From Multifurca ochricompacta (Eukaryota > Basidiomycota > Agaricomycetes > Russulales > Russulaceae): 64,000 nt of DNA. How positions within the stretch are numbered: the stretch's first letter is position 1; every line of letters begins with the position of its first letter. Below, one piece after another: positions 1 to 64,000 of the stretch. Under the pieces are notes generated by a model, which saw only the letters and a list, made by a program, of their open reading frames with translations, did not search any database and was not told where the DNA came from. Made by a program: the position numbers and the translations under genes. The stretch covers positions 1 through 64,000 of the forward strand of contig WTXG01000044.1 of NCBI GenBank assembly GCA_022496185.1, in the 5' to 3' direction.

Positions 1-80
1 CTGCAGACATCTTCACAAAGGCACTCGATCAGGCAAAGGTGCTGAAATGTGCTGCAATGCTTGGCTTGGGCCCAGCATAA
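1..80 (+). pseudogene. 3' end of a Ty1/copia pol (RNase H C-terminus), cut by window edge
   Basis: Frame 3-80 reads the ADIFTKAL motif that ends copia RNase H domains, then stops with TAA at 78-80. A purine-rich tract (94-104) and an LTR starting TGTTG at 105 follow directly, as expected for the 3' end of a copia element in plus orientation. The rest of the element lies outside the window. It is not the copia family seen at 7-34 kb, whose pol ends differently. Confidence 0.8.
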
Positions 81-104
81 GGGTGGCACACTGACATGGG
101 GGAG

Positions 105-417
105 TGTTGCTTGGGGTCAAAGAAGCACCAAGAATTCATCTCTTAGTTCGGGAATGATCGGGAATTGACCCTATGTGCCAATGCACCACCCACCTCCACA
201 GCTGTGAAGGTATTCATCTGCGCAACATTATTACATTAAGCATATGCGCTCCACAAGTGCTTATGGACATCCTATCTATAATATTCATACCCACATGTAT
301 ATAAGGACTGCAGAGAAGGGTCATCTCACTTAAAGTCTCATTCCCTTCTCTGCAGGTTAGTATTACTTCGTTGTAGCAAACATAATAAAACTCAAAAGTC
401 TCATTCCCTTCTCTGCA
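105..417 (+). repeat. 3' LTR of the copia element at the left edge
   Basis: Begins TG after a polypurine tract and probably ends CA near 417. The 3' boundary is inferred because the upstream target duplication is off-window. A TATA box lies at 297-303. A 24-nt leader (332-355) begins about 35 nt downstream of it and is followed by a splice-donor-like GTTAGT at 356. The same 24 nt recur at 395-418 without the donor. Compare the copia LTRs at 5931 and 28157, which show the same organisation with unrelated sequence. Confidence 0.7.
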
Positions 418-418
418 G

Positions 419-775
419 TCCCTTGTGTGCCCAAGCACATAAGGCCCCTTGTATCCGTTCAACGAGACAAATCTGCAGCCAGGTGAGCTCGTCAAAGAGC
501 GTGCCAGGGTCCATGCCACATTCCATCTGAACTTGGGCATGTAATGGGCAATCTAAGGCAACGTGGGCGAATGTCGCTGGGGTAACGTCATCACAGTGGC
601 AGAGGTGGTCGGCCTCTGGGCGGGAAGAGAAGAAGCGCGAATGGTATTCTGCTATGAAGGTGTGGCCAGTGGCCAGCTGGAAGGCGGTGGAAACTGTATG
701 CCGGGTGAAGGGGTCGTGCTTGCGCTTAGTGGTAGCCACAGCCCAGAGGGGGTGATTGCCACCCGTGAGTTTCAA
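419..775 (-). pseudogene. C-terminal fragment of a LINE-type retrotransposon protein
   Basis: The minus-strand frame encodes about 118 residues with the pattern TGH..I.EYHSRF, then a CHC knuckle and T..HV..DCP. This resembles the end of fungal non-LTR retrotransposon polyproteins, after the RNase H domain, where a C-C-H-C cluster is usual. The upstream RT and endonuclease are missing, and the copia LTR adjoins its 3' end. Assignment is by motif pattern only. Confidence 0.55.
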
Positions 776-779
776 GTTT

Positions 780-1873
780 GATCTTATCAGCTACTTCATA
801 CTGTCTTTACTCCGGGCCGGCTGCCCGTCCATCAAAATTTTCAATTTCTTCACCTGTCCGTCCACTTCTTACTATATGTTTCATATGTTAACCGTCACCT
901 GAACTTCACCATCACTTCACCATCACTTCACTGTCTTCAGGACCTGGTCTTTTCCTTGCTTGTCTCTTTCCTTCTTACCAAAATTGCCATCTTTGGCTTT
1001 CACTTACTATACTGCTCTTTTCAAATCTGGACTCTCAAGAAGTATATAAAGGTATCAATACTGCTTGTAGTAGGCCCAGCAACCAGCAATATAGCTTCTC
1101 TCTCTCTCTCTCTCTCTCTATCTCTTTGTGTGCAAAGAACAGTTATTGAACAAGGCGCAAGGTCAATCGGAACCATTGGCACCATCATCAGTAACATTCA
1201 GCACGATCTAATGCTCATCAACTTCATTGCATCGCGCGGGCTCATCTCTCTCTTCCTCACAACTCACTGCTCACCTTACTCTTCAGGGAACAGGCTTTGC
1301 TTTGCACTCACCGCGGATAGGCTCCGCACAGAGGCAAAGGTCATTCCTAAGAGAAAAAAGAGAGATGTTTGAGAACCCTGAGAGAGTGTGTCTATGTTGC
1401 TGAGGGAATGTCAGAAAAGGATGTTTGTTGATAGCCTTTTTGGGTGCAGAGAAGCAAAAGAGAAAGATAAAATAAGACAGAACCCTCATTGGTTTGGTTA
1501 TCATGTCTGGCCCTACCACTAGAACACAACCATTATATGTACCTTTATATGCTTGTAAAGGGACCAGTTGAAGGGAAGACTAGTGTGCATGAGGGCAGGA
1601 GTTTGGATGAAAGAGGACAACTCGTGCATGATCACATTTCCTACTTGTATCAGAGTCTGTCTGAAATTGAAACTAACGTGTCAAACATTTTTATTAAATA
1701 AAGCTGTGAATCAAGAGCATATGCTTTGGTCTGGAGGCTTCACCAGAACTATCTTAACAACAACTAAAATAATGATGACCGAGCTGAACCTGGGTAAATA
1801 CAAAGTAGTTGCCTTAAATTTTAGAATACATTTGAAAAGATGCCACTCCAAAAGCAGTTCCATACTTGAAGCT
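780..1873. other. About 1.1 kb without a recognisable gene
   Basis: No credible coding frame. It holds a (TC)n microsatellite at 1097-1119 and a stretch at about 1283-1335 that resembles 54160-54220 (both contain a GCACTCAC..C.GAT.GGCTCC core), suggesting two decayed copies of an unnamed repeat. Short open frames here do not look like protein. Confidence 0.5.
1097..1119 (+). repeat. (TC)n microsatellite
   Basis: Uninterrupted TC dinucleotides, about 11 units, followed by an imperfect TCTATCTC tail. Confidence 0.9.
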
Positions 1874-2097
1874 CTACACATTGATCCTCGCACCATGCTC
1901 AATCAACAATTTCTTGATCTCGACATGTCTGTTGACTGCTGCCGCCCGCAGAGGATATCCATAATAGCTGCCCTTTGCATTGACATCAGCGCCATGGTCT
2001 AGCAGCCATTTCACGATCTCGACATGTCCCTTGGCTGTCGCAGCCTGCAGAGGATATCCATAATGGCTGCCCTCCGCATTGACATCAGCGCCATGAT
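1874..2097 (-). pseudogene. Ankyrin-repeat tail of an NLR-like gene, C-terminal segment
   Basis: Minus strand encodes a little over two ankyrin repeats of 33 residues (core HVEIVKWLLDHGADVNAKG, GYPLQAAAAKG) and a diverged last repeat ending ARINV and TAG at 1874-1876, so this is the true 3' end of the reading frame. At 2097 the frame is cut by a hAT element whose 8-bp target duplication (2090-2097, 3524-3531) joins it to the next segment. Ankyrin arrays of this kind are common C-terminal sensors of fungal STAND proteins. Linkage to the Goodbye-NACHT piece at 56 kb is inferred. Confidence 0.8.
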
Positions 2098-3523
2098 TAG
2101 TGAATAGCAGGGGTAACCCCCAGGTATCTTCATTGGTACCCGTACCCATACCCATACCCGTCGCTACGGGTACGGGTAACCCGCGGGTTACCTGTGTAAA
2201 CACGTGCAAGTTTTTTGCTTGCATCGCGCATTTCGGATAACCGGCCTGGGCCATCCCGGTCAAGGAGATGCACAACACGTTCATTTGTGGCTACTCAGGA
2301 TCCTTCAAAGATTCCTGTTTTATATTCATAAGATTAAGATAATTCATTATTCTATTGTTGTTTTATTATTCTGGTTTCAATTTTATACAAGCGCAACTAA
2401 AATCCACCTCAATATACAAAGATGATTAGATAGATGTTATAGAACATTGATGAAAAGCCTGTCAGATAACCGCATAGAATGCAAAAATAATTGACAAATG
2501 CATAGTGATTGGCAGGGGTAACCCCTGGATATTTGTTTTGATACCCAGGTTACCCATAAAATGAAACGCATGCAAGTTCTTTACTTGCATCGCGCATTTC
2601 GGACACCCGGCCCGGTCCATCCCGGTCAAGGAGATACGCACTTGGATACAACGCGTTCATTTGTGGCTACTCAGGATCCCTCAATAATTGCTGATTTATG
2701 TTCAGAAGATTAAGTTTATTCTTTATTTACATTATTATTTTATTTCATTTTGTGGAACAGGCATGGCACAGGCTTGTACTTTAGATGTACTATATCAGCT
2801 ACTAGATTAAATGAACGCGTTATCTCGTTATCTCATTTAATGATGTAATTTGATCATATGTCAGATCTTAGATGTATATTCTATGTATCTAATTAATTTG
2901 TGAACGCGTTTTTGTTGTGTTATCTATGCATGATCACAATCTTGTCGGACCAATGGAAAATCAAAGCCGTGATTGTTAAGTCAACCTTCCTTAATAGGAA
3001 GGAGATCAGACCAATATGCTGGTCCATGCGATGCAATGTAGTCGCTGCTCTATGCAGCCTGTAGATACACGCGGGCCTTGTTTCAGTAAAATAAATTGAT
3101 AATTAGATTATAGAATAGTCTAAAGTAGTCTAGAGTGTATTTTAGATAGTGCCAGACCAGCAGAATTGATCGCACGTTAATAAACCAGTTGCATCATGAT
3201 TTTTAAGAGAGTGGATCACTGATAACACTTTTATTTTACATCGCACTGTTGATCTGCTTTGATATTTCATAGGATAACACTAGAATATATTTACAGAAGC
3301 CCTGTAGCATACATCAAATTTAATCTTGTCATTTGTTTGCTACAGATGTATTTTATCATTACATTTCTGCTGATCTTGTCAATGACTGATGACCACTTAT
3401 ACCTGCCAAACCCGCTGCGCGGGTACGGGTTTCTGGTGGGTTGGGAGTTGTATACCCGTACCCGTACCCATCAAAACCCACGGCGCTTACCTGCGCGGGT
3501 ATGAAAACCCTTGCTGATCCCTA
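2098..3523. mobile_element. Non-autonomous hAT-family DNA transposon
   Basis: The 1,426-bp element is flanked by the 8-bp duplication GCCATGAT (2090-2097 and 3524-3531), the hallmark of hAT. Its ends are imperfect inverted repeats fitting TAGNGATNAGCANGGGT, matching at 13 of 17 positions. GTACCC/GGGTAC-rich subterminal motifs occur near both ends (2135-2190, 3420-3475). No transposase frame is present. The left terminal 400 bp occur twice in tandem (from 2098 and from 2503), including a second copy of the end motif at 2503. Confidence 0.85.
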
Positions 3524-3802
3524 GCCATGATCTAGCAGCCATTTCGCGATCTCGGCATGTCCATCAACTATCACCGCCTGCAGAGAATATCCATACTCAC
3601 TGCCCTTTGCATTGACATCAGCACCATGATCTAGCAGCCATTTCACGATCTTGGCATGTCCCTTGGCTGCCGCTGCCTGCAGAGGATATCCATACTCGCC
3701 ACCCTTTGCATTGACATCAGCGCCATGATCTAGCAGCCATTTCACAATCTCGACATGTCCCTTGGCTGCTGCTGCCTGCAGAGGGTATCCATACTTGCCA
3801 CC
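3524..3802 (-). pseudogene. NLR ankyrin-repeat segment
   Basis: Nearly three 33-residue ankyrin repeats on the minus strand, in frame with the next segment once the hAT element is removed. The upstream end is cut at 3802 by a solo LTR flanked by CCACC (3798-3802) and CCGCC (5626-5630). The apparent N-terminal extension of the open frame toward 3931 is LTR sequence, not gene. Confidence 0.8.
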
Positions 3803-5625
3803 TGTAACGGGTGAAGCTCCGTGTACACTTAGAAACAGGAAGGGCAAAAGGGTGTGGTGACCTAAGTCATTGGGCATACCGCGGAGGCAAACGTCACATG
3901 TTAAGCAATGACCAGGAACTGTGTCACCCACTGTGGTTTATGCAACCACGATGACAGCGTTCTGAAACTGGAAGAAGCTGCAGCCCCAAGAGGACAAGAT
4001 CCAGAGGATCGAGTCACACAGGGAGGCAGGATACCATTAGCACTATGTATCGAACTCGTGTAGACAGTTACTCACCTGCAGCCCCAAGAGGACAAGATGG
4101 GGGCTACAGGCTGTTACAGGGGGTCTTATATACATTTCTCAGTGTAACAAGGTAAGCAGTAAGTGTAAGCAAGAATCAGCAAGTATCAGTCAGCTGTATT
4201 GCTGACTGAGCCTTATCTTTGTGATTCGTAAGCTGCTTTACTCTGCTGACTGATCATACTCCACAGTGTGATGTCATAATGACATTACTGTGGAGTAGAT
4301 AACTGATATGTAGTCTAGCCCTTTGGTCTGGAACACGTCTATCTACTGATACATATTGTCATGGCTCTATTTTATTTTCCTTTTATTTTTCTCCCTTTTG
4401 GATCACATGACTGTGGGAAGATTACCCAGCAGTCTCAACACGTGATCATGGGAATGTAGTCGTGACATGGATCATGTGACCGAGTCACATGTAATAGTCA
4501 CATGCTGCTTAGTCAGCACAAGAGCCACTCAATGATAACAAGTCAATTCTCTATTGTGTTTACCACAATAGGCAAAGCCCCACAGTCTAGACGGTTCTAG
4601 ACCAAGTGGAGCTGCTATCAAGATAAGAGGAGTCCAGCCTAGAAGGTTCTAGGTAAGTGGAGCTCTAGATAAGGGCCCAGGTTGGGCCATGGCCATTTTT
4701 AGCACAGAATCATATGTATCAGTAGATAGACGTGTTCCAGACCAAAGGGCTAGACTACATATCAGTTATCTACTCCACAGTAATGTCATTATGACATCAC
4801 ACTGTGGAGTATGATCAGTCAGCAGAGTAAAGCAGCTTACGAATCACAAAGATAAGGCTCAGTCAGCAATACAGCTGACTGATACTTGCTGATTCTTGCT
4901 TACACTTACTGCTTACCTTGTTACACTGAGAAATGTATATAAGACCCCCTGTAACAGCCTGTAGCCCCCATCTTGTCCTCTTGGGGCTGCAGGTGAGTAA
5001 CTGTCTACACGAGTTCGATACATAGTGCTAATGGTATCCTGCCTCCCTGTGTGACTCGATCCTCTGGATCTTGTCCTCTTGGGGCTGCAGCTTCTTCCAG
5101 TTTCAGAACGCTGTCATCGTGGTTGCATAAACCACAGTGGGTGACACAGTTCCTGGTCATTGCTTAACGTGTGACGTTTGCCTCCGCGGTACGCCCAACG
5201 ACTTAGGTCACGACACCCTTTTGCCCTTCCTGTTTCTAAGTGTACACGGAGCTTCACCGGTTACACATATGATTCTGTGCTAAAAATGGCCATGGCCCAA
5301 CCTGGGCCCTTATCTAGAGCTCCACTTACCTAGAACCTTCTAGGCTGGACTCCTCTTATCTTGATAGCAGCTCCACTTGGTCTAGAACCATCTAGACTGT
5401 GGGGCTTTGCCTATTGTGGTAAACACAATAGAGAATCAACTTGTTATTGTTGAGTGGCTCTTGTGCTGACTAAGCAGCATGTGACTATTACATGTGACTC
5501 AGTCACATGATCCATGTCACGACTACATTCCCATGATCATGTGTTGAGACTGCTGGGTAATCTTCCCACAGTCATGTGATCCAAAAGGGAGAAAAATAAA
5601 AGGAAAATAAAATAGAGCCGTGACA
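3803..5625 (-). mobile_element. Solo gypsy-B-type LTR, minus strand, split by a second copy
   Basis: Starts TGTAACGGG at 3803 and ends CCGTGACA at 5625, the reverse of the LTR flanking gypsy-B. Removing the inner insertion and one target copy (3803-4356 plus 5271-5625) leaves 909 bp, close to the 907-bp LTRs of the complete element. Flanks CCACC and CCGCC are a 5-bp target duplication with one later change. Confidence 0.9.
4357..5265 (+). mobile_element. Solo gypsy-B-type LTR, plus strand, nested in the reverse copy
   Basis: A complete 909-bp LTR, TGTCATGG to GGTTACA, with perfect 5-bp target duplications CATAT (4352-4356 and 5266-5270). Host and guest belong to the same family in opposite orientation, so this stretch looks like a long hairpin but arose by self-insertion followed by LTR-LTR recombination. 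Confidence 0.93.
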
Positions 5626-5930
5626 CCGCCCTTTGCATTGACATCAGTGCCATGGTCTAGCAGCCATTTCATGATCTTGACATGTCCCTTGGCTGCTGCC
5701 GCCTGCAGAGGATATCCATAATGGCCGCCCTCTGCATTGACATCAGCGCCATGGTCTAGCAGCCATTTCGCGATCTCGACATGTCCGTCAACTATCGCTG
5801 CCTGCAGAGGATATCCATACTCACCGCCCTTTGCATTGACATCAGCACCATGGTCTACCAGCCATTTCACAATCTTGACATGTCTGTTGACTGATGCCAC
5901 CTGCAGAGGATATCCATAATGGCCGCCCTC
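5626..5930 (-). pseudogene. NLR ankyrin-repeat segment
   Basis: Three ankyrin repeats on the minus strand (DHGTDVNAKGG, DHGADVNAEGG, DHGADVNAKGG cores), nearly identical to units in neighbouring segments. The gene is interrupted on one side by the solo LTR ending at 5625 and on the other by a copia-type solo LTR with CCCTC duplications (5926-5930, 6437-6441). The unit is 99 bp. Confidence 0.82.
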
Positions 5931-6436
5931 TGTTGAACACAGAAGATGTTCGGTGATGCTTCAGGCATCAGGTGATCAGATTAGCTGCTCTGTAGATTAG
6001 ATTAGATACCGGAGTTTCGGACTATTTACATTATCATTATTACTTTCTTTCTCACATTCCGCAGTAGCTGACTGATGCACTATGTAACATGTGATTTCTG
6101 TACTGGCCAATGGCCTTTCTCCCTCATGTTTATTGTTTGGACTTTGTCCGGCACTTGTGGACTTATTCCCAGTGCACAGACCACCCCTTGATTAGTATAT
6201 AAGGGTGTCTGTTTCGTCCTCTACACTTCAGAGTTTTCTTCACCTCTGAAGTGTAAGTCCCTTCTACATTACTTCCTACTTATACCTTTGACTAACCGCT
6301 CTCTGTAGCTAACTTGTCGTTCTAGGTCAGTAGTATAGTAACAGAGTTTTCTTCACCTCTGAAGTCTAACTTGTCGTTCTAGTTTAACCAACTAACAACC
6401 CACAGTCAGTATGCTGCGCATCATGCCTGTTTCACA
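5931..6436 (+). mobile_element. Solo copia-type LTR inserted in the ankyrin array
   Basis: 506 bp, TGTTGAACAC to GTTTCACA, with perfect CCCTC target duplications. A TATA box lies near 6197. The leader begins at 6230, followed by a well-formed 56-nt intron at 6253-6308 (GTAAGT, GACTAAC branch site, TAG). The exon-exon form without that intron recurs at 6343-6382. Exon sequences differ from those of the LTR at 28157 but the two halves inside this LTR agree exactly. Confidence 0.92.
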
Positions 6437-6955
6437 CCCTCCGCATTGACATCAGCGCCATGGTCTAGCAGCCATTTCATGATCTCGACATGTCCCTTGG
6501 CTGCTGCTGCCTGCAGAGGATATCCATAATGGCCACCCTCTGCATTGACATCAGTGCCATGGTCTAGCAGCCATTTCATGATCTCGACATGTCCCTTGTC
6601 TGCCGCTGCCTGCAGAGGATATCCATAATGGCCACCCTCTGCATTGACATCAGTGCCATGGTCTAGCAGCCATTTCATGATCTCGACATGTCCCTTGTCT
6701 GCTGCTGCCTGCAGAGGATATCCATAACGGCCACCCTCCACATTGACATCAGCACCATGGTCTAGCAGCCATTTCACGATCTCGACGTGTCCCTTGGCTG
6801 CTGCAGCCTGCAGAGGATATCCATAACAGCCACCATCCACATTGACATCAGCGCCATGGTCTAGCAGCCATTTCACAATCTCGACATGTCCGAAGGCTAT
6901 CACCGCCTGCAGAGGATATCTATAATTGCCGCCCTCCGCATTGACATCAGCGCCA
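6437..6955 (-). pseudogene. NLR ankyrin-repeat segment, largest block
   Basis: Five full 99-bp ankyrin units plus part of a sixth on the minus strand, each reading HVEI(V/M)KWLLDHG(A/T)DVN and GYPLQAAA. Neighbouring units are nearly identical in DNA, pointing to recent amplification or concerted evolution. The upstream end is cut at 6955 by the 3' LTR of copia-1. The next bases of the gene are not found beyond that element, so the missing middle of the gene was probably deleted. Confidence 0.85.
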
Positions 6956-7451
6956 TGTCAAACAATCATGCTGCTGGTTATACTGACTGTGGTTAGTAGC
7001 AGGTTAGGCTAGAGAGACAAGTTATACTTCAGAGGTAGAAGAACTCTCTATTGCTATACTACACACCTAGAGAGACAAGTTATCTACAGGAGACGGTTAG
7101 TCAAAGGTAAGGTAGTAAGTATCAAAGGGAACTTACACTTCAGAGGTAGAAGAACTCTGAAGTGAAAGAGACGAAACAGACACCCTTATATACCCCAAGG
7201 GATGGTCTGTGCGCACTGGGAATAAGTCCACAAGTGCCAGACAATAAACAGAGAGGGATAAAGGCCATTGGCCAAAGAGATATCACATGCTTACTGTGCA
7301 TTACTAAGTCCATCACTAATCAGCTGAGTAAGGTGAGAAGAAATGTAATAAAGATAACATAAAAAGTCCGATACTCCGAAATCTAATCTAATCTACAGCT
7401 GAAGCGAACCTTAGATGCCTGAAGCATCTCCAGACACATCCTGTGTCAACA
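6956..7451 (-). repeat. 3' LTR of copia-1
   Basis: 496 bp, TGTCAAAC to GTGTCAACA on the plus strand, so minus-oriented like the pol frames to its right. A purine-rich TGGAGGGA tract abuts it at about 7452-7459. The leader exon is at 7137-7158, with an intron at 7084-7136, exon 2 at 7067-7083, and a processed copy at 7009-7047. The target copy on the gene side is CGCCA (6951-6955); its partner is missing. Confidence 0.9.
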
Positions 7452-7748
7452 TCCCTCCATGGTGAAGGCATCGATCATTGATGGAAATGAGCTAAATGAG
7501 CACACCGCTGTTCACAATTAAACGAACATATTGCCAGCCAGAGATCCAACTTCTCTAACTCTCAAGCGCGGGTTGTGAGCTTTGCGTACAAGGTGTAGAT
7601 TCACTTATGCAAGCTGAAATGCTTGACATCTTTGAGTCTACTTCTGGCATACTCACACCACTTGCGTCACTCTTGAGGTCGAGAATGTGCTCATGTTGCA
7701 TGGTGGGAAAGTGAGACTGGTGTACAAAGTCTCCAGATTCCAGCTCCT
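7452..7748 (-). other. Untranslated 3' tail of copia-1
   Basis: Between the pol stop and the polypurine tract next to the 3' LTR. About 290 bp with no recognisable domain. Closely similar sequence follows the pol end of copia-2 at 57637-57890, so it is part of the element. Confidence 0.7.
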
Positions 7749-8630
7749 TCATTCCAGCACTAGTCCAAATCCAGTTACCATGTGATCAAAAGATGATCTG
7801 GGCAGAGACTTTGTAAGGCCATCTGCTAGCATCTCTCCAGTGGGAGTTCGCACCAAGTCAATCTGGTGTGATTCTACATACTCCCTAATGGCATGGTACT
7901 TTATTGGTATGTGCTTAGATTGCCTTCCTGTGACAGGGTTTAATGCAAGATCTACTGCACCCTTATTGTCACAATGCAGTTGTATGGGTGAACTAACTTC
8001 ATATCCCAATTCCTGCATGAACGTCCTATACCATGCAGCCTGATTTGACACCTCTGCTAGGCTCATATACTCAGCTTCTGTGGTGGACTGCGCTACTGTC
8101 TTTTGTTTCCTGGAGCACCAACTAATGGCTCCATTGGCAAGAAAAAAGACATAGCCAGAGGTGGAGTGGCGGTCCTCTTGATCTCCCCATGAGGAATCCA
8201 CAAAGCCATGAAGACCAACTTCACCATTCCCTCCAGAATAGCGCAACTTGTAGTCTTTTGTAGCATTTAGATAGGCTAAGACATACTTTGCTAGTTGCAT
8301 GTGCTGCTGGGAAGGGTTGGAAGCAAATTGGCTAAGGCATGCAACAGCGAAACTAATGTCAGGTCTGCTTCCTATCTGCACCCAAAGCAGAGACCCCATT
8401 AACTGCTGATACCTCTTAATATCAGAGGTAGATGCCTGATCTTCAAATTTGACCAAATGAACATCCACGCCAGAGGGTAGAGGAGTATATACTGGGTTGG
8501 AATCCCCCATTCCAAACCTCTCAACTATTGAGGATACATAGGCTGTCTGGTCTATATCCAGTGTCTTGTTAGGACAGTCCCTGGTGATGTTAACTCCAAG
8601 GTAGGACTGGATTTCGCCAAGATCGGTCAT
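7749..8630 (-). pseudogene. copia-1 pol: end of RT and RNase H
   Basis: The frame covers the C-terminal part of copia RT (MTDLGEIQSYLGVN, SLLWVQIGSRPDI) and the RNase H domain (FVDSSWGDQEDRHSTSGYVF, AEYMSL, HCDNKGAV, KHIPIKYHAIREYV). It is separated from the rest of RT by a stop near 8634, so it is decayed. The insertion of gypsy-A at 9202 splits the gene; the upstream part is at 25485-27538. Confidence 0.88.
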
Positions 8631-8636
8631 CTCATA

Positions 8637-9196
8637 TCAGCTAGATAGAGAATCCTTCAGCCATTGTATCTTCTTAGTGGAGGACCCAAGTATAGTGATG
8701 TCATCAACATATAAAATGACAAAAAGTGAACCATCCCCCTCTTGGTGATGATACACATATACTCCTGCATCAGAGTACGTCTGAGTGAAGCTCAGTTCAT
8801 TGAGAACTGCATGGAATTGCAAGTTCCATGCTCGGGAAGCTTGTTTGAGGCCATACAGAGCCTTCTGTAGCCTACAAACTTTGGACTCTTGTCCAGCAAC
8901 AATGAAACCAGTAGGTTGCTCCATGTAAATCTCCTCATCCAGATCGCCATGTAGGAATGCCGATTTGACATCCATTTGGTGGATTTCCCAATCCTCAAGC
9001 ACGGCCAACGCTAATAATAGTCTAAGAGACTCAAATCTGGCGACTGGGGAGAAGGTTTCATCAAAGTCCACCCCCTCTATTTGGGTGAACCCTTTTGCTA
9101 CAAGCCTAGCACGAAAGCGTCCATCTGCTTTCAATTTAAAAACCCATTTAGACTTTACAGCCTTTCTACCTTCAGGAAGGTCTTCAAGGCGCCACA
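8637..9196 (-). pseudogene. copia-1 pol: N-terminal RT
   Basis: Reads [37 protein letters not shown] and YVDDI, the classical copia RT blocks with the YVDD active site. At 9197 it meets the CTTTA duplication flanking gypsy-A. The preceding residues continue at 25485 on the same strand. Confidence 0.9.
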
Positions 9197-9201
9197 CTTT
9201 A

Positions 9202-9828
9202 TGTCACAGCAAGGTGTGGTGCTGTGTCGAAGTTCGAGGTTCGAGGTTGTCTGTCAGTGCTACAAGAGCCTTTTATCAAATCAAGGTTCCAAGCTAGGTC
9301 AAGTTGTGCCGGTCAAAGGGGGCACATGCGCGAGATGAAGTCGAGCAGTGACACTAAGTCCTGCTGCAAGTTTCAAGGGGTCGAAGTTCCTTCAAGGCGC
9401 GGCTTAAAGGTTTCAAGTGGAAGGTGTCCTCAGTCAAGTAATGTGAGTCCCAGTACACCTGTATTGCTACAGAAGAACAGACTTAACGTCTTGTCCTTTC
9501 TACTAGGGTCTTTATATACATGCATGCTGGTAGGGAGACTATTCTGGTAGTTACTAGAGCTTTCACTAGACAGTCTAATGGTTGTACAGTAGAATGTCCC
9601 AGAATGATATAGATGGTGGAGGGGTTACGCCCTCTACTACTGATCAGTAAGCAGATGAGTAAGATCCTCAGTAAGCAATCAGTCAGCAGTGTAAATGATA
9701 AGTCATAAGTCCTTTATCAGCACGTCATGTGGTAAGAGTAGCATATGGAAAGAAAAGAAAAGACAAAAGCAACGCAAACGACAAGTCACATGTCCTTGAC
9801 CCTTGTACCAGCCTAGGGAACCGTCACA
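9202..9828 (-). repeat. gypsy-A 3' LTR
   Basis: 627 bp. In element orientation it runs TGTGACGGTTCC to TGCTGTGACA. The adjoining tract at 9829-9838 is the complement of a polypurine tract (AAAGGGGGTAA). A TATATAAAG box lies in the middle of the LTR, and the self-primer sequence starts about 31 nt downstream of it. Confidence 0.93.
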
Positions 9829-9869
9829 TTACCCCCTTTGTAGGTCCCTGTCTGACCCCAGACAGTTGG

Positions 9870-11060
9870 TCAGTCACCCCGAGGTTGATCAGCATCGAGT
9901 GGTGGTAGACGGCGTGTGCAGCGGCGATGAGGGAGATGTCGACTTCCTGGTCCACCTGCCTGCAGGACTGCACGCAGCTCAGGGTGTGGCGCAAAGCGGG
10001 CTGCTTGAGTGGGGGGAATGGTGCGTGAGGGGGCGAAGGCATACGTGAGGTGGGGGAAGAGTTGGTAGTACAGGTCATTCCTTGACATGGCATGCCTGGC
10101 AGAGTGGATGGCCTGTTGGGCTTGGTCCGTGCGTCGTCGCCAGTGGGCAAGGTTACGTCGAGCTTCATCCAGATGGTAGGTCGCGTAGCGGAAGCGGGTG
10201 ACCTCAGCCCAGGCTCCAGGGTCATGCAGGTTGTCCAGTGCCACATTAACTAGTGGGGTGTAGGTCTGGTTGTCATCAAAGAGTCGCTGTTGATGGAGGG
10301 ATAGGAGGGGGTTGGGTCCATGTGCGAAGCGGTAGTAGGTGGTGGCATAGAGTGGGGCATCGGTTATGGGATGACGCACTCCCATAGTGAAGTAGATGCA
10401 GGGGTCAGCACAGTGGTAATCGAAGGCAACCCACCTAGCAACATCAAGGCGGCCTGTGTTGTCTGCTATTCGGTGTGGGATGAAGGAGGGGGAGTGTACA
10501 TGGTTGCAGTGGAAAGGGGGGCCTGGTGAATCAAAGTCAGAACTTAGACCGTGGACCTCTCGTTGTGTTTGCGTGACGAGCTCCTCGTGAGGTAGTTGGG
10601 AGAAGTCCGGGGTAGTGGGGCGGTAGACAAGAGTGGGATCGTCGGCTGGGGGTTCAGGGGTTTGTAGCCTAGCACGAGCTTCCTCCAGTAGAAGTAGTAC
10701 CCTGTTGCGTATGTCCTCCTCCAGTGATAGGTTTGTAGCTGTAAGGGTTATGGCTTGAGTAAGATTGGTGGTGGGATTGTCGGTCATCGTAAATGGGGTT
10801 TGGGGACGTGGTGGAGAGGGAATAGGTGATGTGGTTGGCGTAGGTGGAAGAGTGGGAGCATCCTGTGGTCGTCTTAGTGCTGCTTTGGTGGCAGCATCTA
10901 GGGCAACAGAGCGGGTGGCCTCAAAGACTGCAGGATCATCAATAGGGGATGGAGCTTGTCCAGTGAGGGGGTGGCGAAAACAAGAAGTGGACATCCTTGG
11001 GGTGATCCTGTAGAACTTTCGTTCTTGTGTGAGGCGAGCTGGGCGTTTTATACGAGCCAT
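9870..11060 (-). CDS. gypsy-A ORF3, uncharacterised protein downstream of pol
   Basis: An open frame of 396 codons lies between the pol stop and the 3' LTR on the element's sense strand. It starts MARIKR. The first half is Pro/Thr-rich and low complexity, and the second half is a compact domain with PPFHCNHVHS..FIPHRI, ARWVAFDY, TMGVRHPITDAPLYA and RLFDDNQTYTP. No membrane helix, protease or zinc motif is evident. A homologous but broken frame sits at the same place in gypsy-E (35140-36315), and a diverged one with zinc knuckles in gypsy-F (42033-43025). I do not recognise the family; it is not a typical envelope. Confidence 0.75.
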   Translation of the reverse strand: MARIKRPARLTQERKFYRITPRMSTSCFRHPLTGQAPSPIDDPAVFEATRSVALDAATKAALRRPQDAPTLPPTPTTSPIPSPPRPQTPFTMTDNPTTNLTQAITLTATNLSLEEDIRNRVLLLLEEARARLQTPEPPADDPTLVYRPTTPDFSQLPHEELVTQTQREVHGLSSDFDSPGPPFHCNHVHSPSFIPHRIADNTGRLDVARWVAFDYHCADPCIYFTMGVRHPITDAPLYATTYYRFAHGPNPLLSLHQQRLFDDNQTYTPLVNVALDNLHDPGAWAEVTRFRYATYHLDEARRNLAHWRRRTDQAQQAIHSARHAMSRNDLYYQLFPHLTYAFAPSRTIPPTQAARFAPHPELRAVLQAGGPGSRHLPHRRCTRRLPPLDADQPRGD

Positions 11061-11133
11061 TTGTCAGAGGAGGGAGAGAAGAAAAAAAAAAGATGGGGAT
11101 AAAAAAAAGGTTGGGGATGGGATCACCCTCCCT

Positions 11134-12729
11134 TTAAGAGTGGCGGCGACCCTGACGCCTAGATAAGGAGTTATAGTATTGTTTGATAAGGTCAGGGGCA
11201 TGGCAGTCATCGTTGTTTACCCAGGAATTGTCAATCGTGGGATATCCTTTCCAGCTGACAAGAAATTGCAGGTTCTGGGAGCGCCCATGGAGTCGATGAT
11301 CTAAGATGGCCTCCACTTCATATTCTTCGTCATTGTTGACAATGTCAGGTGGAGGTCTTAAGAAGTTTGGGCCATGTGCATCTGTTTCTTTGTAAGGGGA
11401 CAGAAGATCAACGTGGAAAACATTGTGGATCTTCATATGGGGTGGCAGAGATAATCTATAGGCCACTGGAGAGATTTGGTCTAAGATCCGGAATGGGCCA
11501 TACCGGCGCGGGGCGAGTTTTGTTGAGGGGAAGTGTGTCTTGATGTTGCGACCTTCGAGCCAGACCTGTGAGCCGACGGGGAACTCCGGATAGGATGGGC
11601 GTGTAGCGTGTGAACGGAAGGCCGCTTCGGCTCGCATGCGGGCGTGTCGTAGACTGTTTAGGCAGTTGTCTAGGCGAGGGACGTCCGTGTCGGATAATTC
11701 TGCTTTCCAATCCAGTGAAACGCCGTGAAGTAGTGCGTGTGGAGACAACTTAGTTCGATCGTGTGTCCAGGAATTATGGACATATTTGGCAAGTGGGAGG
11801 AAGTCGGCCCACTGATGTTGATTGTTGCCGACCCAGAGGCGGAGGTATTGTTCTAACCATAAATTCATTCGCTCGCTTGCTCCGTCCATGCGAGGGTGAA
11901 ATGCTGTGGATAGGTTCTGTTGGATCTGGAGGGTAGTCGCTAGTGCTCGAGAGAATTGAGAAGTGAAGCGCGGATCGCGATCTGAAATGACATGGTGTGG
12001 GACGCCGAATAGCGGGAATACGTGTCGATAATAAAGTGTCGCAATTCCTTCACCCGTGATGTCTTTCGAGCACGGAATGAATTTAGCCGCTTTTGAACAC
12101 CCTTGATCCACAATGGTTAGTACTGCGTCATAGCGACCCGAGACAGGGAGATCCGTGATGAGGTCCATAGCAATGTATTGGAATGGCCCCACGGACGCCG
12201 GTACGTCTAGTGGGAAGAGCGGAACTTTCTTTGTCAGTCTAGGCTTATTTTCTTGGCAGAGCGCACACCCGCGAATGTATTCGCGTACGAAGTCCGTAAG
12301 TCCTGGACCTTTGTAGTCTTGCTGAATTTTTCTGATTGTTTTATCAATGCCGGGGTGTCCCGCTAAGACATGATCATGGTGCTGGTGCAGAATGTGCTGT
12401 CGTTCAGGCAAAGTTTGGGGAAACGGGAGTTTATTGGTTCTGGCTACTTTGACAAATAGCGCTGGTGGTAACATGGTGACCGCTTCGTTGTCATTATCGC
12501 CGTGTTCGGCGTCGGGTCTACGCGATAGCATGTCGGCTACTGTGTGGAGTTTGCCGGGGACATGTTCGAGAGAGAAGTCAAAGTCCGCTAATTCCTGAAG
12601 CCACCGTGCTTGGCGTCGATTGAGTTTTTGCGGTTCTTTAAAATATTGTAAATTATTATGATCGGTGCGCACTTGTACCTGGTCTTGGGCTCCCAGAAGG
12701 TATTGTCGCCATGTTCGGAAGGCGACCAT
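11134..12729 (-). CDS. gypsy-A pol: RNase H end, integrase, chromodomain
   Basis: 531 codons. It begins inside RNase H (TDHNNLQYF, ADMLSRRPD), then the integrase zinc domain (H..HHDHVLAGHPG, CALC), and the catalytic core with D in MDLITDLP, D in ISDRDPRF and E in GASERMN with 35 residues between the last two. A GPF/Y-type segment and a C-terminal chromodomain follow (EEYEVEAIL, LVSWKGYP, SWVNN). Chromodomains of this clade can target integration to histone-marked chromatin. Separated from the upstream RT by a stop near 12812. Confidence 0.9.
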   Translation of the reverse strand: MVAFRTWRQYLLGAQDQVQVRTDHNNLQYFKEPQKLNRRQARWLQELADFDFSLEHVPGKLHTVADMLSRRPDAEHGDNDNEAVTMLPPALFVKVARTNKLPFPQTLPERQHILHQHHDHVLAGHPGIDKTIRKIQQDYKGPGLTDFVREYIRGCALCQENKPRLTKKVPLFPLDVPASVGPFQYIAMDLITDLPVSGRYDAVLTIVDQGCSKAAKFIPCSKDITGEGIATLYYRHVFPLFGVPHHVISDRDPRFTSQFSRALATTLQIQQNLSTAFHPRMDGASERMNLWLEQYLRLWVGNNQHQWADFLPLAKYVHNSWTHDRTKLSPHALLHGVSLDWKAELSDTDVPRLDNCLNSLRHARMRAEAAFRSHATRPSYPEFPVGSQVWLEGRNIKTHFPSTKLAPRRYGPFRILDQISPVAYRLSLPPHMKIHNVFHVDLLSPYKETDAHGPNFLRPPPDIVNNDEEYEVEAILDHRLHGRSQNLQFLVSWKGYPTIDNSWVNNDDCHAPDLIKQYYNSLSRRQGRRHS

Positions 12730-12813
12730 AATTGCGAACAGTTCTCGATCGTAAATGTCCCAATTTCGTTGGGTGGCGTCTAATGTTTTAGAAAGATATG
12801 CGATGGGATGCAG

Positions 12814-13143
12814 TCATCCGTCGTGGTCTTTCTGGCTAAGCGTTGCTCCGATTGCGAACCCTGAGGCGTCTGTATCGACAATGAAAGGTTTGGTGAAATC
12901 TGGTTGGGCGAGGACGGGTTGTGAAGTCACCCATTGTTTTAGAGTGTCGAAGGCGTTTTGTTCGTCAGTTGTCCACTTCCATGGATTCTTCACACTGGTG
13001 AGAGCATTCAGGGGTGCTGCAATTTTACTGAAGCCTTGTATAAACCGTCTATAGAACTGACAGAATCCAAGGAATGATCTGACTTCCTTAACCGTGGTCG
13101 GGGCCTTCCAGGTCGTGATACCTTCAACTTTTACCAGGTCCAT
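12814..13143 (-). pseudogene. gypsy-A pol: RT thumb to RNase H start
   Basis: Reads VRSFLGFCQFYRRFIQGFS and VDTDASGFAIGATLSQK, the connection and the first catalytic Asp of Ty3-type RNase H. Stops at both ends separate it from frames in the same pol, showing decay. The stop at 13150 sits where other copies have Gln before VHMD. Confidence 0.85.
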
Positions 13144-13149
13144 ATGAAC

Positions 13150-14427
13150 TCAATCCCCTTCTAGGATTAAGCCGAGGTACTCAATTCGTGTTTGTTCGAA
13201 GGCACATTTTTCTGGTTTAAGATACAGATCGAGTTTATTGAGTTTGTCCAAGACGCAGTGGACTTTAGACCGGTGGTTCACGGGATCGGAGTCCGTATGT
13301 ATTAGAATGTCGTCCATATACACCGTAAACCAGGCCTTTCCCGAAGCATCGTGTTCATCCAATTCTTCGCGGAATTCCGCGTTCATCATGGTTTGAAATG
13401 TTGCTGGAGAGTTGGTTAGTCCGAAAAACATTACGTTAGGCTCATAGAGGCCGCGATTAGTTTTGAAAGCCGCCTTCCAACGATCTTCTGGTACGATCCG
13501 CACGTTGTTGTAGCCCCAGCGGATATCCATTTTGGTGAATAGAGTGCTCCCTCGTACACGATCGATAAGCTCAGGTATGAGGGGTAATGGATATGTATTT
13601 CTGATAGTCCAACTGTTGAGCTTTCGGTAATCCTGGACGGGACGTAGCTTCCCGTCTTTCTTCTTTATGAAGAAGAAGGGGGATGCATAGGGTGATTTGG
13701 ATTCGGTAATATATCCCTTCTGTAAGTGCTTGTCTAGGAATTTATTGAGTGCTTCCTGTTCGCCCGGTCCTAATGGGTAGATCTTGCAATCTAGCGTAGC
13801 AGGTGCTTCTGGTTTTAGTTCGATCTTGTGATCCCAGATTCGTGCCGCCGGGAATCGTTGTGCCTCTTGGTCGCTAAAGACTTTTTGATGCCAATGATAT
13901 TCTTTCGGAACGATCTGGTCCCAAGTCCGCTCTGTCGAGTCTTTGGCTTTGATCGCTAATTCTTGTGCTATATTCAGACGTTTAAGTCGACTGTTGGGTA
14001 GGTTGAACGTGAGTGATTGGTTGAGGGTTCCCGTTGTCCAGTCAATATTCGGGTTATTCACGGCAAGCCAGGGGTATCCTAGAATCATTTCGTCTGAGCC
14101 GATAGATGCAACATAGAAGCGATGATTCTGTTGTTTGTTATTAGTCGTGACTTTGAGATCTACACATCGTGTGATAGTGTGTGTTTGATTGGGTGATCCG
14201 TCTGCATTCTGGAGTTTTTTTGGAATAGTTAATCGTTTCGTGGGGAGGCGATGTTTAACGACCGTTCGATAGTTGATGAAGTTTTCGGTTGCACCGCTAT
14301 CGACAAGTGCTTGTATGTGGGCCTTATTTGTCGCGTCATGTAAGGGAACAGATACTTTCATTGATTTTAGAGATGATCTATATACATGATGTGAGATTAT
14401 CGCTCGAATGTAGGCCGTTTCATTCAA
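13150..14427 (-). CDS. gypsy-A pol: protease and reverse transcriptase
   Basis: 425 codons. The aspartic protease motif ALVDSGATENFI is near residue 40. RT blocks follow from about residue 230 (FFIKKKDGKLRPVQDYRKLN, FTKMDIRWGYNN, FGLTNSPATFQ), with the catalytic YMDD. It begins next to the gag stop with an overlap of a few bases. The frame ends in a premature TGA before the RT connection domain. Confidence 0.9.
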   Translation of the reverse strand: MNETAYIRAIISHHVYRSSLKSMKVSVPLHDATNKAHIQALVDSGATENFINYRTVVKHRLPTKRLTIPKKLQNADGSPNQTHTITRCVDLKVTTNNKQQNHRFYVASIGSDEMILGYPWLAVNNPNIDWTTGTLNQSLTFNLPNSRLKRLNIAQELAIKAKDSTERTWDQIVPKEYHWHQKVFSDQEAQRFPAARIWDHKIELKPEAPATLDCKIYPLGPGEQEALNKFLDKHLQKGYITESKSPYASPFFFIKKKDGKLRPVQDYRKLNSWTIRNTYPLPLIPELIDRVRGSTLFTKMDIRWGYNNVRIVPEDRWKAAFKTNRGLYEPNVMFFGLTNSPATFQTMMNAEFREELDEHDASGKAWFTVYMDDILIHTDSDPVNHRSKVHCVLDKLNKLDLYLKPEKCAFEQTRIEYLGLILEGD

Positions 14428-15078
14428 GCGATGTAAAAATCCTCGTCGCCACTAAATTTCTCCTGGAGTTTCTGGCGCTGTTCATCCGTCATAGTTCTAA
14501 GAGCCATAGCCAGTGCGTCGAGATCGACTGTTGGGGTGTTTGACGCGTCAGTGGAGGCGGGCGCCTTTGCGGGTACCGTCGCAGTCATGGGTGTTTCGGT
14601 GATTGTGGCAGTGCGAGCCGGTGTGGGAGCATTCGCACGTGGTTTCTTATTCGGGCAGTCTCGGACCAAATGTCCTCGCCTACCGCATTCGAAACATCGG
14701 CCTTCCTTTTTGTATTGCTCTTTCTCTTCGACTGTTACAGCTTTTTTTATGACTTCGGGGATCGGGACATCGTGATCACGTCGTCGATAGAATGTAAATT
14801 TATTGCCACGCGGTGGTGTATTGGTTGTGGGTCTCATGCCAAGGGCATCTTTACTGTATAACCAATTAGCGTGATGTTTCCGAGCAGATGCTGCTGCTTC
14901 GTCAAAGGTTTTGGGCTGATCAAATAATAACATTGTTTGAACGAGACGCGTGGGGAGACCTCGGTGGAAGTACTGCCGAGCGGCCGGATCATCGATATGA
15001 AGTTCTGCCCTTGTGGCTAGCGTGCGAAATTCGGCGATATAGTCATCAATATTGGCATTGCGCATTTGTAATCGGTCT
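14424..15078 (-). pseudogene. gypsy-A gag, C-terminal half
   Basis: Encodes the end of the capsid-like region (YIAEFRTLATRAELHIDDPAA) and a nucleocapsid knuckle CFECGRRGHLVRDCP (CX2CX4HX4C), ending GDEDFYIA. The upstream half is at 24057-24764. The break at 15079-15083 is the AGCGC target of the solo LTR. Confidence 0.88.
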
Positions 15079-15324
15079 AGCGCTGTTACGAACCCCGTCT
15101 CTTCCGACTTTCTTTCTTTTACCTAACAACGACCCCTCCTTGCCGCCTACTTTACACTATCAGATCACGTCTCCATCGTGGGATCCTTCACGTGCCCTGC
15201 TCCCTTCCCCGTGATTGCCTTTGTCTATGTTTGCGTTACTGTACTCACGTTTGGACTCTTATCTTATCCCTTATCCCTTATCTTTACGACCGGACACTTA
15301 CTTAATCCCCTATCAGAAGCCAGG

Positions 15325-16231
15325 TGTCACGGCTCTACTTTATTTTTCCTTTATTTTTCTCCCTTTTGGATCACATGACTGTGGGAAGATTACCCAGCAG
15401 TCTCAACACGTGATCATGGGAATGTAGTCGTGACATGGATCATGTGACCGAGTCACATGTAATAGTCACATGCTGCTTAGTCAGCACAAGAGCCACTCAA
15501 CAATAACAAGTCGATTCTCTATTGTGATTACCACAATAGGCAAGGCCCCACAGTCTAGAAAGGTTCTAGACCAAGTAGAGCTGTTATCAAGATAAGCGGA
15601 GTCCAGCCTAGAAGGTTCTAGGTAAGTGGAGCTCTAGATAAGGGCCCAGGTAGGGCCATGGCCAATTTTAGCACAGAACCACATGTATCAGTAGATAGAC
15701 GTGTTCCAGACCTACGGGCTAGACTACATATCAGTTATCTACTCCACAGTGACGTCATTATGACATCACACTGTGGAGCATGATCAGTCAGCAGAGTAAA
15801 GCAGCTTACGAATCACAAAGATAAGGCTCAGTCAGCAATACAGCTGACTGATACTTGCTGATTCTTGCTTACACTTACTGCTTACCTCGTTACACTGAGA
15901 AATGTATATAAGACCCTCTGTAACAGCCTGTAGCCCCCATCTTGTCCTCTTGGGGCTGCAGGTGAGTAACTGTCTACAAGAGTTCGATACATAGTGCTAA
16001 TGGCATACTGCCTCCCTATGACTCGATCCTTTGGATCTTGTCCTCTTGGGGCTGCAGCTTCTTCCAGTTTCAGAATGCCGTCATCGTGGTTGAATAAACC
16101 ACAGTGGGTGACACAGTTCCTGGTCATTGCTTGACACGTGACGTTTGCCTCCGCGGTACGCCCAACGACTTAGGTCACTTTCCATTTTGCCCTTCCTGTT
16201 TCTAAGTGTACACAGAGCTTCACCCGTTACA
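15325..16231 (+). repeat. gypsy-B 5' LTR
   Basis: 907 bp, TGTCACGG to CCCGTTACA. U3 has an imperfect dyad around a CRE-like TGACGTCA (about 15743-15780) and TGACTCA/TCAGTCAGCA clusters. The TATA box is about 34 nt upstream of the leader that begins ATCTTGTCCT. The leader is duplicated, the first copy followed by GTGAGT. Confidence 0.94.
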
Positions 16232-16802
16232 TTAGGACAAGATTGTATCCTACGTGCCCTCCCAGTTTCGGGCCGGTACTTTTAACCTTCCTTCACAGCA
16301 GTAGTAGTGTTTCAAATAGTCTTAGTTACAACCCCTGGGGTCGGAGGCCTGATCAGACAGTAGCTGAGTTGAGCCAATAATTCATAGCCGAGGCGGTGAT
16401 CAGAGATATACCCGAGTAGTGGTTATCCTGGTTGCTTGGTCATTCCAAACTCGAGTTGTCGTGTTTACACGCGCTTGGGGATCATCTGTGCCGGATCTCC
16501 TACCAAGGAGTGTAAAACTGGGCAGAGCTGAGGGGGCCCCGGGAAACCGGTGACGAACTCAGAGAGACATCTGTCAGAACCGATTTCAGAGCACTTGGGC
16601 TCGTGTCCCTTGTGTGAGAGGCAGCCAATAGGTCGAGGAGACTGCGGCAGACAGCCTTGGGCTCTGTAACTTCCCATATCATTTTTCCTGGTGCTTGTCA
16701 TTACCGCCGGAGCTTGGCTAGTGCACTCTTGTGTGCATTAGTATTCGCCTCTTTGGTTGACACACCCTTCCATCCTGTGCTTAGCGTTGCGCGGCACTTG
16801 TA
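16232..16802 (+). other. gypsy-B untranslated leader with self-priming PBS
   Basis: AGGACAAGAT at 16234-16243 is the exact complement of ATCTTGTCCT, which starts at the predicted transcript 5' end in the LTR. This is how Tf1/sushi-type chromoviruses prime, without a tRNA. The rest of the leader has many stops and no gene. The same leader is at 60818 onward in gypsy-B'. Confidence 0.8.
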
Positions 16803-17454
16803 ACATCGAAACACACCAAAACTACGAAGCTTCTGGTCCAGCGGACCAGCTTCCATACCTTTTTCCACAACGCCGCGTATTCCGTGGGTTGACCGTATCA
16901 TCCGGCGCGCTCGAGAGCGTGTCCAACAACTTCGAAGGAGAGGAAGACATATTTTAACGCCGCCGCTTCCTATTCAGGAGCAGCCGCATCAGGAAGACGT
17001 GACTGCGGAGAACATTCTTCTGCAACACCCCGACTTCCCTTTTACTTTCAACAACCTTCCCTCGACAGTCTCCTTCGATCTCGCATATCATTACCGTTGG
17101 GATAACACCCAAGAAGAACATTTTGCCACACCCGCCTCTTCTACCATAGAAGGGTCAGAAGGCGCTCTCTCCACTTCCCCTACTCTCCGCGAAGCCAACA
17201 ACATTGTTGAAGAAAGCTTCGAGGACGAACGGGACATTTATCTTTACCGAGACAGACTGGTGCGCAACTGGTTAAACGAAATAACTGAACGTTTACACCA
17301 CCACCCGTCTGCTGAGGCCGAACTTAGAGAGCTTTTTGGCAACTGGTATCTCCCCGGTACAGAAGTAACGGTCACCGACCTTGTCGCACGCACCACTGAG
17401 TGGGAAGAAGAAGAAGAAGAAATTGGGTCAGAATTAGAATATCTGACCGACTGA
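16803..17454 (+). CDS. gypsy-B ORF0, uncharacterised reading frame upstream of gag
   Basis: The frame is open from about 16803, with no ATG near its start; the part from 16999 (GTG) to the TGA at 17452-17454 looks protein-like. It has acidic stretches, YRWDNTQEEHF, DIYLYRDRLVRNWL and a Glu-rich end. The stop is followed immediately, in frame, by the ATG of gag. The same TGA-ATG junction is kept in gypsy-B' (62035-62040), although the copy there has lost one codon, so it looks functional. Start site and function are unknown; the frame may begin after splicing or be read through. Confidence 0.6.
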
Positions 17455-18993
17455 ATGGTGGCTTCTAGAAGTTCTAGAACACCCAACCCTCCATACTCCC
17501 GCTCCGCTAGACCCTCTCGACTACCTAGCCGAGCACCATCGCCTATAGAAAATTTAATCTCCCCTGCAATCGAGGCAGAACTAGAAGAACAACAGTTTAT
17601 CAGGAATTTAGCTTCCCAGTTATCTGACGAATTACTCCGTCAAGCTGGTGTACCTGATATTACTTCTTCTAATTCCACTCCTTCCGATTCCAGCACTCCT
17701 ACTCGTCGCAACACTCCTCCAGCCAGACAGAATAGTCCTACTAGTCCTATGGCTAGCACCGCTCCCACAACCGGGCCCAGTGGACCCAGTACCAATCCCC
17801 CGCCGCCAGCGCAGACCCCGCTTACAATGACACCGGCAGAGCTTCGTAATATGATGGGCGCCATGATGGCCGCCATCACACAGCTCTCCGCGGATGTCCA
17901 AATAGTGGTCCAGCAGCTTGGACAGCCAACCCCTCCCCAGACAGTCGGCTCCGGAAAAGATTCTTCCGTTGCTCGACCTGCTTCCTGGGACGGAAAGGGA
18001 AATTCGGCTGATGCCAGGCACTTCCTGGCTGCATTCCATAACTGGGGATGGAACCAAAAGCGGAACTTGAATGACTATGACCCCACGACAACCAGCTGGT
18101 CCAAGAGGGATGCAGATTGGATCTTGGCGGTCTTGAACTTAATGACTGGAGACGCACGAACGTGGGCTCTGCCACATTTGGAGCAATTAAAAAACGGAGT
18201 TATTCCCTTTTCAGCGAATTGGGGTAACTTCGAACAAGCATTTACTTCGCGGTTTATACCGCACGACATTGGAGAAGCAGTGCGGTCAGCGCTGAAGAAA
18301 ATCCAACAAGGATGCCACAGCATGGCAGAATACAAAGCTCGCTTCGACGAGCATTCACCTCAAACCGGATGGTCTGACCGTGACCTTTTCGATCGGTTCT
18401 ACGATGGCCTTTCCGGCAAAATCAAAGACACCTTGGCCATTATGCCGGTGCAACCCACAGATATGCAGACACTCTTTACGTCTGCTCAGCTAATCGACCA
18501 AAGATTACGCCGAAGAGAAGCAGAAAAGAAGGGAGAAGTTCTCCCTGAACCAACCCAGCACCGAAAAGACCCCAATGCTATGGAGATCGATGCCTCCAAA
18601 CAGCAACAAACAGGGTCTGGAAAGAAAAGCTTTTTCGATTACAAAGCTGGCTTTAAAGGAAAGTGCACGGGATGTGGAAGCAGTACCCATACTTGGGCGA
18701 ACGGCAACCACAAAGAGCAAATCTGCAATCACTGTGGAAAGAAAGGGCATATCACCACAGGTTGTTATCAAAAGTGGGCTGGAAAGCCCAAAGCAGCAAA
18801 AGTCGCTGGCTCTGACAGCCAGGCATCTGCAGCTCCTCAAGCTGCCGCAGCAAGCACCCAGCCTACCCAGGCTGCTAATGCTAGCTCGACCTCCAAAAAG
18901 GGTAACGCGCCCGCCAATAGCGACAACTCAGAGCTCCTGAAGCAGGTGGCCGACCTTAAGGCCCAAATCGAAGCTCTGAAGGCAAGTTTTTAG
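17455..18993 (+). CDS. gag: gypsy-B gag polyprotein
   Basis: 512 codons starting ATG right after the ORF0 stop. The N-terminal 170 residues are Ser/Pro/Thr-rich. A capsid-type domain follows from about 185 to 330 (ARHFLAAFHNW, DWILAVLNLMTGDARTWA, FTSRFIPHDIGEAVRSALKKI). A CNHCGKKGHITTGC knuckle lies near residue 424, and the C-terminus is a heptad-like ELLKQVADLKAQIEALKASF. It overlaps pol at a T5 run just before the TAG (18986-18993). Confidence 0.92.
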   Translation: MVASRSSRTPNPPYSRSARPSRLPSRAPSPIENLISPAIEAELEEQQFIRNLASQLSDELLRQAGVPDITSSNSTPSDSSTPTRRNTPPARQNSPTSPMASTAPTTGPSGPSTNPPPPAQTPLTMTPAELRNMMGAMMAAITQLSADVQIVVQQLGQPTPPQTVGSGKDSSVARPASWDGKGNSADARHFLAAFHNWGWNQKRNLNDYDPTTTSWSKRDADWILAVLNLMTGDARTWALPHLEQLKNGVIPFSANWGNFEQAFTSRFIPHDIGEAVRSALKKIQQGCHSMAEYKARFDEHSPQTGWSDRDLFDRFYDGLSGKIKDTLAIMPVQPTDMQTLFTSAQLIDQRLRRREAEKKGEVLPEPTQHRKDPNAMEIDASKQQQTGSGKKSFFDYKAGFKGKCTGCGSSTHTWANGNHKEQICNHCGKKGHITTGCYQKWAGKPKAAKVAGSDSQASAAPQAAAASTQPTQAANASSTSKKGNAPANSDNSELLKQVADLKAQIEALKASF

Positions 18994-21900
18994 TGGCTTC
19001 TTCGGATGTAGCCGCAACCGAAGAAGCGGATATATGTGCTGTTTCTGAGACTGACTCGGATGACTCGATCATATTTACATCTGCTTGTGAGATGAACAAT
19101 AGTATTAGTGCTTCCTCTCATGTTCGTAGTAGGGTTCGTTTCTTGCTTGATAAAATTGAAAAAGAAGAAAAAATCGATTCCTGCACGTTACCAGTAATAA
19201 ATAAATACAATCAGCATTTCCATATTTACGTCACTCTCGAAGGACGAAACAAAAGCACCACTGTAGCGGCTATGATAGATTCAGGAGCAACAGCCATGTT
19301 CCTGGACTATAAGTTCGCCACCCAAAAGAAGATGCTTCTAGAACCATTGGAAAACCCAATCCGAGTACATAACATCGACGGCAGTCATAATATAGCCGGA
19401 GATATTACCCACACGGTCACCCTCTTAGTCACTATAGGGTCAAGGGTAGAAAAACACCGATTCCTGGTCACAAGTCTAGGACCAGAGAAGGTCATACTTG
19501 GGCTTCCATGGTTAAAATACAGCAATCCTTCTATTAATTGGGAAAGGGGCGAAGTCACCCTGCAAGACTCCATTGAGAAAGACATCCTCATGGAGGACGA
19601 AAGCGACTGGTTTGCAGGAGTAGAGCAAATATCGGCAAACAGATTGGAACGCCGACAATTTGTAAAAGACGGAGTCTTGGACTGTACCACCGACGAGTTA
19701 TGGTGTTGTGCAGGCTTCACTTATTCACAAGAAGCCTACGCAAAAGATTACCTAACTCGTACGGAAGGAAAATCTTTTGAAGATTTGGTACCTCCACCAT
19801 ATAGAGACTTCGCACGGGTCTTCTCAGAAGAAGAATCCCAAAGACTCCCTCAGCACCAACCATGGGACCATACTATAGACATTGTGCCTGGGTCGAAGAC
19901 CCAATGGAAAGCCAAAGTCTATCCCATGTCACCAAATGAGCAAGTAGAATTGGACAAATTTCTGGAAGAGCATCTCCAGAAAGGGTATATCGTACCATCT
20001 AAATCTCCGATGGCGGTACCTGTATTCTTCATAAAGAAAAAGGATGGGAAAATCCGTCTCATCCAAGACTACAGACCTTTGAACGATATTACTGTCAAAA
20101 ACAAATACCCACTTCCACTTGCAGTCGACATTATCAATCGACTTAAGGGTGCAAAAATCTTTACCAAAATGGATGTACGATGGGGATATCATAACATCCG
20201 AATAAAGGAAGGAGACGAATATAAGGCGGCATTTTCCACCAACCGTGGTCTCTTTGAGCCACGTGTAATGTATTTTGGATTAACGAATAGCCCCGCCACC
20301 TTCCAGGGATTTATGAATTCCATCTTCTCCGACATGATTGCAAAAGGGGAAGTCGCTGTATACATGGACGACATCTTAGTCTTCTCACCAAATATAGAGA
20401 AACATAGAAAAGATGTCAGAGAAGTCCTAAAGCGACTAGAGGAATACGACCTCTACTTGAAACCCCAGAAATGCGACTTTGATAAAGATAACATGGAGTA
20501 CCTTGGACTTATCATATCTGAGGGACAAGTCAGGATGGACCCTGGGAAGGTCCAGGTGGTCAAAGACTGGCAAACACCGAAAACCCTGAAAGAAGTCCGC
20601 GCCTTTATTGGCTTTGCCAATTTTTATAGACGCTTTATACAGGGGTTCTCAATTATTGCCAGACCACTTCACGACCTGACAAAGAAAAACCAACCCTGGC
20701 AGTGGGAAAGACCACAGCAAGAGGCTTTCGACGCCTTAAAGAGGAGATTCATTCAAATGCCTATCTTGGCAATCTATGATCCTGATCTCCCAACCCGGGT
20801 CGAAACAGACGCCTCAGGATTTGCCACTGGAGGCATATTATCCCAAAAACACACGGATGGTCTTTGGCACCCTATCGCCTTCCGATCACAATCAATGTCG
20901 GAAGCAGAAAGAAATTATGAAATATACGATAGGGAAATGCTCGGCATAATCCGCGCCCTAGAAGACTGGCGCCACTTCTTAGAAGGGCTTCTCCAGTTCG
21001 AGATAGTAACGGATCACAAGAATATTGAATGGTGGAGATCCATGCGAGACCTCACCAGACGTCAAGCACGATGGGCTCTCTACCTGAGCAGATTCAATTT
21101 CACGATCCAATACAAAAAGGGGCACCTTATGCAAGCAGACGCCTTAAGCCGATTCTCGGCAGACCAGGTGTTAGATAATGAGGACAACAAACAAGTCCAG
21201 GTCCTCAAGCTGGAACACTTTCTTAGTGCGGCACGGGCACATTATCGCCCACAAAGTTCTCCCCTTACGGAACGCATAAAGAAGGCAGGAAGCAGGGAAG
21301 CAGAAGTCATAGAAGGATTAAAAACCCTTACCAAGACTGCTCCCAGCGCCTTGAGAGATGGCGTCAACCTTTGGGAAGAAGAAGATGGCCTAGTTTACTA
21401 CAAAGGGAAACTTTATGTACCCAATGTACCGGATCTCCGAAAAGACATTATTCGGGATTGTCATGATTCGGTTACAGCCGGTCACCCTGGTAAAAACGGG
21501 ACCATCGAGTTGGTATCACGCTATTATTGGTGGCCCAGAATGGCACAATATATTACGCGCTATGTTGAAGGATGCGACCGATGTCAGCGATATCGGATGG
21601 ATAAGCACCCAGTCGCCCCTCTGCAACCACTGGAAGTTCCAGAAGGACCCTGGCAAACGATCGGAGTAGATCTGATTACAGGGCTACCTTCCTCTTCCGG
21701 GAAAGATGCGATCCTAACAATAGTGGATCATTATACGAAGCAAGTGCATCTTTTCCCAGTTACAAGTGGTATTACAGCAGATGGCGTGGGAAAAATATAC
21801 TTCGACCATGTGTTCCCCCTGCATGGGATCCCCAAAAGTATTGTCAGTGACAGGGGTCCCCAGTTTGCAGCAAGGACCATGCGCGCCACCTTGAAGCGTT

Positions 21901-22784
21901 TAGGGGTGAACAGTAGTCTCACCACGGCCTATCATCCACAAGCCAATGGCATGACAGAGCGTAAAAATCAAGAAATAGAACAATATTTACGACTCTTCAT
22001 TGGCAAGAGACAGGATGACTGGATCGAGCTACTCCCCACGGCGGAGTTCGTATTGAATACGAGGAAGTCCTCAGCAACGGATCATACCCCATTTGAATTA
22101 CTCTACGGGTATACCCCGGACTTCATTATCCCCGCGGGACGTGCCACTGGCATCCCCAGCTTAGACCAATGCCTACAACAGTTACGTCTCGCCCGACGCG
22201 ACGCAGAGGCAGCTATGAGGCTTAGCAAGACACGTATGACTCGTGATCTAGCTCAATCAGGGCACAATTTCCCAAAGGAGGGAGATTATGTCTGGTTGCA
22301 GTCCAAAAACATTAAAATCCACCAGCAGTCCCAGAAGCTCGGTCCCAAACAGTTAGGACCATTCAAAGTTCTGAAGAAACTTAGCGACCTGGATTACAAG
22401 TTGGACTTGCCTCCAGCACTGAAAGTCCACAACATATTCCATGTGGACCGCCTTAGTCTATACAAAGGCAACGACGTTAACAGGCTGATGCCCACACCAC
22501 CAGACCCCATTACCATAGATGGTGAGGAAGAGTACGAAGTGGACCATATCAGAGATAGCAAAATGTTTGGTCGCACACTCAAGTTCCTTATCCGATGGAA
22601 GGGTTATGGAGAAGGCGAAGATACGTGGGAACCGGAACGGAATCTAACCCATGCCCAGGACTCCATTCAGAAGTTCTATCAACAGAACCCAGGAGCTCCT
22701 AGAAAGATTGCCGCAATCCATTTCGCCACTGCCCCTTGGCAGCCCACACAACTCTATACGGCTTACGAGGACGTTACACCCTAG
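18993..22784 (+). CDS. pol: gypsy-B pol polyprotein: protease, RT, RNase H, integrase, chromodomain
   Basis: 1,263 codons without interruption, in the -1 frame relative to gag. The first codon of the open frame is GTG, so it is probably made by frameshifting rather than its own start. Protease DSG is at residue 96, YMDD at 457, the RNase H first Asp (TDASGF) at 606. The integrase HHCC domain is near 830-870, and the catalytic triad is about D893, D953 and E989 (DD35E). The chromodomain at about 1178-1240 reads EEYEVDHIRD, LIRWKGYGEGEDTWEP. All key residues are present. Confidence 0.95.
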   Translation: MASSDVAATEEADICAVSETDSDDSIIFTSACEMNNSISASSHVRSRVRFLLDKIEKEEKIDSCTLPVINKYNQHFHIYVTLEGRNKSTTVAAMIDSGATAMFLDYKFATQKKMLLEPLENPIRVHNIDGSHNIAGDITHTVTLLVTIGSRVEKHRFLVTSLGPEKVILGLPWLKYSNPSINWERGEVTLQDSIEKDILMEDESDWFAGVEQISANRLERRQFVKDGVLDCTTDELWCCAGFTYSQEAYAKDYLTRTEGKSFEDLVPPPYRDFARVFSEEESQRLPQHQPWDHTIDIVPGSKTQWKAKVYPMSPNEQVELDKFLEEHLQKGYIVPSKSPMAVPVFFIKKKDGKIRLIQDYRPLNDITVKNKYPLPLAVDIINRLKGAKIFTKMDVRWGYHNIRIKEGDEYKAAFSTNRGLFEPRVMYFGLTNSPATFQGFMNSIFSDMIAKGEVAVYMDDILVFSPNIEKHRKDVREVLKRLEEYDLYLKPQKCDFDKDNMEYLGLIISEGQVRMDPGKVQVVKDWQTPKTLKEVRAFIGFANFYRRFIQGFSIIARPLHDLTKKNQPWQWERPQQEAFDALKRRFIQMPILAIYDPDLPTRVETDASGFATGGILSQKHTDGLWHPIAFRSQSMSEAERNYEIYDREMLGIIRALEDWRHFLEGLLQFEIVTDHKNIEWWRSMRDLTRRQARWALYLSRFNFTIQYKKGHLMQADALSRFSADQVLDNEDNKQVQVLKLEHFLSAARAHYRPQSSPLTERIKKAGSREAEVIEGLKTLTKTAPSALRDGVNLWEEEDGLVYYKGKLYVPNVPDLRKDIIRDCHDSVTAGHPGKNGTIELVSRYYWWPRMAQYITRYVEGCDRCQRYRMDKHPVAPLQPLEVPEGPWQTIGVDLITGLPSSSGKDAILTIVDHYTKQVHLFPVTSGITADGVGKIYFDHVFPLHGIPKSIVSDRGPQFAARTMRATLKRLGVNSSLTTAYHPQANGMTERKNQEIEQYLRLFIGKRQDDWIELLPTAEFVLNTRKSSATDHTPFELLYGYTPDFIIPAGRATGIPSLDQCLQQLRLARRDAEAAMRLSKTRMTRDLAQSGHNFPKEGDYVWLQSKNIKIHQQSQKLGPKQLGPFKVLKKLSDLDYKLDLPPALKVHNIFHVDRLSLYKGNDVNRLMPTPPDPITIDGEEEYEVDHIRDSKMFGRTLKFLIRWKGYGEGEDTWEPERNLTHAQDSIQKFYQQNPGAPRKIAAIHFATAPWQPTQLYTAYEDVTP

Positions 22785-22795
22785 GAGGGGGGTAA

Positions 22796-23702
22796 TGTCA
22801 CGGCTCTACTTTATTTTTCCTTTATTTTTCTCCCTTTTGGATCACATGACTGTGGGAAGATTACCCAGCAGTCTCAACACGTGATCATGGGAATGTAGTC
22901 GTGACATGGATCATGTGACCGAGTCACATGTAATAGTCACATGCTGCTTAGTCAGCACAAGAGCCACTCAACAATAACAAGTCGATTCTCTATTGTGATT
23001 ACCACAATAGGCAAGGCCCCACAGTCTAGAAAGGTTCTAGACCAAGTAGAGCTGTTATCAAGATAAGCGGAGTCCAGCCTAGAAGGTTCTAGGTAAGTGG
23101 AGCTCTAGATAAGGGCCCAGGTAGGGCCATGGCCAATTTTAGCACAGAACCACATGTATCAGTAGATAGACGTGTTCCAGACCTACGGGCTAGACTACAT
23201 ATCAGTTATCTACTCCACAGTGACGTCATTATGACATCACACTGTGGAGCATGATCAGTCAGCAGAGTAAAGCAGCTTACGAATCACAAAGATAAGGCTC
23301 AGTCAGCAATACAGCTGACTGATACTTGCTGATTCTTGCTTACACTTACTGCTTACCTCGTTACACTGAGAAATGTATATAAGACCCTCTGTAACAGCCT
23401 GTAGCCCCCATCTTGTCCTCTTGGGGCTGCAGGTGAGTAACTGTCTACAAGAGTTCGATACATAGTGCTAATGGCATACTGCCTCCCTATGACTCGATCC
23501 TTTGGATCTTGTCCTCTTGGGGCTGCAGCTTCTTCCAGTTTCAGAACGCCATCATCGTGGTTGAATAAACCACAGTGGGTGACACAGTTCCTGGTCATTG
23601 CTTGACGCGTGACGTTTGCCTCCGCGGTACGCCCAACGACTTAGGTCACTTTCCATTTTGCCCTTCCTGTTTCTAAGTGTACACGGAGCTTCACCCGTTA
23701 CA
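22796..23702 (+). repeat. gypsy-B 3' LTR
   Basis: 907 bp after the purine tract ending at 22795. TATA at 23376. Leader copy 1 is at 23410-23432 with a GTGAGT donor at 23433; leader copy 2 is at 23506-23528, followed by CTTCTTCC. The CRE-centred dyad is at about 23213-23249. Confidence 0.94.
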
Positions 23703-24056
23703 CCAGGCTTTACGCCCTCCGCTTTCGTATATTCGGGCCCACTTGACTCCGTTATCTTATCTATAGACGCCCATTCGATTACATATATAAGTCCGCTGTA
23801 ACTACCTTGTAGACCTCAGACTCGACTTATTGAATACATCGGTGTTTGTCTTCTGGACTTCCCCTTGAAACCTTTGACTCGACCGTCTCAGTGCTTTTGG
23901 CACTTTCCGCTCAGCATTGCCACTCGGGAGCAGCCCCGTTGGCTTTGACTCATTCATCTTAAACTCCAAGAGGCCTTATTGACCTCTTATCTGAACATAC
24001 GTACAACGCTGTCGCACAAGTCGTGCAGAACGTCTCACACCGGACGTAACAAGCGC

Positions 24057-24764
24057 ACGTAGTGCCTTTTGTCCTGCCGCTACGTCGGCCCATGCTTCTC
24101 GGAAGATTTGTTTGAATCCAGCCCAAATGTATGGGACTCGAATGTTCCCTTCTTTGATGTCAGTCAGCCACTTGATTTGGTCCACTACCCATCAATCTAC
24201 CCTGGGTCCTCGTATCAATCCCAGGGTGTAAGCTACTCTGGTTCTTTCGTTCTGGACTGTGGCCATGGTTTCATTCAAACTGAAGAATAATTTGAGTTTG
24301 GCCAACCAATCCATGGCCGTGTCGCGGTCCCCTTCGAAGAAGGATGGTGGTACTCCTGTCATGGTTCCACTTCCTTGATTTACTGTTCCTGCTCCCAGGG
24401 TAGGAGGCCCTAAGGGTGGTTCGTCGGGATTTCTGCCCATGGCTCGGGTGGTCGCAGTGGATCTCTCTTCGGGACTTCATTCAGGACGACTGGGATGCGA
24501 TTCGACAATGTCTTCCTCCGCGGCCCGTCGTGCTTGTCTAGTATTTGGTCTGGCTGCCATTATTTGTGGGGTGGTGGTCCTAGTTTCTATGTCGATGGTA
24601 TCGTCTGTTGCGGCAAGTAATGCAAATCGGTTGTGGAGGTCAAAGGGTAAGTCGCCTCTTTCTCTGGGTTCTGATTCTTCGGTCGACAGGTATCTTCGTG
24701 GAGATGTTTCGTCGAAGGACGTTCGTTCGGATGGTGGGGTTCTGGGCTTGCATGTTGAAGACAT
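24057..24764 (-). pseudogene. gypsy-A gag, N-terminal half
   Basis: Starts MSSTCKPRT at 24764 on the minus strand and contains FDLHNRFALLAA, RPNTRQARRAAEEDIVES, RNPDEPP and the capsid-like FFEGDRDTAMDWLAKLKLFFSLN (split by stops at about 24475 and 24188). It matches the gypsy-E gag at 59117-59842. It runs into the AGCGC duplication at 24052-24056, after which the protein continues at 15078. Confidence 0.85.
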
Positions 24765-24836
24765 CGCGATCGGGTGTTGGGCAAGGGACGCGTTGTCGTC
24801 GCCTTGCAGTTCTGGTGAGTTCTTTTGTTGAGTTCT

Positions 24837-24851
24837 GTTAAGTCTGTTCTT
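24837..24851 (-). promoter_or_regulatory. gypsy-A self-priming primer-binding site
   Basis: One base from the 5' LTR, the 15-nt AAGAACAGACTTAAC (minus strand) is perfectly complementary to the LTR sequence at 25124-25138. That sequence begins about 31 nt downstream of TATATAAAG, i.e. at the predicted start of the RNA. Confidence 0.82.
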
Positions 24852-24852
24852 A

Positions 24853-25479
24853 TGTCACAGCAAGGTGTGGTGCTGTGTCGAAGTTCGAGGTTCGAGGTTG
24901 TCTGTCAGTGCTACAAGAGCCTTTTATCAAATCAAGGTTCCAAGCTAGGTCAAGTTGTGCCGGTCAAAGGGGGCACATGCGCGAGACGAAGTCGAGCAGT
25001 GACACTAAGTCCTGCTGCAAGTTTCAAGGGGTCGAAGTTCCTTCAAGGCGCGGCTTAAAGGTTTCAAGTGGAAGGTGTCCTCAGTCAAGTAATGTGAGTC
25101 CCAGTACACCTGTATTGCTACAGAAGAACAGACTTAACGTCTTGTCCTTTCTACTAGGGTCTTTATATACATGCATGCTGGTAGGGAGACTATTCTGGTA
25201 GTTACTAGAGCTTTCACTAGACAGTCTAATGGTTGTACAGTAGAATGTCCCAGAATGATATAGATGGTGGAGGGGTTACGCCCTCTACTACTGATCAGTA
25301 AGCAGATGAGTAAGATCCTCAGTAAGCAATCAGTCAGCAGTGTAAATGATAAGTCATAAGTCCTTTATCAGCACGTCATGTGGTAAGAGTAGCATATGGA
25401 AAGAAAAGAAAAGACAAAAGCAACGCAAACGACAAGTCACATGTCCTTGACCCTTGTACCAGCCTAGGGAACCGTCACA
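24853..25479 (-). repeat. gypsy-A 5' LTR
   Basis: 627 bp, effectively identical to 9202-9828 with one C/T difference at a CpG seen by eye. Followed by the second CTTTA (25480-25484). Confidence 0.93.
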
Positions 25480-25484
25480 CTTTA

Positions 25485-26107
25485 AGTTTTTCTAAGGCAT
25501 CAATTTCATATTGACATGCCTCAAGCCAATCACTGGCATTATCAGACTCCATTGCTTCTTTAAATGTAAGAGGATCCCTATAAGGTGATCCTGCAGCATT
25601 GAGTAGATCCATCTGACCAAGTCTGGAAGAACCTTGCATAAACTCTGCATTATCCTTGTTGTAGAAGCGAGGATTCAGATGACAATTGCGATTGGGATGT
25701 GCAGTATCCAAGTCTAAATCTTCTTGGATTGCCCTATCTCGTCGTTCAGAGCGTGGACTTGTCCTCTGAAAATTAGGTTGAGGAATTCTGTCTGCAATCC
25801 TTTGTGATTTTCTGATTGCCTTGGTTCTTTTGGGAGGGGAGGATGGTTCCATGATTTGTGATGGAGGGGTCTGATATATAGTCTGAGGGTGTGTGGTGTC
25901 TACATTACATGTGGGTGTGGTAGGCTGTGGTGGTAATTGTGGAGGTACAATGTCCTCCTGTTCCTCTTCTAGGTCTTCCTCATCTTGAGGAGCCTCAGGA
26001 ACATGTGTAGCAGTTGCTGGTGGTGGCTGGACTGGGCCACCTGGTATAGTAAATGAGCCACCTTCAATAGGTTGCTCTATAGATTTATCTGCTCTGCTGT
26101 CCTTCAC
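25485..26107 (-). pseudogene. copia-1 pol: linker between integrase and RT
   Basis: Pro/Thr-rich region with paired KRTKAIRKSQRIADRIPQPN and the beginning of RT ([27 protein letters not shown]). It continues directly at 9196 after gypsy-A is removed. Separated from the integrase frame by a stop near 26145. Confidence 0.85.
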
Positions 26108-26146
26108 AGAGCAGGATGGGAAGGATCTCTCATCAAATGTAACATC

Positions 26147-27538
26147 TCATGAAGAGATGAGAGACCTGATACGACTATCCCAAAGTGTATAGCCCTTAGA
26201 AGTGGGCTCATATCCAACAAAGATGGCTTCCCTAGCTTTGGGATCTAATTTATGCCGCTTGCCCTCTGGAACATGATAATAGGCTTTGCATCCAAAGACC
26301 TTAAAATACAAGACATCTGGTTTGTTCCCAACCAGAAGCTCAAGCGGAGTCTTCCACTTATTAGAATGAATGGGAGTTCTGTTATAAATATGGCATGCTG
26401 TCTCGACAGCACACTCCCAAAAACCAAGAGACAGGCCAGCATCGTGCAGCATGCTAGTGCCTTTTTCCATAATGGTTCTATTGAATCTCTCAGCCCTTCC
26501 ATTCTGTTGTGGACTATATGGCATCGTAAGTTTATGCTCTATGCCATAATCTTCAAGCATTGCCTTCAGCGCCTTGTTCACATACTCGCCACCACGATCT
26601 GTGTGAAGACACTTGATTTTATGATTAAATTTATTTTCAAGTAGTGTCTTCAGTTTATTAAAAACTGGTGTAAACAGATCTTTTGACTTCATTGGAACGA
26701 TTAGAGTGTATCTGCTAAAGTTGTCCAAGAAAGTGGCAAAGTATAGATTCCCTTGTATTGAACTGCACTGCAAGGGGCCTACGAGATCACTGTGAAGGAT
26801 CTCAAGGGGGGCTGATGTGCGCTTTGAAGATGGGGGAAATGGAAGACAATGGGACTTGCCCATTTCACAGCCATAACATGGCTTGTCTTCCACTTGGCTA
26901 TTACTAATCTTGAGACCTTTAACCGCCTCAGGAGCATATCTTTTTAGGGCTTCTTTAGACATGTGGCCCATTCTTTGATGCCAGATTTCTAGTGAGGCAG
27001 ATGCAGATGTATGGATACTGCTTAGGATGTGTTTGCCTAGTACCCAATACAATTTGCCAAACTTCCATGCTTCTGCTATAATATTATTGCCATATTTAAT
27101 TGTTGCCTTCTTTTTATCAAAGAACACAGTAGCCCCTTTTTCTACTAGGGCACTGGCAGAGAGTATTTTATGTCCTCCAGGCATGTGCAGCACGTCGCTC
27201 AGTTCTAAGTCAAAACCTTGATCAGTCCTGATGATCACAGTGCCAACTCCATTTGTTTTAACTATGGAGTTGTCACCAAGTGATACTTCATGGGTTGTGT
27301 TGACTTTATATGTATCAAAGTCTTCAAGGTTGGGACTGAAATGAGCCGTTGCTCCACTATCAAGCATCCAATAATCTGAGTTGATGTCCAGATTACAGGT
27401 GTGCATATAAAGGCAAATGCGAGGTGCTTCTTGCACCTCCTCTATTTTGCCACTACCATTAACTATGGTGGCTATAGTATGTACTTTTTGGGCCTCAGCC
27501 CTCTTCTTGTTCCCTGCCTTGCCTTTCTTGGCATTCTC
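26147..27538 (-). pseudogene. copia-1 gag end, protease and integrase
   Basis: The protease motif is WMLDSGATAHF. A GAG-pre-integrase segment (LEIWHQRMGHMSKEALKRY, CYGCEMGK) and an integrase core (HSDLVGPL, TDRGGEYVNKAL, PYSPQQNGRAERFNRTIMEK) follow. The frame is open from 27538, where the LTR of another copia element begins; gag N-terminus is missing compared with copia-2 (30352). Confidence 0.88.
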
Positions 27539-28032
27539 TGTTGACACGGGACGTGTCTGGAGATGCTTCAGGCATCTGAGGATCGCTTTAGCTGTAGATA
27601 AGATTAGATTAAATTCCGGAGTTTTGGACTTTTTACAATATCTTTATTACATTTCTTTCTCACCTTACTCAGCTGATTAGTGATGTCCTTAGTAATGCGC
27701 AATAAGCACATGATATCTCTTTGGCCAATGGCCTTTATCCCTCTTTGTTTATTGTCCAGCACTTGTGGACTTAATCCCAGTGTGCACAGACCATTTCCCC
27801 TGGCCCCCATGGGTATATAAGGGTGTCTGTTTCATCTCTTTCACTTCAGAGTTCTTCTACCTCTGAAGTGTAAGTCTTTCCTTTACTATACTGCTCTTAT
27901 ACCTTTAACTAACCGTCTTATGTAGACTATTTGTTTTCTAGGTCAGTAGTATAGTTAATACAGAGTTCTTCTACCTCTGAAGTACTATTTGTTTTCTAGC
28001 CTCAGTATAACCAGCAGCATGATTGTTTGACA
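27539..28032 (+). repeat. copia-type LTR at a rearrangement junction
   Basis: 494 bp, TGTTGACACG to GTTTGACA. The left neighbour is copia-1 gag (minus strand), the right neighbour an NLR scrap, and the flanking 5-mers (TTCTC, AGATC) do not match. A single insertion therefore cannot explain it; a recombined LTR that removed intervening DNA is likely. Leader exons are at 27848-27869 and 27926-27941; processed copy 27962-27999. Confidence 0.8.
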
Positions 28033-28156
28033 AGATCCACCATAGCATAGACACTGGACATCCTCAACAATGGTGGAACTGATCATTCAGATGAGTGCTA
28101 GGGATACTCTATAATGCTAGGCAAATGTACCAAAGGATGCTCTTACCAGATCCCGC
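28033..28156 (-). pseudogene. NLR scrap: NACHT Walker A continuation
   Basis: Reading the minus strand from the CCCGC target copy, the bases give GGATCTGGTAAGAGCATC, i.e. G-S-G-K-S-I. Joined across the copia-2 target duplication to the exon end at 57120-57123, after removal of an intron at 57064-57119, they complete a P-loop GNAGSGKS. The rest of the 124 bp is degenerate, with stops. It is the only part of the NACHT core I can find. Confidence 0.75.
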
Positions 28157-28669
28157 TGTTGACACAGGACGTGTCTGGAGATGCTTCAGGCATCTGAGGA
28201 TCGCTTCAGCTGTAGATTAGATTAGATTAGATTCCGGAGTATCGGACTTTTTATGTTATCTTTATTACACTTCTTTCTCTCCTTACTCAGCTGATTAGTG
28301 ATAGACTTAGTAATGCGCAGTAAGCATGTGATATCTCTTTGGCCAATGGCCTTTATCCCTCTCTGTTTATTGTCTGGCACTTGTGGACTTACTCCCAGTG
28401 CGCACAGACCATTTCCCCTGGCCCCTATGGGTATATAAGGGTGTCTGTTTCGTCTCTTTCACTTCAGAGTTCTTCTACCTCTGAAGTGTAAGTTCCCTTT
28501 TACTATACTGTTCTTTTACCTTTAACTAACCATCTTATGTAGACTATCTGTTTTATAGGTCAGTAGTATAGTTAATATAGAGTTCTTCTACCTCTGAAGT
28601 ACTATCTGTTTTATAGCCTAACATGCTACTAACCACAGTCAGTATAACCAGCAGCATGATTGTTTGACA
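28157..28669 (+). repeat. copia-2 5' LTR with intron-bearing leader and processed duplicate
   Basis: TATA 28432-28438. Predicted start at 28466, 34 nt downstream. Exon 1 is 28466-28487, intron 28488-28542 (55 nt; GTAAGT, CTAAC, TAG), exon 2 28543-28558, followed by GTCAGT. The exon 1-exon 2 fusion recurs at 28579-28616, then U5. About five differences from the 3' LTR by eye, four at CpG. Confidence 0.92.
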
Positions 28670-28683
28670 GGTTATGGGCCCTG
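28670..28683 (+). promoter_or_regulatory. copia-2 primer-binding site matching an internal part of initiator tRNA-Met
   Basis: GGTTATGGGCCCTG directly follows the LTR. Its complement contains GGGCCCATAACC, the anticodon stem-loop of eukaryotic initiator tRNA-Met. Priming by a half tRNA of this kind is known for Drosophila copia and yeast Ty5. The same sequence adjoins the copia-3 LTR (49386-49399). Confidence 0.85.
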
Positions 28684-30351
28684 CTGCTCATACTGATCTG
28701 TACTTCCCTTTCTGTTCACTACAGCCCAACTTGCTCTTGCACAACAAAGCTCACAAAAGCTTCAAAGTCTTTCCCACCAGCTTCTTCCAGTGAGCTTTCA
28801 TATTTACTGTCTGTGCACCTTAACACCCCACAGGATGATGCAGTTTACTGCTCATCCTGAACTGTTTGGCTAGCCCTTTGGGGTTTTTGCAAAAGGCGAT
28901 GAGGGACCCTAAGCAGGTGAAACACCTTGAGCTCCTTGAGTGCGCACTAGGTATTAGTAACATTCATAGTTGTAGCTGGGTTTTTGTCCCATAGATAGTC
29001 TTAGTAGGCCTATAGCCAGAAGCTTGTGGCTTTAAGTCCAGTCAATGCTTGGCTCTATCTGTAAGCTGGGTTTAGCGACCTGCATGTGGAGTTTAGGGTC
29101 TAGAACAAGGCATGGGTAGTCACTCCCATGACGCTTGGGCTTGATACAAGTAGGCTGCACTACTATAGTCTATACATAGTAGATATAGTCTTCATCTCTG
29201 GGCATAAGTATCTGTTGCCTTTGTAGGGTAACCACGCCCTACCAGAGACAGACTTGTCATCTACTTAGTCATGGCCCCAATCATCTAGGGCTTAATCATG
29301 GACTCCACCACCAGCATTAGAGGAAGGGCTATACACCCTTTGTGTGACGCTTTTTGTCAATGTGACGCATTTGTGACGCGTTTGTGACGTTTTGTGACAG
29401 TTTTCGACCCACGCGCGTTTGACTTTTGTTTCAACGTTTTTGACACTCCTCACTCTGAGTCATGTGACTGGAGCTGATGGATCTTTCTTATCTAATCACT
29501 AAATTCCTCGGACTGACCTGATTGACACTGATCTGCTTTTGGAGTGGGTGCAACACCACTTACAATTCCTGCTTCAGTTCCCACTAGAGATTCACATGTA
29601 TATTTACTATACTACATTCTACTTTACTTACAAAGACACTAGAATACTTGTATTTAAGTAGGACACACTGGAGAGACAGACTTTAAGTCTGTTCTCTTGT
29701 ATCTAATACAGGTCTACTGTTCTTCACCAGAATCCCCTTGAACTTCCTAAGCTGCAACTTAGGAAGCCTTCACCCCAGAACCTCCAGCAGGGCCTATTGC
29801 CACTGCTTCAACTCGCTTCTTGCACATGTGCCCCTCTCGCTTTGTGTGGGCCTTGAACCTTGAACGCGGCCCTTGTGGTTTGCCCTGACACCTTGAATCG
29901 ACGTGTGCCCCTCTTGTATCTTGTGGGCCTTTGAATCTTGACCATGGCTCGCTGGGGCTCGCCTTGACACCTTGACTTGACTTGTCTTGATAGTCTAACT
30001 TTGAATCTTGTATGCACTCCACATCTTGAGGACCTGCAGCTTGAAACGACGACTGACACAGCAGAGACCTGGCTGTGACACTTTGTCTCTAATGGAACTT
30101 GTGGTTGGCTCCTCCATGACATGACTCCCAGTCTTGTTTACACTAGACACTCTGGCTAGTCTACCAGAGCTTATGTCTAGTTACAGGATTGCGTTAGACA
30201 GCTTTACTATACCTAGAAAGCCACACAACAAAGGCAGGACCTTTTTAGGTTCTGAAGCATAGCGCCACAGTATGGAGTGGCACTCTTAAGCAAGACCTGG
30301 GCACTGGTTCTAACTGCTCCTTGGAACCAGGAACAACTATAACATCTCAAA
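28684..30351 (+). other. copia-2 untranslated leader, split by a solo LTR
   Basis: No credible coding frame. The first 500 bases are repeated in reverse at 48897-49385 (copia-3 leader). A solo LTR occupies 29343-30080. Confidence 0.7.
29343..30080 (+). mobile_element. Solo gypsy-type LTR in the copia-2 leader
   Basis: 738 bp, TGTGACGC to GCTGTGACA, with perfect CTTTG duplications (29338-29342, 30081-30085). Related to the gypsy-E LTR by its ends and by the segment GACTTTAAGTCTGTTCTCTT after a TATTTAAG box. The first 55 bases are a string of TGTGACGY repeats. Confidence 0.88.
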
Positions 30352-32964
30352 ATGCTGTCTTTGATTGTCTTCCCTCCCTCCTCCAAAATGGAACGCCTCG
30401 ATGGCTCCAACTGGCAGGTTTGGTCTGCCAATTTCAACGCCCTTTTGAGGATGAATGGCCTCAGGAGGCACATTCTCACGCCTTACCCTGATATGCCACT
30501 CCTCCCAGAGGACAAGGAGGAAAAAGAGAAAATGCAGAAGGAAGTCATTGATCCCATCCTTAGGGAATGGATGGGAGAAGAGGAAATGTTGATTGGGCTC
30601 CTCTTCCTCAATGTAACCCAGGAAGTCTACTCTCAGGTAGCTTCCAATGCCAACTATCCTTCTCTTAGTGAGAAGTATAGCAAGTTAGAGCGGCTTTATG
30701 GCTCTGTAGGTAGCATGGCCACATATAATTTGTGGCTTGCCCTGGTGTCCTTCCATCTTGATGAAGGACAGTCATTTAGAACCCAATTACAAAAGGTTCT
30801 AGATGCCAGGAGTACCCTTAGTGAGAACAGGATGGAGGTCAATGACCTCCAGATGAGCTTTATATTATTAAAAGCTCTCCCAGACTCCTACAGTGCCATT
30901 GCTGGCTCAATACTGGCCTCTGGCGACCCAGAGCGACTCTCTCCTCAGGACCTTGTGCAGAGGTTCCTAAATGAAGAAAGTTGCCTGGCTGGTCCCTCGG
31001 GAAGTGGTAGTGCAGTCCTATCTAAGGCTGCACCTGTCAAAACTAAAAAACCTATAAATTTATCACCACTTCCCGCTGCTGCCCCTGGTTCACAAGGGGT
31101 GGTCTGCTTCTATTGCCAAAAGCCTGGACACAAGTCCAACGCTTGCACAAAGAAGAAGAAGGACCTGGAGAATGCCAAGAAGGGCAAGGCTGGGAACAAG
31201 AAGAGGGCTGAGGCCCAACATGTACATACTATAGCCACTGTAGTTAACAGTAGTGGCAAAATAGAGGAGGTGCAAGAAGCACCTCGAATTCGCCTTTATG
31301 TTCACACCCATAATCTGGATATCAACTCAGATTATTGGATGCTTGATAGTGGTGCAATGGCCCATTTCAGTCCAAACCTTGAAGACTTTGATACTTATAA
31401 AGTCGACACAACCCATGAAGTATCACTAGGTGACAACTCCATAGTCAAAACAAGTGGAGTTGGCACTGTGATCATCAGAACTGATCAAGGTTTCGACTTG
31501 GAATTGAGCAATGTGCTCCACATGCCTGGAGGACATAAAATACTCTCCACCAGTGCCCTAGTAGAAAAAGGGGCAACTGTGTTCTTTGATAATAAGAAGG
31601 CAACAATAAAACATGGTGATAATATTATAGCAGAAGCATGGAAGTTTGGCAAATTGTATTGGGTACTAGGCAAACACGTCCTAAATACTATCCATACAAC
31701 TGCATCTGCCTCACTAGAAATCTGGCATCAAAGGATGGGCCATATGTCAAAAGAGGCCCTGAAGAGATATGCTCCTGAGGCGGTTAAAGGCCTCAGAATT
31801 AATAATAGCCAAGTGGAAGACAAGCCATGTTATGGCTGTGAAATGGGCAAGTCCCATTGTCTTCCATTTCCCCCATCTTCAAAGTGCGCATCAGCCCCCC
31901 TTGAGATCCTTCATAGTGATCTCGTAGGCCCCTTGCAGTGCAGTTCAATACAAGGGAATCTATACTTTGCCACTTTCTTGGACAACTTTAGCAGATACAC
32001 TCTAATCGTTCCAATGAAGTCAAAAGATCTGTTTACACCAGTTTTTAATAAACTGAAGACACTACTTGAAAATAAATTTAATAATAAAATCAAGTGTCTT
32101 CACACAGATCGTGGTGGCGAGTATGTGAACAAGGCGCTGAAAGCAACACTTGAAGATTATGGCATAGAGCATAAACTTACGATGTCATATAGTCCACAAC
32201 AGAATGGAAGAACTGAGAGATTTAATAGAACCATTATGGAAAAAGGCACTAGCATGCTGCACAATGCTGGCCTATCTCTTGGTTTTTGGGAGTGTGCTGT
32301 TGAAACAGCATGTCATATATATAACAGAACTCCCATCCGTTCAAACAAGTGGAAGACTCCGCTTGAGCTTCTGGTTGGGAACAAACCAGATGTCTCATAT
32401 TTTAAGGTCTTTGGATGCAAAGCCTATTATCATGTTCCAGAGGGCAAGCAGCATAAATTAGATCCCAAAGCAAGGGAGGCTGTCTTTGTCGGATATGAGC
32501 CCACATCTAAGGGCTATACACTTTGGGATAGTCATATCCGGTCTCTTGTTTTTTCACAAGATGTTACATTTGATGAGAGATCCTTCCCATCCCACTCTGT
32601 AAAGGACAACAGAGCAGATAAATCTATAGAGCAACCTATTGAAGGTGGCTCATTTACTATACCAGGTGGCCCAGTCCAGCCACCACCAGCAACTGCTACA
32701 CATGTTCCTGAGGCTCCTCAAGATGAGGAAGACCTAGAAGAGGAACAGGAGGACATCACACCTCCACAATTACCACCTCAGCCTACCACACCCACACGTA
32801 ATGTAGACACCACACACCCTCAGACTATATATCAGACTCCTCCATCGCAAATCATGGAACCATCCTCCCCTCCCAAAAGAACCAAGGCAATCAGAAAATC
32901 GCAAAGGATTGCAGATAGAATTCCTCAACCTAATTTTCAGAGGACAAGTCCATGCTCTGAATGA
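30352..32964 (+). CDS. copia-2 gag-protease-integrase (pol truncated by stops)
   Basis: 870 codons in one frame. Gag (residues 1-250, MERLDGSNWQVWSANFNALL), knuckle CFYCQKPGHKSNAC near 251, protease WMLDSGAMAHF near 330, and integrase with WHQRMGHM, HSDLVGPL, TDRGGEYV and SYSPQQNGRTERFNR. It ends at two consecutive TGA codons (32962-32967) where copia-1 has CGA CGA, so CpG decay truncates what was a single gag-pol frame. Confidence 0.9.
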   Translation: MLSLIVFPPSSKMERLDGSNWQVWSANFNALLRMNGLRRHILTPYPDMPLLPEDKEEKEKMQKEVIDPILREWMGEEEMLIGLLFLNVTQEVYSQVASNANYPSLSEKYSKLERLYGSVGSMATYNLWLALVSFHLDEGQSFRTQLQKVLDARSTLSENRMEVNDLQMSFILLKALPDSYSAIAGSILASGDPERLSPQDLVQRFLNEESCLAGPSGSGSAVLSKAAPVKTKKPINLSPLPAAAPGSQGVVCFYCQKPGHKSNACTKKKKDLENAKKGKAGNKKRAEAQHVHTIATVVNSSGKIEEVQEAPRIRLYVHTHNLDINSDYWMLDSGAMAHFSPNLEDFDTYKVDTTHEVSLGDNSIVKTSGVGTVIIRTDQGFDLELSNVLHMPGGHKILSTSALVEKGATVFFDNKKATIKHGDNIIAEAWKFGKLYWVLGKHVLNTIHTTASASLEIWHQRMGHMSKEALKRYAPEAVKGLRINNSQVEDKPCYGCEMGKSHCLPFPPSSKCASAPLEILHSDLVGPLQCSSIQGNLYFATFLDNFSRYTLIVPMKSKDLFTPVFNKLKTLLENKFNNKIKCLHTDRGGEYVNKALKATLEDYGIEHKLTMSYSPQQNGRTERFNRTIMEKGTSMLHNAGLSLGFWECAVETACHIYNRTPIRSNKWKTPLELLVGNKPDVSYFKVFGCKAYYHVPEGKQHKLDPKAREAVFVGYEPTSKGYTLWDSHIRSLVFSQDVTFDERSFPSHSVKDNRADKSIEQPIEGGSFTIPGGPVQPPPATATHVPEAPQDEEDLEEEQEDITPPQLPPQPTTPTRNVDTTHPQTIYQTPPSQIMEPSSPPKRTKAIRKSQRIADRIPQPNFQRTSPCSE

Positions 32965-33790
32965 TGAGATAGGGCAATCCAAGAAGATTTAGACTTGGAT
33001 ACTGCACATCCCAATTGGAATCGTCATCTGAATCCTCGCTTCTACAATGAGGATAATGCAGAGTTTGTGCAGGGTTCTTCCAGACTTGGTCAGATGGATC
33101 TACTCAATGCTGCAGGATCACCTTATAGGGATCCTCTTACATTTAAAGAAGCAATGGAGTCTGATAATGCCAGTGATTGGCTTGAGGCATGTCAATATGA
33201 AATTGATGCCTTAGAAAAACTTAAAGTGTGGCGCCTTGAAGACCTTCCTGAAGGTAGAAAGGCTGTAAAGTCTAAATGGGTTTTTAAATTGAAAGCAGAT
33301 GGATGCTTTCGTGCTAGGCTTGTAGCAAAAGGGTTCACCCAAATAGAGGGGGTGGACTTCAACAAAACCTTCTCCCCAGTCGCCAGATTCGAGTCTCTAA
33401 GACTGCTGTTAGCGTTGGCCGCACTTGAGGATTGGGAAATCCACCAAATGGATGTCAAATCGGCATTCCTTCATGGCGATCTGGATGAGGAGATTTACAT
33501 GGAGCAACCTGTTGGTTTGTTGTTGCTGGACAAGAGTCCAAAGTTTGTAGGCTACAGAAGGCTCTGTATGGCCTCAAACAAGCTTCCCAAGCATGGAACT
33601 TACAATTCCATGCAGTTCTCAATGAACTGAGCTTCACTCGGACATACTCTGATGCAGGAGTATATGTGTATCATCACCAAGAGGGGGATGGTTCACTTTT
33701 TGTCATTTTATATGTTGATGACATCACTATACTTGGGTCCTCCACTAAGAAGATACAATGGCTGAAGGATTCTCTATCTAGCTGATATGA
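32965..33790 (+). pseudogene. copia-2 pol: N-terminal RT, frameshifted
   Basis: Continues the 870-codon frame after the double stop: [51 protein letters not shown]. After 33505 a one-base loss relative to copia-1 shifts the frame, and the rest of RT (YVDDITI at about 33712-33732) is read in another frame. Confidence 0.88.
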
Positions 33791-34560
33791 GATGACCGAT
33801 CTTGGCGAAATCCAGTCCTACCTTGGAGTTAACATCACCAGGGACTGTCCTAACAAGACACTGGATATAGACCAGACAGCCTATGTATCCTCTATAGTTG
33901 AGAGGTTTGGAATGGGGGATTCCAACCCAGTATATACTCCTCTACCCTCTGGCGTGGATGTTCATTTGGTCAAGTTTGAAGACCAAGCATCTACCTCTGA
34001 TATTAAGAGGTATCAGCAGTTAATGGGGTCTCTGCTTTGGGTGCAGATAGGAAGCAGACCTGACATTAGTTTCGCTGTTGCATGCCTTAGCCAATTTGCT
34101 TCCAACCCTTCCCAGCAGCACATGTGACTAGCAAAGTATGTCTTAGCCTATCTAAATGCTACAAAAGACTACAGGTTGTGCTATTCTGGAGGGAATGGTG
34201 AAGTTGGCCTTCATGGCTTTGCAGACTCCTCATGGGGAGATCAAGAGGACTGCCACTGCACCTCAGGCTATGTCTTTTTCCTTGCTAATGGAGCCATCAG
34301 TTGGTGCTCCAGGAAACAAAAGACAGTAGCACAGTCCACCACAGAAGCCGAGTACATGAGCCTAGCAGAGGCTTCAAATCAGGCTGCGTGGTACAGGACG
34401 TTCATGCAGGAGTTGGGATATGAAGTTAGTTCACCCATACAACTGCATTGTGACAATAAGGGTGCAGTAGATCTTGCATTAAACCCTGTCACAGGAAGGC
34501 GATCAAAGCACATACCAATAAAGTACCATGCCATTAGGGAGTATGTAGAATCACACCAGA
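33791..34560 (+). pseudogene. copia-2 pol: RT end and RNase H
   Basis: Reads MTDLGEIQSYLGVN, SLLWVQIGSRPDI, a stop near 34127, then HGFADSSWGDQEDCHCTSGYVF, AEYMSL, HCDNKGAV, KHIPIKYHAIREYVESHQ. Cut at codon HQ by gypsy-E; the next residues, IDLVRTPTG, are found at 57940-58006 on the minus strand. Confidence 0.88.
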
Positions 34561-35104
34561 TGTCACAGTTAGGTGTGGCACTGTGTCGAACGTTGAGCAG
34601 GAGCTAGTCTCCCAAGTCAAGATGTATCAAGTTCAAGTCAAGACTCCAAGCTTTTAACAGAGTTAAGTCGGTTCAAGCCCACAACAGAGTCGATAGGGCA
34701 CACGCAAGAGTCGAGGTTGACGGCAGAGACACTCAGTCCTGCAACAAGTTCAAGAGGGTCAAAGGCTCTCCAAGTCGCGTCTTGGAGAGTTCAAGTGGGG
34801 TCCTTACAGAGGGAGTTCAAGTGAAGTCGAAGCACCTTGGATTGGGCACAAGAGAACAGACTTAAGTCTGTCTCTCTATTCTACTGCTCTTTAAATACAG
34901 GTAGTCCTAGCTATGTCATAGTAAATAGAGGGTTCTAGTACAATGATATAATGTCTAATGGTTGTGCAGTAGACTGTGCTAGAACTATGGAGAATGAGGA
35001 GGGGTTGGGCCCTCAGTGAGTAAGCAGTGAGTAAGTGTTTCAGAATAATAAGTCCGTCTCTTCATCTGCAAGTCATGTCACCTTGTCAATCCAGATTCGT
35101 CACA
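34561..35104 (-). repeat. gypsy-E 3' LTR
   Basis: 544 bp, TGTCACAGTT to ATTCGTCACA on the plus strand. The 5' LTR at 58007 has the same length after removal of its 222-bp insertion and one target copy. TATTTAAAG box and self-primer segment present. Confidence 0.92.
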
Positions 35105-35139
35105 TCACCCCCCTTGTATGGGTCAGCTTGTCCCCAAGC

Positions 35140-36315
35140 TCAGTGACCAACTGTGAATGTAATCATGTGAGGAGGTAGTGTGAGGCGACGGCGGGAACAT
35201 GGGCAGCATGTACTGCCAACTCCACCTGCTTGAAGGATTGCACGGAGTTCAGGATTGGGGGCAAAGGTCATGGCTTCTGCTGCAGTGGGGACTATGTCCC
35301 AAGTGGGCACATATACATAGGTGAGATAAGGAAAGAGATGATAGTAGACATCTGCCCTAGACATGGCATGGACTGTCTCCTGGATATCCTGATGGGCTCA
35401 GCTAACCTGTCGTCTCCAGTGGGCCAGTTCACGAAGAGCACCATCCAGTCGTCGAGTAGCATGGCAGAAGCAGGCAACTTCTGCCCAAGCACCTGGATCC
35501 TGAAGTTCATCCAATGCATGACTGACGATTGGTGTAAATTCTGTGTCTGGGTCAAAAAGTTGTTGCTGAAAGAGTGTGAGAATCGGATTAGGGAAACCTG
35601 GGTGTCAGGCATGAGGTTGTGCATATAAAGGGAAGTGAAAGATGGGCTCATCAGCCCCCATGGTGCAGACAACAGTGGGTTCATCTTGTCGAAAGTCATA
35701 AGCAATGTAGCGAGCAATCCTTCAATAACCATGTGAGTCAGTGATTAAATGGGGAAAGTAGTGACAAGTGTTATGCATGTGGTTGCGGATGAATGGGGGG
35801 CCTGGATAGGTGTAAGGAATGGGTGATCGTCGGGTAGCAGCAGCATCACCAGGCAGATGTTCCAGTTCTGGGGTAGATGGTTGCTGGTCTTCAGTACCAT
35901 TCTGGGTTTGAGTCCCTCCAGTGGCATTGGCCTCTAAGCGTGAACGCATCTCCTGTGACATGGTCAATACACGGTTACGAACTGCTGGGTCTAGATTTTG
36001 ATTCGCAGATGCTGTAATAGAGATGGCATTGGTGAGAGTTTGGATGGGATTGTCAGACATTGTAAAGGAAAAATGTGAAGGAGGGGTTGATGAAGCTGGT
36101 GTGGTTGGAAGTGTAGGGGCATCTTGCGGGAACTTGAGTGCACCTAGGTTTGCTGCATCAGCAGCAGCAGCAGCAAACTGGTCTCTGAAGTTAGGGTCTG
36201 GGGTAGAGGGTGAAGGTTGAACGTTGGTGGGTCGGCATGTGGTAGACATCCTGGGGCCAGGTTTGACTCCTTTGCGTGGGGAAAAGAGGCAAGTGAGTCG
36301 TTTGGTGTGAGCCAT
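35140..36315 (-). pseudogene. gypsy-E ORF3, broken
   Basis: Homologue of gypsy-A ORF3 at the same place, with stops near 35365 and 35721. Shared blocks: TMSDNP, YPGPPFIRNHMH, FPHLITD, LDELQDPGAWAEVA, AMSRADVYYHLFPYLTYVYVP, FAPNPELRAILQAGG. The starts also agree (MAHTKRL versus MARIKRP). The order of blocks is the same, which argues that it is a genuine gene of the element rather than a chance frame. Confidence 0.75.
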
Positions 36316-36377
36316 GATAAGAGGAAGAGGTGTGTGTGGGGGAAAAGGAGGTGGGAAAACATGTAGTCACCCCCTTC

Positions 36378-37463
36378 TTAAGGGAGGCGTTGTCCCTGAT
36401 GCCTGGGGAGAGAATCATAGTATTGTTTGATCAGTGCAGGGGCATGACAGTTGGAGCTATCAACCCAAGAGTTCTCACTGGCAGGGTAGCCAACCCAGCT
36501 GACTAGAAATTGGAGCTTCTTAGAACGCCCATGGAGCCAGTGATTAAGGATAGCTGCCACTTCATATTCTTCTTCCTGATTAACAAGCTCCGGTGGGGGC
36601 CTGAGGTAATTGGGGCCATGTGCAACAGTTTCTAGATAGGGAGATAGAAGATCAATATGAAACACATCATGGATATTCATGTGGGAAGGCAGGGACAAGC
36701 GATACGCCACAGGGGAGATATAGGCCAGAATGCAGAAGGGGCCGTAACAGTGGGGGGCTAACTTAGTCAATGGGAAGTGGGTCTTCAGGTTGTGCCCTTC
36801 CAACCAAACCTGAGTGCCCACTGTGAGAGGAGGTCGCGTCGGGCGACTCGTGGGGGTTCGAAGTGCTAGTTCAGTGCAGGTACGTGCAGCCTGAAGGTCG
36901 CGGAGATGGGTGTCGACTTGGGGAACACTAGACTCGGATAATTGTCCATTCCAATCAAACGAAATGCCATGTATTAGCGCATGCGGAGATAGCTTGGATT
37001 TGTCGTGTGTCCATGAATTATGGACAAATTTGGCTAATGGCAAGTAGTCCGGCCATTGAGATTGATCGTCACCAAGCCAAAGGCGGAGGTATTGTTTGAG
37101 CCATAGATTCATATGTTCGCTCGAACCGTCCATTCGGGGGTGAAAAGCGGTCGACAGGTTTTGTTGGATACCCAGTATGTGGGCAAGTTCACAGGAAAAG
37201 TGTGAGGTAAACTGGGGATCCCGATCAGAGATGATACGTTGTGGGACACCAAAGGTCAGAAAAACATGTCGATAATACAGGGTAGCAATCCCTTCCCCTG
37301 TGATGTCTTTCGAGCAGGGAATGAATTTTGCTGATTTGGAGCAGCCTTGGTCCACAATCATGAGTACTGCATTGTAACGCCCCAAGGGCAGGAGATCTGT
37401 GATAAGATCCATCGCAACATACTGAAAGGGGCCAGCTGAGGCCAGTACATCGAATGGAAACAA
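36378..37463 (-). pseudogene. gypsy-E pol: integrase core and chromodomain
   Basis: Core MDLITDLLPL, ISDRDPQFTS and MDGSSEHMN keep D, D and E, and the chromodomain reads EEYEVAAILNHW, LVSWVGYPASENSWV. The lysine of the usual WKGY motif is replaced (WVGY). The upstream zinc part is in a separate frame at 37575-37835. Confidence 0.87.
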
Positions 37464-37574
37464 AGGGGCTTTCTTAGTTAACTTTGGTTTATTTTCTTGA
37501 CATGTTGCGCAACCCTGAACATATTCTCGGACGAATTCCCTAAGACCGATGCTGTCGTAATTGGCTAATACCTT

Positions 37575-39671
37575 TCATGTAGTCTTTTCAATACCCAGGT
37601 GTCCCACAAGGACATGATCGTGATAACGTCGGAGAATGTCCCGTCGTGCTAGCAGGTTGGACGGGAAGGGGTGTTTAACCGTTTGTAGCATTCGGAGAAA
37701 TAATTTGTTGGGGAGGATTACGACCTTTTCATTGTCTTCGGTTCCGCGATCAGTGTTGGGCCGTTGTGAGAGCATATCTGCCATGGTGTGTAATTTTCCG
37801 GGGACGTGTTCCAGAGAGAAATCAAAATCAGCCAATTCCTGAAGCCAATGAGCCTGTCTTTGGTTGAGTTTTTGTGGTTCTCAAAAATACTGTAAGTTAT
37901 TATGGTCTGTGCAGACCTGAACTTTGTGTCGGGCTCCAAGGAGATATTGACGCCAGACATGAAAGGCTACCATAATCGTGAATAATTCTCTATCATATAT
38001 GTCCCAATTCCTCTGAGTCTCGTCAAGCATTTTTGAGAGGTATGCGATAGGATGTAAGCGTCCCACAGGGTCCTTCTGGCTTAACGTGGCGCCGACGGCA
38101 TATCCAGAAGCATCTGTATCTACGATAAATGGCTGTTCAAAATTTGGTTGTGCAAGCACCGGTTGAGAGGTTACACGTTCTTTAAGTGTATTGAAGGCAT
38201 GCTGTTCCGCTGCCGTCCACTTCCATGGATTCTTGGCACTGGTTAGGGCATTCAGAGGGGCAGCAATCTTGCTAAAGCCCTGAATGAAGCGATGATAGAA
38301 CTGGCAGAACCCTAAGAACGATTGGACTTCTTTCACGGTTGTGGGAACCTTCCAGGTGGCGACGCCTTCCACTTTAACTGGATCCATATGAACTTGATTC
38401 ACCTCCAAGATGAGCCCAAGGTATTCTATTCACGTTTGTTTGAAGGCACACTTTTCTGGTTTGAGGTAGAGATCTAAGCAATTAAGTTTATCCAGAACAC
38501 GATGGACCTTGGATTGGTGATTGGCGAGATCGTTATCTGTGTGAATAAGGATGTCGTCCATATAGACTGTAAACCATGCCTTTCCTGTTGCATTGTGATC
38601 ATTGAGTTCATCTCTGAACTCGGCATTCATCATGGTCTGGAATGTCGCAGGGGAATTGGTTAAGCCAAAGAACATCACATTGGGTTCAAAGAGGCCCCGA
38701 TTAGTTTTGAATGCGGCTTTCCAGCAGTCTTCGGGTATGATATGGATATTGTTGTAGCCCCAGTGAATGTCCATCTTTGTGAACAAGGTACTTCCTCAGA
38801 CTCGATCAATAAGTTCCAGGATAAGCGGGAGAGGGTAAGTGTTTTGGATCATCCAATTATTCAGTTTACGATAATCTTGTATGGGTCTAAGTTTTCTGTC
38901 CTTCTTTTTAATAAAGAAGAATGGAGATGCATATGGTGATTTCGATGCTGAAATATAGCCCTTTTTCAAATGTTCATCGAGGAAAGCGTTCAACGCGTCT
39001 TGTTCTCCTGGTCCAAGTGGATAGATCTTACAGTCCATTGAGGCCGGAGCATCTGCTTTTAGTTCGATTTTATGGTCCCAGGGTCGTTCTGCAGGGAAGC
39101 GTTGAGCTTCCTGGTCACTGAATACTTTCTGGTGTCGGTGATACTCCAAAGGGACAATCTGATCCCAGGATTGTTCTATCTTATCTTTAGCTTTGATTGC
39201 TAGCTCTTGCGTGATGTTGAGTCGCTTTATCTGTTCGGTAGGTAGACTGAATGTGACCTTGTCCATAAGGTGTCCTGCTGTCCAATCTATGTGTGGGTTA
39301 TTTGCTGCGAACCACAGATATCCTAGAATCACTTCATCCGTTCCAATTGACGCAACGTAAAATCTATGTCGTTGTGCTTTGTCGTTGGTAACGACACAGA
39401 GATCGACGCATCATGTGATATAACGTGTGGCATTAGGCGATCCATCTGCGTTTTGTAGTTGTTTCGGGATTGTCAGGCATTTTGTGGGGAGTCTGTGTTT
39501 GATTACTGTTTTATAATTAATAAAGTTTTCTGTGGCTCCACTGTCAATGAGAGCTTCTATGTTGGCCTCTTTTTTCACTCCATGTAATGGAACAGAGATT
39601 GTCATTGCTCTAATAGGTGATCTAAATACATGGTGTGAGATTAACACTCGAATGAAGGCCGCATCATTCAA
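37575..39671 (-). pseudogene. gypsy-E pol: protease, RT, RNase H, split by stops
   Basis: Order on the minus strand: protease (IEALIDSGATENFI, 39671-39411), RT fingers (FFIKKKDRKLRPIQDYRKLN, 39332-38796), RT palm with YMDDILIHTD (38786-38430), connection and RNase H (FIVDTDASGYAVGATLSQK, 38408-37881), RNase H end (37835-37575). Stops fall where gypsy-A has sense codons. Confidence 0.88.
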
Positions 39672-39699
39672 GCAATATAAAAATCCTCATCCCCTTTGA

Positions 39700-40156
39700 A
39701 TTTACTCTGAAGGGCGAGGCGTTGATCGTCATTCATGGATCGAAGAGCGTTGGCGAGCACATCGACGTCTATTTCGGTCATCTCTACAGGTTTCTGTGTG
39801 TGAGCTTTAGTAGGTGCCGTTGTAGTTGTTGAAGGGACTTCCGTGATCGTGGCGGTCTGAGCCGGGCTACTGGCGCTGGTATTGGTATTAATGCGCAGCT
39901 TCTTATTTGGGCAGTCCCTGACAAGATGTCCTCAGCGCCCACACTCAAAGCATCGGCCATCCTTCCTATATTGCTCTTTCTCTTCTGTTGTAATCGCCTT
40001 TTTGATGACGTCGGCTCCTTGTGAGTGTGGGTCCGACTCGCGTTTCTTATAAAACATAAATTTGTTGCCTCGGGGTGGCATGTTTGTTGTTGACCGTGTG
40101 CTGAGGGCGTCTTTGCTATACAACCAGTTTGCATGGTGTTTCCTGGCCGAGGCCAC
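39700..40156 (-). pseudogene. gypsy-E gag, C-terminal half
   Basis: SARKHHANWLYSKDAL, knuckle CFECGR-stop-GH (CGA to TGA at about 39932), ending FYIA. The residues before SARKHH (FDEAVA) are at the end of the inverted 5' half, 59895-59913, so the reading frame is restored across the two GCCAC copies. Confidence 0.88.
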
Positions 40157-41415
40157 TGTAACGGGTGAAGCTCCGTGTACACTTAGAAACAGGAAGGGCA
40201 AAAGGAAATGACCTAGGTTGTTGGGCGTACCGCGGAGGCAAACATCACGCGTCAAGTAATGACCAGGAACTGTGTCACCCACTGTGGTTTTGCAACCACG
40301 ATGACGGCGTTCTGAAACTGGAAGAAACTGCAGCCCCAAGAGGACAAGATCCAAAGGATCGAGTCACACAGGGAGGCAGGATACCATTAGCACTATGTAT
40401 CGAACTTGTGTAGACAGTTACTCACCTGCAGCCCCAAGAGGACAAGATGGGGGCTACAGGCTGTTACAGAGGGTCTTATATACATTTCTCAGTGTAACGA
40501 GGTAAGCAGTAGGTGTAAGCAAGAATCAGCAAGTATCAGTCAGCTGTATTGCTGACTGAGCCTTATCTTTGTGATTCATAAGCTGCTTTACTCTGCTGAC
40601 TGATCATGCTCCACAGTGTGATGTCATAATGACGTCACTGTGGAGTAGATAACTGATATGTAGTCTAGCCCTTAGGTCTGGAACACGTCTATCTACTGAT
40701 ACATGTGATTCTGTGCTAAAATTGGCCATGGCCCGACCTGGGCCCTTATCTAGAGCTCCACTTACCTAGAACCTTCTAGGCTGGACTCCTCTTATCTTGA
40801 TAATAGCTCCACTTGGTCTAGAACCGTCTAAACTGTGGGGCCTTGCCTATTGTGGTAAACACAATAGAGAATCGACTTGTTATTGTTGAGTGGCTCTTGT
40901 GCTGACTAAGCAGCATGTGACTATTACATATGACTCGGTCACATGATCCATGTCACAACTACATTCCCATGATCACGTGTTGAGACTGCTGGGTAATCTT
41001 CCCACAGTCATGTGATCCAAAAGGGAGAAAAGAAAAGAAAAATAAAGTAGAGCCGTGACATTACCCCCCTCCTAGGGCGTAACGTCCTCGTAAGCCGTAT
41101 AGAGTTGTGTGGGCTGCCAAGGGGCAGTGGCGAAGTGGATTGCGGCAATCTTCCTAGGAGCTCCTGGGTTCTGTTGATAGAACTTCTGAATGGAGTCCTG
41201 TGCATGGGTTAGATTCCGTTCCGGTTCCCACGTATCTTCGCCTTCTCCATAACCCTTCCATTGGATAAGGAACTTGAGTGTGCGACCAAACATTTTGCTA
41301 TCTCTGATATGGTCCACTCCGTACTCTTCCTCACCGTCTATGGTAATGGGGTCTGGTGGTGTGGGCATCAGCCCGTTAACGTCGTTGCCTTTGTATAAAC
41401 TAAGGCAGTCCACAT
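40157..41415 (-). mobile_element. gypsy-B', 3' end (5' part inverted at 59914-64000)
   Basis: 904-bp LTR (40157-41060), purine tract complement (TTACCCCCCTCC), then pol end 41415-41072: LYKGNDVNGL, GEEEYGVDHIRD, LIQWKGYGEGEDTWEP, YEDVTP-stop. It stops at 41415 where a gypsy-F LTR begins. Target copy GCCAC (40152-40156) pairs with GTGGC at 59909-59913. Confidence 0.9.
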
Positions 41416-42001
41416 TGTTACGCCCAGTGCGGGACGTTCCACACGACTTGTGTGACAGTGCGGTTCGTAGGTTCGGGTAAGAAACCAATAAGGCTCCTTG
41501 GAGATAGGACAGGATGAGTCAAAGTCAAAGGGGCGCTTCCCTAAGACGATGTTGAGCGGAAAAGTACCGGAAGTACTTGAGACAACTGAGTCAGAGATAA
41601 AAGGGGATGTCCAGAAGACAGGCACCGATGTATTCAATAAGTCAAGTCTGGGGTCTACAAGGTAGCTACAGTGGACTTATATACGTAACTCGATGGGCGT
41701 CTACGAGATAAGGACACGGAGTCAAGTGGGCCCAAATATACGGAAGCAGACGGCGTAAAGTCTAGCTTCTGATAGGGTATTAAGTAAGTGTCCGGTCGTA
41801 AAGATAAAGAGATAGCGAGATAAGAGTCAAACATAGGTATACAGCGCATCAACAAGTTCAAAGCGGGTCACGGGGATGGAAGTAGGGCACGTGAGGGATC
41901 CCAGGATGGAGACGTGATGGAGAAGTGCAAAGTGGGTGGCAAGGAGGGGTCATCGTTGGGGAGTGAAAAGAAAACGGGGACAGACGGTAGAGGTTGTAAC
42001 A
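41416..42001 (-). repeat. gypsy-F 3' LTR
   Basis: 586 bp, TGTTACGCCC to GGTTGTAACA on plus. Adjacent TCACCCCCTC is the complement of a purine tract. Related to the LTRs at 15084 and 51541. Confidence 0.92.
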
Positions 42002-42032
42002 TCACCCCCTCTTCTGGTTCTAGCAGACCCGG

Positions 42033-43025
42033 CTAGAAACGACTCGTACTGTCATCATCCTGTACCAGCTCCAAGTAGTCATCAGCTACATTACGATCGT
42101 CCATTGTGTAGTTCTCCTTGTCCTCGTCCCGGGGGCACTGGTGCGTGCGGAGGAATCCATAGGGGCCGCGTCGCCCACACAAGTGGCACAGGTCGTAGAC
42201 AGGGCAGTCTAACTCTCGGTGCCCTGCATTGTGACGCAGGCACTTGCCACACCATGCGGACGGGTTGTTGATCGTCGGGGCGACCCCCATTCGGCAGAAG
42301 ATGCAGAACCTGCTCCAGTGCAGGTTGCTACGACAGTGTCGACACCACTTGCGATTGAGGGGGCAGTTCCAGCTGATGTGATACTTGCTATCACAGCGCC
42401 AGCATGTCTCTCCTCGAGGGTTCTCGTGCATACGCGGCATCTCAAACCGATTCGGCAGTAGTATGGGGGCAGCCCCCAATGATCGTGGGGGCAGGGGTTG
42501 GGCGTAGGTGTCGGCATACCTTTCCGCAATTGTCTGATAAGCATCCCCCTTTTCCAGCCTCTTTCGAATCTCCACCAATTCCTGCTCAACCTGGAACATC
42601 CCATTGGTCAGCTGGGCCATCATCTTCGCGTGTTCTTTGTACTGTTGGTTGAGTGTTTTGCGTAAAGTTAGATTCTTCCGCAGTCTCATTACCTCGGCTT
42701 TGAGACGCGGAAGTCGCATGTCGCTCAGTACCTCATCGATGGTGAAGGCCCGCGAATCTTCAGCGGCCAGGTGCCCCAGTTGTTCGTCGGTCATGGTGTG
42801 GTGTAGATGACCGGTGTACCTTTCTTCCAGATATACTGGAGCTCCATAAATGGGACCGTCCTTCTTCATGCATCCAGCCACATCCATCCCTCCATTGGTG
42901 TAGAAGATATATTTGGCGATCGCGACCGTCCCGTCGCCCATGGTGATCTCCAACGGGTAGTACATGGAGGAGTTCGGGTTGTTAACAAAAAAGGGGAATT
43001 CGGGGACCTCATCATCTGACTCCAT
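42033..43025 (-). CDS. gypsy-F ORF3 with zinc-knuckle array
   Basis: 330 codons from the first ATG; the open frame extends upstream to about 43240 without another ATG. The N-terminal domain (FPFFVNNPNSSMYYPLEI, AKYIFY, PIYGAPVYLEERYTG) lines up with the gypsy-A and gypsy-E ORF3 domain. A helical, charged middle follows (about residues 115-170). The C-terminal third has two perfect CX2CX4HX4C knuckles (CWRCDSKYHISWNC, CRHCRSNLHWSRFC), one CX2CX6HX4C, and one irregular cluster. Nucleic-acid binding is plausible; function is unknown. Intact frame in an otherwise decayed element. Confidence 0.75.
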   Translation of the reverse strand: MESDDEVPEFPFFVNNPNSSMYYPLEITMGDGTVAIAKYIFYTNGGMDVAGCMKKDGPIYGAPVYLEERYTGHLHHTMTDEQLGHLAAEDSRAFTIDEVLSDMRLPRLKAEVMRLRKNLTLRKTLNQQYKEHAKMMAQLTNGMFQVEQELVEIRKRLEKGDAYQTIAERYADTYAQPLPPRSLGAAPILLPNRFEMPRMHENPRGETCWRCDSKYHISWNCPLNRKWCRHCRSNLHWSRFCIFCRMGVAPTINNPSAWCGKCLRHNAGHRELDCPVYDLCHLCGRRGPYGFLRTHQCPRDEDKENYTMDDRNVADDYLELVQDDDSTSRF

Positions 43026-43305
43026 ACCTATCAGGTCATTTGGATGTGGTTCTTCACAGTGTTCAAAGTCGTCATTGGGGTTGGGAGACTGATTCTTGAC
43101 TCGGGCTTCGGCGGCCTCATAGTCGATGGGTGAGGAGGGACATGTGGAAGGGTGAGCGGAAGGGAAGTTTTCGATGACTACTGTGGTGGCGGCGAAAGCG
43201 TTGACAGCAGCATTGGCAGGATGAAAGACATAATAGATTCAATAGTTGTAGGACATTGCTGTGGGAGCATGTACTGGGGATTTTCTTGGGATCTGGGTCG
43301 TCCTT

Positions 43306-43602
43306 TTAACTATTCTTGGGCGCTTCCGGGTGTCGGTCGTGGAACTCCGAGATGAGGGCCAGGGCAAAGATGTTCCTGGCAGGCTCCCACGAGTTGTCAG
43401 AGTCTGGGAATCCTTTCCACTTGATTAGGTAGTGTAACTTGCGTCCTCGGCCTTTACACGAGGAATCTAGAATCCGCTCCACTTCCCACTCCACTTCTCC
43501 ATCGATTAATTCAGGGGGGGTCTCGGGAAGTTCTCCCCATGCAGGGCTGTCTCTCTGTAAGGTGTCAGAAGTCGGGCATGGAAGACTGGGTGAATTCTCC
43601 AT
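43306..43602 (-). pseudogene. gypsy-F chromodomain, shifted frame
   Basis: Reads ELIDGEVEWEVERILDSSCK, LIKWKGFPDSDNSWEPARNI. It is out of frame with the integrase; the shift lies in a run of seven G (43514-43520), so a one-base slip explains it. Confidence 0.87.
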
Positions 43603-44817
43603 GTGGGTGGAAGTTTGAGTTCATATGACACATCTGACAGCTTCCTTGTTATCATGAACGGTCCGTGACGTCGGGGAGCTAATTTAGCCGTGGGGTGTGA
43701 CATGTGAATATTCTTTCCCTCCAGCCAGACAAGGTCATTGGTCCGATAAGGTGTGAACTTCGACGGCTTTTCGGATAGGGTTCTTTGCGCCTTGAGCAGG
43801 TTTTCATTGGCCAATTTCCTGATCTCCTCCCATTGGCTGATACGCTGCACAGCCGATGGGACATTTGTGGGTTTCTTGGTCCAGTTGGTCCTTGGCATCC
43901 ATCCCATGATAAGTGAGAATGGAGGGGTCTTGGTGGTTCCGTTGGGCCATGAGTTGTGTGCAAACTCTGCCATTGCTAACCAGTCAGCCCAGTCGTCCTG
44001 CCATCCATTGCACCAGAACCGAAGATATTGTTCTAGCCATTGGTTTGTCCTTTCTGATTGTCCATTGGTCTGTGGGTGATAGGCGGTCGAAATATTCTGG
44101 GTGATGTCCAAGGTCTTACAGAGCGCCCTGGCAAAGGTGGAGGTGAAGCGTGGGTCGCGGTCAGAGATGATCTTCTCTGGGAGGCCATAGTGTCTGTAGA
44201 CGTGATCCAGGTAAAGTTTGGCTACACCTTCTGCTGTGACGGACTCATTACAGGGTATGAACAGTGCCGCTTTAGAGCAATCATGGTCAGTGATGGTCAA
44301 GATAGAGTCGAATCCTCTGGAGATGGGGAGTTTGACTATAAAGTCCATCGCAATGGTCTGGAACGGTAATGAGGCCGTAGGTGTGATCGGGAATGGTGCT
44401 GGTGGGTGCGGGTGTGTGTTTACTTTGTTGGCTTGGCAGTCCGCGCATCCTTTCACATAGTGTTCCATATCCTTCTTCATGTCTGGCCACCAGTAGTCTC
44501 GTTTGGCCAGGGCATATGTGTTGACAATGCCAGGGTGGCCCGCAGAAGGGAGGTCGTGGTGAAAATGGATCACCCCCCTCTTAATGTTGTCGCCACTGGT
44601 GACAACGAGTCGATCCCCATCCTTCCACCAAAGACCGTCGATCTTCTTCAGGTTATGTGCATCTGCCCATGACTCGCATAAGTGTTGGTTCATATTTTGT
44701 GACACTTGAGCCCATAGGTCCATGTCATGGAGGCTCACGATGGCGGTCTTCGCAAAAACCTCTTCGGGCAGGACCGTGATATCATTATTGTCTTCTTTGC
44801 CACTGTCCCAGTCAGGC
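43506..44817 (-). pseudogene. gypsy-F integrase
   Basis: Zinc domain (HHDLPSAGHPG, CADCQ), core with MDFIVKLP, ISDRDPRFTS and NGQSERTN, and a GPF-like LAPRRHGPFMI. The frame is open from the stop at 44818; the first ATG within it is at 44738. It ends in the homopolymer shift before the chromodomain. Confidence 0.88.
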
Positions 44818-45903
44818 TGTCACGACAAGGCATCTGCGCGTGCATTGCGACTTCCTGCAATATGCTTCAGCACGAAGTTATATTCCTCCAGTTCCAGGAC
44901 TTCACGGGCAACCCGTCGACTAATCTTGTGGGGTTCCTTCCAATATAATAGGTTGGAGTGATCAGTGTGGATAATGGTTTTATGGGGAGTTCCTGCTAGA
45001 TACGGTCGCCAATGTCGTAGTGCTTTCACAATGGCAAGCAGTTCTCTGTCCCAAATGTCGTAATTCCGTTCTGCCGGTGAGAATGTTTCGGAGTAAAAGG
45101 CGACTGGATGAAGCAATCCTGTTGCATCCCATTGGTTTAGTATGGCTCCGTTTGCAAAACGCGATGCATCTACTTCGAGTTCAAAGGGTTTTTCCAGGTC
45201 GGGTTGCAGAAGAACTGGTTCTGAGCCTACAATGTCTCGGATTTGTTCAAAGGCTCGTTGTTGTTCGTCACCCCAGTGCCAGGGTGTATCCTTCTTTAAC
45301 AGCCTATTCAGTGGTTGGGCTATACCCGAGAATCCTCGTACAAATCGTCGGTAGAAATTGCAGAATCCGATGAAGGATTGCACATCCTTGATACACGTGG
45401 GTACGGGCCATTCCCAAATCCCTTGCACTTTTACTGGATCCATCCGAACCCGTCCTCCTTCCAGGATAACCCCCAGGTACTCTATGCTTCGTTGTTCAAA
45501 TGAGCATTTGGCTGGTTTGAGGTATAGATCATGTTCGTGCAGAACGTCCAATACTTGGTGAACACACTCTCGGTGATGGGTCAAATTGTCTGTTGTAGCC
45601 ACAAGGATGTCGTCCATGTACACCACTACTTCGCCCGTGAGGATAAGATCGCGGAAGATGTGGTTCATCATAGATTGGAAGGTGGCAGGTGAGTTGGTGA
45701 GACTGAAGAACATGACGTTTGGTTCAAAGAGTCCCTGGTTGGTTTTGAACACCGCTTTGCACTGATCTCCTTCCTTAATCCTGATATTGTTGTATCCCCA
45801 CCAGACATCCATCTTGGAGAATAGGGACTTGTCTCTCATGGTATCGATGAGTTCGGAGATGAGGGGAAGGGGATAGGCATTCTTTATGGTGTGAGCATTT
45901 ATC
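44818..45903 (-). pseudogene. gypsy-F RT palm, connection and RNase H
   Basis: SKMDVWWGYNN, FSLTNSPATFQ, YMDDILVAT, FIGFCNFYRRFVRGFSG, ELEVDASRFANGAI and HTDHSNLLYW. Bounded by TGA codons at about 45905 and 44820, both reading CGA-like arginine positions in related elements (DY-stop-RI, LS-stop-QP). Confidence 0.88.
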
Positions 45904-45905
45904 CG

Positions 45906-46730
45906 TCAGTAGTCCTGAACAGGTCGAAGTTTCCCATCTTTCTTCTTGATGAAGAAGAAAGGTGACGCGTATGGCGACTTTGATGGGCGAATGTATCCTT
46001 TTGTGAGATGTTCTTCAAGGAACGCTGTGAGTGCTTCCTGTTCTTTCTGGGATAGTGGATAAATTTTGCAGTTGATGGCAGACGGGGTATCAGGCGTGAA
46101 TTCAATAGCATGATCCCAAGGTCGCGTAGGCGGGAAACGTTGTGACTCCTCTTCTGAGAACACCTTCCAGTGTTGGTGGTAAACCTCCGGTACTACCTCT
46201 TCAAAAGTCTTCTCTGTATGTCCTTCTGCTGCCTTTTGGGCCAGTTCTGATGCTTTCGTGACATAACAGTGCCCTGCGTCCTCCTCTTCGGCCTTCGATA
46301 CCTTTGCATGTCGAACGGCATAATCGTACCCCAATGATGTGATAAGAACTGGGTAATAGTCCTTATCCATGGTTGCGTCACTCCAATTGATCTTTGGCTC
46401 GAATGCAGCCAACCAAGGGTATCCTAGGATTAGATCTTCACTTCCTAAGTTGGTGACAAGGAAGCAAATTGCCTTCGTCCTTTCCCCTACTTGGACATTA
46501 AGGTCGGTGTAATGGGTAATCCTTCCAGCTCTATTGGCTGTTCCATCTATATTCCAAATGTTCTTTTCCTGGGGGAGTTCCAGCATCCCCAAGCCCATGG
46601 TTCTTGCCATTCGTGGGCTGATGAAGTTATCGGTGGCTCCTGAATCAATCAGGATGTCACGGTCGGCCGTCCTCTGTGTAGTCTCGAAATGCACTGGTAT
46701 TTTCAATGACTTGAAGTGACTAGTATACAC
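45906..46730 (-). pseudogene. gypsy-F protease and N-terminal RT
   Basis: 274 codons: protease DILIDSGATDNFISP near residue 30, then the linker and RT start (SKSPYASPFFFIKKKDGKLR). Ends at TGA in DY-stop-R. Confidence 0.88.
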
Positions 46731-46776
46731 AGAGGTTACATGTAATGCTCTGCCCAGGCCGACGGGGTAGAGCCAA

Positions 46777-48291
46777 TCAAAAATCCTTTTTGGCGAAGGC
46801 CTTTTCTACCAAGATGGCCTGCACTTCCTCGCTCTCCTTCATCATGTTTGTCCATATTTCCTGCGCTTTCTCTTCTTTTGTTGGTGTCTTTTTATCGATG
46901 GTGGGCGGGTTGTTACAGACAGGCGCAACCGTTGCTTCTGCCACTCGTACTCCTTTCTTCGGGCATTCTCTTGACATATGGCCCAGTGCTTTACAGCGAA
47001 AGCACCTCCCTTCCTTCATCAATGTCTGCCTTTCGTCTTCCGTTAGTGCAACCCGTGCTCTGGTTCTGTCAGCAGAGGTATCCATTGCATTCGGATCCCT
47101 CTGGGGAGCATGGGCGGGCTTGACTCCAAAGGCAGCCTTCCACTGGTCTCGAGTTTTTCCTTTCTTGGTGTCAACGCCAAAGCGTGTTTGGAAGTCGAGA
47201 TAATCTTGCTGCTGTCGCCGAGCAGCATCAACCCATGCATCCCAGTCCTGGGGGTGGTGGAACTGGATGATGTTTTTGACCAGTGGGTTAGGCAATCCTT
47301 GCGAGAAGAGGTCTAGTGTTGCCTCTTCATCCATGTCATACCCGGCTCTGTTAGCCAGGCTTCTGAATTTGGCCACATAGGCATCCAGTTCTCCCTTTTC
47401 CATCTTAAGGGACTTTAATTCTCGGGCAGCCTTCTGCTTGGCCTGTCCGTCCGTAAATGCATCTTTGAATCTCTGGGCGATAGTTTCCCAGAGAACTTCA
47501 CTAGTGGTGCGACAACCACTTTCAACTTGTTCGTTCAGCCACTCCAGCTGTTCCATTGTCCAGTCATCTACTGCATCCCCTCGTATCAAAGATAGGAAGA
47601 GGTTGGCGCGTTGGAAGGGGTTAATGATCTGGGGGACGTTGTGGTTGAAGTTTTTGAATGTTGTAAATTCCAACATAAACTTCTTGCTCTGGGAGCGGTC
47701 CCCAGTGAACGTCTGGGGTAATACTCCTGACAGTCGTCCAGAGGGTGGGGGTATGTTCGGCTGCATCATGACTGCTGGAGGTGGTGGAGGAGGAGGGGCT
47801 GGGTCGGGGAGCTGGGCGGCGATAGTGGACATTTTTTGTTTTGTGGTGACGGTGCTGGTGGACTGTACAGATATCTGAGGAGTTGTCAAAGCAGGGGCTC
47901 TGAACGTGACAACTGCCGGTGCAACTGGGGTTGTAGTCGACGCTAATACCAGTGCTTCTTCGCTAGGTTCTTCTACGTACTCTTCTGGTTCAGAGTCTGT
48001 GACAATGGCCGGGGGATTCTCTCTCCACGGTCCTAATCCGAATTCAGGTGGGGCAGGTCCTGTAGTGACCCAAGAGTGTCGGCTGTCCGAGTATCGGATA
48101 CGATACCAAACACTCTTCTCGTCGTCGTATTCTACCGGTTGGTATCTTCTGTCGTGATAGACGTAGTATCCAAACTCGGACTCAAAATCTTTCCAGGCGG
48201 CAGAACCAAGTGTCTGCTGCGAAAGATTATTCTCGTCTCTTCGTTCGATGAGCTCTTCTTTAAACAAGGTCTGACTGCGGCTGGAAGCCAC
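46777..48291 (-). CDS. gag: gypsy-F gag
   Basis: 504 codons, intact. N-terminal low-complexity region with a Pro run (DPAPPPPPPPAV, about residue 170), a capsid-type domain at about 195-345 (FTGDRSQSKKFMLEFTTFKNF, RANLFLSLIRGDAVDDW, LFSQGLPNPLVKNI) and a knuckle CFRCKALGHMSRECP near 445. It ends AFAKKDF just before pol. Confidence 0.9.
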   Translation of the reverse strand: MASSRSQTLFKEELIERRDENNLSQQTLGSAAWKDFESEFGYYVYHDRRYQPVEYDDEKSVWYRIRYSDSRHSWVTTGPAPPEFGLGPWRENPPAIVTDSEPEEYVEEPSEEALVLASTTTPVAPAVVTFRAPALTTPQISVQSTSTVTTKQKMSTIAAQLPDPAPPPPPPPAVMMQPNIPPPSGRLSGVLPQTFTGDRSQSKKFMLEFTTFKNFNHNVPQIINPFQRANLFLSLIRGDAVDDWTMEQLEWLNEQVESGCRTTSEVLWETIAQRFKDAFTDGQAKQKAARELKSLKMEKGELDAYVAKFRSLANRAGYDMDEEATLDLFSQGLPNPLVKNIIQFHHPQDWDAWVDAARRQQQDYLDFQTRFGVDTKKGKTRDQWKAAFGVKPAHAPQRDPNAMDTSADRTRARVALTEDERQTLMKEGRCFRCKALGHMSRECPKKGVRVAEATVAPVCNNPPTIDKKTPTKEEKAQEIWTNMMKESEEVQAILVEKAFAKKDF

Positions 48292-48297
48292 GATGAG

Positions 48298-48308
48298 AGA
48301 CTTGACTT
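48298..48308 (-). promoter_or_regulatory. gypsy-F self-priming primer-binding site
   Basis: AAGTCAAGTCT (minus strand), two bases from the 5' LTR, is complementary to the LTR segment at 48534-48544, which lies about 34 nt downstream of the TATATAAG box. Confidence 0.78.
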
Positions 48309-48310
48309 GA

Positions 48311-48896
48311 TGTTACGCCCGGTGCGGGACGTTCCACACAACTTGTGTGACAGCGCGGTTCGTAGGTTCGGGTAAGAAACCAATAAGGCTCCTTGGAGAT
48401 AGGACGGGATGAGTCAAAGTCAAAGGGGTGCTTCCCTAAGACGATGTTGAGTGGAAAAGTACCGGAAGTACTTGAGACAACTGAGTCAGAGATAAAAGGG
48501 GATGTCCAGAAGACAGGCACCGATGTATTCAATAAGTCAAGTCTGAGGTCTACAAGGTAGCTACAGTGGACTTATATATGTAACTCGATGGGCGTCTACG
48601 AGATAAGGACACGGAGTCAAGTGGGCCCAAATATACGGAAGCGGATGGCGTAAAGTCTAGCTTCTGATAGGGTATTAAGTAAGTGTCCGGTCATAAAGAT
48701 AAAGAGATAGCGAGATAAGAGTCAAACATAGGTATACAGCGCATCAACAAGTTCAAAGCGGGTCATGGGGATGGAAGTAGGGCACATGAGGGATCCCAGG
48801 ATGGAGACGTGATGGAGAAGTGCAAAGTGGGTGGCAAGGAGGGGTCATCGTTGGGGAGTGAAAAGAAAACGGGGACAGACGGTAGAGGTTGTAACA
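48311..48896 (-). repeat. gypsy-F 5' LTR
   Basis: 586 bp, same ends and length as 41416-42001. Its right neighbour (48897 on) is the reverse of the copia leader. Confidence 0.92.
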
Positions 48897-49399
48897 TACT
48901 GTGTAAATACTATAGTAGTTCAAGCCTACTTGTATCAAGCCCAAGCATCATGGGAGTGACTACCCATGCCTTGTTCTAGACCCTAAACTCTACCTGCAGG
49001 TCGCTAAACCTGGCTTACGGATTGAGCCAAGCATTGAATGAACCTATAGCCCCAAGCCTTCTGGGCAAGTGGCCTACTAAGTCTATGGATGGGATGAAAA
49101 CCCAGCTACAACTATGAATACTATTTACTTAGAGCGCACATGAGGAACTCAAGGTGTTTCACCTGCTTAGGGTCCCTCATCACCTCTTGCAAGAATCCCC
49201 TGAGGGACTAGCCAGACAGATCAAGGTGGGCACATAAAGCACACCACCTTGTGGACAGTTAAGGGCAAGAGACAAAAGAATTTGAAGCTCACTGTGACGG
49301 TGATTGGGAAAAAAGAGTCTTGAAGCAGTGAGCTTGAAGAAAGGTTGGACTGATCAAATGAAAGTACAGATCAGTAAAGTGAGCACAGGGCCCATAACC
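48897..49399 (-). other. copia-3 leader fragment with half-tRNA PBS
   Basis: Reverse complement of the copia-2 leader start (28670-29180). PBS complement CAGGGCCCATAACC at 49386-49399. The rest of copia-3 is cut off by gypsy-F. Confidence 0.85.
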
Positions 49400-49900
49400 T
49401 GTGAAACAGGCATGATGCGCAGCATACTGACTGTGTGAGTTAGTGTGTAAGGCTAGAAAAGACAAGTTACTTCAGAGGTAGAAGAAACTCTATTACACTA
49501 TACTACACACATAGAAAAGACAAGTTCTATATACAGAGTTAGTCTAAAGGTAGTGAAGATAGTAGAGAGGATGACTTACACTTCAGAGGTAGAAGAAACT
49601 CTGAAGTGTAAGAGACGAAACAGACACCCTTATATACATTCCAAGGGATGGTCTGTGCACTGGGAATAAGTCCACAAGTGCCGGACAAAGTCCAAACAAT
49701 AAACATGAGGGAGAAAGGCCATTGGCCACTACAGAAATCACATGTTACATGGTGTATCAGTCAGCTACTGCGGAATGTGGGAAAGAAAGTAATAATGATA
49801 ATGTAAAAGTCCGAAACTCCGGTATCTAATCTAATCTACAAAGTAGCTAATCTAATCACCTGATGCCTGAAGCATCACCAAACATCTTCTGTGTTCAACA
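49400..49900 (-). repeat. copia-3 5' LTR
   Basis: 501 bp, TGTGAAACAGG to GTGTTCAACA on plus; closest to the solo LTR at 5931. Exon 1 49580-49602, intron 49527-49579, exon 2 49511-49526, processed copy 49453-49491 with one substitution in exon 2. It truncates the hAT transposase pseudogene to its right. Confidence 0.9.
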
Positions 49901-49979
49901 CACATTTCTAGGCTGAGGATGGGAAACTCACCTTTCCAATGAGACCATATACTAACTCTAGTGTTGCCCAAACTGCCTC

Positions 49980-50858
49980 TGTCACGGCTCTACTTTATTT
50001 TTCCTTTTATTTTTCTCCCTTTTAGATCACATGACTGTGGGAAGATTACCCAGCAGTCTCAACACGTGATCATGGGAATGTAGTTGTGACATGGATCATG
50101 TGACCGAGTCACATGTAATAGTCACATGCTGCTTAGTCAGCACAAGAGCCACTCAACAATAACAAGTCGATTCCCTATTGTGTTTACCATAATAGGCAAG
50201 GCCCCACAGTCCAGACAGTTCTAGACCAAGTGGAGCTGCTATCAAGATAAGAGGAGTCCAGCCTAGAAGGTTCTAGGTAAGTGGAGCTCTAGATAAGGGC
50301 CCAGGTTGGGCCATGGCCAATTTTAGCACAGAATCACATGTATCAGTAGATAGACGTGTTCCAGACCTAAGGGCTAGACTACATATCAGTTATCTACTCC
50401 ACAATGACGTCATTATGACATCACATTGTGGAGCATGATCAGTCAGCAGAGTAAAGCAGCTTACGAATCACAAAGATAAGGCTCAGTCAGCAATACAGCT
50501 GACTGATACTTGCTGATTCTTGCTTACACCTACTGCTTACCTCGTTACACTGAGAAATGTATATAAGACCCTCTGTAACAGCCTGTAGCCCCCATCTTGT
50601 CCTCTTGGGGCTGCAGGTGAGTAACTGTCTACATGAGTTCGATACATAGTGCTAATGGCATACTGCCGTCCTCTTGGGGCTGCAGCTTCTTCCAGTTTCA
50701 GAACGCTGTCATCGTGGTTGCAAAACCACAGTGGGTGACACAGTTCCTGGTCATTGCTTGACGCGTGACGTTTGCCTCCGCGGTACGCCCAACGACAAAG
50801 GTCACTTAACCTTTGCCCTTCTTGCTTACTAAGTGTACACGGAGCATCACCCGTTACA
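49980..50858 (+). mobile_element. Solo gypsy-B-type LTR in hAT transposase, with shortened leader duplication
   Basis: 879 bp with GCCTC duplications (49975-49979, 50859-50863). It lacks about 28 bp at the junction before the second leader copy: GCATACTGCC passes straight to GTCCTCTTGG, so the second copy starts five bases later than in other LTRs. Confidence 0.92.
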
Positions 50859-51540
50859 GCCTCTGCCATATTCTCTCCTGAATGCTCCCCAGTAAGCTCT
50901 TGGAAGTCAATCAGCAACTCCTCTGGAAGGGGATGATAAGATTATGCCAGTTGAATGAGGGGAAGAGCATGAACCAAGTTGCCCATCATTGGTTACATAG
51001 TGTGCAACAATTGCCAAAAACATGTACTGATTGCTTGATGTCCATGCATCCAGTGACAAGCACACCTTCCCCTCAAGATTCTGCTCATATGGATAAATAT
51101 GTGGTATGAAGAAAATAAGATAATACTTACTGAGAACATTTTGTGAATGCCTTCAATTGTTTCCTCACCCATCTTCACAACACACTGCTTGATCCCATTG
51201 CGTTTCAGAATATTCAATGGACCACCATTGTGGTGTGTAAAATTCATCATCTTGATGAATTCAGGTTTCTCAACCTCATCAAACAGCTGGTCACAGGCAA
51301 CAATCCACTCAGTGAGGAGCTGTTCAAATGTTTCTTGATCCCATGGAACCTGACCATTGCTTCGTGACATCCAAATGTTTGAGAAGTTAACATTACTTAC
51401 AGTGGCACAGGCTTTCTGGTCTTCAAAGGCTTTCTTGATGTTTTCAGATGACTTACCAAGCTTTCTTATGTATTCAGCTTCAGTGTGTCCATCGAGTCGC
51501 TTTTTTCCAGATGCAATAGCAATCTCATCAGGTGTTGGGG

Positions 51541-52129
51541 TGTTACGACCCCTGCCTAGCAACCCGATTTTCTTCACGATCCCCAGCGATGACCCTACCC
51601 GTCCCCCTACTCTACATTTCCTGATCACGTCCCCTTCCTGGGACCCGTCACATGCCTTGCTTCCTTCCCCGTGATTGACTTTGTCTCTGTTTGCCTCGCT
51701 TTGTCTATGATTGGCTTCTCCTCCCTTATCTCTTATCCCTTATCGTATGACCGGACACTTACTTAGTTCCCTATCAGAAGCTAGGCTTTACGCCCTTCGC
51801 TTTCATATATTTGGGCCCACATGACTCCGTTCTCTTATCTCATAGACGCCCATCCAATTATGTATATAAGTCCACTGTAACTACACTGTAGACCTCAGAC
51901 TCGACTTATTGAATACATCGGTGTTTGTCTTCTGGACTTCCCCTTGAAACCTCTGACTCGATCGTCTCAGTGCTTCTGGCACTTTCCGCTCAACATTGTC
52001 ACTTGGGAGCAGCCCCATTGACTTTGACTCACCCCCTTATACTCCAAGAGGTCTTATTGATCTCTTATCTGAACTTACGAATGAAGCTGTCGCACAAGTC
52101 GTGCCGAACGTCTCACACCGGATGTAACA
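51541..52129 (+). mobile_element. Solo gypsy-C-type LTR in hAT transposase
   Basis: 589 bp, TGTTACGACC to GGATGTAACA, with TGGGG duplications (51536-51540, 52130-52134). Removing it restores the transposase reading from KNHDKPP to TPDEIA. Confidence 0.92.
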
Positions 52130-53076
52130 TGGGGGCTTGTCATGATTCTTAAGGATGTAGTAGAGTTGATACATTGGCCTAACATGGACTCAGAGATTAT
52201 TTATGAGTACTAAGGGAAGCATCATCCATCAGGAATGATAAGCAAAAAAATGATGACAAATGCACCACTTAGATTAGATTTCATTGTCTTCTTAATTGTA
52301 CAAATCTTATGAGTGCCATGAAGGCAACAATAGTGGACATCACCATCTTCTCCTGGGGTATTGTATGGCCCGTTGGTGATGACCTCATAGAATAGATATA
52401 TTGGACTCCTTTTTATATTTCCAGTCATCTATAAAAACCCACAATGAGACAATAATGTGAGAAACGCAAGGCAAAACTTGCCTTTTTGGGGTGAGGGATT
52501 TTGAATGAGCTTGTTGGAATGATGCTGGTATGCGTTGCTGCAGTCTGGTGGGGGGTATCTTCATCTTCAATCTCCTCAACCTCGACAGAACAAGTCCTCG
52601 CCTTCTTCATTGGGGGTGTGGGCATCAGGTTTGTCTTTATCTTTGATTTCAGGATGTGCACATGGCCCTTTTTGTTGCTGACCTCTGGTATGGTTTTTGA
52701 GGGTAACATATCAGCTAGCTACAAATTGTTAATTCACCTGACCATGGAATCACATTAAGATATCTCATACCTCTTCATTACTTATTTCCATGGCATTGCT
52801 AGGATCATCTGATCCATCCTCAGCAGAAGAAGTGTTAAAATCAGCATTGTCTACATCACTATTGACATCATTCATGACAGCTTGCTTGTGCTTCACAGAG
52901 GTCTTGTGTTTGAGAGAATGTGCGAGGTGCCGGTGGGATGATTGTACAGGATTCCCAAACTCATCAAGCTTCTCCACAGCAATAGCTGCGGCTAATCGTG
53001 TACCTGCAGTGGTTTGGACTGGATGAGAGCATTGAGCTGGAAGGATAAGTATTTCATAGCTGCACTCAAATTTCAC

Positions 53077-53391
53077 TTGAATGAACTGTTTACTACCTTG
53101 GTTTATGTGAGAACATGGTCAAATAGGTTTGGGAGTTTTTGATGCATCAAGCTGTTGACCTTCTGGTCCTTGGGCAGGCTGATCTGTCATGGTAAGGCAA
53201 AGCTGTAAGACTCCACCACATGGATAGAGGATCTATTTATTGCATCTTGGGGCCTCCTTAACACAGCGATCTCACCGCAGTCAACAGAAAATTGAGCATT
53301 GTCCTTGTTCTTTGGATTAAATCATAATAATAGTAGCTTCATGAAAAATGGAAGCATACTGGCTATTGAGATGGGCCACTAGCAACTGGAT
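53077..53391. other. About 315 bp without a recognised feature
   Basis: Upstream of the hAT transposase start. Possibly its promoter region or transposon end. No gene seen. Confidence 0.4.
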
Positions 53392-53758
53392 TGTCAGGGC
53401 TCCTGATCTAATGATTATGATAAGATAATCTAAAGTGCGTCAGATAGTTGATTCAGAGACATTGCACACACAACACATTCCTTCTTGTCACATTTAAATA
53501 ACTATATTTATTCTACTTAATGTCATGCTCCTCTGAGCAGTATAAAAGGTTGCTACTCTGTAAGCATTCACTTCAGTTTTGACCACATAAACTGAACTGA
53601 GTACTAGTTAGTTTATCTTATCTCTTGTCTTTACTATATTTAGCTAACGCTTATCTGCTATCTAAATAGGTAAAGATTCTATATTGGGGGAGTTTTGGTG
53701 GCTTAATTACAAGATTAAAGCTCATTTATTCAATGCCGTCTACAGCTGTTTTTTGACA
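53392..53758 (+). repeat. LTR-like repeat, family G
   Basis: TGTCAGGG to TTTTTGACA, 367 bp, with a TATAAAAG box (about 53543) and a CTAAATAG/GTAAAG segment. A decayed relative is at about 55480-55735 (shared ACACAACAC.TTCCTTC, CTATCTAAATAGG-like parts). No matching target duplication, so the boundaries are tentative. Confidence 0.5.
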
Positions 53759-53819
53759 GGTTTGGACAGCATTTGCTGTACCCATAACTGTCTGTCTCGA
53801 TTATTGACTTGAGCTGGTA

Positions 53820-53890
53820 TGGTACAGGTACGGCACCATACTACGGCACTGTCATACCGTAGGGTATGGGTATGGCATGCAGCCCTAAAT
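53820..53890. repeat. Possible end of a second hAT-like element
   Basis: Dense alternating GGTAYGG and CCRTACC motifs ending GCATGCAGCCCTAA resemble the subterminal structure of the 2098-3523 element. Only one end is visible. Confidence 0.3.
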
Positions 53891-55336
53891 ATAAGAGAGA
53901 TAACACAATAAGGTCAAAACTAGGGGCCAAAGATCTGGCCAGAGAGTCATACAATGTAAACTACAAGTCAATCAGAATGAAATGTGAAGCAGAGAATGCA
54001 AGACAAAGGGGCGCGCAAAAGGGGGGGAACTGTAATGTACAACTGTAATGGTTTTAGTTGTGCTTGCATAAAATCGAAATGAGATAAGATAATAATTGAG
54101 ATATGAAATGCATCTACTCTTTCTATGCTCTCTTCCACCTACCTACCTCTCCTCTTGGGAACACTTTCACTTTGCCTCGCACTCACTGCAGATTGGCTCC
54201 ACACAAAGCAAGCGAGTTACCCCCTGATATCCGTAAGAGCAAGACAGTGCAGTTGCATATATATGCACCTAGAGTCACCACGTCAATGTGCTCATTTCAT
54301 GACCTTGTGTTTTATTCCATACCTGCGTTGCCAACCAGATCGTGGTCATCCCCTGCACATTTTCGAACAGAATTGAATCTGTTTTCAGGACAGCTCTACT
54401 TTGATAGTAGAGGAGAATATGAAAGAATATGCGCACTCCTCGCATTACACATGGTACATCTGGGTGTGGAGCAGATATAAGTAGATGGATTCATACCACC
54501 GAAGTACCGCACTGGGGAGACTTCCCCATTCACCACTAGCAAGATAGCATTGTTTAAGAAGTTGATCAGATTGCGGAGGAAGGGGATGGCATATGGAGGA
54601 ACGGATCTCGGGCAAGTTTTAGATGCCTGTCCCTTGAGCAGTGATTTTGTGTAGAGACATAGGAAGTACTTCCTAGAGAAGGTGTTCAGGCCATAGTGAG
54701 CTGTATAACATACAATTTCCAGAATACAATAAATTTATAAAATTTACAGATTCTTCAGTGATTTTCGAGATGGTCTCCTGGAGTTGAGTTGATTGAATTT
54801 GGTTTGTGCAAAGGTAGGCCCACCACTTGCTTGTAATGGCTACTATGTACCTGGTAGTAGCCGCACGATTTAGGCGTTGTTGTCGAATTCAAAACAAATG
54901 AATAAATAAAGTGCACTAAACCTTTTTTTTTTGGAATCGAGTTTCATTGGCGCGCTTGCAAGGCTGTGCTTAAGTCACATGGCTATCTAGTACAAAGGGT
55001 CCCCGAGTAGCTACTGTAATTGTATCAGGGCAGAGCTCCATTGAAAAACCCCAGGGGGAAAAATAAGAGTAGTGAGAATGGCTAAGTGAGGTGAACGCAG
55101 ACTGCAATGTCATGTAGGTTCAGACCGACTGAGTCAATAGGAGAGGGGGGTCCATTAGGCCTCTGCTAGGCCTAGTCTGGATCAAGAGGCCATTTTGCAG
55201 TGTAAGGTTTGAAGCCCCATGCGGGTTTTGGAGGAAGCGCAGCAGAGCTTCAACAAGGTTCTTGGTATTGAAGATGGTTGTCAGAGGGATGACCAAGTGA
55301 GCATGTTTGACCCAATGCAGCTCTCGTGGTGGAGGG
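53891..55336. other. About 1.4 kb of decayed repeats, no gene
   Basis: Contains the segment similar to 1283-1335 (54160-54220), a run of T at 54922-54931, and no credible coding frame. Confidence 0.45.
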
Positions 55337-55349
55337 GGCAGTCATAAAT

Positions 55350-55396
55350 GTTAAACAGGCATGCTGCTGGTTACTGACTGTGAGTGTTAGCATTGA
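55350..55396 (-). repeat. Truncated copia-type LTR end
   Basis: TGTTAAACAGGCATGCTGCTGG and following bases match the 3' terminus of the copia LTRs at 6956 and 57124 in reverse. Only about 45 bp remain. Confidence 0.6.
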
Positions 55397-55479
55397 ATGG
55401 AACCAGAATACCAGTACAGAGATGCCGGGATAGCGGTCCGACATAATTGTGATCACTTAGATAGCACAAGTGATGAGAT

Positions 55480-55735
55480 CCTTAGCATATATCTCAGATC
55501 GGGCAGGTGATCAAGATAATATAATATAATCTCAAGTGCGTCCATTAACTGATTCAACAATTCCACATTAAACGAATGCACAACACGTTCCTTCGACAAT
55601 TAAGTAGTTATATTCCTCTCGCTCTTCAAGTATTATATAGGCACTCTACTTTGTATGCATTCACTAACTGAACTTATCCGCTACCTAAATAGGCAGCTTA
55701 TACCCTTTTACAGCTGCTTACATTAACTGCACTGG
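55480..55735 (+). repeat. Decayed LTR-like repeat, family G
   Basis: Shares with 53392-53758 the order of GATAAGATAAT/GATAATATAAT, AAGTGCGTC, ACACAACAC, TTCCTTC, a TATATAGG box and GCATTCACT. Divergent and without clear ends. Confidence 0.4.
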
Positions 55736-56001
55736 CCTCGTGGCTCATGTAGTATAAAAATCAATTTAAAAAATGAAAAGAAACAAAGGCCAGATGGTCA
55801 GCCATGGCCCATTCTGGTGCCGCATCTGCAACATTCAGTTCACTGGTCCTTCAACATGCAGTACCTATTTGCCTCTTGCTACCTCTACTTACCAGCATCT
55901 ATCTTAGTTCTTAGGTGGCTATCTATACATAAACCATCGATAACCATCCGCTGCCTTTCCCAGGGATCCTCTTACTCCTTCCCATAACCCAGTCTAGCTT
56001 C

Positions 56002-57123
56002 ATGTCTTCAGATCCTGCCTCCTCTTCTCATTTCAAGCTCATCCTAGATGCCACTCTGGATCAGTATCTTACAAACACAGGTATAAAACTGTCCGAACAC
56101 CAGCTTGTCGACAAGCTGAAAGGATGCGACAATGCGGACGCCGTGATCGACGTACTTCAAGGAGGATCATCTTGGTTTAGCATATTTCGGAATGGCAAAT
56201 GCAAGATGCAGCTTCTAAGGGGACTTAAACCAACAGTGAATATACTCCTTGCCCTCACGAACTGCGCACCACTCGTAAATGGCATTGGTTCCATGAGTCC
56301 TAATTGGTGTGGCCCATTCGCTACAACCAGCTTACAACATGTCCTTTTTCAGGTGTTTCCACCTGCACAGGCCATATTTTCTGCTGTTGATGTCCTTCTC
56401 TCTGTCCATGTCTCCCTCCATTGCTTCCAACTTGTTATCTCACCTTCATTCTAAAGGCATCAAAGAAGATCAGTGATAGTTACGATTCTCTACTCAACCT
56501 CTTTGAATCCATGCAATGCTTTCTCATCTGCCTCAAGATTTACACTTCCCCTGAGACCCCCTTTACCAAGTCCATGGTCGAGATCCTCATCAAGATGATG
56601 GTGGAACTGCTCACCATCCTTGCTCTGGCGACGAAACAGATCCAACAAGGACGAATCAGTGAGTGAACTACCATTTTAATGTTCCTGCGATTAAATATTT
56701 GGCAGGGGTGTATGGACAGATGCTGATAGGGGACAATGAGGTCCAGGACTCCCTTCAGAAGTTGGACAAATTGACCCAGGAAGAGTCTCTCACTGTAGCA
56801 GCGCACACATTTGGTACCGTGAACAAGATGATGTGTTCGTCATCCCTTTCGCAGTAACATTATAGACAGGGCAGCTAAGACATTCTTTGCAGATGATCAG
56901 ATGAACAAGGACATTCGGACATGGCTGTCACCTCCTGACCCATCTAAAAATCACAACATTGCGCAGAAACTTTACCATGAGGGAACCACCAAGTGGTTCA
57001 TTGAAGGTGAAACATTCAAGGAATGGAAATCGAAGGGTTCGCTTCTATGGTTAAATGGGAATGGTAGGTTGACTGCACTATTAGGGTGCTTTTTGTTGCT
57101 GATGGTCTTTTCTTGAAAGCGGG
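56002..57123 (+). pseudogene. NLR (STAND) gene: Goodbye domain and start of NACHT
   Basis: ATG at 56002. Exon 1 (56002-56274) reads FKLILDATLDQYLTNTGI, LKGCDNADAVIDVLQG and FRNGKCKMQLLRGLKPTVNI, typical of the basidiomycete Goodbye domain. Introns fit at 56275-56352, about 56403-56455, 56659-56705 and 57064-57119. Later exons give VFPPAQAIFSAVDVLLS, SYDSLLNLFESMQCFL, MVELLTILALATKQIQQGRI, SLQKLDKLTQEES, DIRTWLSPPDPSKNHNIAQK, WFIEGETFKEWKSKGSLLWLNGN. It is cut in the P-loop at 57123 by the inverted copia-2 3' LTR. A stop-bearing stretch at about 56857-56880 suggests decay or an unresolved intron. Such proteins act in cytosolic self/non-self sensing in fungi. Confidence 0.88.
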
Positions 57124-57636
57124 TGTCAAACAATCATGCTGCTGGTTATACTGACTGTGGTTAGTAGCATGTTAGGCTATAAAACAGATAGTACTTCAGA
57201 GGTAGAAGAACTCTATATTAACTATACTACTGACCTATAAAACAGATAGTCTACATAAGACGGTTAGTTAAAGGTAAAAGAACAGTATAGTAAAAGGGAA
57301 CTTACACTTCAGAGGTAGAAGAACTCTGAAGTGAAAGAGACGAAACAGACACCCTTATATACCCATAGGGGCCAGGGGAAATGGTCTGTGCGCACTGGGA
57401 GTAAGTCCACAAGTGCCGGACAATAAACAGAGAGGGATAAAGGCCATTAGCCAAAGAGATATCACATGCTTACTGCGCATTACTAAGTCTATCACTAATC
57501 AGCTGAGTAAGGAGAGAAAGAAGTGTAATAAAGATAACATAAAAAGTCCGATACTCCGGAATCTAATCTAATCTAATCTACAGCTGAAGCGATCCTCAGA
57601 TGCCTGAAGCATCTCCAGACATGTCCCGTGTCAACA
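57124..57636 (-). repeat. copia-2 3' LTR (inverted relative to its 5' part)
   Basis: 513 bp, same length as 28157-28669. Flank GCGGG (57119-57123) is the complement of CCCGC at the 5' LTR. Confidence 0.93.
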
Positions 57637-58006
57637 TCCCTCCATGGTGAAGGCATTTGATCATTGAATGTAATGAGTTGAATGAGCACACTGCTGTTCA
57701 CAATTGAACAAACATATCGCCAGCCAGAGATCCAACTTCTCTAACTCTTTGTGAGTTTTGCATACGAGTTGTAGATTTGCTTATGCAAGTCTACACACCT
57801 CTTGCGTCACTCTCGAGGTCGAGAACGTGCTCATGTGGCATGGTGGGAAAGTGAAACTGGTGTACAAAGTCTCCAGATTCCAGCTCATTCATTCCAGCAC
57901 TAGTCCAAATCCAGTTACCATGTGATCAAAAGATGATCTAGGCAGAGACTTTGTAAGGCCATCTGCTAGCATCTCTCCAGTGGGAGTTCGCACCAAGTCT
58001 ATCTGG
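57637..58006 (-). pseudogene. copia-2 pol C-terminus and 3' tail
   Basis: Minus strand from 58006: IDLVRTPTGEMLADGLTKSL, FDHMVTGFGLVLE-like end, then tail and purine tract. Completes the RNase H frame that breaks at 34560. Confidence 0.88.
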
Positions 58007-58350
58007 TGTGACGAATCTGGATTGACAAGGTGACATGACTTGCAGATGAAGAGACGGACTTATTATTCTGAAACACTTACTCACTGCTTACTCACTGAGG
58101 GCCCAACCCCTCCTCATTCTCCATAGTTCTAGCACAGTCTACTGCACAACCATTAGACATTATATCATTGTACTAGAACCCTCTATTTACTACGACATAG
58201 CTAGGACTACCTGTATTTAAAGAGCAGTAGAATAGAGAGACAGACTTAAGTCTGTTCTCTTGTGCCCAATCCAAGGTGCTTCGACTTCACTTGAACTCCC
58301 TCTGTAAGGACCCCACTTGAACTCTCCAAGACATGACTTGGAGAGCCTTC

Positions 58351-58572
58351 TGTTGACACAAGTGTAGTGCCGCACGATGCAACTCTCACATGACCTTGGT
58401 ATATAAGGTTATGCTCCATGTAGAACCCAGGCTGTGTAGCTCAGTGGTTAGAGCGCCGGACCCGGATTGTCCAGAGGTCTTGGGTTCAATCCCCAACGTG
58501 GCCATTCCTTTTCTAGAGCGTGGGTTAGGGTCTTGCTTAAGGTCCCTTTGCCAGAGTGCATGTGGGCCAACA
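58351..58572 (+). mobile_element. 222-bp LTR-like mini-element carrying a tRNA-like pol III unit
   Basis: Begins TGTTGACACA and ends GGCCAACA (TG...CA), flanked by perfect 5-bp duplications CCTTC (58346-58350, 58573-58577), as expected for integrase-made insertions. It has a TATATAAGG box at about 58400 and, 30 bp further on, a tRNA-like sequence with A and B boxes and a T4 terminator. No coding frame. It could be a solo LTR of a very small element comparable in design to Cassandra TRIMs, which carry a 5S RNA promoter, or a SINE whose ends look LTR-like by chance. Confidence 0.75.
58430..58504 (+). tRNA. tRNA-like sequence (probably not a functional tRNA)
   Basis: Acceptor arms GGCTGTG and CGTGGCC pair with wobbles. 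D stem GCTC/GAGC with loop AGTGGTTA, T stem TTGGG/CCCAA with loop TTCAATC. A box TAGCTCAGTGG at 58437-58447, B box GGTTCAATCCC at 58483-58493, TTTT at 58509-58512. The anticodon stem is weak: GGAC/GTCC pairs around CCGGATT, and position 33 is C rather than U. So it looks like a tRNA-derived promoter unit rather than a working tRNA. Confidence 0.6.
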
Positions 58573-58777
58573 CCTTCGACCCTCTTGAACTTGTTGCAGG
58601 ACTGAGTGTCTCTGCCGTCGACCTCAACTCTCGCACGTGCCCTATCGACTCTGTTGTGGGCTTGAACTGACTTGACTCTGTTAAAAGCTTGGAGTCTTGA
58701 CTTGAACTTGATACATCTTGACTTGGGAGACTAGCTCCTGCTCGACGTTCGACACAGTGCCACACCTAACTGTGACA

Positions 58778-59116
58778 TTAGAACAGACTTACTCAAACAG
58801 AAAGACACCAGAACTCACCGAACGTGCAAGGCGACAACGACACGTCCCTTGCCCTGACACCTGAACCCGAACCCTGACCACAGAACTGACAAATGACCCC
58901 CGAAGCTGCTTGACTATCAACGCAATCAGTAATATCCATAAACGAACACTCGAAACACTCACCTGAATTGCAAGGAGACGACACCGCATCCCTTGCCCGA
59001 ATCTCAACAGCGCGACATCTTACTCAGCGCGTGACCCCCGATCCCCAACGTCCGAAGAAGCGTCTCTTGAAGACAACTCCCCACTCCGATATCTGACAAA
59101 CAAGTCAGAACCACAA
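58778..59116 (+). other. gypsy-E leader with self-priming PBS
   Basis: PBS at 58780-58791 is complementary to 58247-58258 of the LTR. The remainder leads to gag; an in-frame coding start upstream of 59117 is possible because the frame is partly open. Confidence 0.7.
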
Positions 59117-59908
59117 ATGCACGGCGACTTACCTATTGACTTCCATAACCGCTTTGCTCTTCTTGCGGCAGCAGATAGCCCCACCCCAAACAATGAAAAC
59201 ACAGAAGTACCAACACCACACACAATGACGACTAGACCGAACACCAGGCAGGCACGAAGGGCCGTGGAGGAGGACATTGTGGAGTCGCAGACCAGTCGAC
59301 CCAAACAAAGCCCTGAAGATAGGCCAATTACCAGAATGACAGGAAGAAACCCTGATGAACCACCGCAAGGACCCCCCGCTCCAGGAGGAGGGGCAACGTA
59401 TTCGGGAGGGCCCATGATGGGCGTACCACCACCCTTCTTTGATGGAGACCAAGACATTGCGATGGATTGGCTCGCCAAACTGGAACTATTCTTCAGCCTC
59501 AATGAAACAGTAGCCATGGTTCAGAACGAAAGAATGAGAGTTGCATTCACACTAGGATTGCTACGAGGACCCTGAGTCGACTGATGGGTGATAGACCAGA
59601 TCAAATGGTTGACTGACATCAAAGAGGGAAACATCCGAGTCCCATACATTTGGGACAAATTTAGACAAATATTCCGAGATGCATGGGCTGACGTGGCAGC
59701 TGGACAGAAAGCGCTGCAAGCATTAGATCGCTTACAAATGAGGGATTCTAATATCGATGAATACATTGCTGAATTTCGCATGCTGGCTACAAGGGCCGAA
59801 CTCCATATTGATGACCCAGCTGCTTGGCAATTCTTTCACTGAGGCCTCCCCATGTGATTGGTTCAGACTATGCTCCTATTTGACCAACCTAAGACATTTG
59901 ACGAAGCA
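59117..59908 (+). pseudogene. gypsy-E gag, N-terminal half
   Basis: DFHNRFALLAAADS, RPNTRQARRAVEEDIVES, RNPDEPP, FFDGDQDIAMDWLAKLELFF, QIKWLTDIKEGNIRVPYIW, YIAEFRMLATRAELHIDDPAA. Stops at about 59573, 59579, 59840 and 59855. It runs to FDEAVA at 59913, where gypsy-B' inserted (GTGGC 59909-59913). Confidence 0.88.
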
Positions 59909-59913
59909 GTGGC

Positions 59914-60817
59914 TGTCACGGCTCTACTTTATTTTTCTTTTCTTTTCTCCCTTTTGGATCACATGACTGTGGGAAGATTACCCAGCAGTCTCAACACGTG
60001 ATCATGGGAATGTAGTCGTGACATGGATCATGTGACTGAGTCACATGTAATAGTCACATGCTGCTTAGTCAGCACAAGAGCCACTCAACAATAACAAGTC
60101 GATTCTCTATTGTGTTTACCACAATAGGCAAGGCCCCACAGTTTAGACGGTTCTAGACCAAGTGGAGCTATTATCAAGATAAGAGGAGTCCAGCCTAGAA
60201 GGTTCTAGGTAAGTGGAGCTCTAGATAAGGGCCCAGGTCGGGCCATGGCCAATTTTAGCACAGAATCACATGTATCAGTAGATAGATGTGTTCCAGACCT
60301 AAGGGCTAGACTACATATCAGTTATCTACTCCACAGTGACGTCATTATGACATCACACTGTGGAGCATGATCAGTCAGCAGAGTAAAGCAGCTTATGAAT
60401 CACAAAGATAAGGCTCAGTCAGCAATACAGCTGACTGATACTTGCTGATTCTTGCTTACACCTACTGCTTACCTCGTTACACTGAGAAATGTATATAAGA
60501 CCCTCTGTAACAGCCTGTAGCCCCCATCTTGTCCTCTTGGGGCTGCAGGTGAGTAACTGTCTACACGAGTTCGATACATAGTGCTAATGGTATCCTGCCT
60601 CCCTGTGTGACTTGATCCTTTGGATCTTGTCCTCTTGGGGCTGCAGTTTCTTCCAGTTTCAGAACGCCGTCATCGTGGTTGCAAAACCACAGTGGGTGAC
60701 ACAGTTCCTGGTCATTACTTGACGCGTGACGTTTGCCTCCGCGGTACGCCCAATGACTTAGGTCATTTCCTTTTGCCCTTCCTGTTTCTAAGTGTACACG
60801 GAGCTTCACCCGTTACA
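59914..60817 (+). repeat. gypsy-B' 5' LTR
   Basis: 904 bp, equal in length to 40157-41060. Leader duplication present. Followed by PBS AGGACAAGAT at 60820-60829. Confidence 0.93.
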
Positions 60818-61387
60818 TTAGGACAAGATTGTATCCTACGTGTCCTCCCAGTTTCGGGCTGGCACTTTAAATCCTTTTTCACAGCAGTAGTAGTGTTTCA
60901 AATAGTCTTAGTTACAACCCCTGAGGTCGGAGGCCTGATCAGACAGTAGCCGAGTTGAGCCAATAATTCATAGCCGAGGCGGTGATCAGAGATATACCCG
61001 AGTAGTGGTTATCCTGGTTGCTTGGTCATTCCAAACTCGAGTTGTCGTGTTTACACACGCTTGGGGATCATCTGTGCCGGATCTCCTACCAAGGAGTGTA
61101 AAACTGGGCAGAGCTGAGGGGGCCCCGGGAAACCGGTGATGAACTCAGAGAGACATCTGTCAGAACCGATTTCAGAGCACTTGGGCTCGTGTCCCTTGTG
61201 TGAGAGGCAGCCAATAGGTCGAGGAGACTGCAGCAGACAGCCTTGGGCTCTGTAACTTCCCATATCATTTTTCCTGGTGCTTGTCATTACCGCCGGAGCT
61301 TGGCTAGTGCACTCTTGTGTGCATTAGTATTCGCCTCTTTGGTTGACACACCCTTTCACCCTGTGCTTAGCGTTGCACGGCACTTGT
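60818..61387 (+). other. gypsy-B' untranslated leader
   Basis: Closely matches 16232-16802 of gypsy-B. No gene. Confidence 0.8.
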
Positions 61388-62037
61388 AACATCGAAACAC
61401 ACAAAAACTATGAAGCTTCTGGTCCAGCGGACCAGCTTCCATACCTTTTTCCACAACGCTGCGCATTCCGTGGGTTGACCGTATCATCCGGCGCGCTAGA
61501 GAGCGTGTCCAACAACTTCGAAGGAGAGGAAGACACATTTTAACGCCGCCACTTCCTATTCAGGAGCAGCCGCAGCAGGAAGATGTGACTGCGGAGAACA
61601 TTCTTCTGCAACACCCCAACTTCCCTTTCACTTTCAACAACCTTCCCTCGACAATCTCCTTCGATCTCGCATATCATTACCGTTGGGATAACACCCAAGA
61701 AGAACATTTTGCCACACCTGCCTCTTCTACTATAGAAGGATCAGAAGGCGCTCTCTCCACTTCCCCTACTCTCCGCGAAGCCAACAACATTGTTGAAGAA
61801 AGCTTTGAGGACGAAAGGGACATTTATCTTTACCGCGACAGACTGGTGCGCAACTGGTTAGACGAAATAACTGAACGTCTACACCACCACCCATCTGCCG
61901 AGGCCGAGCTTAGAGAGCTTTTTGGCAACTGGTATCTCCCCAGTACAGAAGTAACGGTCACAGACCTCGTCGCACGCGCCACTGAGTGGGAAGAAGAAGA
62001 AGAACCCGAGTCAGAATTAGAATATCTGACCGACTGA
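61388..62037 (+). CDS. gypsy-B' ORF0
   Basis: Homologue of 16803-17454, one codon shorter near its acidic end, with the same in-frame TGA followed by ATG of gag. The protein-like part starts at 61585 (GTG). Confidence 0.6.
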
Positions 62038-63576
62038 ATGGTGGCTTCTAGAAGTTCTAGAACACCCAACCCTCCATACTCTCGCTCCACTAGACCCTCT
62101 CGATTACCTAGCCGAGCACCATCGCCTATAGAAAATTTAATCTCCCCTGCAATCGAGGCAGAACTAGAAGAGCAACAGTTTATCAGGAATTTAGCTTCCC
62201 AGTTATCTGACGAATTACTCCGTCAAGCTGGTGTACCTGATATTACTTCTTCTACTTCCACTCCTTCCGATTCCAGCACTCCTACTCATCGTGACACTCC
62301 TCCAGCCAGACAAAATAGTCCTACTAGTCCTATGGCTAGCACCACTCCCACAACCGGGCCCAGTGGACCCAGTACCAATCCCCCACCGCCAGCGCAGACC
62401 CCGCTTACAATGACACCGGCAGAGCTTTGTAATATGATGGGTGCCATGATGGCCGCCATCACACAGCTCTCCGCGGACGTCCAAATAGTGGTCCAGCAGC
62501 TTGGACAGCCAACCCCTCCCCAGACAGTCGGCTCTGGAAAAGATTCTTCCGTTGCTCGACCTGCTTCCTGGGATGGAAAGGGAAATTCAGCTGATGCCAG
62601 ACACTTCCTGGCTGCATTCCATAATTGGGGATGGAACCAAAAGCGGAACTTGAATGACTATGACCCCACAACAACCAACTGGTCCAAGAGGGATGCAGAT
62701 TGGATCTTGGCGGTCCTAAATTTAATGACTGGAGACGCACGAACGTGGGCTCTGCCGCATTTGGAGCAATTAAAAAACGGAGTTATTCCCTTTTCAGTGA
62801 ATTGGGGTAACTTCAAACAAGCATTTACTTCGCGGTTTATACTGCATGACATTGGAGAAGCAGTGTGATCAGCGCTGAAGAAAATCCAACAAGGACGCCA
62901 CAGCGTGGCAGAATACAAAGCTCGCTTCGACGAGCATTCACCTCAAACCAGATGGTCGGACTGTGACCTTTTCGATCAGTTCTACGATGGCCTTTCCGGC
63001 AAAATCAAAGACACCTTGGCCATTATGCCGGTGCAACCCACAGATATGCAGACACTCTTCACGTCTGCTCAGCTAATCGACCAAAGATTATGCCGAAGAG
63101 AAGCAGAAAAGAAGGGAGAAGTTCTCCCTGAACCAACCCAGCACCGAAAAGACCCCAATGCTATGGAGATCGATGCCTCCAAACAGCAACAAACAGGGTC
63201 TGGAAAGAAAAGCTTTTACGATTACAAAGCTGCCTTTAAAGGAAAGTGCACGGGATGTGGAAGCAGTGCCCATACTTGGGCGAACGGCAACCACAAAGAG
63301 CAAATCTGCAATCACTGTGGAAAGAAAGGGCATATTGCCACAGGTTGTTACCAAAAATGGGCTGGAAAGCCCAAAGCAGCAAAAGTCGCTGGCTCTGACA
63401 GCCAGGCATCTGCAGCTCCTCAAGCTGCTGCAGCAAGCACCCAGCCTACCCAGGCTGCTAATGCTAGCTCGACCTCCAAAAAGGGTAATGCGCCCGCCAA
63501 TAGCGACAACTCAGAGCTCCTGAAGCAGGTGGCCGACCTTAAGGCCCAAATTGAAGCTCTGAAGGCAAGTTTTTAG
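62038..63576 (+). pseudogene. gypsy-B' gag with one premature stop
   Basis: Same frame as gypsy-B gag. A TGA at 62866-62868 replaces the Arg codon CGG after HDIGEAV. The rest stays open to the same TAG at 63574-63576, with knuckle CNHCGKKGHIATGC. Confidence 0.9.
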
Positions 63577-64000
63577 TGGCTTCTTCGGATGTAGCCGCAA
63601 CCGAAGAAGCGGATATATGTGCTGTTTCTGAGACTGACTCGGATGACTCAATCGTATTTACATCTGCTTGTGAGATGAACAATAGTATTAGTGCTTCCTC
63701 TCATGTCCATAGTAGGGTTCGTTTCTTGCTTGATAAAATTGAAAAAGAAGAAAAAATCGATTCCTGCACATTACCAGTAATAAATAAATACAATCAGCAT
63801 TTCCATATTTACGTCACTCTCGAAGGACGAAACAAAAGCACCACTGTAGCGGCTATGATAGATTCAGGAGCAACAGCCATGTTCCTGGACTATAAGTTCG
63901 CCACCCAAAAGAAGATGCTTCTAGAACCATTGGAAAACTCAATTCGAGTACACAATATCGACGGCAGTCATAATGTAGCCGGAGATATCACCCACACAGT
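63576..64000 (+). CDS. gypsy-B' pol, N-terminal part, cut by window end
   Basis: Matches gypsy-B pol from its GTG (18993) through the protease DSG (about 63861-63869). Open to the window edge. The other end of this copy is at 41072-41415. Confidence 0.9.
   Translation, partial: MASSDVAATEEADICAVSETDSDDSIVFTSACEMNNSISASSHVHSRVRFLLDKIEKEEKIDSCTLPVINKYNQHFHIYVTLEGRNKSTTVAAMIDSGATAMFLDYKFATQKKMLLEPLENSIRVHNIDGSHNVAGDITHT

Follow-up and report, generated by a model that had tools for sequence, protein, structure and literature searches.

A processed copy (P) of two short exons (E1 and E2), carried inside the long terminal repeats (LTRs) of a copia-type retrotransposon in Multifurca ochricompacta, is very probably renewed from the spliced exons of the LTR in which it resides. 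In these LTRs, E1, intron 1, E2 and a spacer are followed by P, in which E1 and E2 are directly fused. The window analyzed here comprises 64,000 nucleotides of contig WTXG01000044.1, and the reference LTR at 28157-28669 is described in Table 1. The initial annotation had assigned E1, a 55-nt GT-AG intron, E2 and a fused copy to this LTR, and its coordinates are exact in the sequence, with 28579-28600 identical to E1 and 28601-28616 identical to E2 (both 100% identity).

Table 1. Features of the reference LTR, of the other split-and-fused cores in the window, of the associated coding regions and of the asymmetric LTR pairs. E3, segment between P and U5; a slash within a motif marks a predicted boundary.
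Feature	Position	Strand	Remarks
5' LTR, copia-type element	28157..28669	+	513 bp, TGTTGACA...TTTGACA; CCCGC immediately before
TATA box TATATAA	28432..28438	+	Sequence
Exon 1 (E1), 22 nt	28466..28487	+	Predicted RNA start TTC/AGAG; left edge of its copy in P
Intron 1, 55 nt	28488..28542	+	GTAAGT...CTAAC...TAG
Exon 2 (E2), 16 nt, pyrimidine-rich, TAG at end	28543..28558	+	Sequence and comparison with P
Spacer, 20 nt, beginning with predicted donor 2 GTCAGT	28559..28578	+	Last base before P variable
Processed copy P, E1 fused to E2, 38 nt	28579..28616	+	Predicted intron 2 acceptor and predicted strong-stop cDNA landing site
E3, hypervariable, CCTAAC..CTAAC..ACA ahead of GTCAGT	28617..28637	+	Second possible acceptor ACAG ends at 28638
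Primer binding site GGTTATGGGCCCTG	28670..28683	+	Adjoins LTR end
3' LTR, apparently same insertion	57124..57636	-	Own self-consistent E1/E2/P; same CCCGC after; opposite orientation
E1-intron-E2-spacer-P, adjoining LTR 27539-28032	27848..27999	+	E3 almost lost
E1-intron-E2-spacer-P, another subfamily	6230..6382	+	Detector
E1-intron-E2-spacer-P, another subfamily	7009..7158	-	Detector
E1-intron-E2-spacer-P, LTR 49400	49454..49602	-	E2 last base differs from P
gag/integrase ORF, copia-type	30352-32964	+	Retrotran_gag_2, gag_pre-integrs, rve
RT fragment	32995-33630	+	RVT_2
Asymmetric LTR pairs L033/L035, L109/L110, L060/L124	C3 14.6/20.6 kb, C3 90.6/96.6 kb, C7 20.5/26.5 kb		

The LTRs at 28157-28669 (+) and 57636-57124 (-) differ in 5 of 513 alignment columns and look like the two ends of one insertion, in opposite orientation and 29 kb apart. 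This arrangement would point to an inversion, or else to a join made in assembly; either way, one of the breakpoints falls within the element. An inverted repeat, CACTTCAGAG...CTCTGAAGTG, spans 28457-28492 and covers the predicted RNA start and donor 1; it recurs in many copies.

A mechanical detector whose sole criterion was a repeat interrupted by GT...AG and present again in fused form downstream returned six cores in the window, three per strand, with five different E1/E2 pairs. A close variant of the detector likewise returned six across both strands of the window, and no core came from 20 window-length sequences simulated with a first-order Markov model, each searched on one strand. All five LTRs singled out by the initial annotation (5931, 6956, 27539, 28157 and 49400) were among those detected, and the LTR at 57636-57124(-) was added as a sixth. 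In the 49400 LTR, the single mismatch is a T at the final position of exon 2, where P has G. As the pair 49400(-)/101767(+) has no common target duplication, it cannot settle this mismatch.

Across the genome (53.8 Mb, 605 contigs), a pattern composed of the end of intron 1, E2, donor 2 and the spacer yielded 1,109 matches, at least one of which was counted twice, and its reversed control yielded none. For close reading, 176 distinct anchors were taken, with identical cores kept once, and 167 were parsed; these loci were chosen by similarity to the window LTRs or by contig order, not at random from the 1,109, and related copies among them are not independent. Regions retrieved afterwards lie outside the 176. 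The nine unparsed anchors comprised five without the expected intron 1 end, E2 or donor 2, three without U5 after P and one without P, and one further anchor lay too close to the end of its locus for parsing.

P was identical to the fused E1 and E2 of its own LTR in 146 of the 167 parsed distinct cores, which span 88 exon pairs, upholding the earlier claim that the processed copy matches its own exons; 76 of the 88 exon pairs included one or more self-consistent cores. When homopolymers were compressed, 150 of 167 cores matched over 57 distinct pairs, whereas 5000 shuffles averaged 8.0 matches and never exceeded 22. An earlier parse had given 132 matching cores of 154 (shuffle mean 3.6, maximum 11, 2000 shuffles). 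The distance between E2 and its counterpart in P (P2) inside one LTR averaged 0.138 edits, whereas the E2 segments of near-identical LTRs differed from one another by 0.85 edits (54 pairs, not independent, with 0-1 edits in 40 nt of U3 and intron 1) and those in wider similarity bins by 1.38 to 4.35 edits. Because E2 and P2 are closer within an LTR than are the E2 segments of the most similar LTRs, P appears to have been recopied and not merely inherited. The initial annotation had proposed checking whether exon variants co-vary with P in this LTR family, and these distances answer in its favor, as mismatch at the level expected from drift was not seen.

Two further comparisons bear on the same point. 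Among 75 close pairs (no more than 2 edits) whose E2 segments differ even after compression, 56 had two self-consistent LTRs and the other 19 had one. In addition, P matched the LTR's own exons in all eight LTRs whose U5 type does not belong to their intron family, L118 and L177 among these eight probably representing a single insertion; under plain inheritance, every such U5 exchange would need its break between P and U5. Ten LTRs with a minority U5 had been listed, and L001 and L125 were removed as deletions near E3/U5. We consider renewal from spliced exons to be clearly the best reading of these data; the transfer step and the second intron discussed below are inferred.

In 83 close pairs, edits per 100 nt amounted to 6.6 in E2, 14.4 in E3, 1.6 in E1, 2.9 in the spacer, 4.0 in U5 and 1.2-1.6 in the intron and U3, the last two rates being biased low by the choice of pairs on those segments. 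E2 and E3 are thus hypervariable through small insertions, deletions and substitutions, and both lie just upstream of a GTCAGT-like word. This hypervariability remains unexplained, as do the three asymmetric LTR pairs described next.

Two LTRs were treated as a pair when they shared contig and strand, had similar introns and lay 5-14 kb from each other; the window pair was admitted as an exception. Of 28 pairs listed, 23 were parsed, and five had a missing member, most likely since identical cores were kept once. Target duplications were found in four pairs (CCCGC in the window, GGCAT and CAAAT on C3, CAATT on C7), the other pairs being presumed; a solo LTR, L037, is flanked by a GAGCC duplication. 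Both LTRs were self-consistent in 16 of the 23 pairs and at least one in 22. Six mismatched LTRs have a self-consistent partner (L092/L174, L098/L204, L154/L175, L156/L169, L183/L082 and L081/L069), so that in these the mismatch most likely arose after insertion. The C12 pair L075/L080 shows the same E2/P2 mismatch in both LTRs, and this mismatch was probably born with the insertion. L062 combines an E2 of its own family with a P2 equal to the E2 of another family (AACTTTCTTTGTCTAG), as a transfer between two RNAs would give. Of the mismatches in 21 of 167 cores, not all are explained.

Three of the 23 pairs, each a single insertion with a target duplication, consist of LTRs that are unlike in E2 and, correspondingly, in P2, an outcome not expected from ordinary reverse transcription. 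Two of these pairs differ there by a single-base deletion, for which a one-base assembly or sequencing error repeated in both copies is possible. The asymmetry could also have arisen, by analogy, through a second-strand switch between two genome copies or through conversion from another element. In HIV-1, asymmetric LTRs are proposed to arise when plus-strand strong-stop DNA switches to the other genome copy; that case, in the sections of the source cited here, concerns deletions and no introns, and is relevant to the three asymmetric pairs only (PMC9278108). In situ rewriting was dropped as an explanation, E and P having diverged in other pairs.

The boundaries of E1, E2 and P were then compared with predicted RNA ends and splice sites. 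The base before E1 was C in all 154 cores of the earlier parse, and intron 1, 50-57 nt long, ended in TAG in all 154, though the parser accepted only introns with a GTAAGT-like beginning, a branch-like word and AG. E2 ended in TAG in 149 of these cores, CAG in three and TAT in two, and P ended in TAG in 164 of 167 and CAG in three (YAG in 167/167). The spacer sequence was GTCAGTAG in 90 of 154 cores, GTGTGTAG in 59, GTATGTAG in three and GTTAGTAG in two, and donor 2 was GTNNGTAG in 154/154, the parser having sought that word with no more than one substitution. Since its right edge falls exactly at the boundary between E2 and donor 2, P looks like a splice product. A pattern for E1 joined to E2 ahead of donor 2, which would capture either a product lacking intron 1 only or a tandem P, had no exact matches genome-wide, nor did its reversed control. 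This suggests either that reverse transcriptase copies a leader already free of the two introns or that the spacer is always lost in some other step.

P begins at the A of AGAG; the preceding base was T in 126 of 167 cores, C in 27, G in seven and A in seven, and the next base out was A in 160. Positions 3 to 5 before P vary too, between spacer classes, and spacer length is constant within classes in which the last base changes. The base before P was identical in both LTRs for 22 of 23 pairs, and for six of seven pairs in which it was not T. In L224, P is preceded by TTC, the U3 sequence, as an upstream RNA start would leave. The variable base fits a record of the RNA 5' end, 1-3 bases upstream in some copies, or an added base. 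As spacer length is kept while its last base changes, the cDNA would seem to have paired with a P already present and not to have been added behind an RNA end.

The branch words are less favorable to an acceptor at the end of P. CTRAY occurs in the predicted intron 2 (55-61 nt) of 58 of 167 cores, compared with CTAAC in intron 1 of 162 and CTRAY in E3 of 163, which makes ACAG after E3 the better-looking acceptor; the weak branch words are the main sequence argument against an acceptor at the end of P. ACAG/TCAG at the end of E3 was nevertheless dropped as the main intron 2 acceptor, since E3 would then be lost and there were just two matches lacking E3. We regard removal of intron 2 by splicing, with its predicted acceptor at the end of P, as likely.

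These observations can be combined in a cycle. Transcription would start at the A of TTC/AGAG (28466), and the spliceosome would remove intron 1 together with intron 2, from the GTCAGT donor to the TAG ending P, so that the RNA would begin E1-E2-E3-U5 followed by the primer binding site. Minus-strand strong-stop cDNA would be copied from this spliced RNA end. The 3' LTR part of the RNA would remain unspliced (U3-E1-intron 1-E2-spacer-P...), and the end of the cDNA would anneal to P through the 38 nt of identity. Copying would then continue into the spacer, E2, intron 1, E1 and U3, and the daughter would keep the intron-bearing exons and gain a fresh P. P would thus act as a landing pad that lets an intron-containing leader survive reverse transcription. 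The RNA start, both introns and the RNA 3' end are predictions from sequence. We favor the cycle as a whole, with modest confidence, and somewhat more firmly hold that the cDNA probably lands on P by homology instead of jumping end to end. The cycle requires the introns to be spliced in the 5' LTR yet kept in the 3' LTR of the same RNA, a requirement that the model leaves unexplained. Relative to the cycle sketched in the initial annotation, renewal in joined form stands, with the left edge of P at the predicted RNA start and no matches lacking intron 1 only; the transfer step is refined here, as constant spacer length fits a landing by homology better.

That earlier version placed the end of the genomic RNA within the spacer, upstream of P, and had the spliced strong-stop cDNA joined to this RNA end to end, with no homology. 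It would account for the same renewal, and one or two additional bases do stand ahead of P in a few spacers (...TATA, ...TACA, ...TATG and, in L187, ...TATCC). However, spacer length does not otherwise change within classes when the last base does, no A-runs were seen at the junction among the spacers tabulated, and the 22 nt of E1 would offer the cDNA an obvious upstream annealing site that leads to intron-less LTRs, yet such forms number 39 matches against 1,109. We therefore consider end-to-end joining unlikely. A second mechanism, in which intron 1 alone is spliced and reverse transcriptase jumps out of P and onto the matching E1-E2 of the RNA end, bypassing the spacer, gains from the 38-nt identity, which would favor such a jump, and from the 109 of 167 cores whose predicted intron 2 lacks the CTRAY branch word. 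The jump would not be obligate, though, and read-through should leave the tandem P whose exact pattern is missing from the genome; moreover, E2 varies overall yet retains its YAG end, and donor 2 is retained too. We judge this mechanism decidedly improbable.

The remaining alternatives do without renewal through spliced RNA. P may have been inserted once as spliced cDNA and then inherited, with selection for strand-transfer identity removing mismatched copies; identity would indeed matter for landing, and E1 varies little. The insertions, deletions and substitutions that separate the E2 segments of near-identical LTRs are, however, followed by both P2 segments in 56 of the 75 pairs, and inheritance would need two matching mutations per lineage, which makes it very improbable. 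DNA-level gene conversion within the LTR after insertion could keep E and P alike and would suit the three insertions with asymmetric but self-consistent LTRs, but its tracts would be 22 and 16 nt long and flank an intron, L183 changed differently in E2 and P2 at the same CpG, and L092, L098, L154 and L156 each changed in one of the two copies only; its probability appears slighter still. Least credible is chance or an assembly artefact in which E2 and P2 owe their likeness to systematic run-length errors. Some copies (e.g. L081) do carry several one-base deletions relative to the partner LTR, yet the agreement survives homopolymer compression in 150 cores, and the layout is absent from the 20 random sequences.

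Other LTR forms were found. A genome pattern for LTRs with P only gave 39 matches, at least one of them false, and no matches in its control. Among the 22 that were inspected, 20 had U3 with TATA directly before E1E2, one (C375) was in fact a normal LTR with TTC before P and was set aside, and one was incomplete at the region edge. The processed-only LTRs on C457, C523 and C5 are each accompanied, at a distance of about 6 kb, by a normal LTR belonging to their family, with which they probably form one insertion. Processed-only LTRs also occur in pairs on the same strand about 13 kb apart (L189/L190 on C446 and L197/L198 on C46), and LTR-LTR spacings of 13-14 kb recur among normal LTRs as well. 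These LTRs were rejected as fossils of doubly spliced RNA, as they are not specific to it, a deletion between E1 and its copy in P giving the same product.

A pattern that keeps intron 1 and joins E2 to E3 had seven matches, of which four were true (L150, L192, L193 and L194), and its reversed control also had seven. This form can equally reflect splicing of intron 2 alone or a deletion between the E2/P2 repeats. Since short-repeat deletion could explain both the processed-only and the intron-2-less forms, no weight is placed on either. LTRs without E3 were represented by two matches (control 0), L209 (C390:72414) and window positions 27976-28012. In L209, P is followed by TCAGTAT, a junction that coincides exactly with the possible second acceptor ACAG/TCAG; a deletion through AG microhomology would look identical.

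The ORFs between 30352 and 33630 likely belong to the same element as LTR 28157-28669, by position and family; by eye, a gag closely similar to that of the window follows the primer binding site of L003, an LTR of this family. The element resembles Ty1/copia in having gag and integrase before RVT_2, 5-bp target duplications, TG...CA LTR ends and a primer binding site directly after the LTR. This site is a putative half-tRNA(iMet) primer site, GGTTATGGGCCC presumably resembling the primer binding site of Drosophila copia. The three ORFs scanned held copia-type domains only, and retroviral gag-pol-env and tas genes were absent from them. A protein search returned 1,946 relatives, and the RT fragment had no relative in the viral collection. 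The split-repeat layout was absent from 15 short exact matches found elsewhere, and two bacterial-bin contigs encode distant RTs and lack the split-and-fused layout.

Standard copia LTRs consist, to our knowledge, of U3, R and U5 alone and lack both introns and internal processed repeats. A splice donor inside the HTLV-1 LTR is reportedly named in PMC11599126. In foamy viruses, the partner acceptors of the LTR donor lie outside the LTR. These viruses, which are retroviruses, whereas the present element is a copia, carry a 5' splice site in R, upstream of the poly(A) signal and in both LTRs, at which U1 suppresses poly(A) addition in the 5' LTR; they thereby handle a related problem of 5' and 3' LTRs through U1 and RNA structure (PMC3694450). 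In the sections of that source cited here, no intron wholly inside the LTR, second LTR exon or processed copy is described (PMC3694450). Donor-like words are kept in the present LTR, for which R and the poly(A) site are putative. The plant LTR elements Ogre and EVADE have functional introns that serve subgenomic RNAs, but the cited portion of that account does not place these introns in the LTR and describes no cDNA renewal of an LTR segment (PMC12786077). PMC5542766 proved to be a false lead, "LTR1" being a vector name in the part of it that was cited.

Among the papers listed from one open-access library, no title or opening of an abstract describes a split-and-fused LTR layout, with most subscription papers outside this scope. 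The statement in the initial annotation that no described element behaves in this way is consistent with that literature, and absence from print as a whole would go beyond it.

Reverse transcription normally removes introns from the spliced RNA that is copied, and introns in R or U5 should therefore vanish within one cycle. LTR introns are nevertheless kept in 1,109 pattern matches of this genome. On balance, we think that the element keeps its LTR introns because the spliced leader is rewritten in each generation as a 38-bp pad while its source is inherited unspliced, the pad also supplying the acceptor of intron 2. If this loop is true, it would be a natural solution to intron retention in a retroelement; the RNA start sites and splice junctions of each generation would be recorded in the genome, together with a marker, readable from DNA alone, that identifies the RNA behind each strand transfer. 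A segment of the genome would then be inherited via spliced RNA and its adjoining intron-bearing source inherited unspliced, closing a self-renewing loop.
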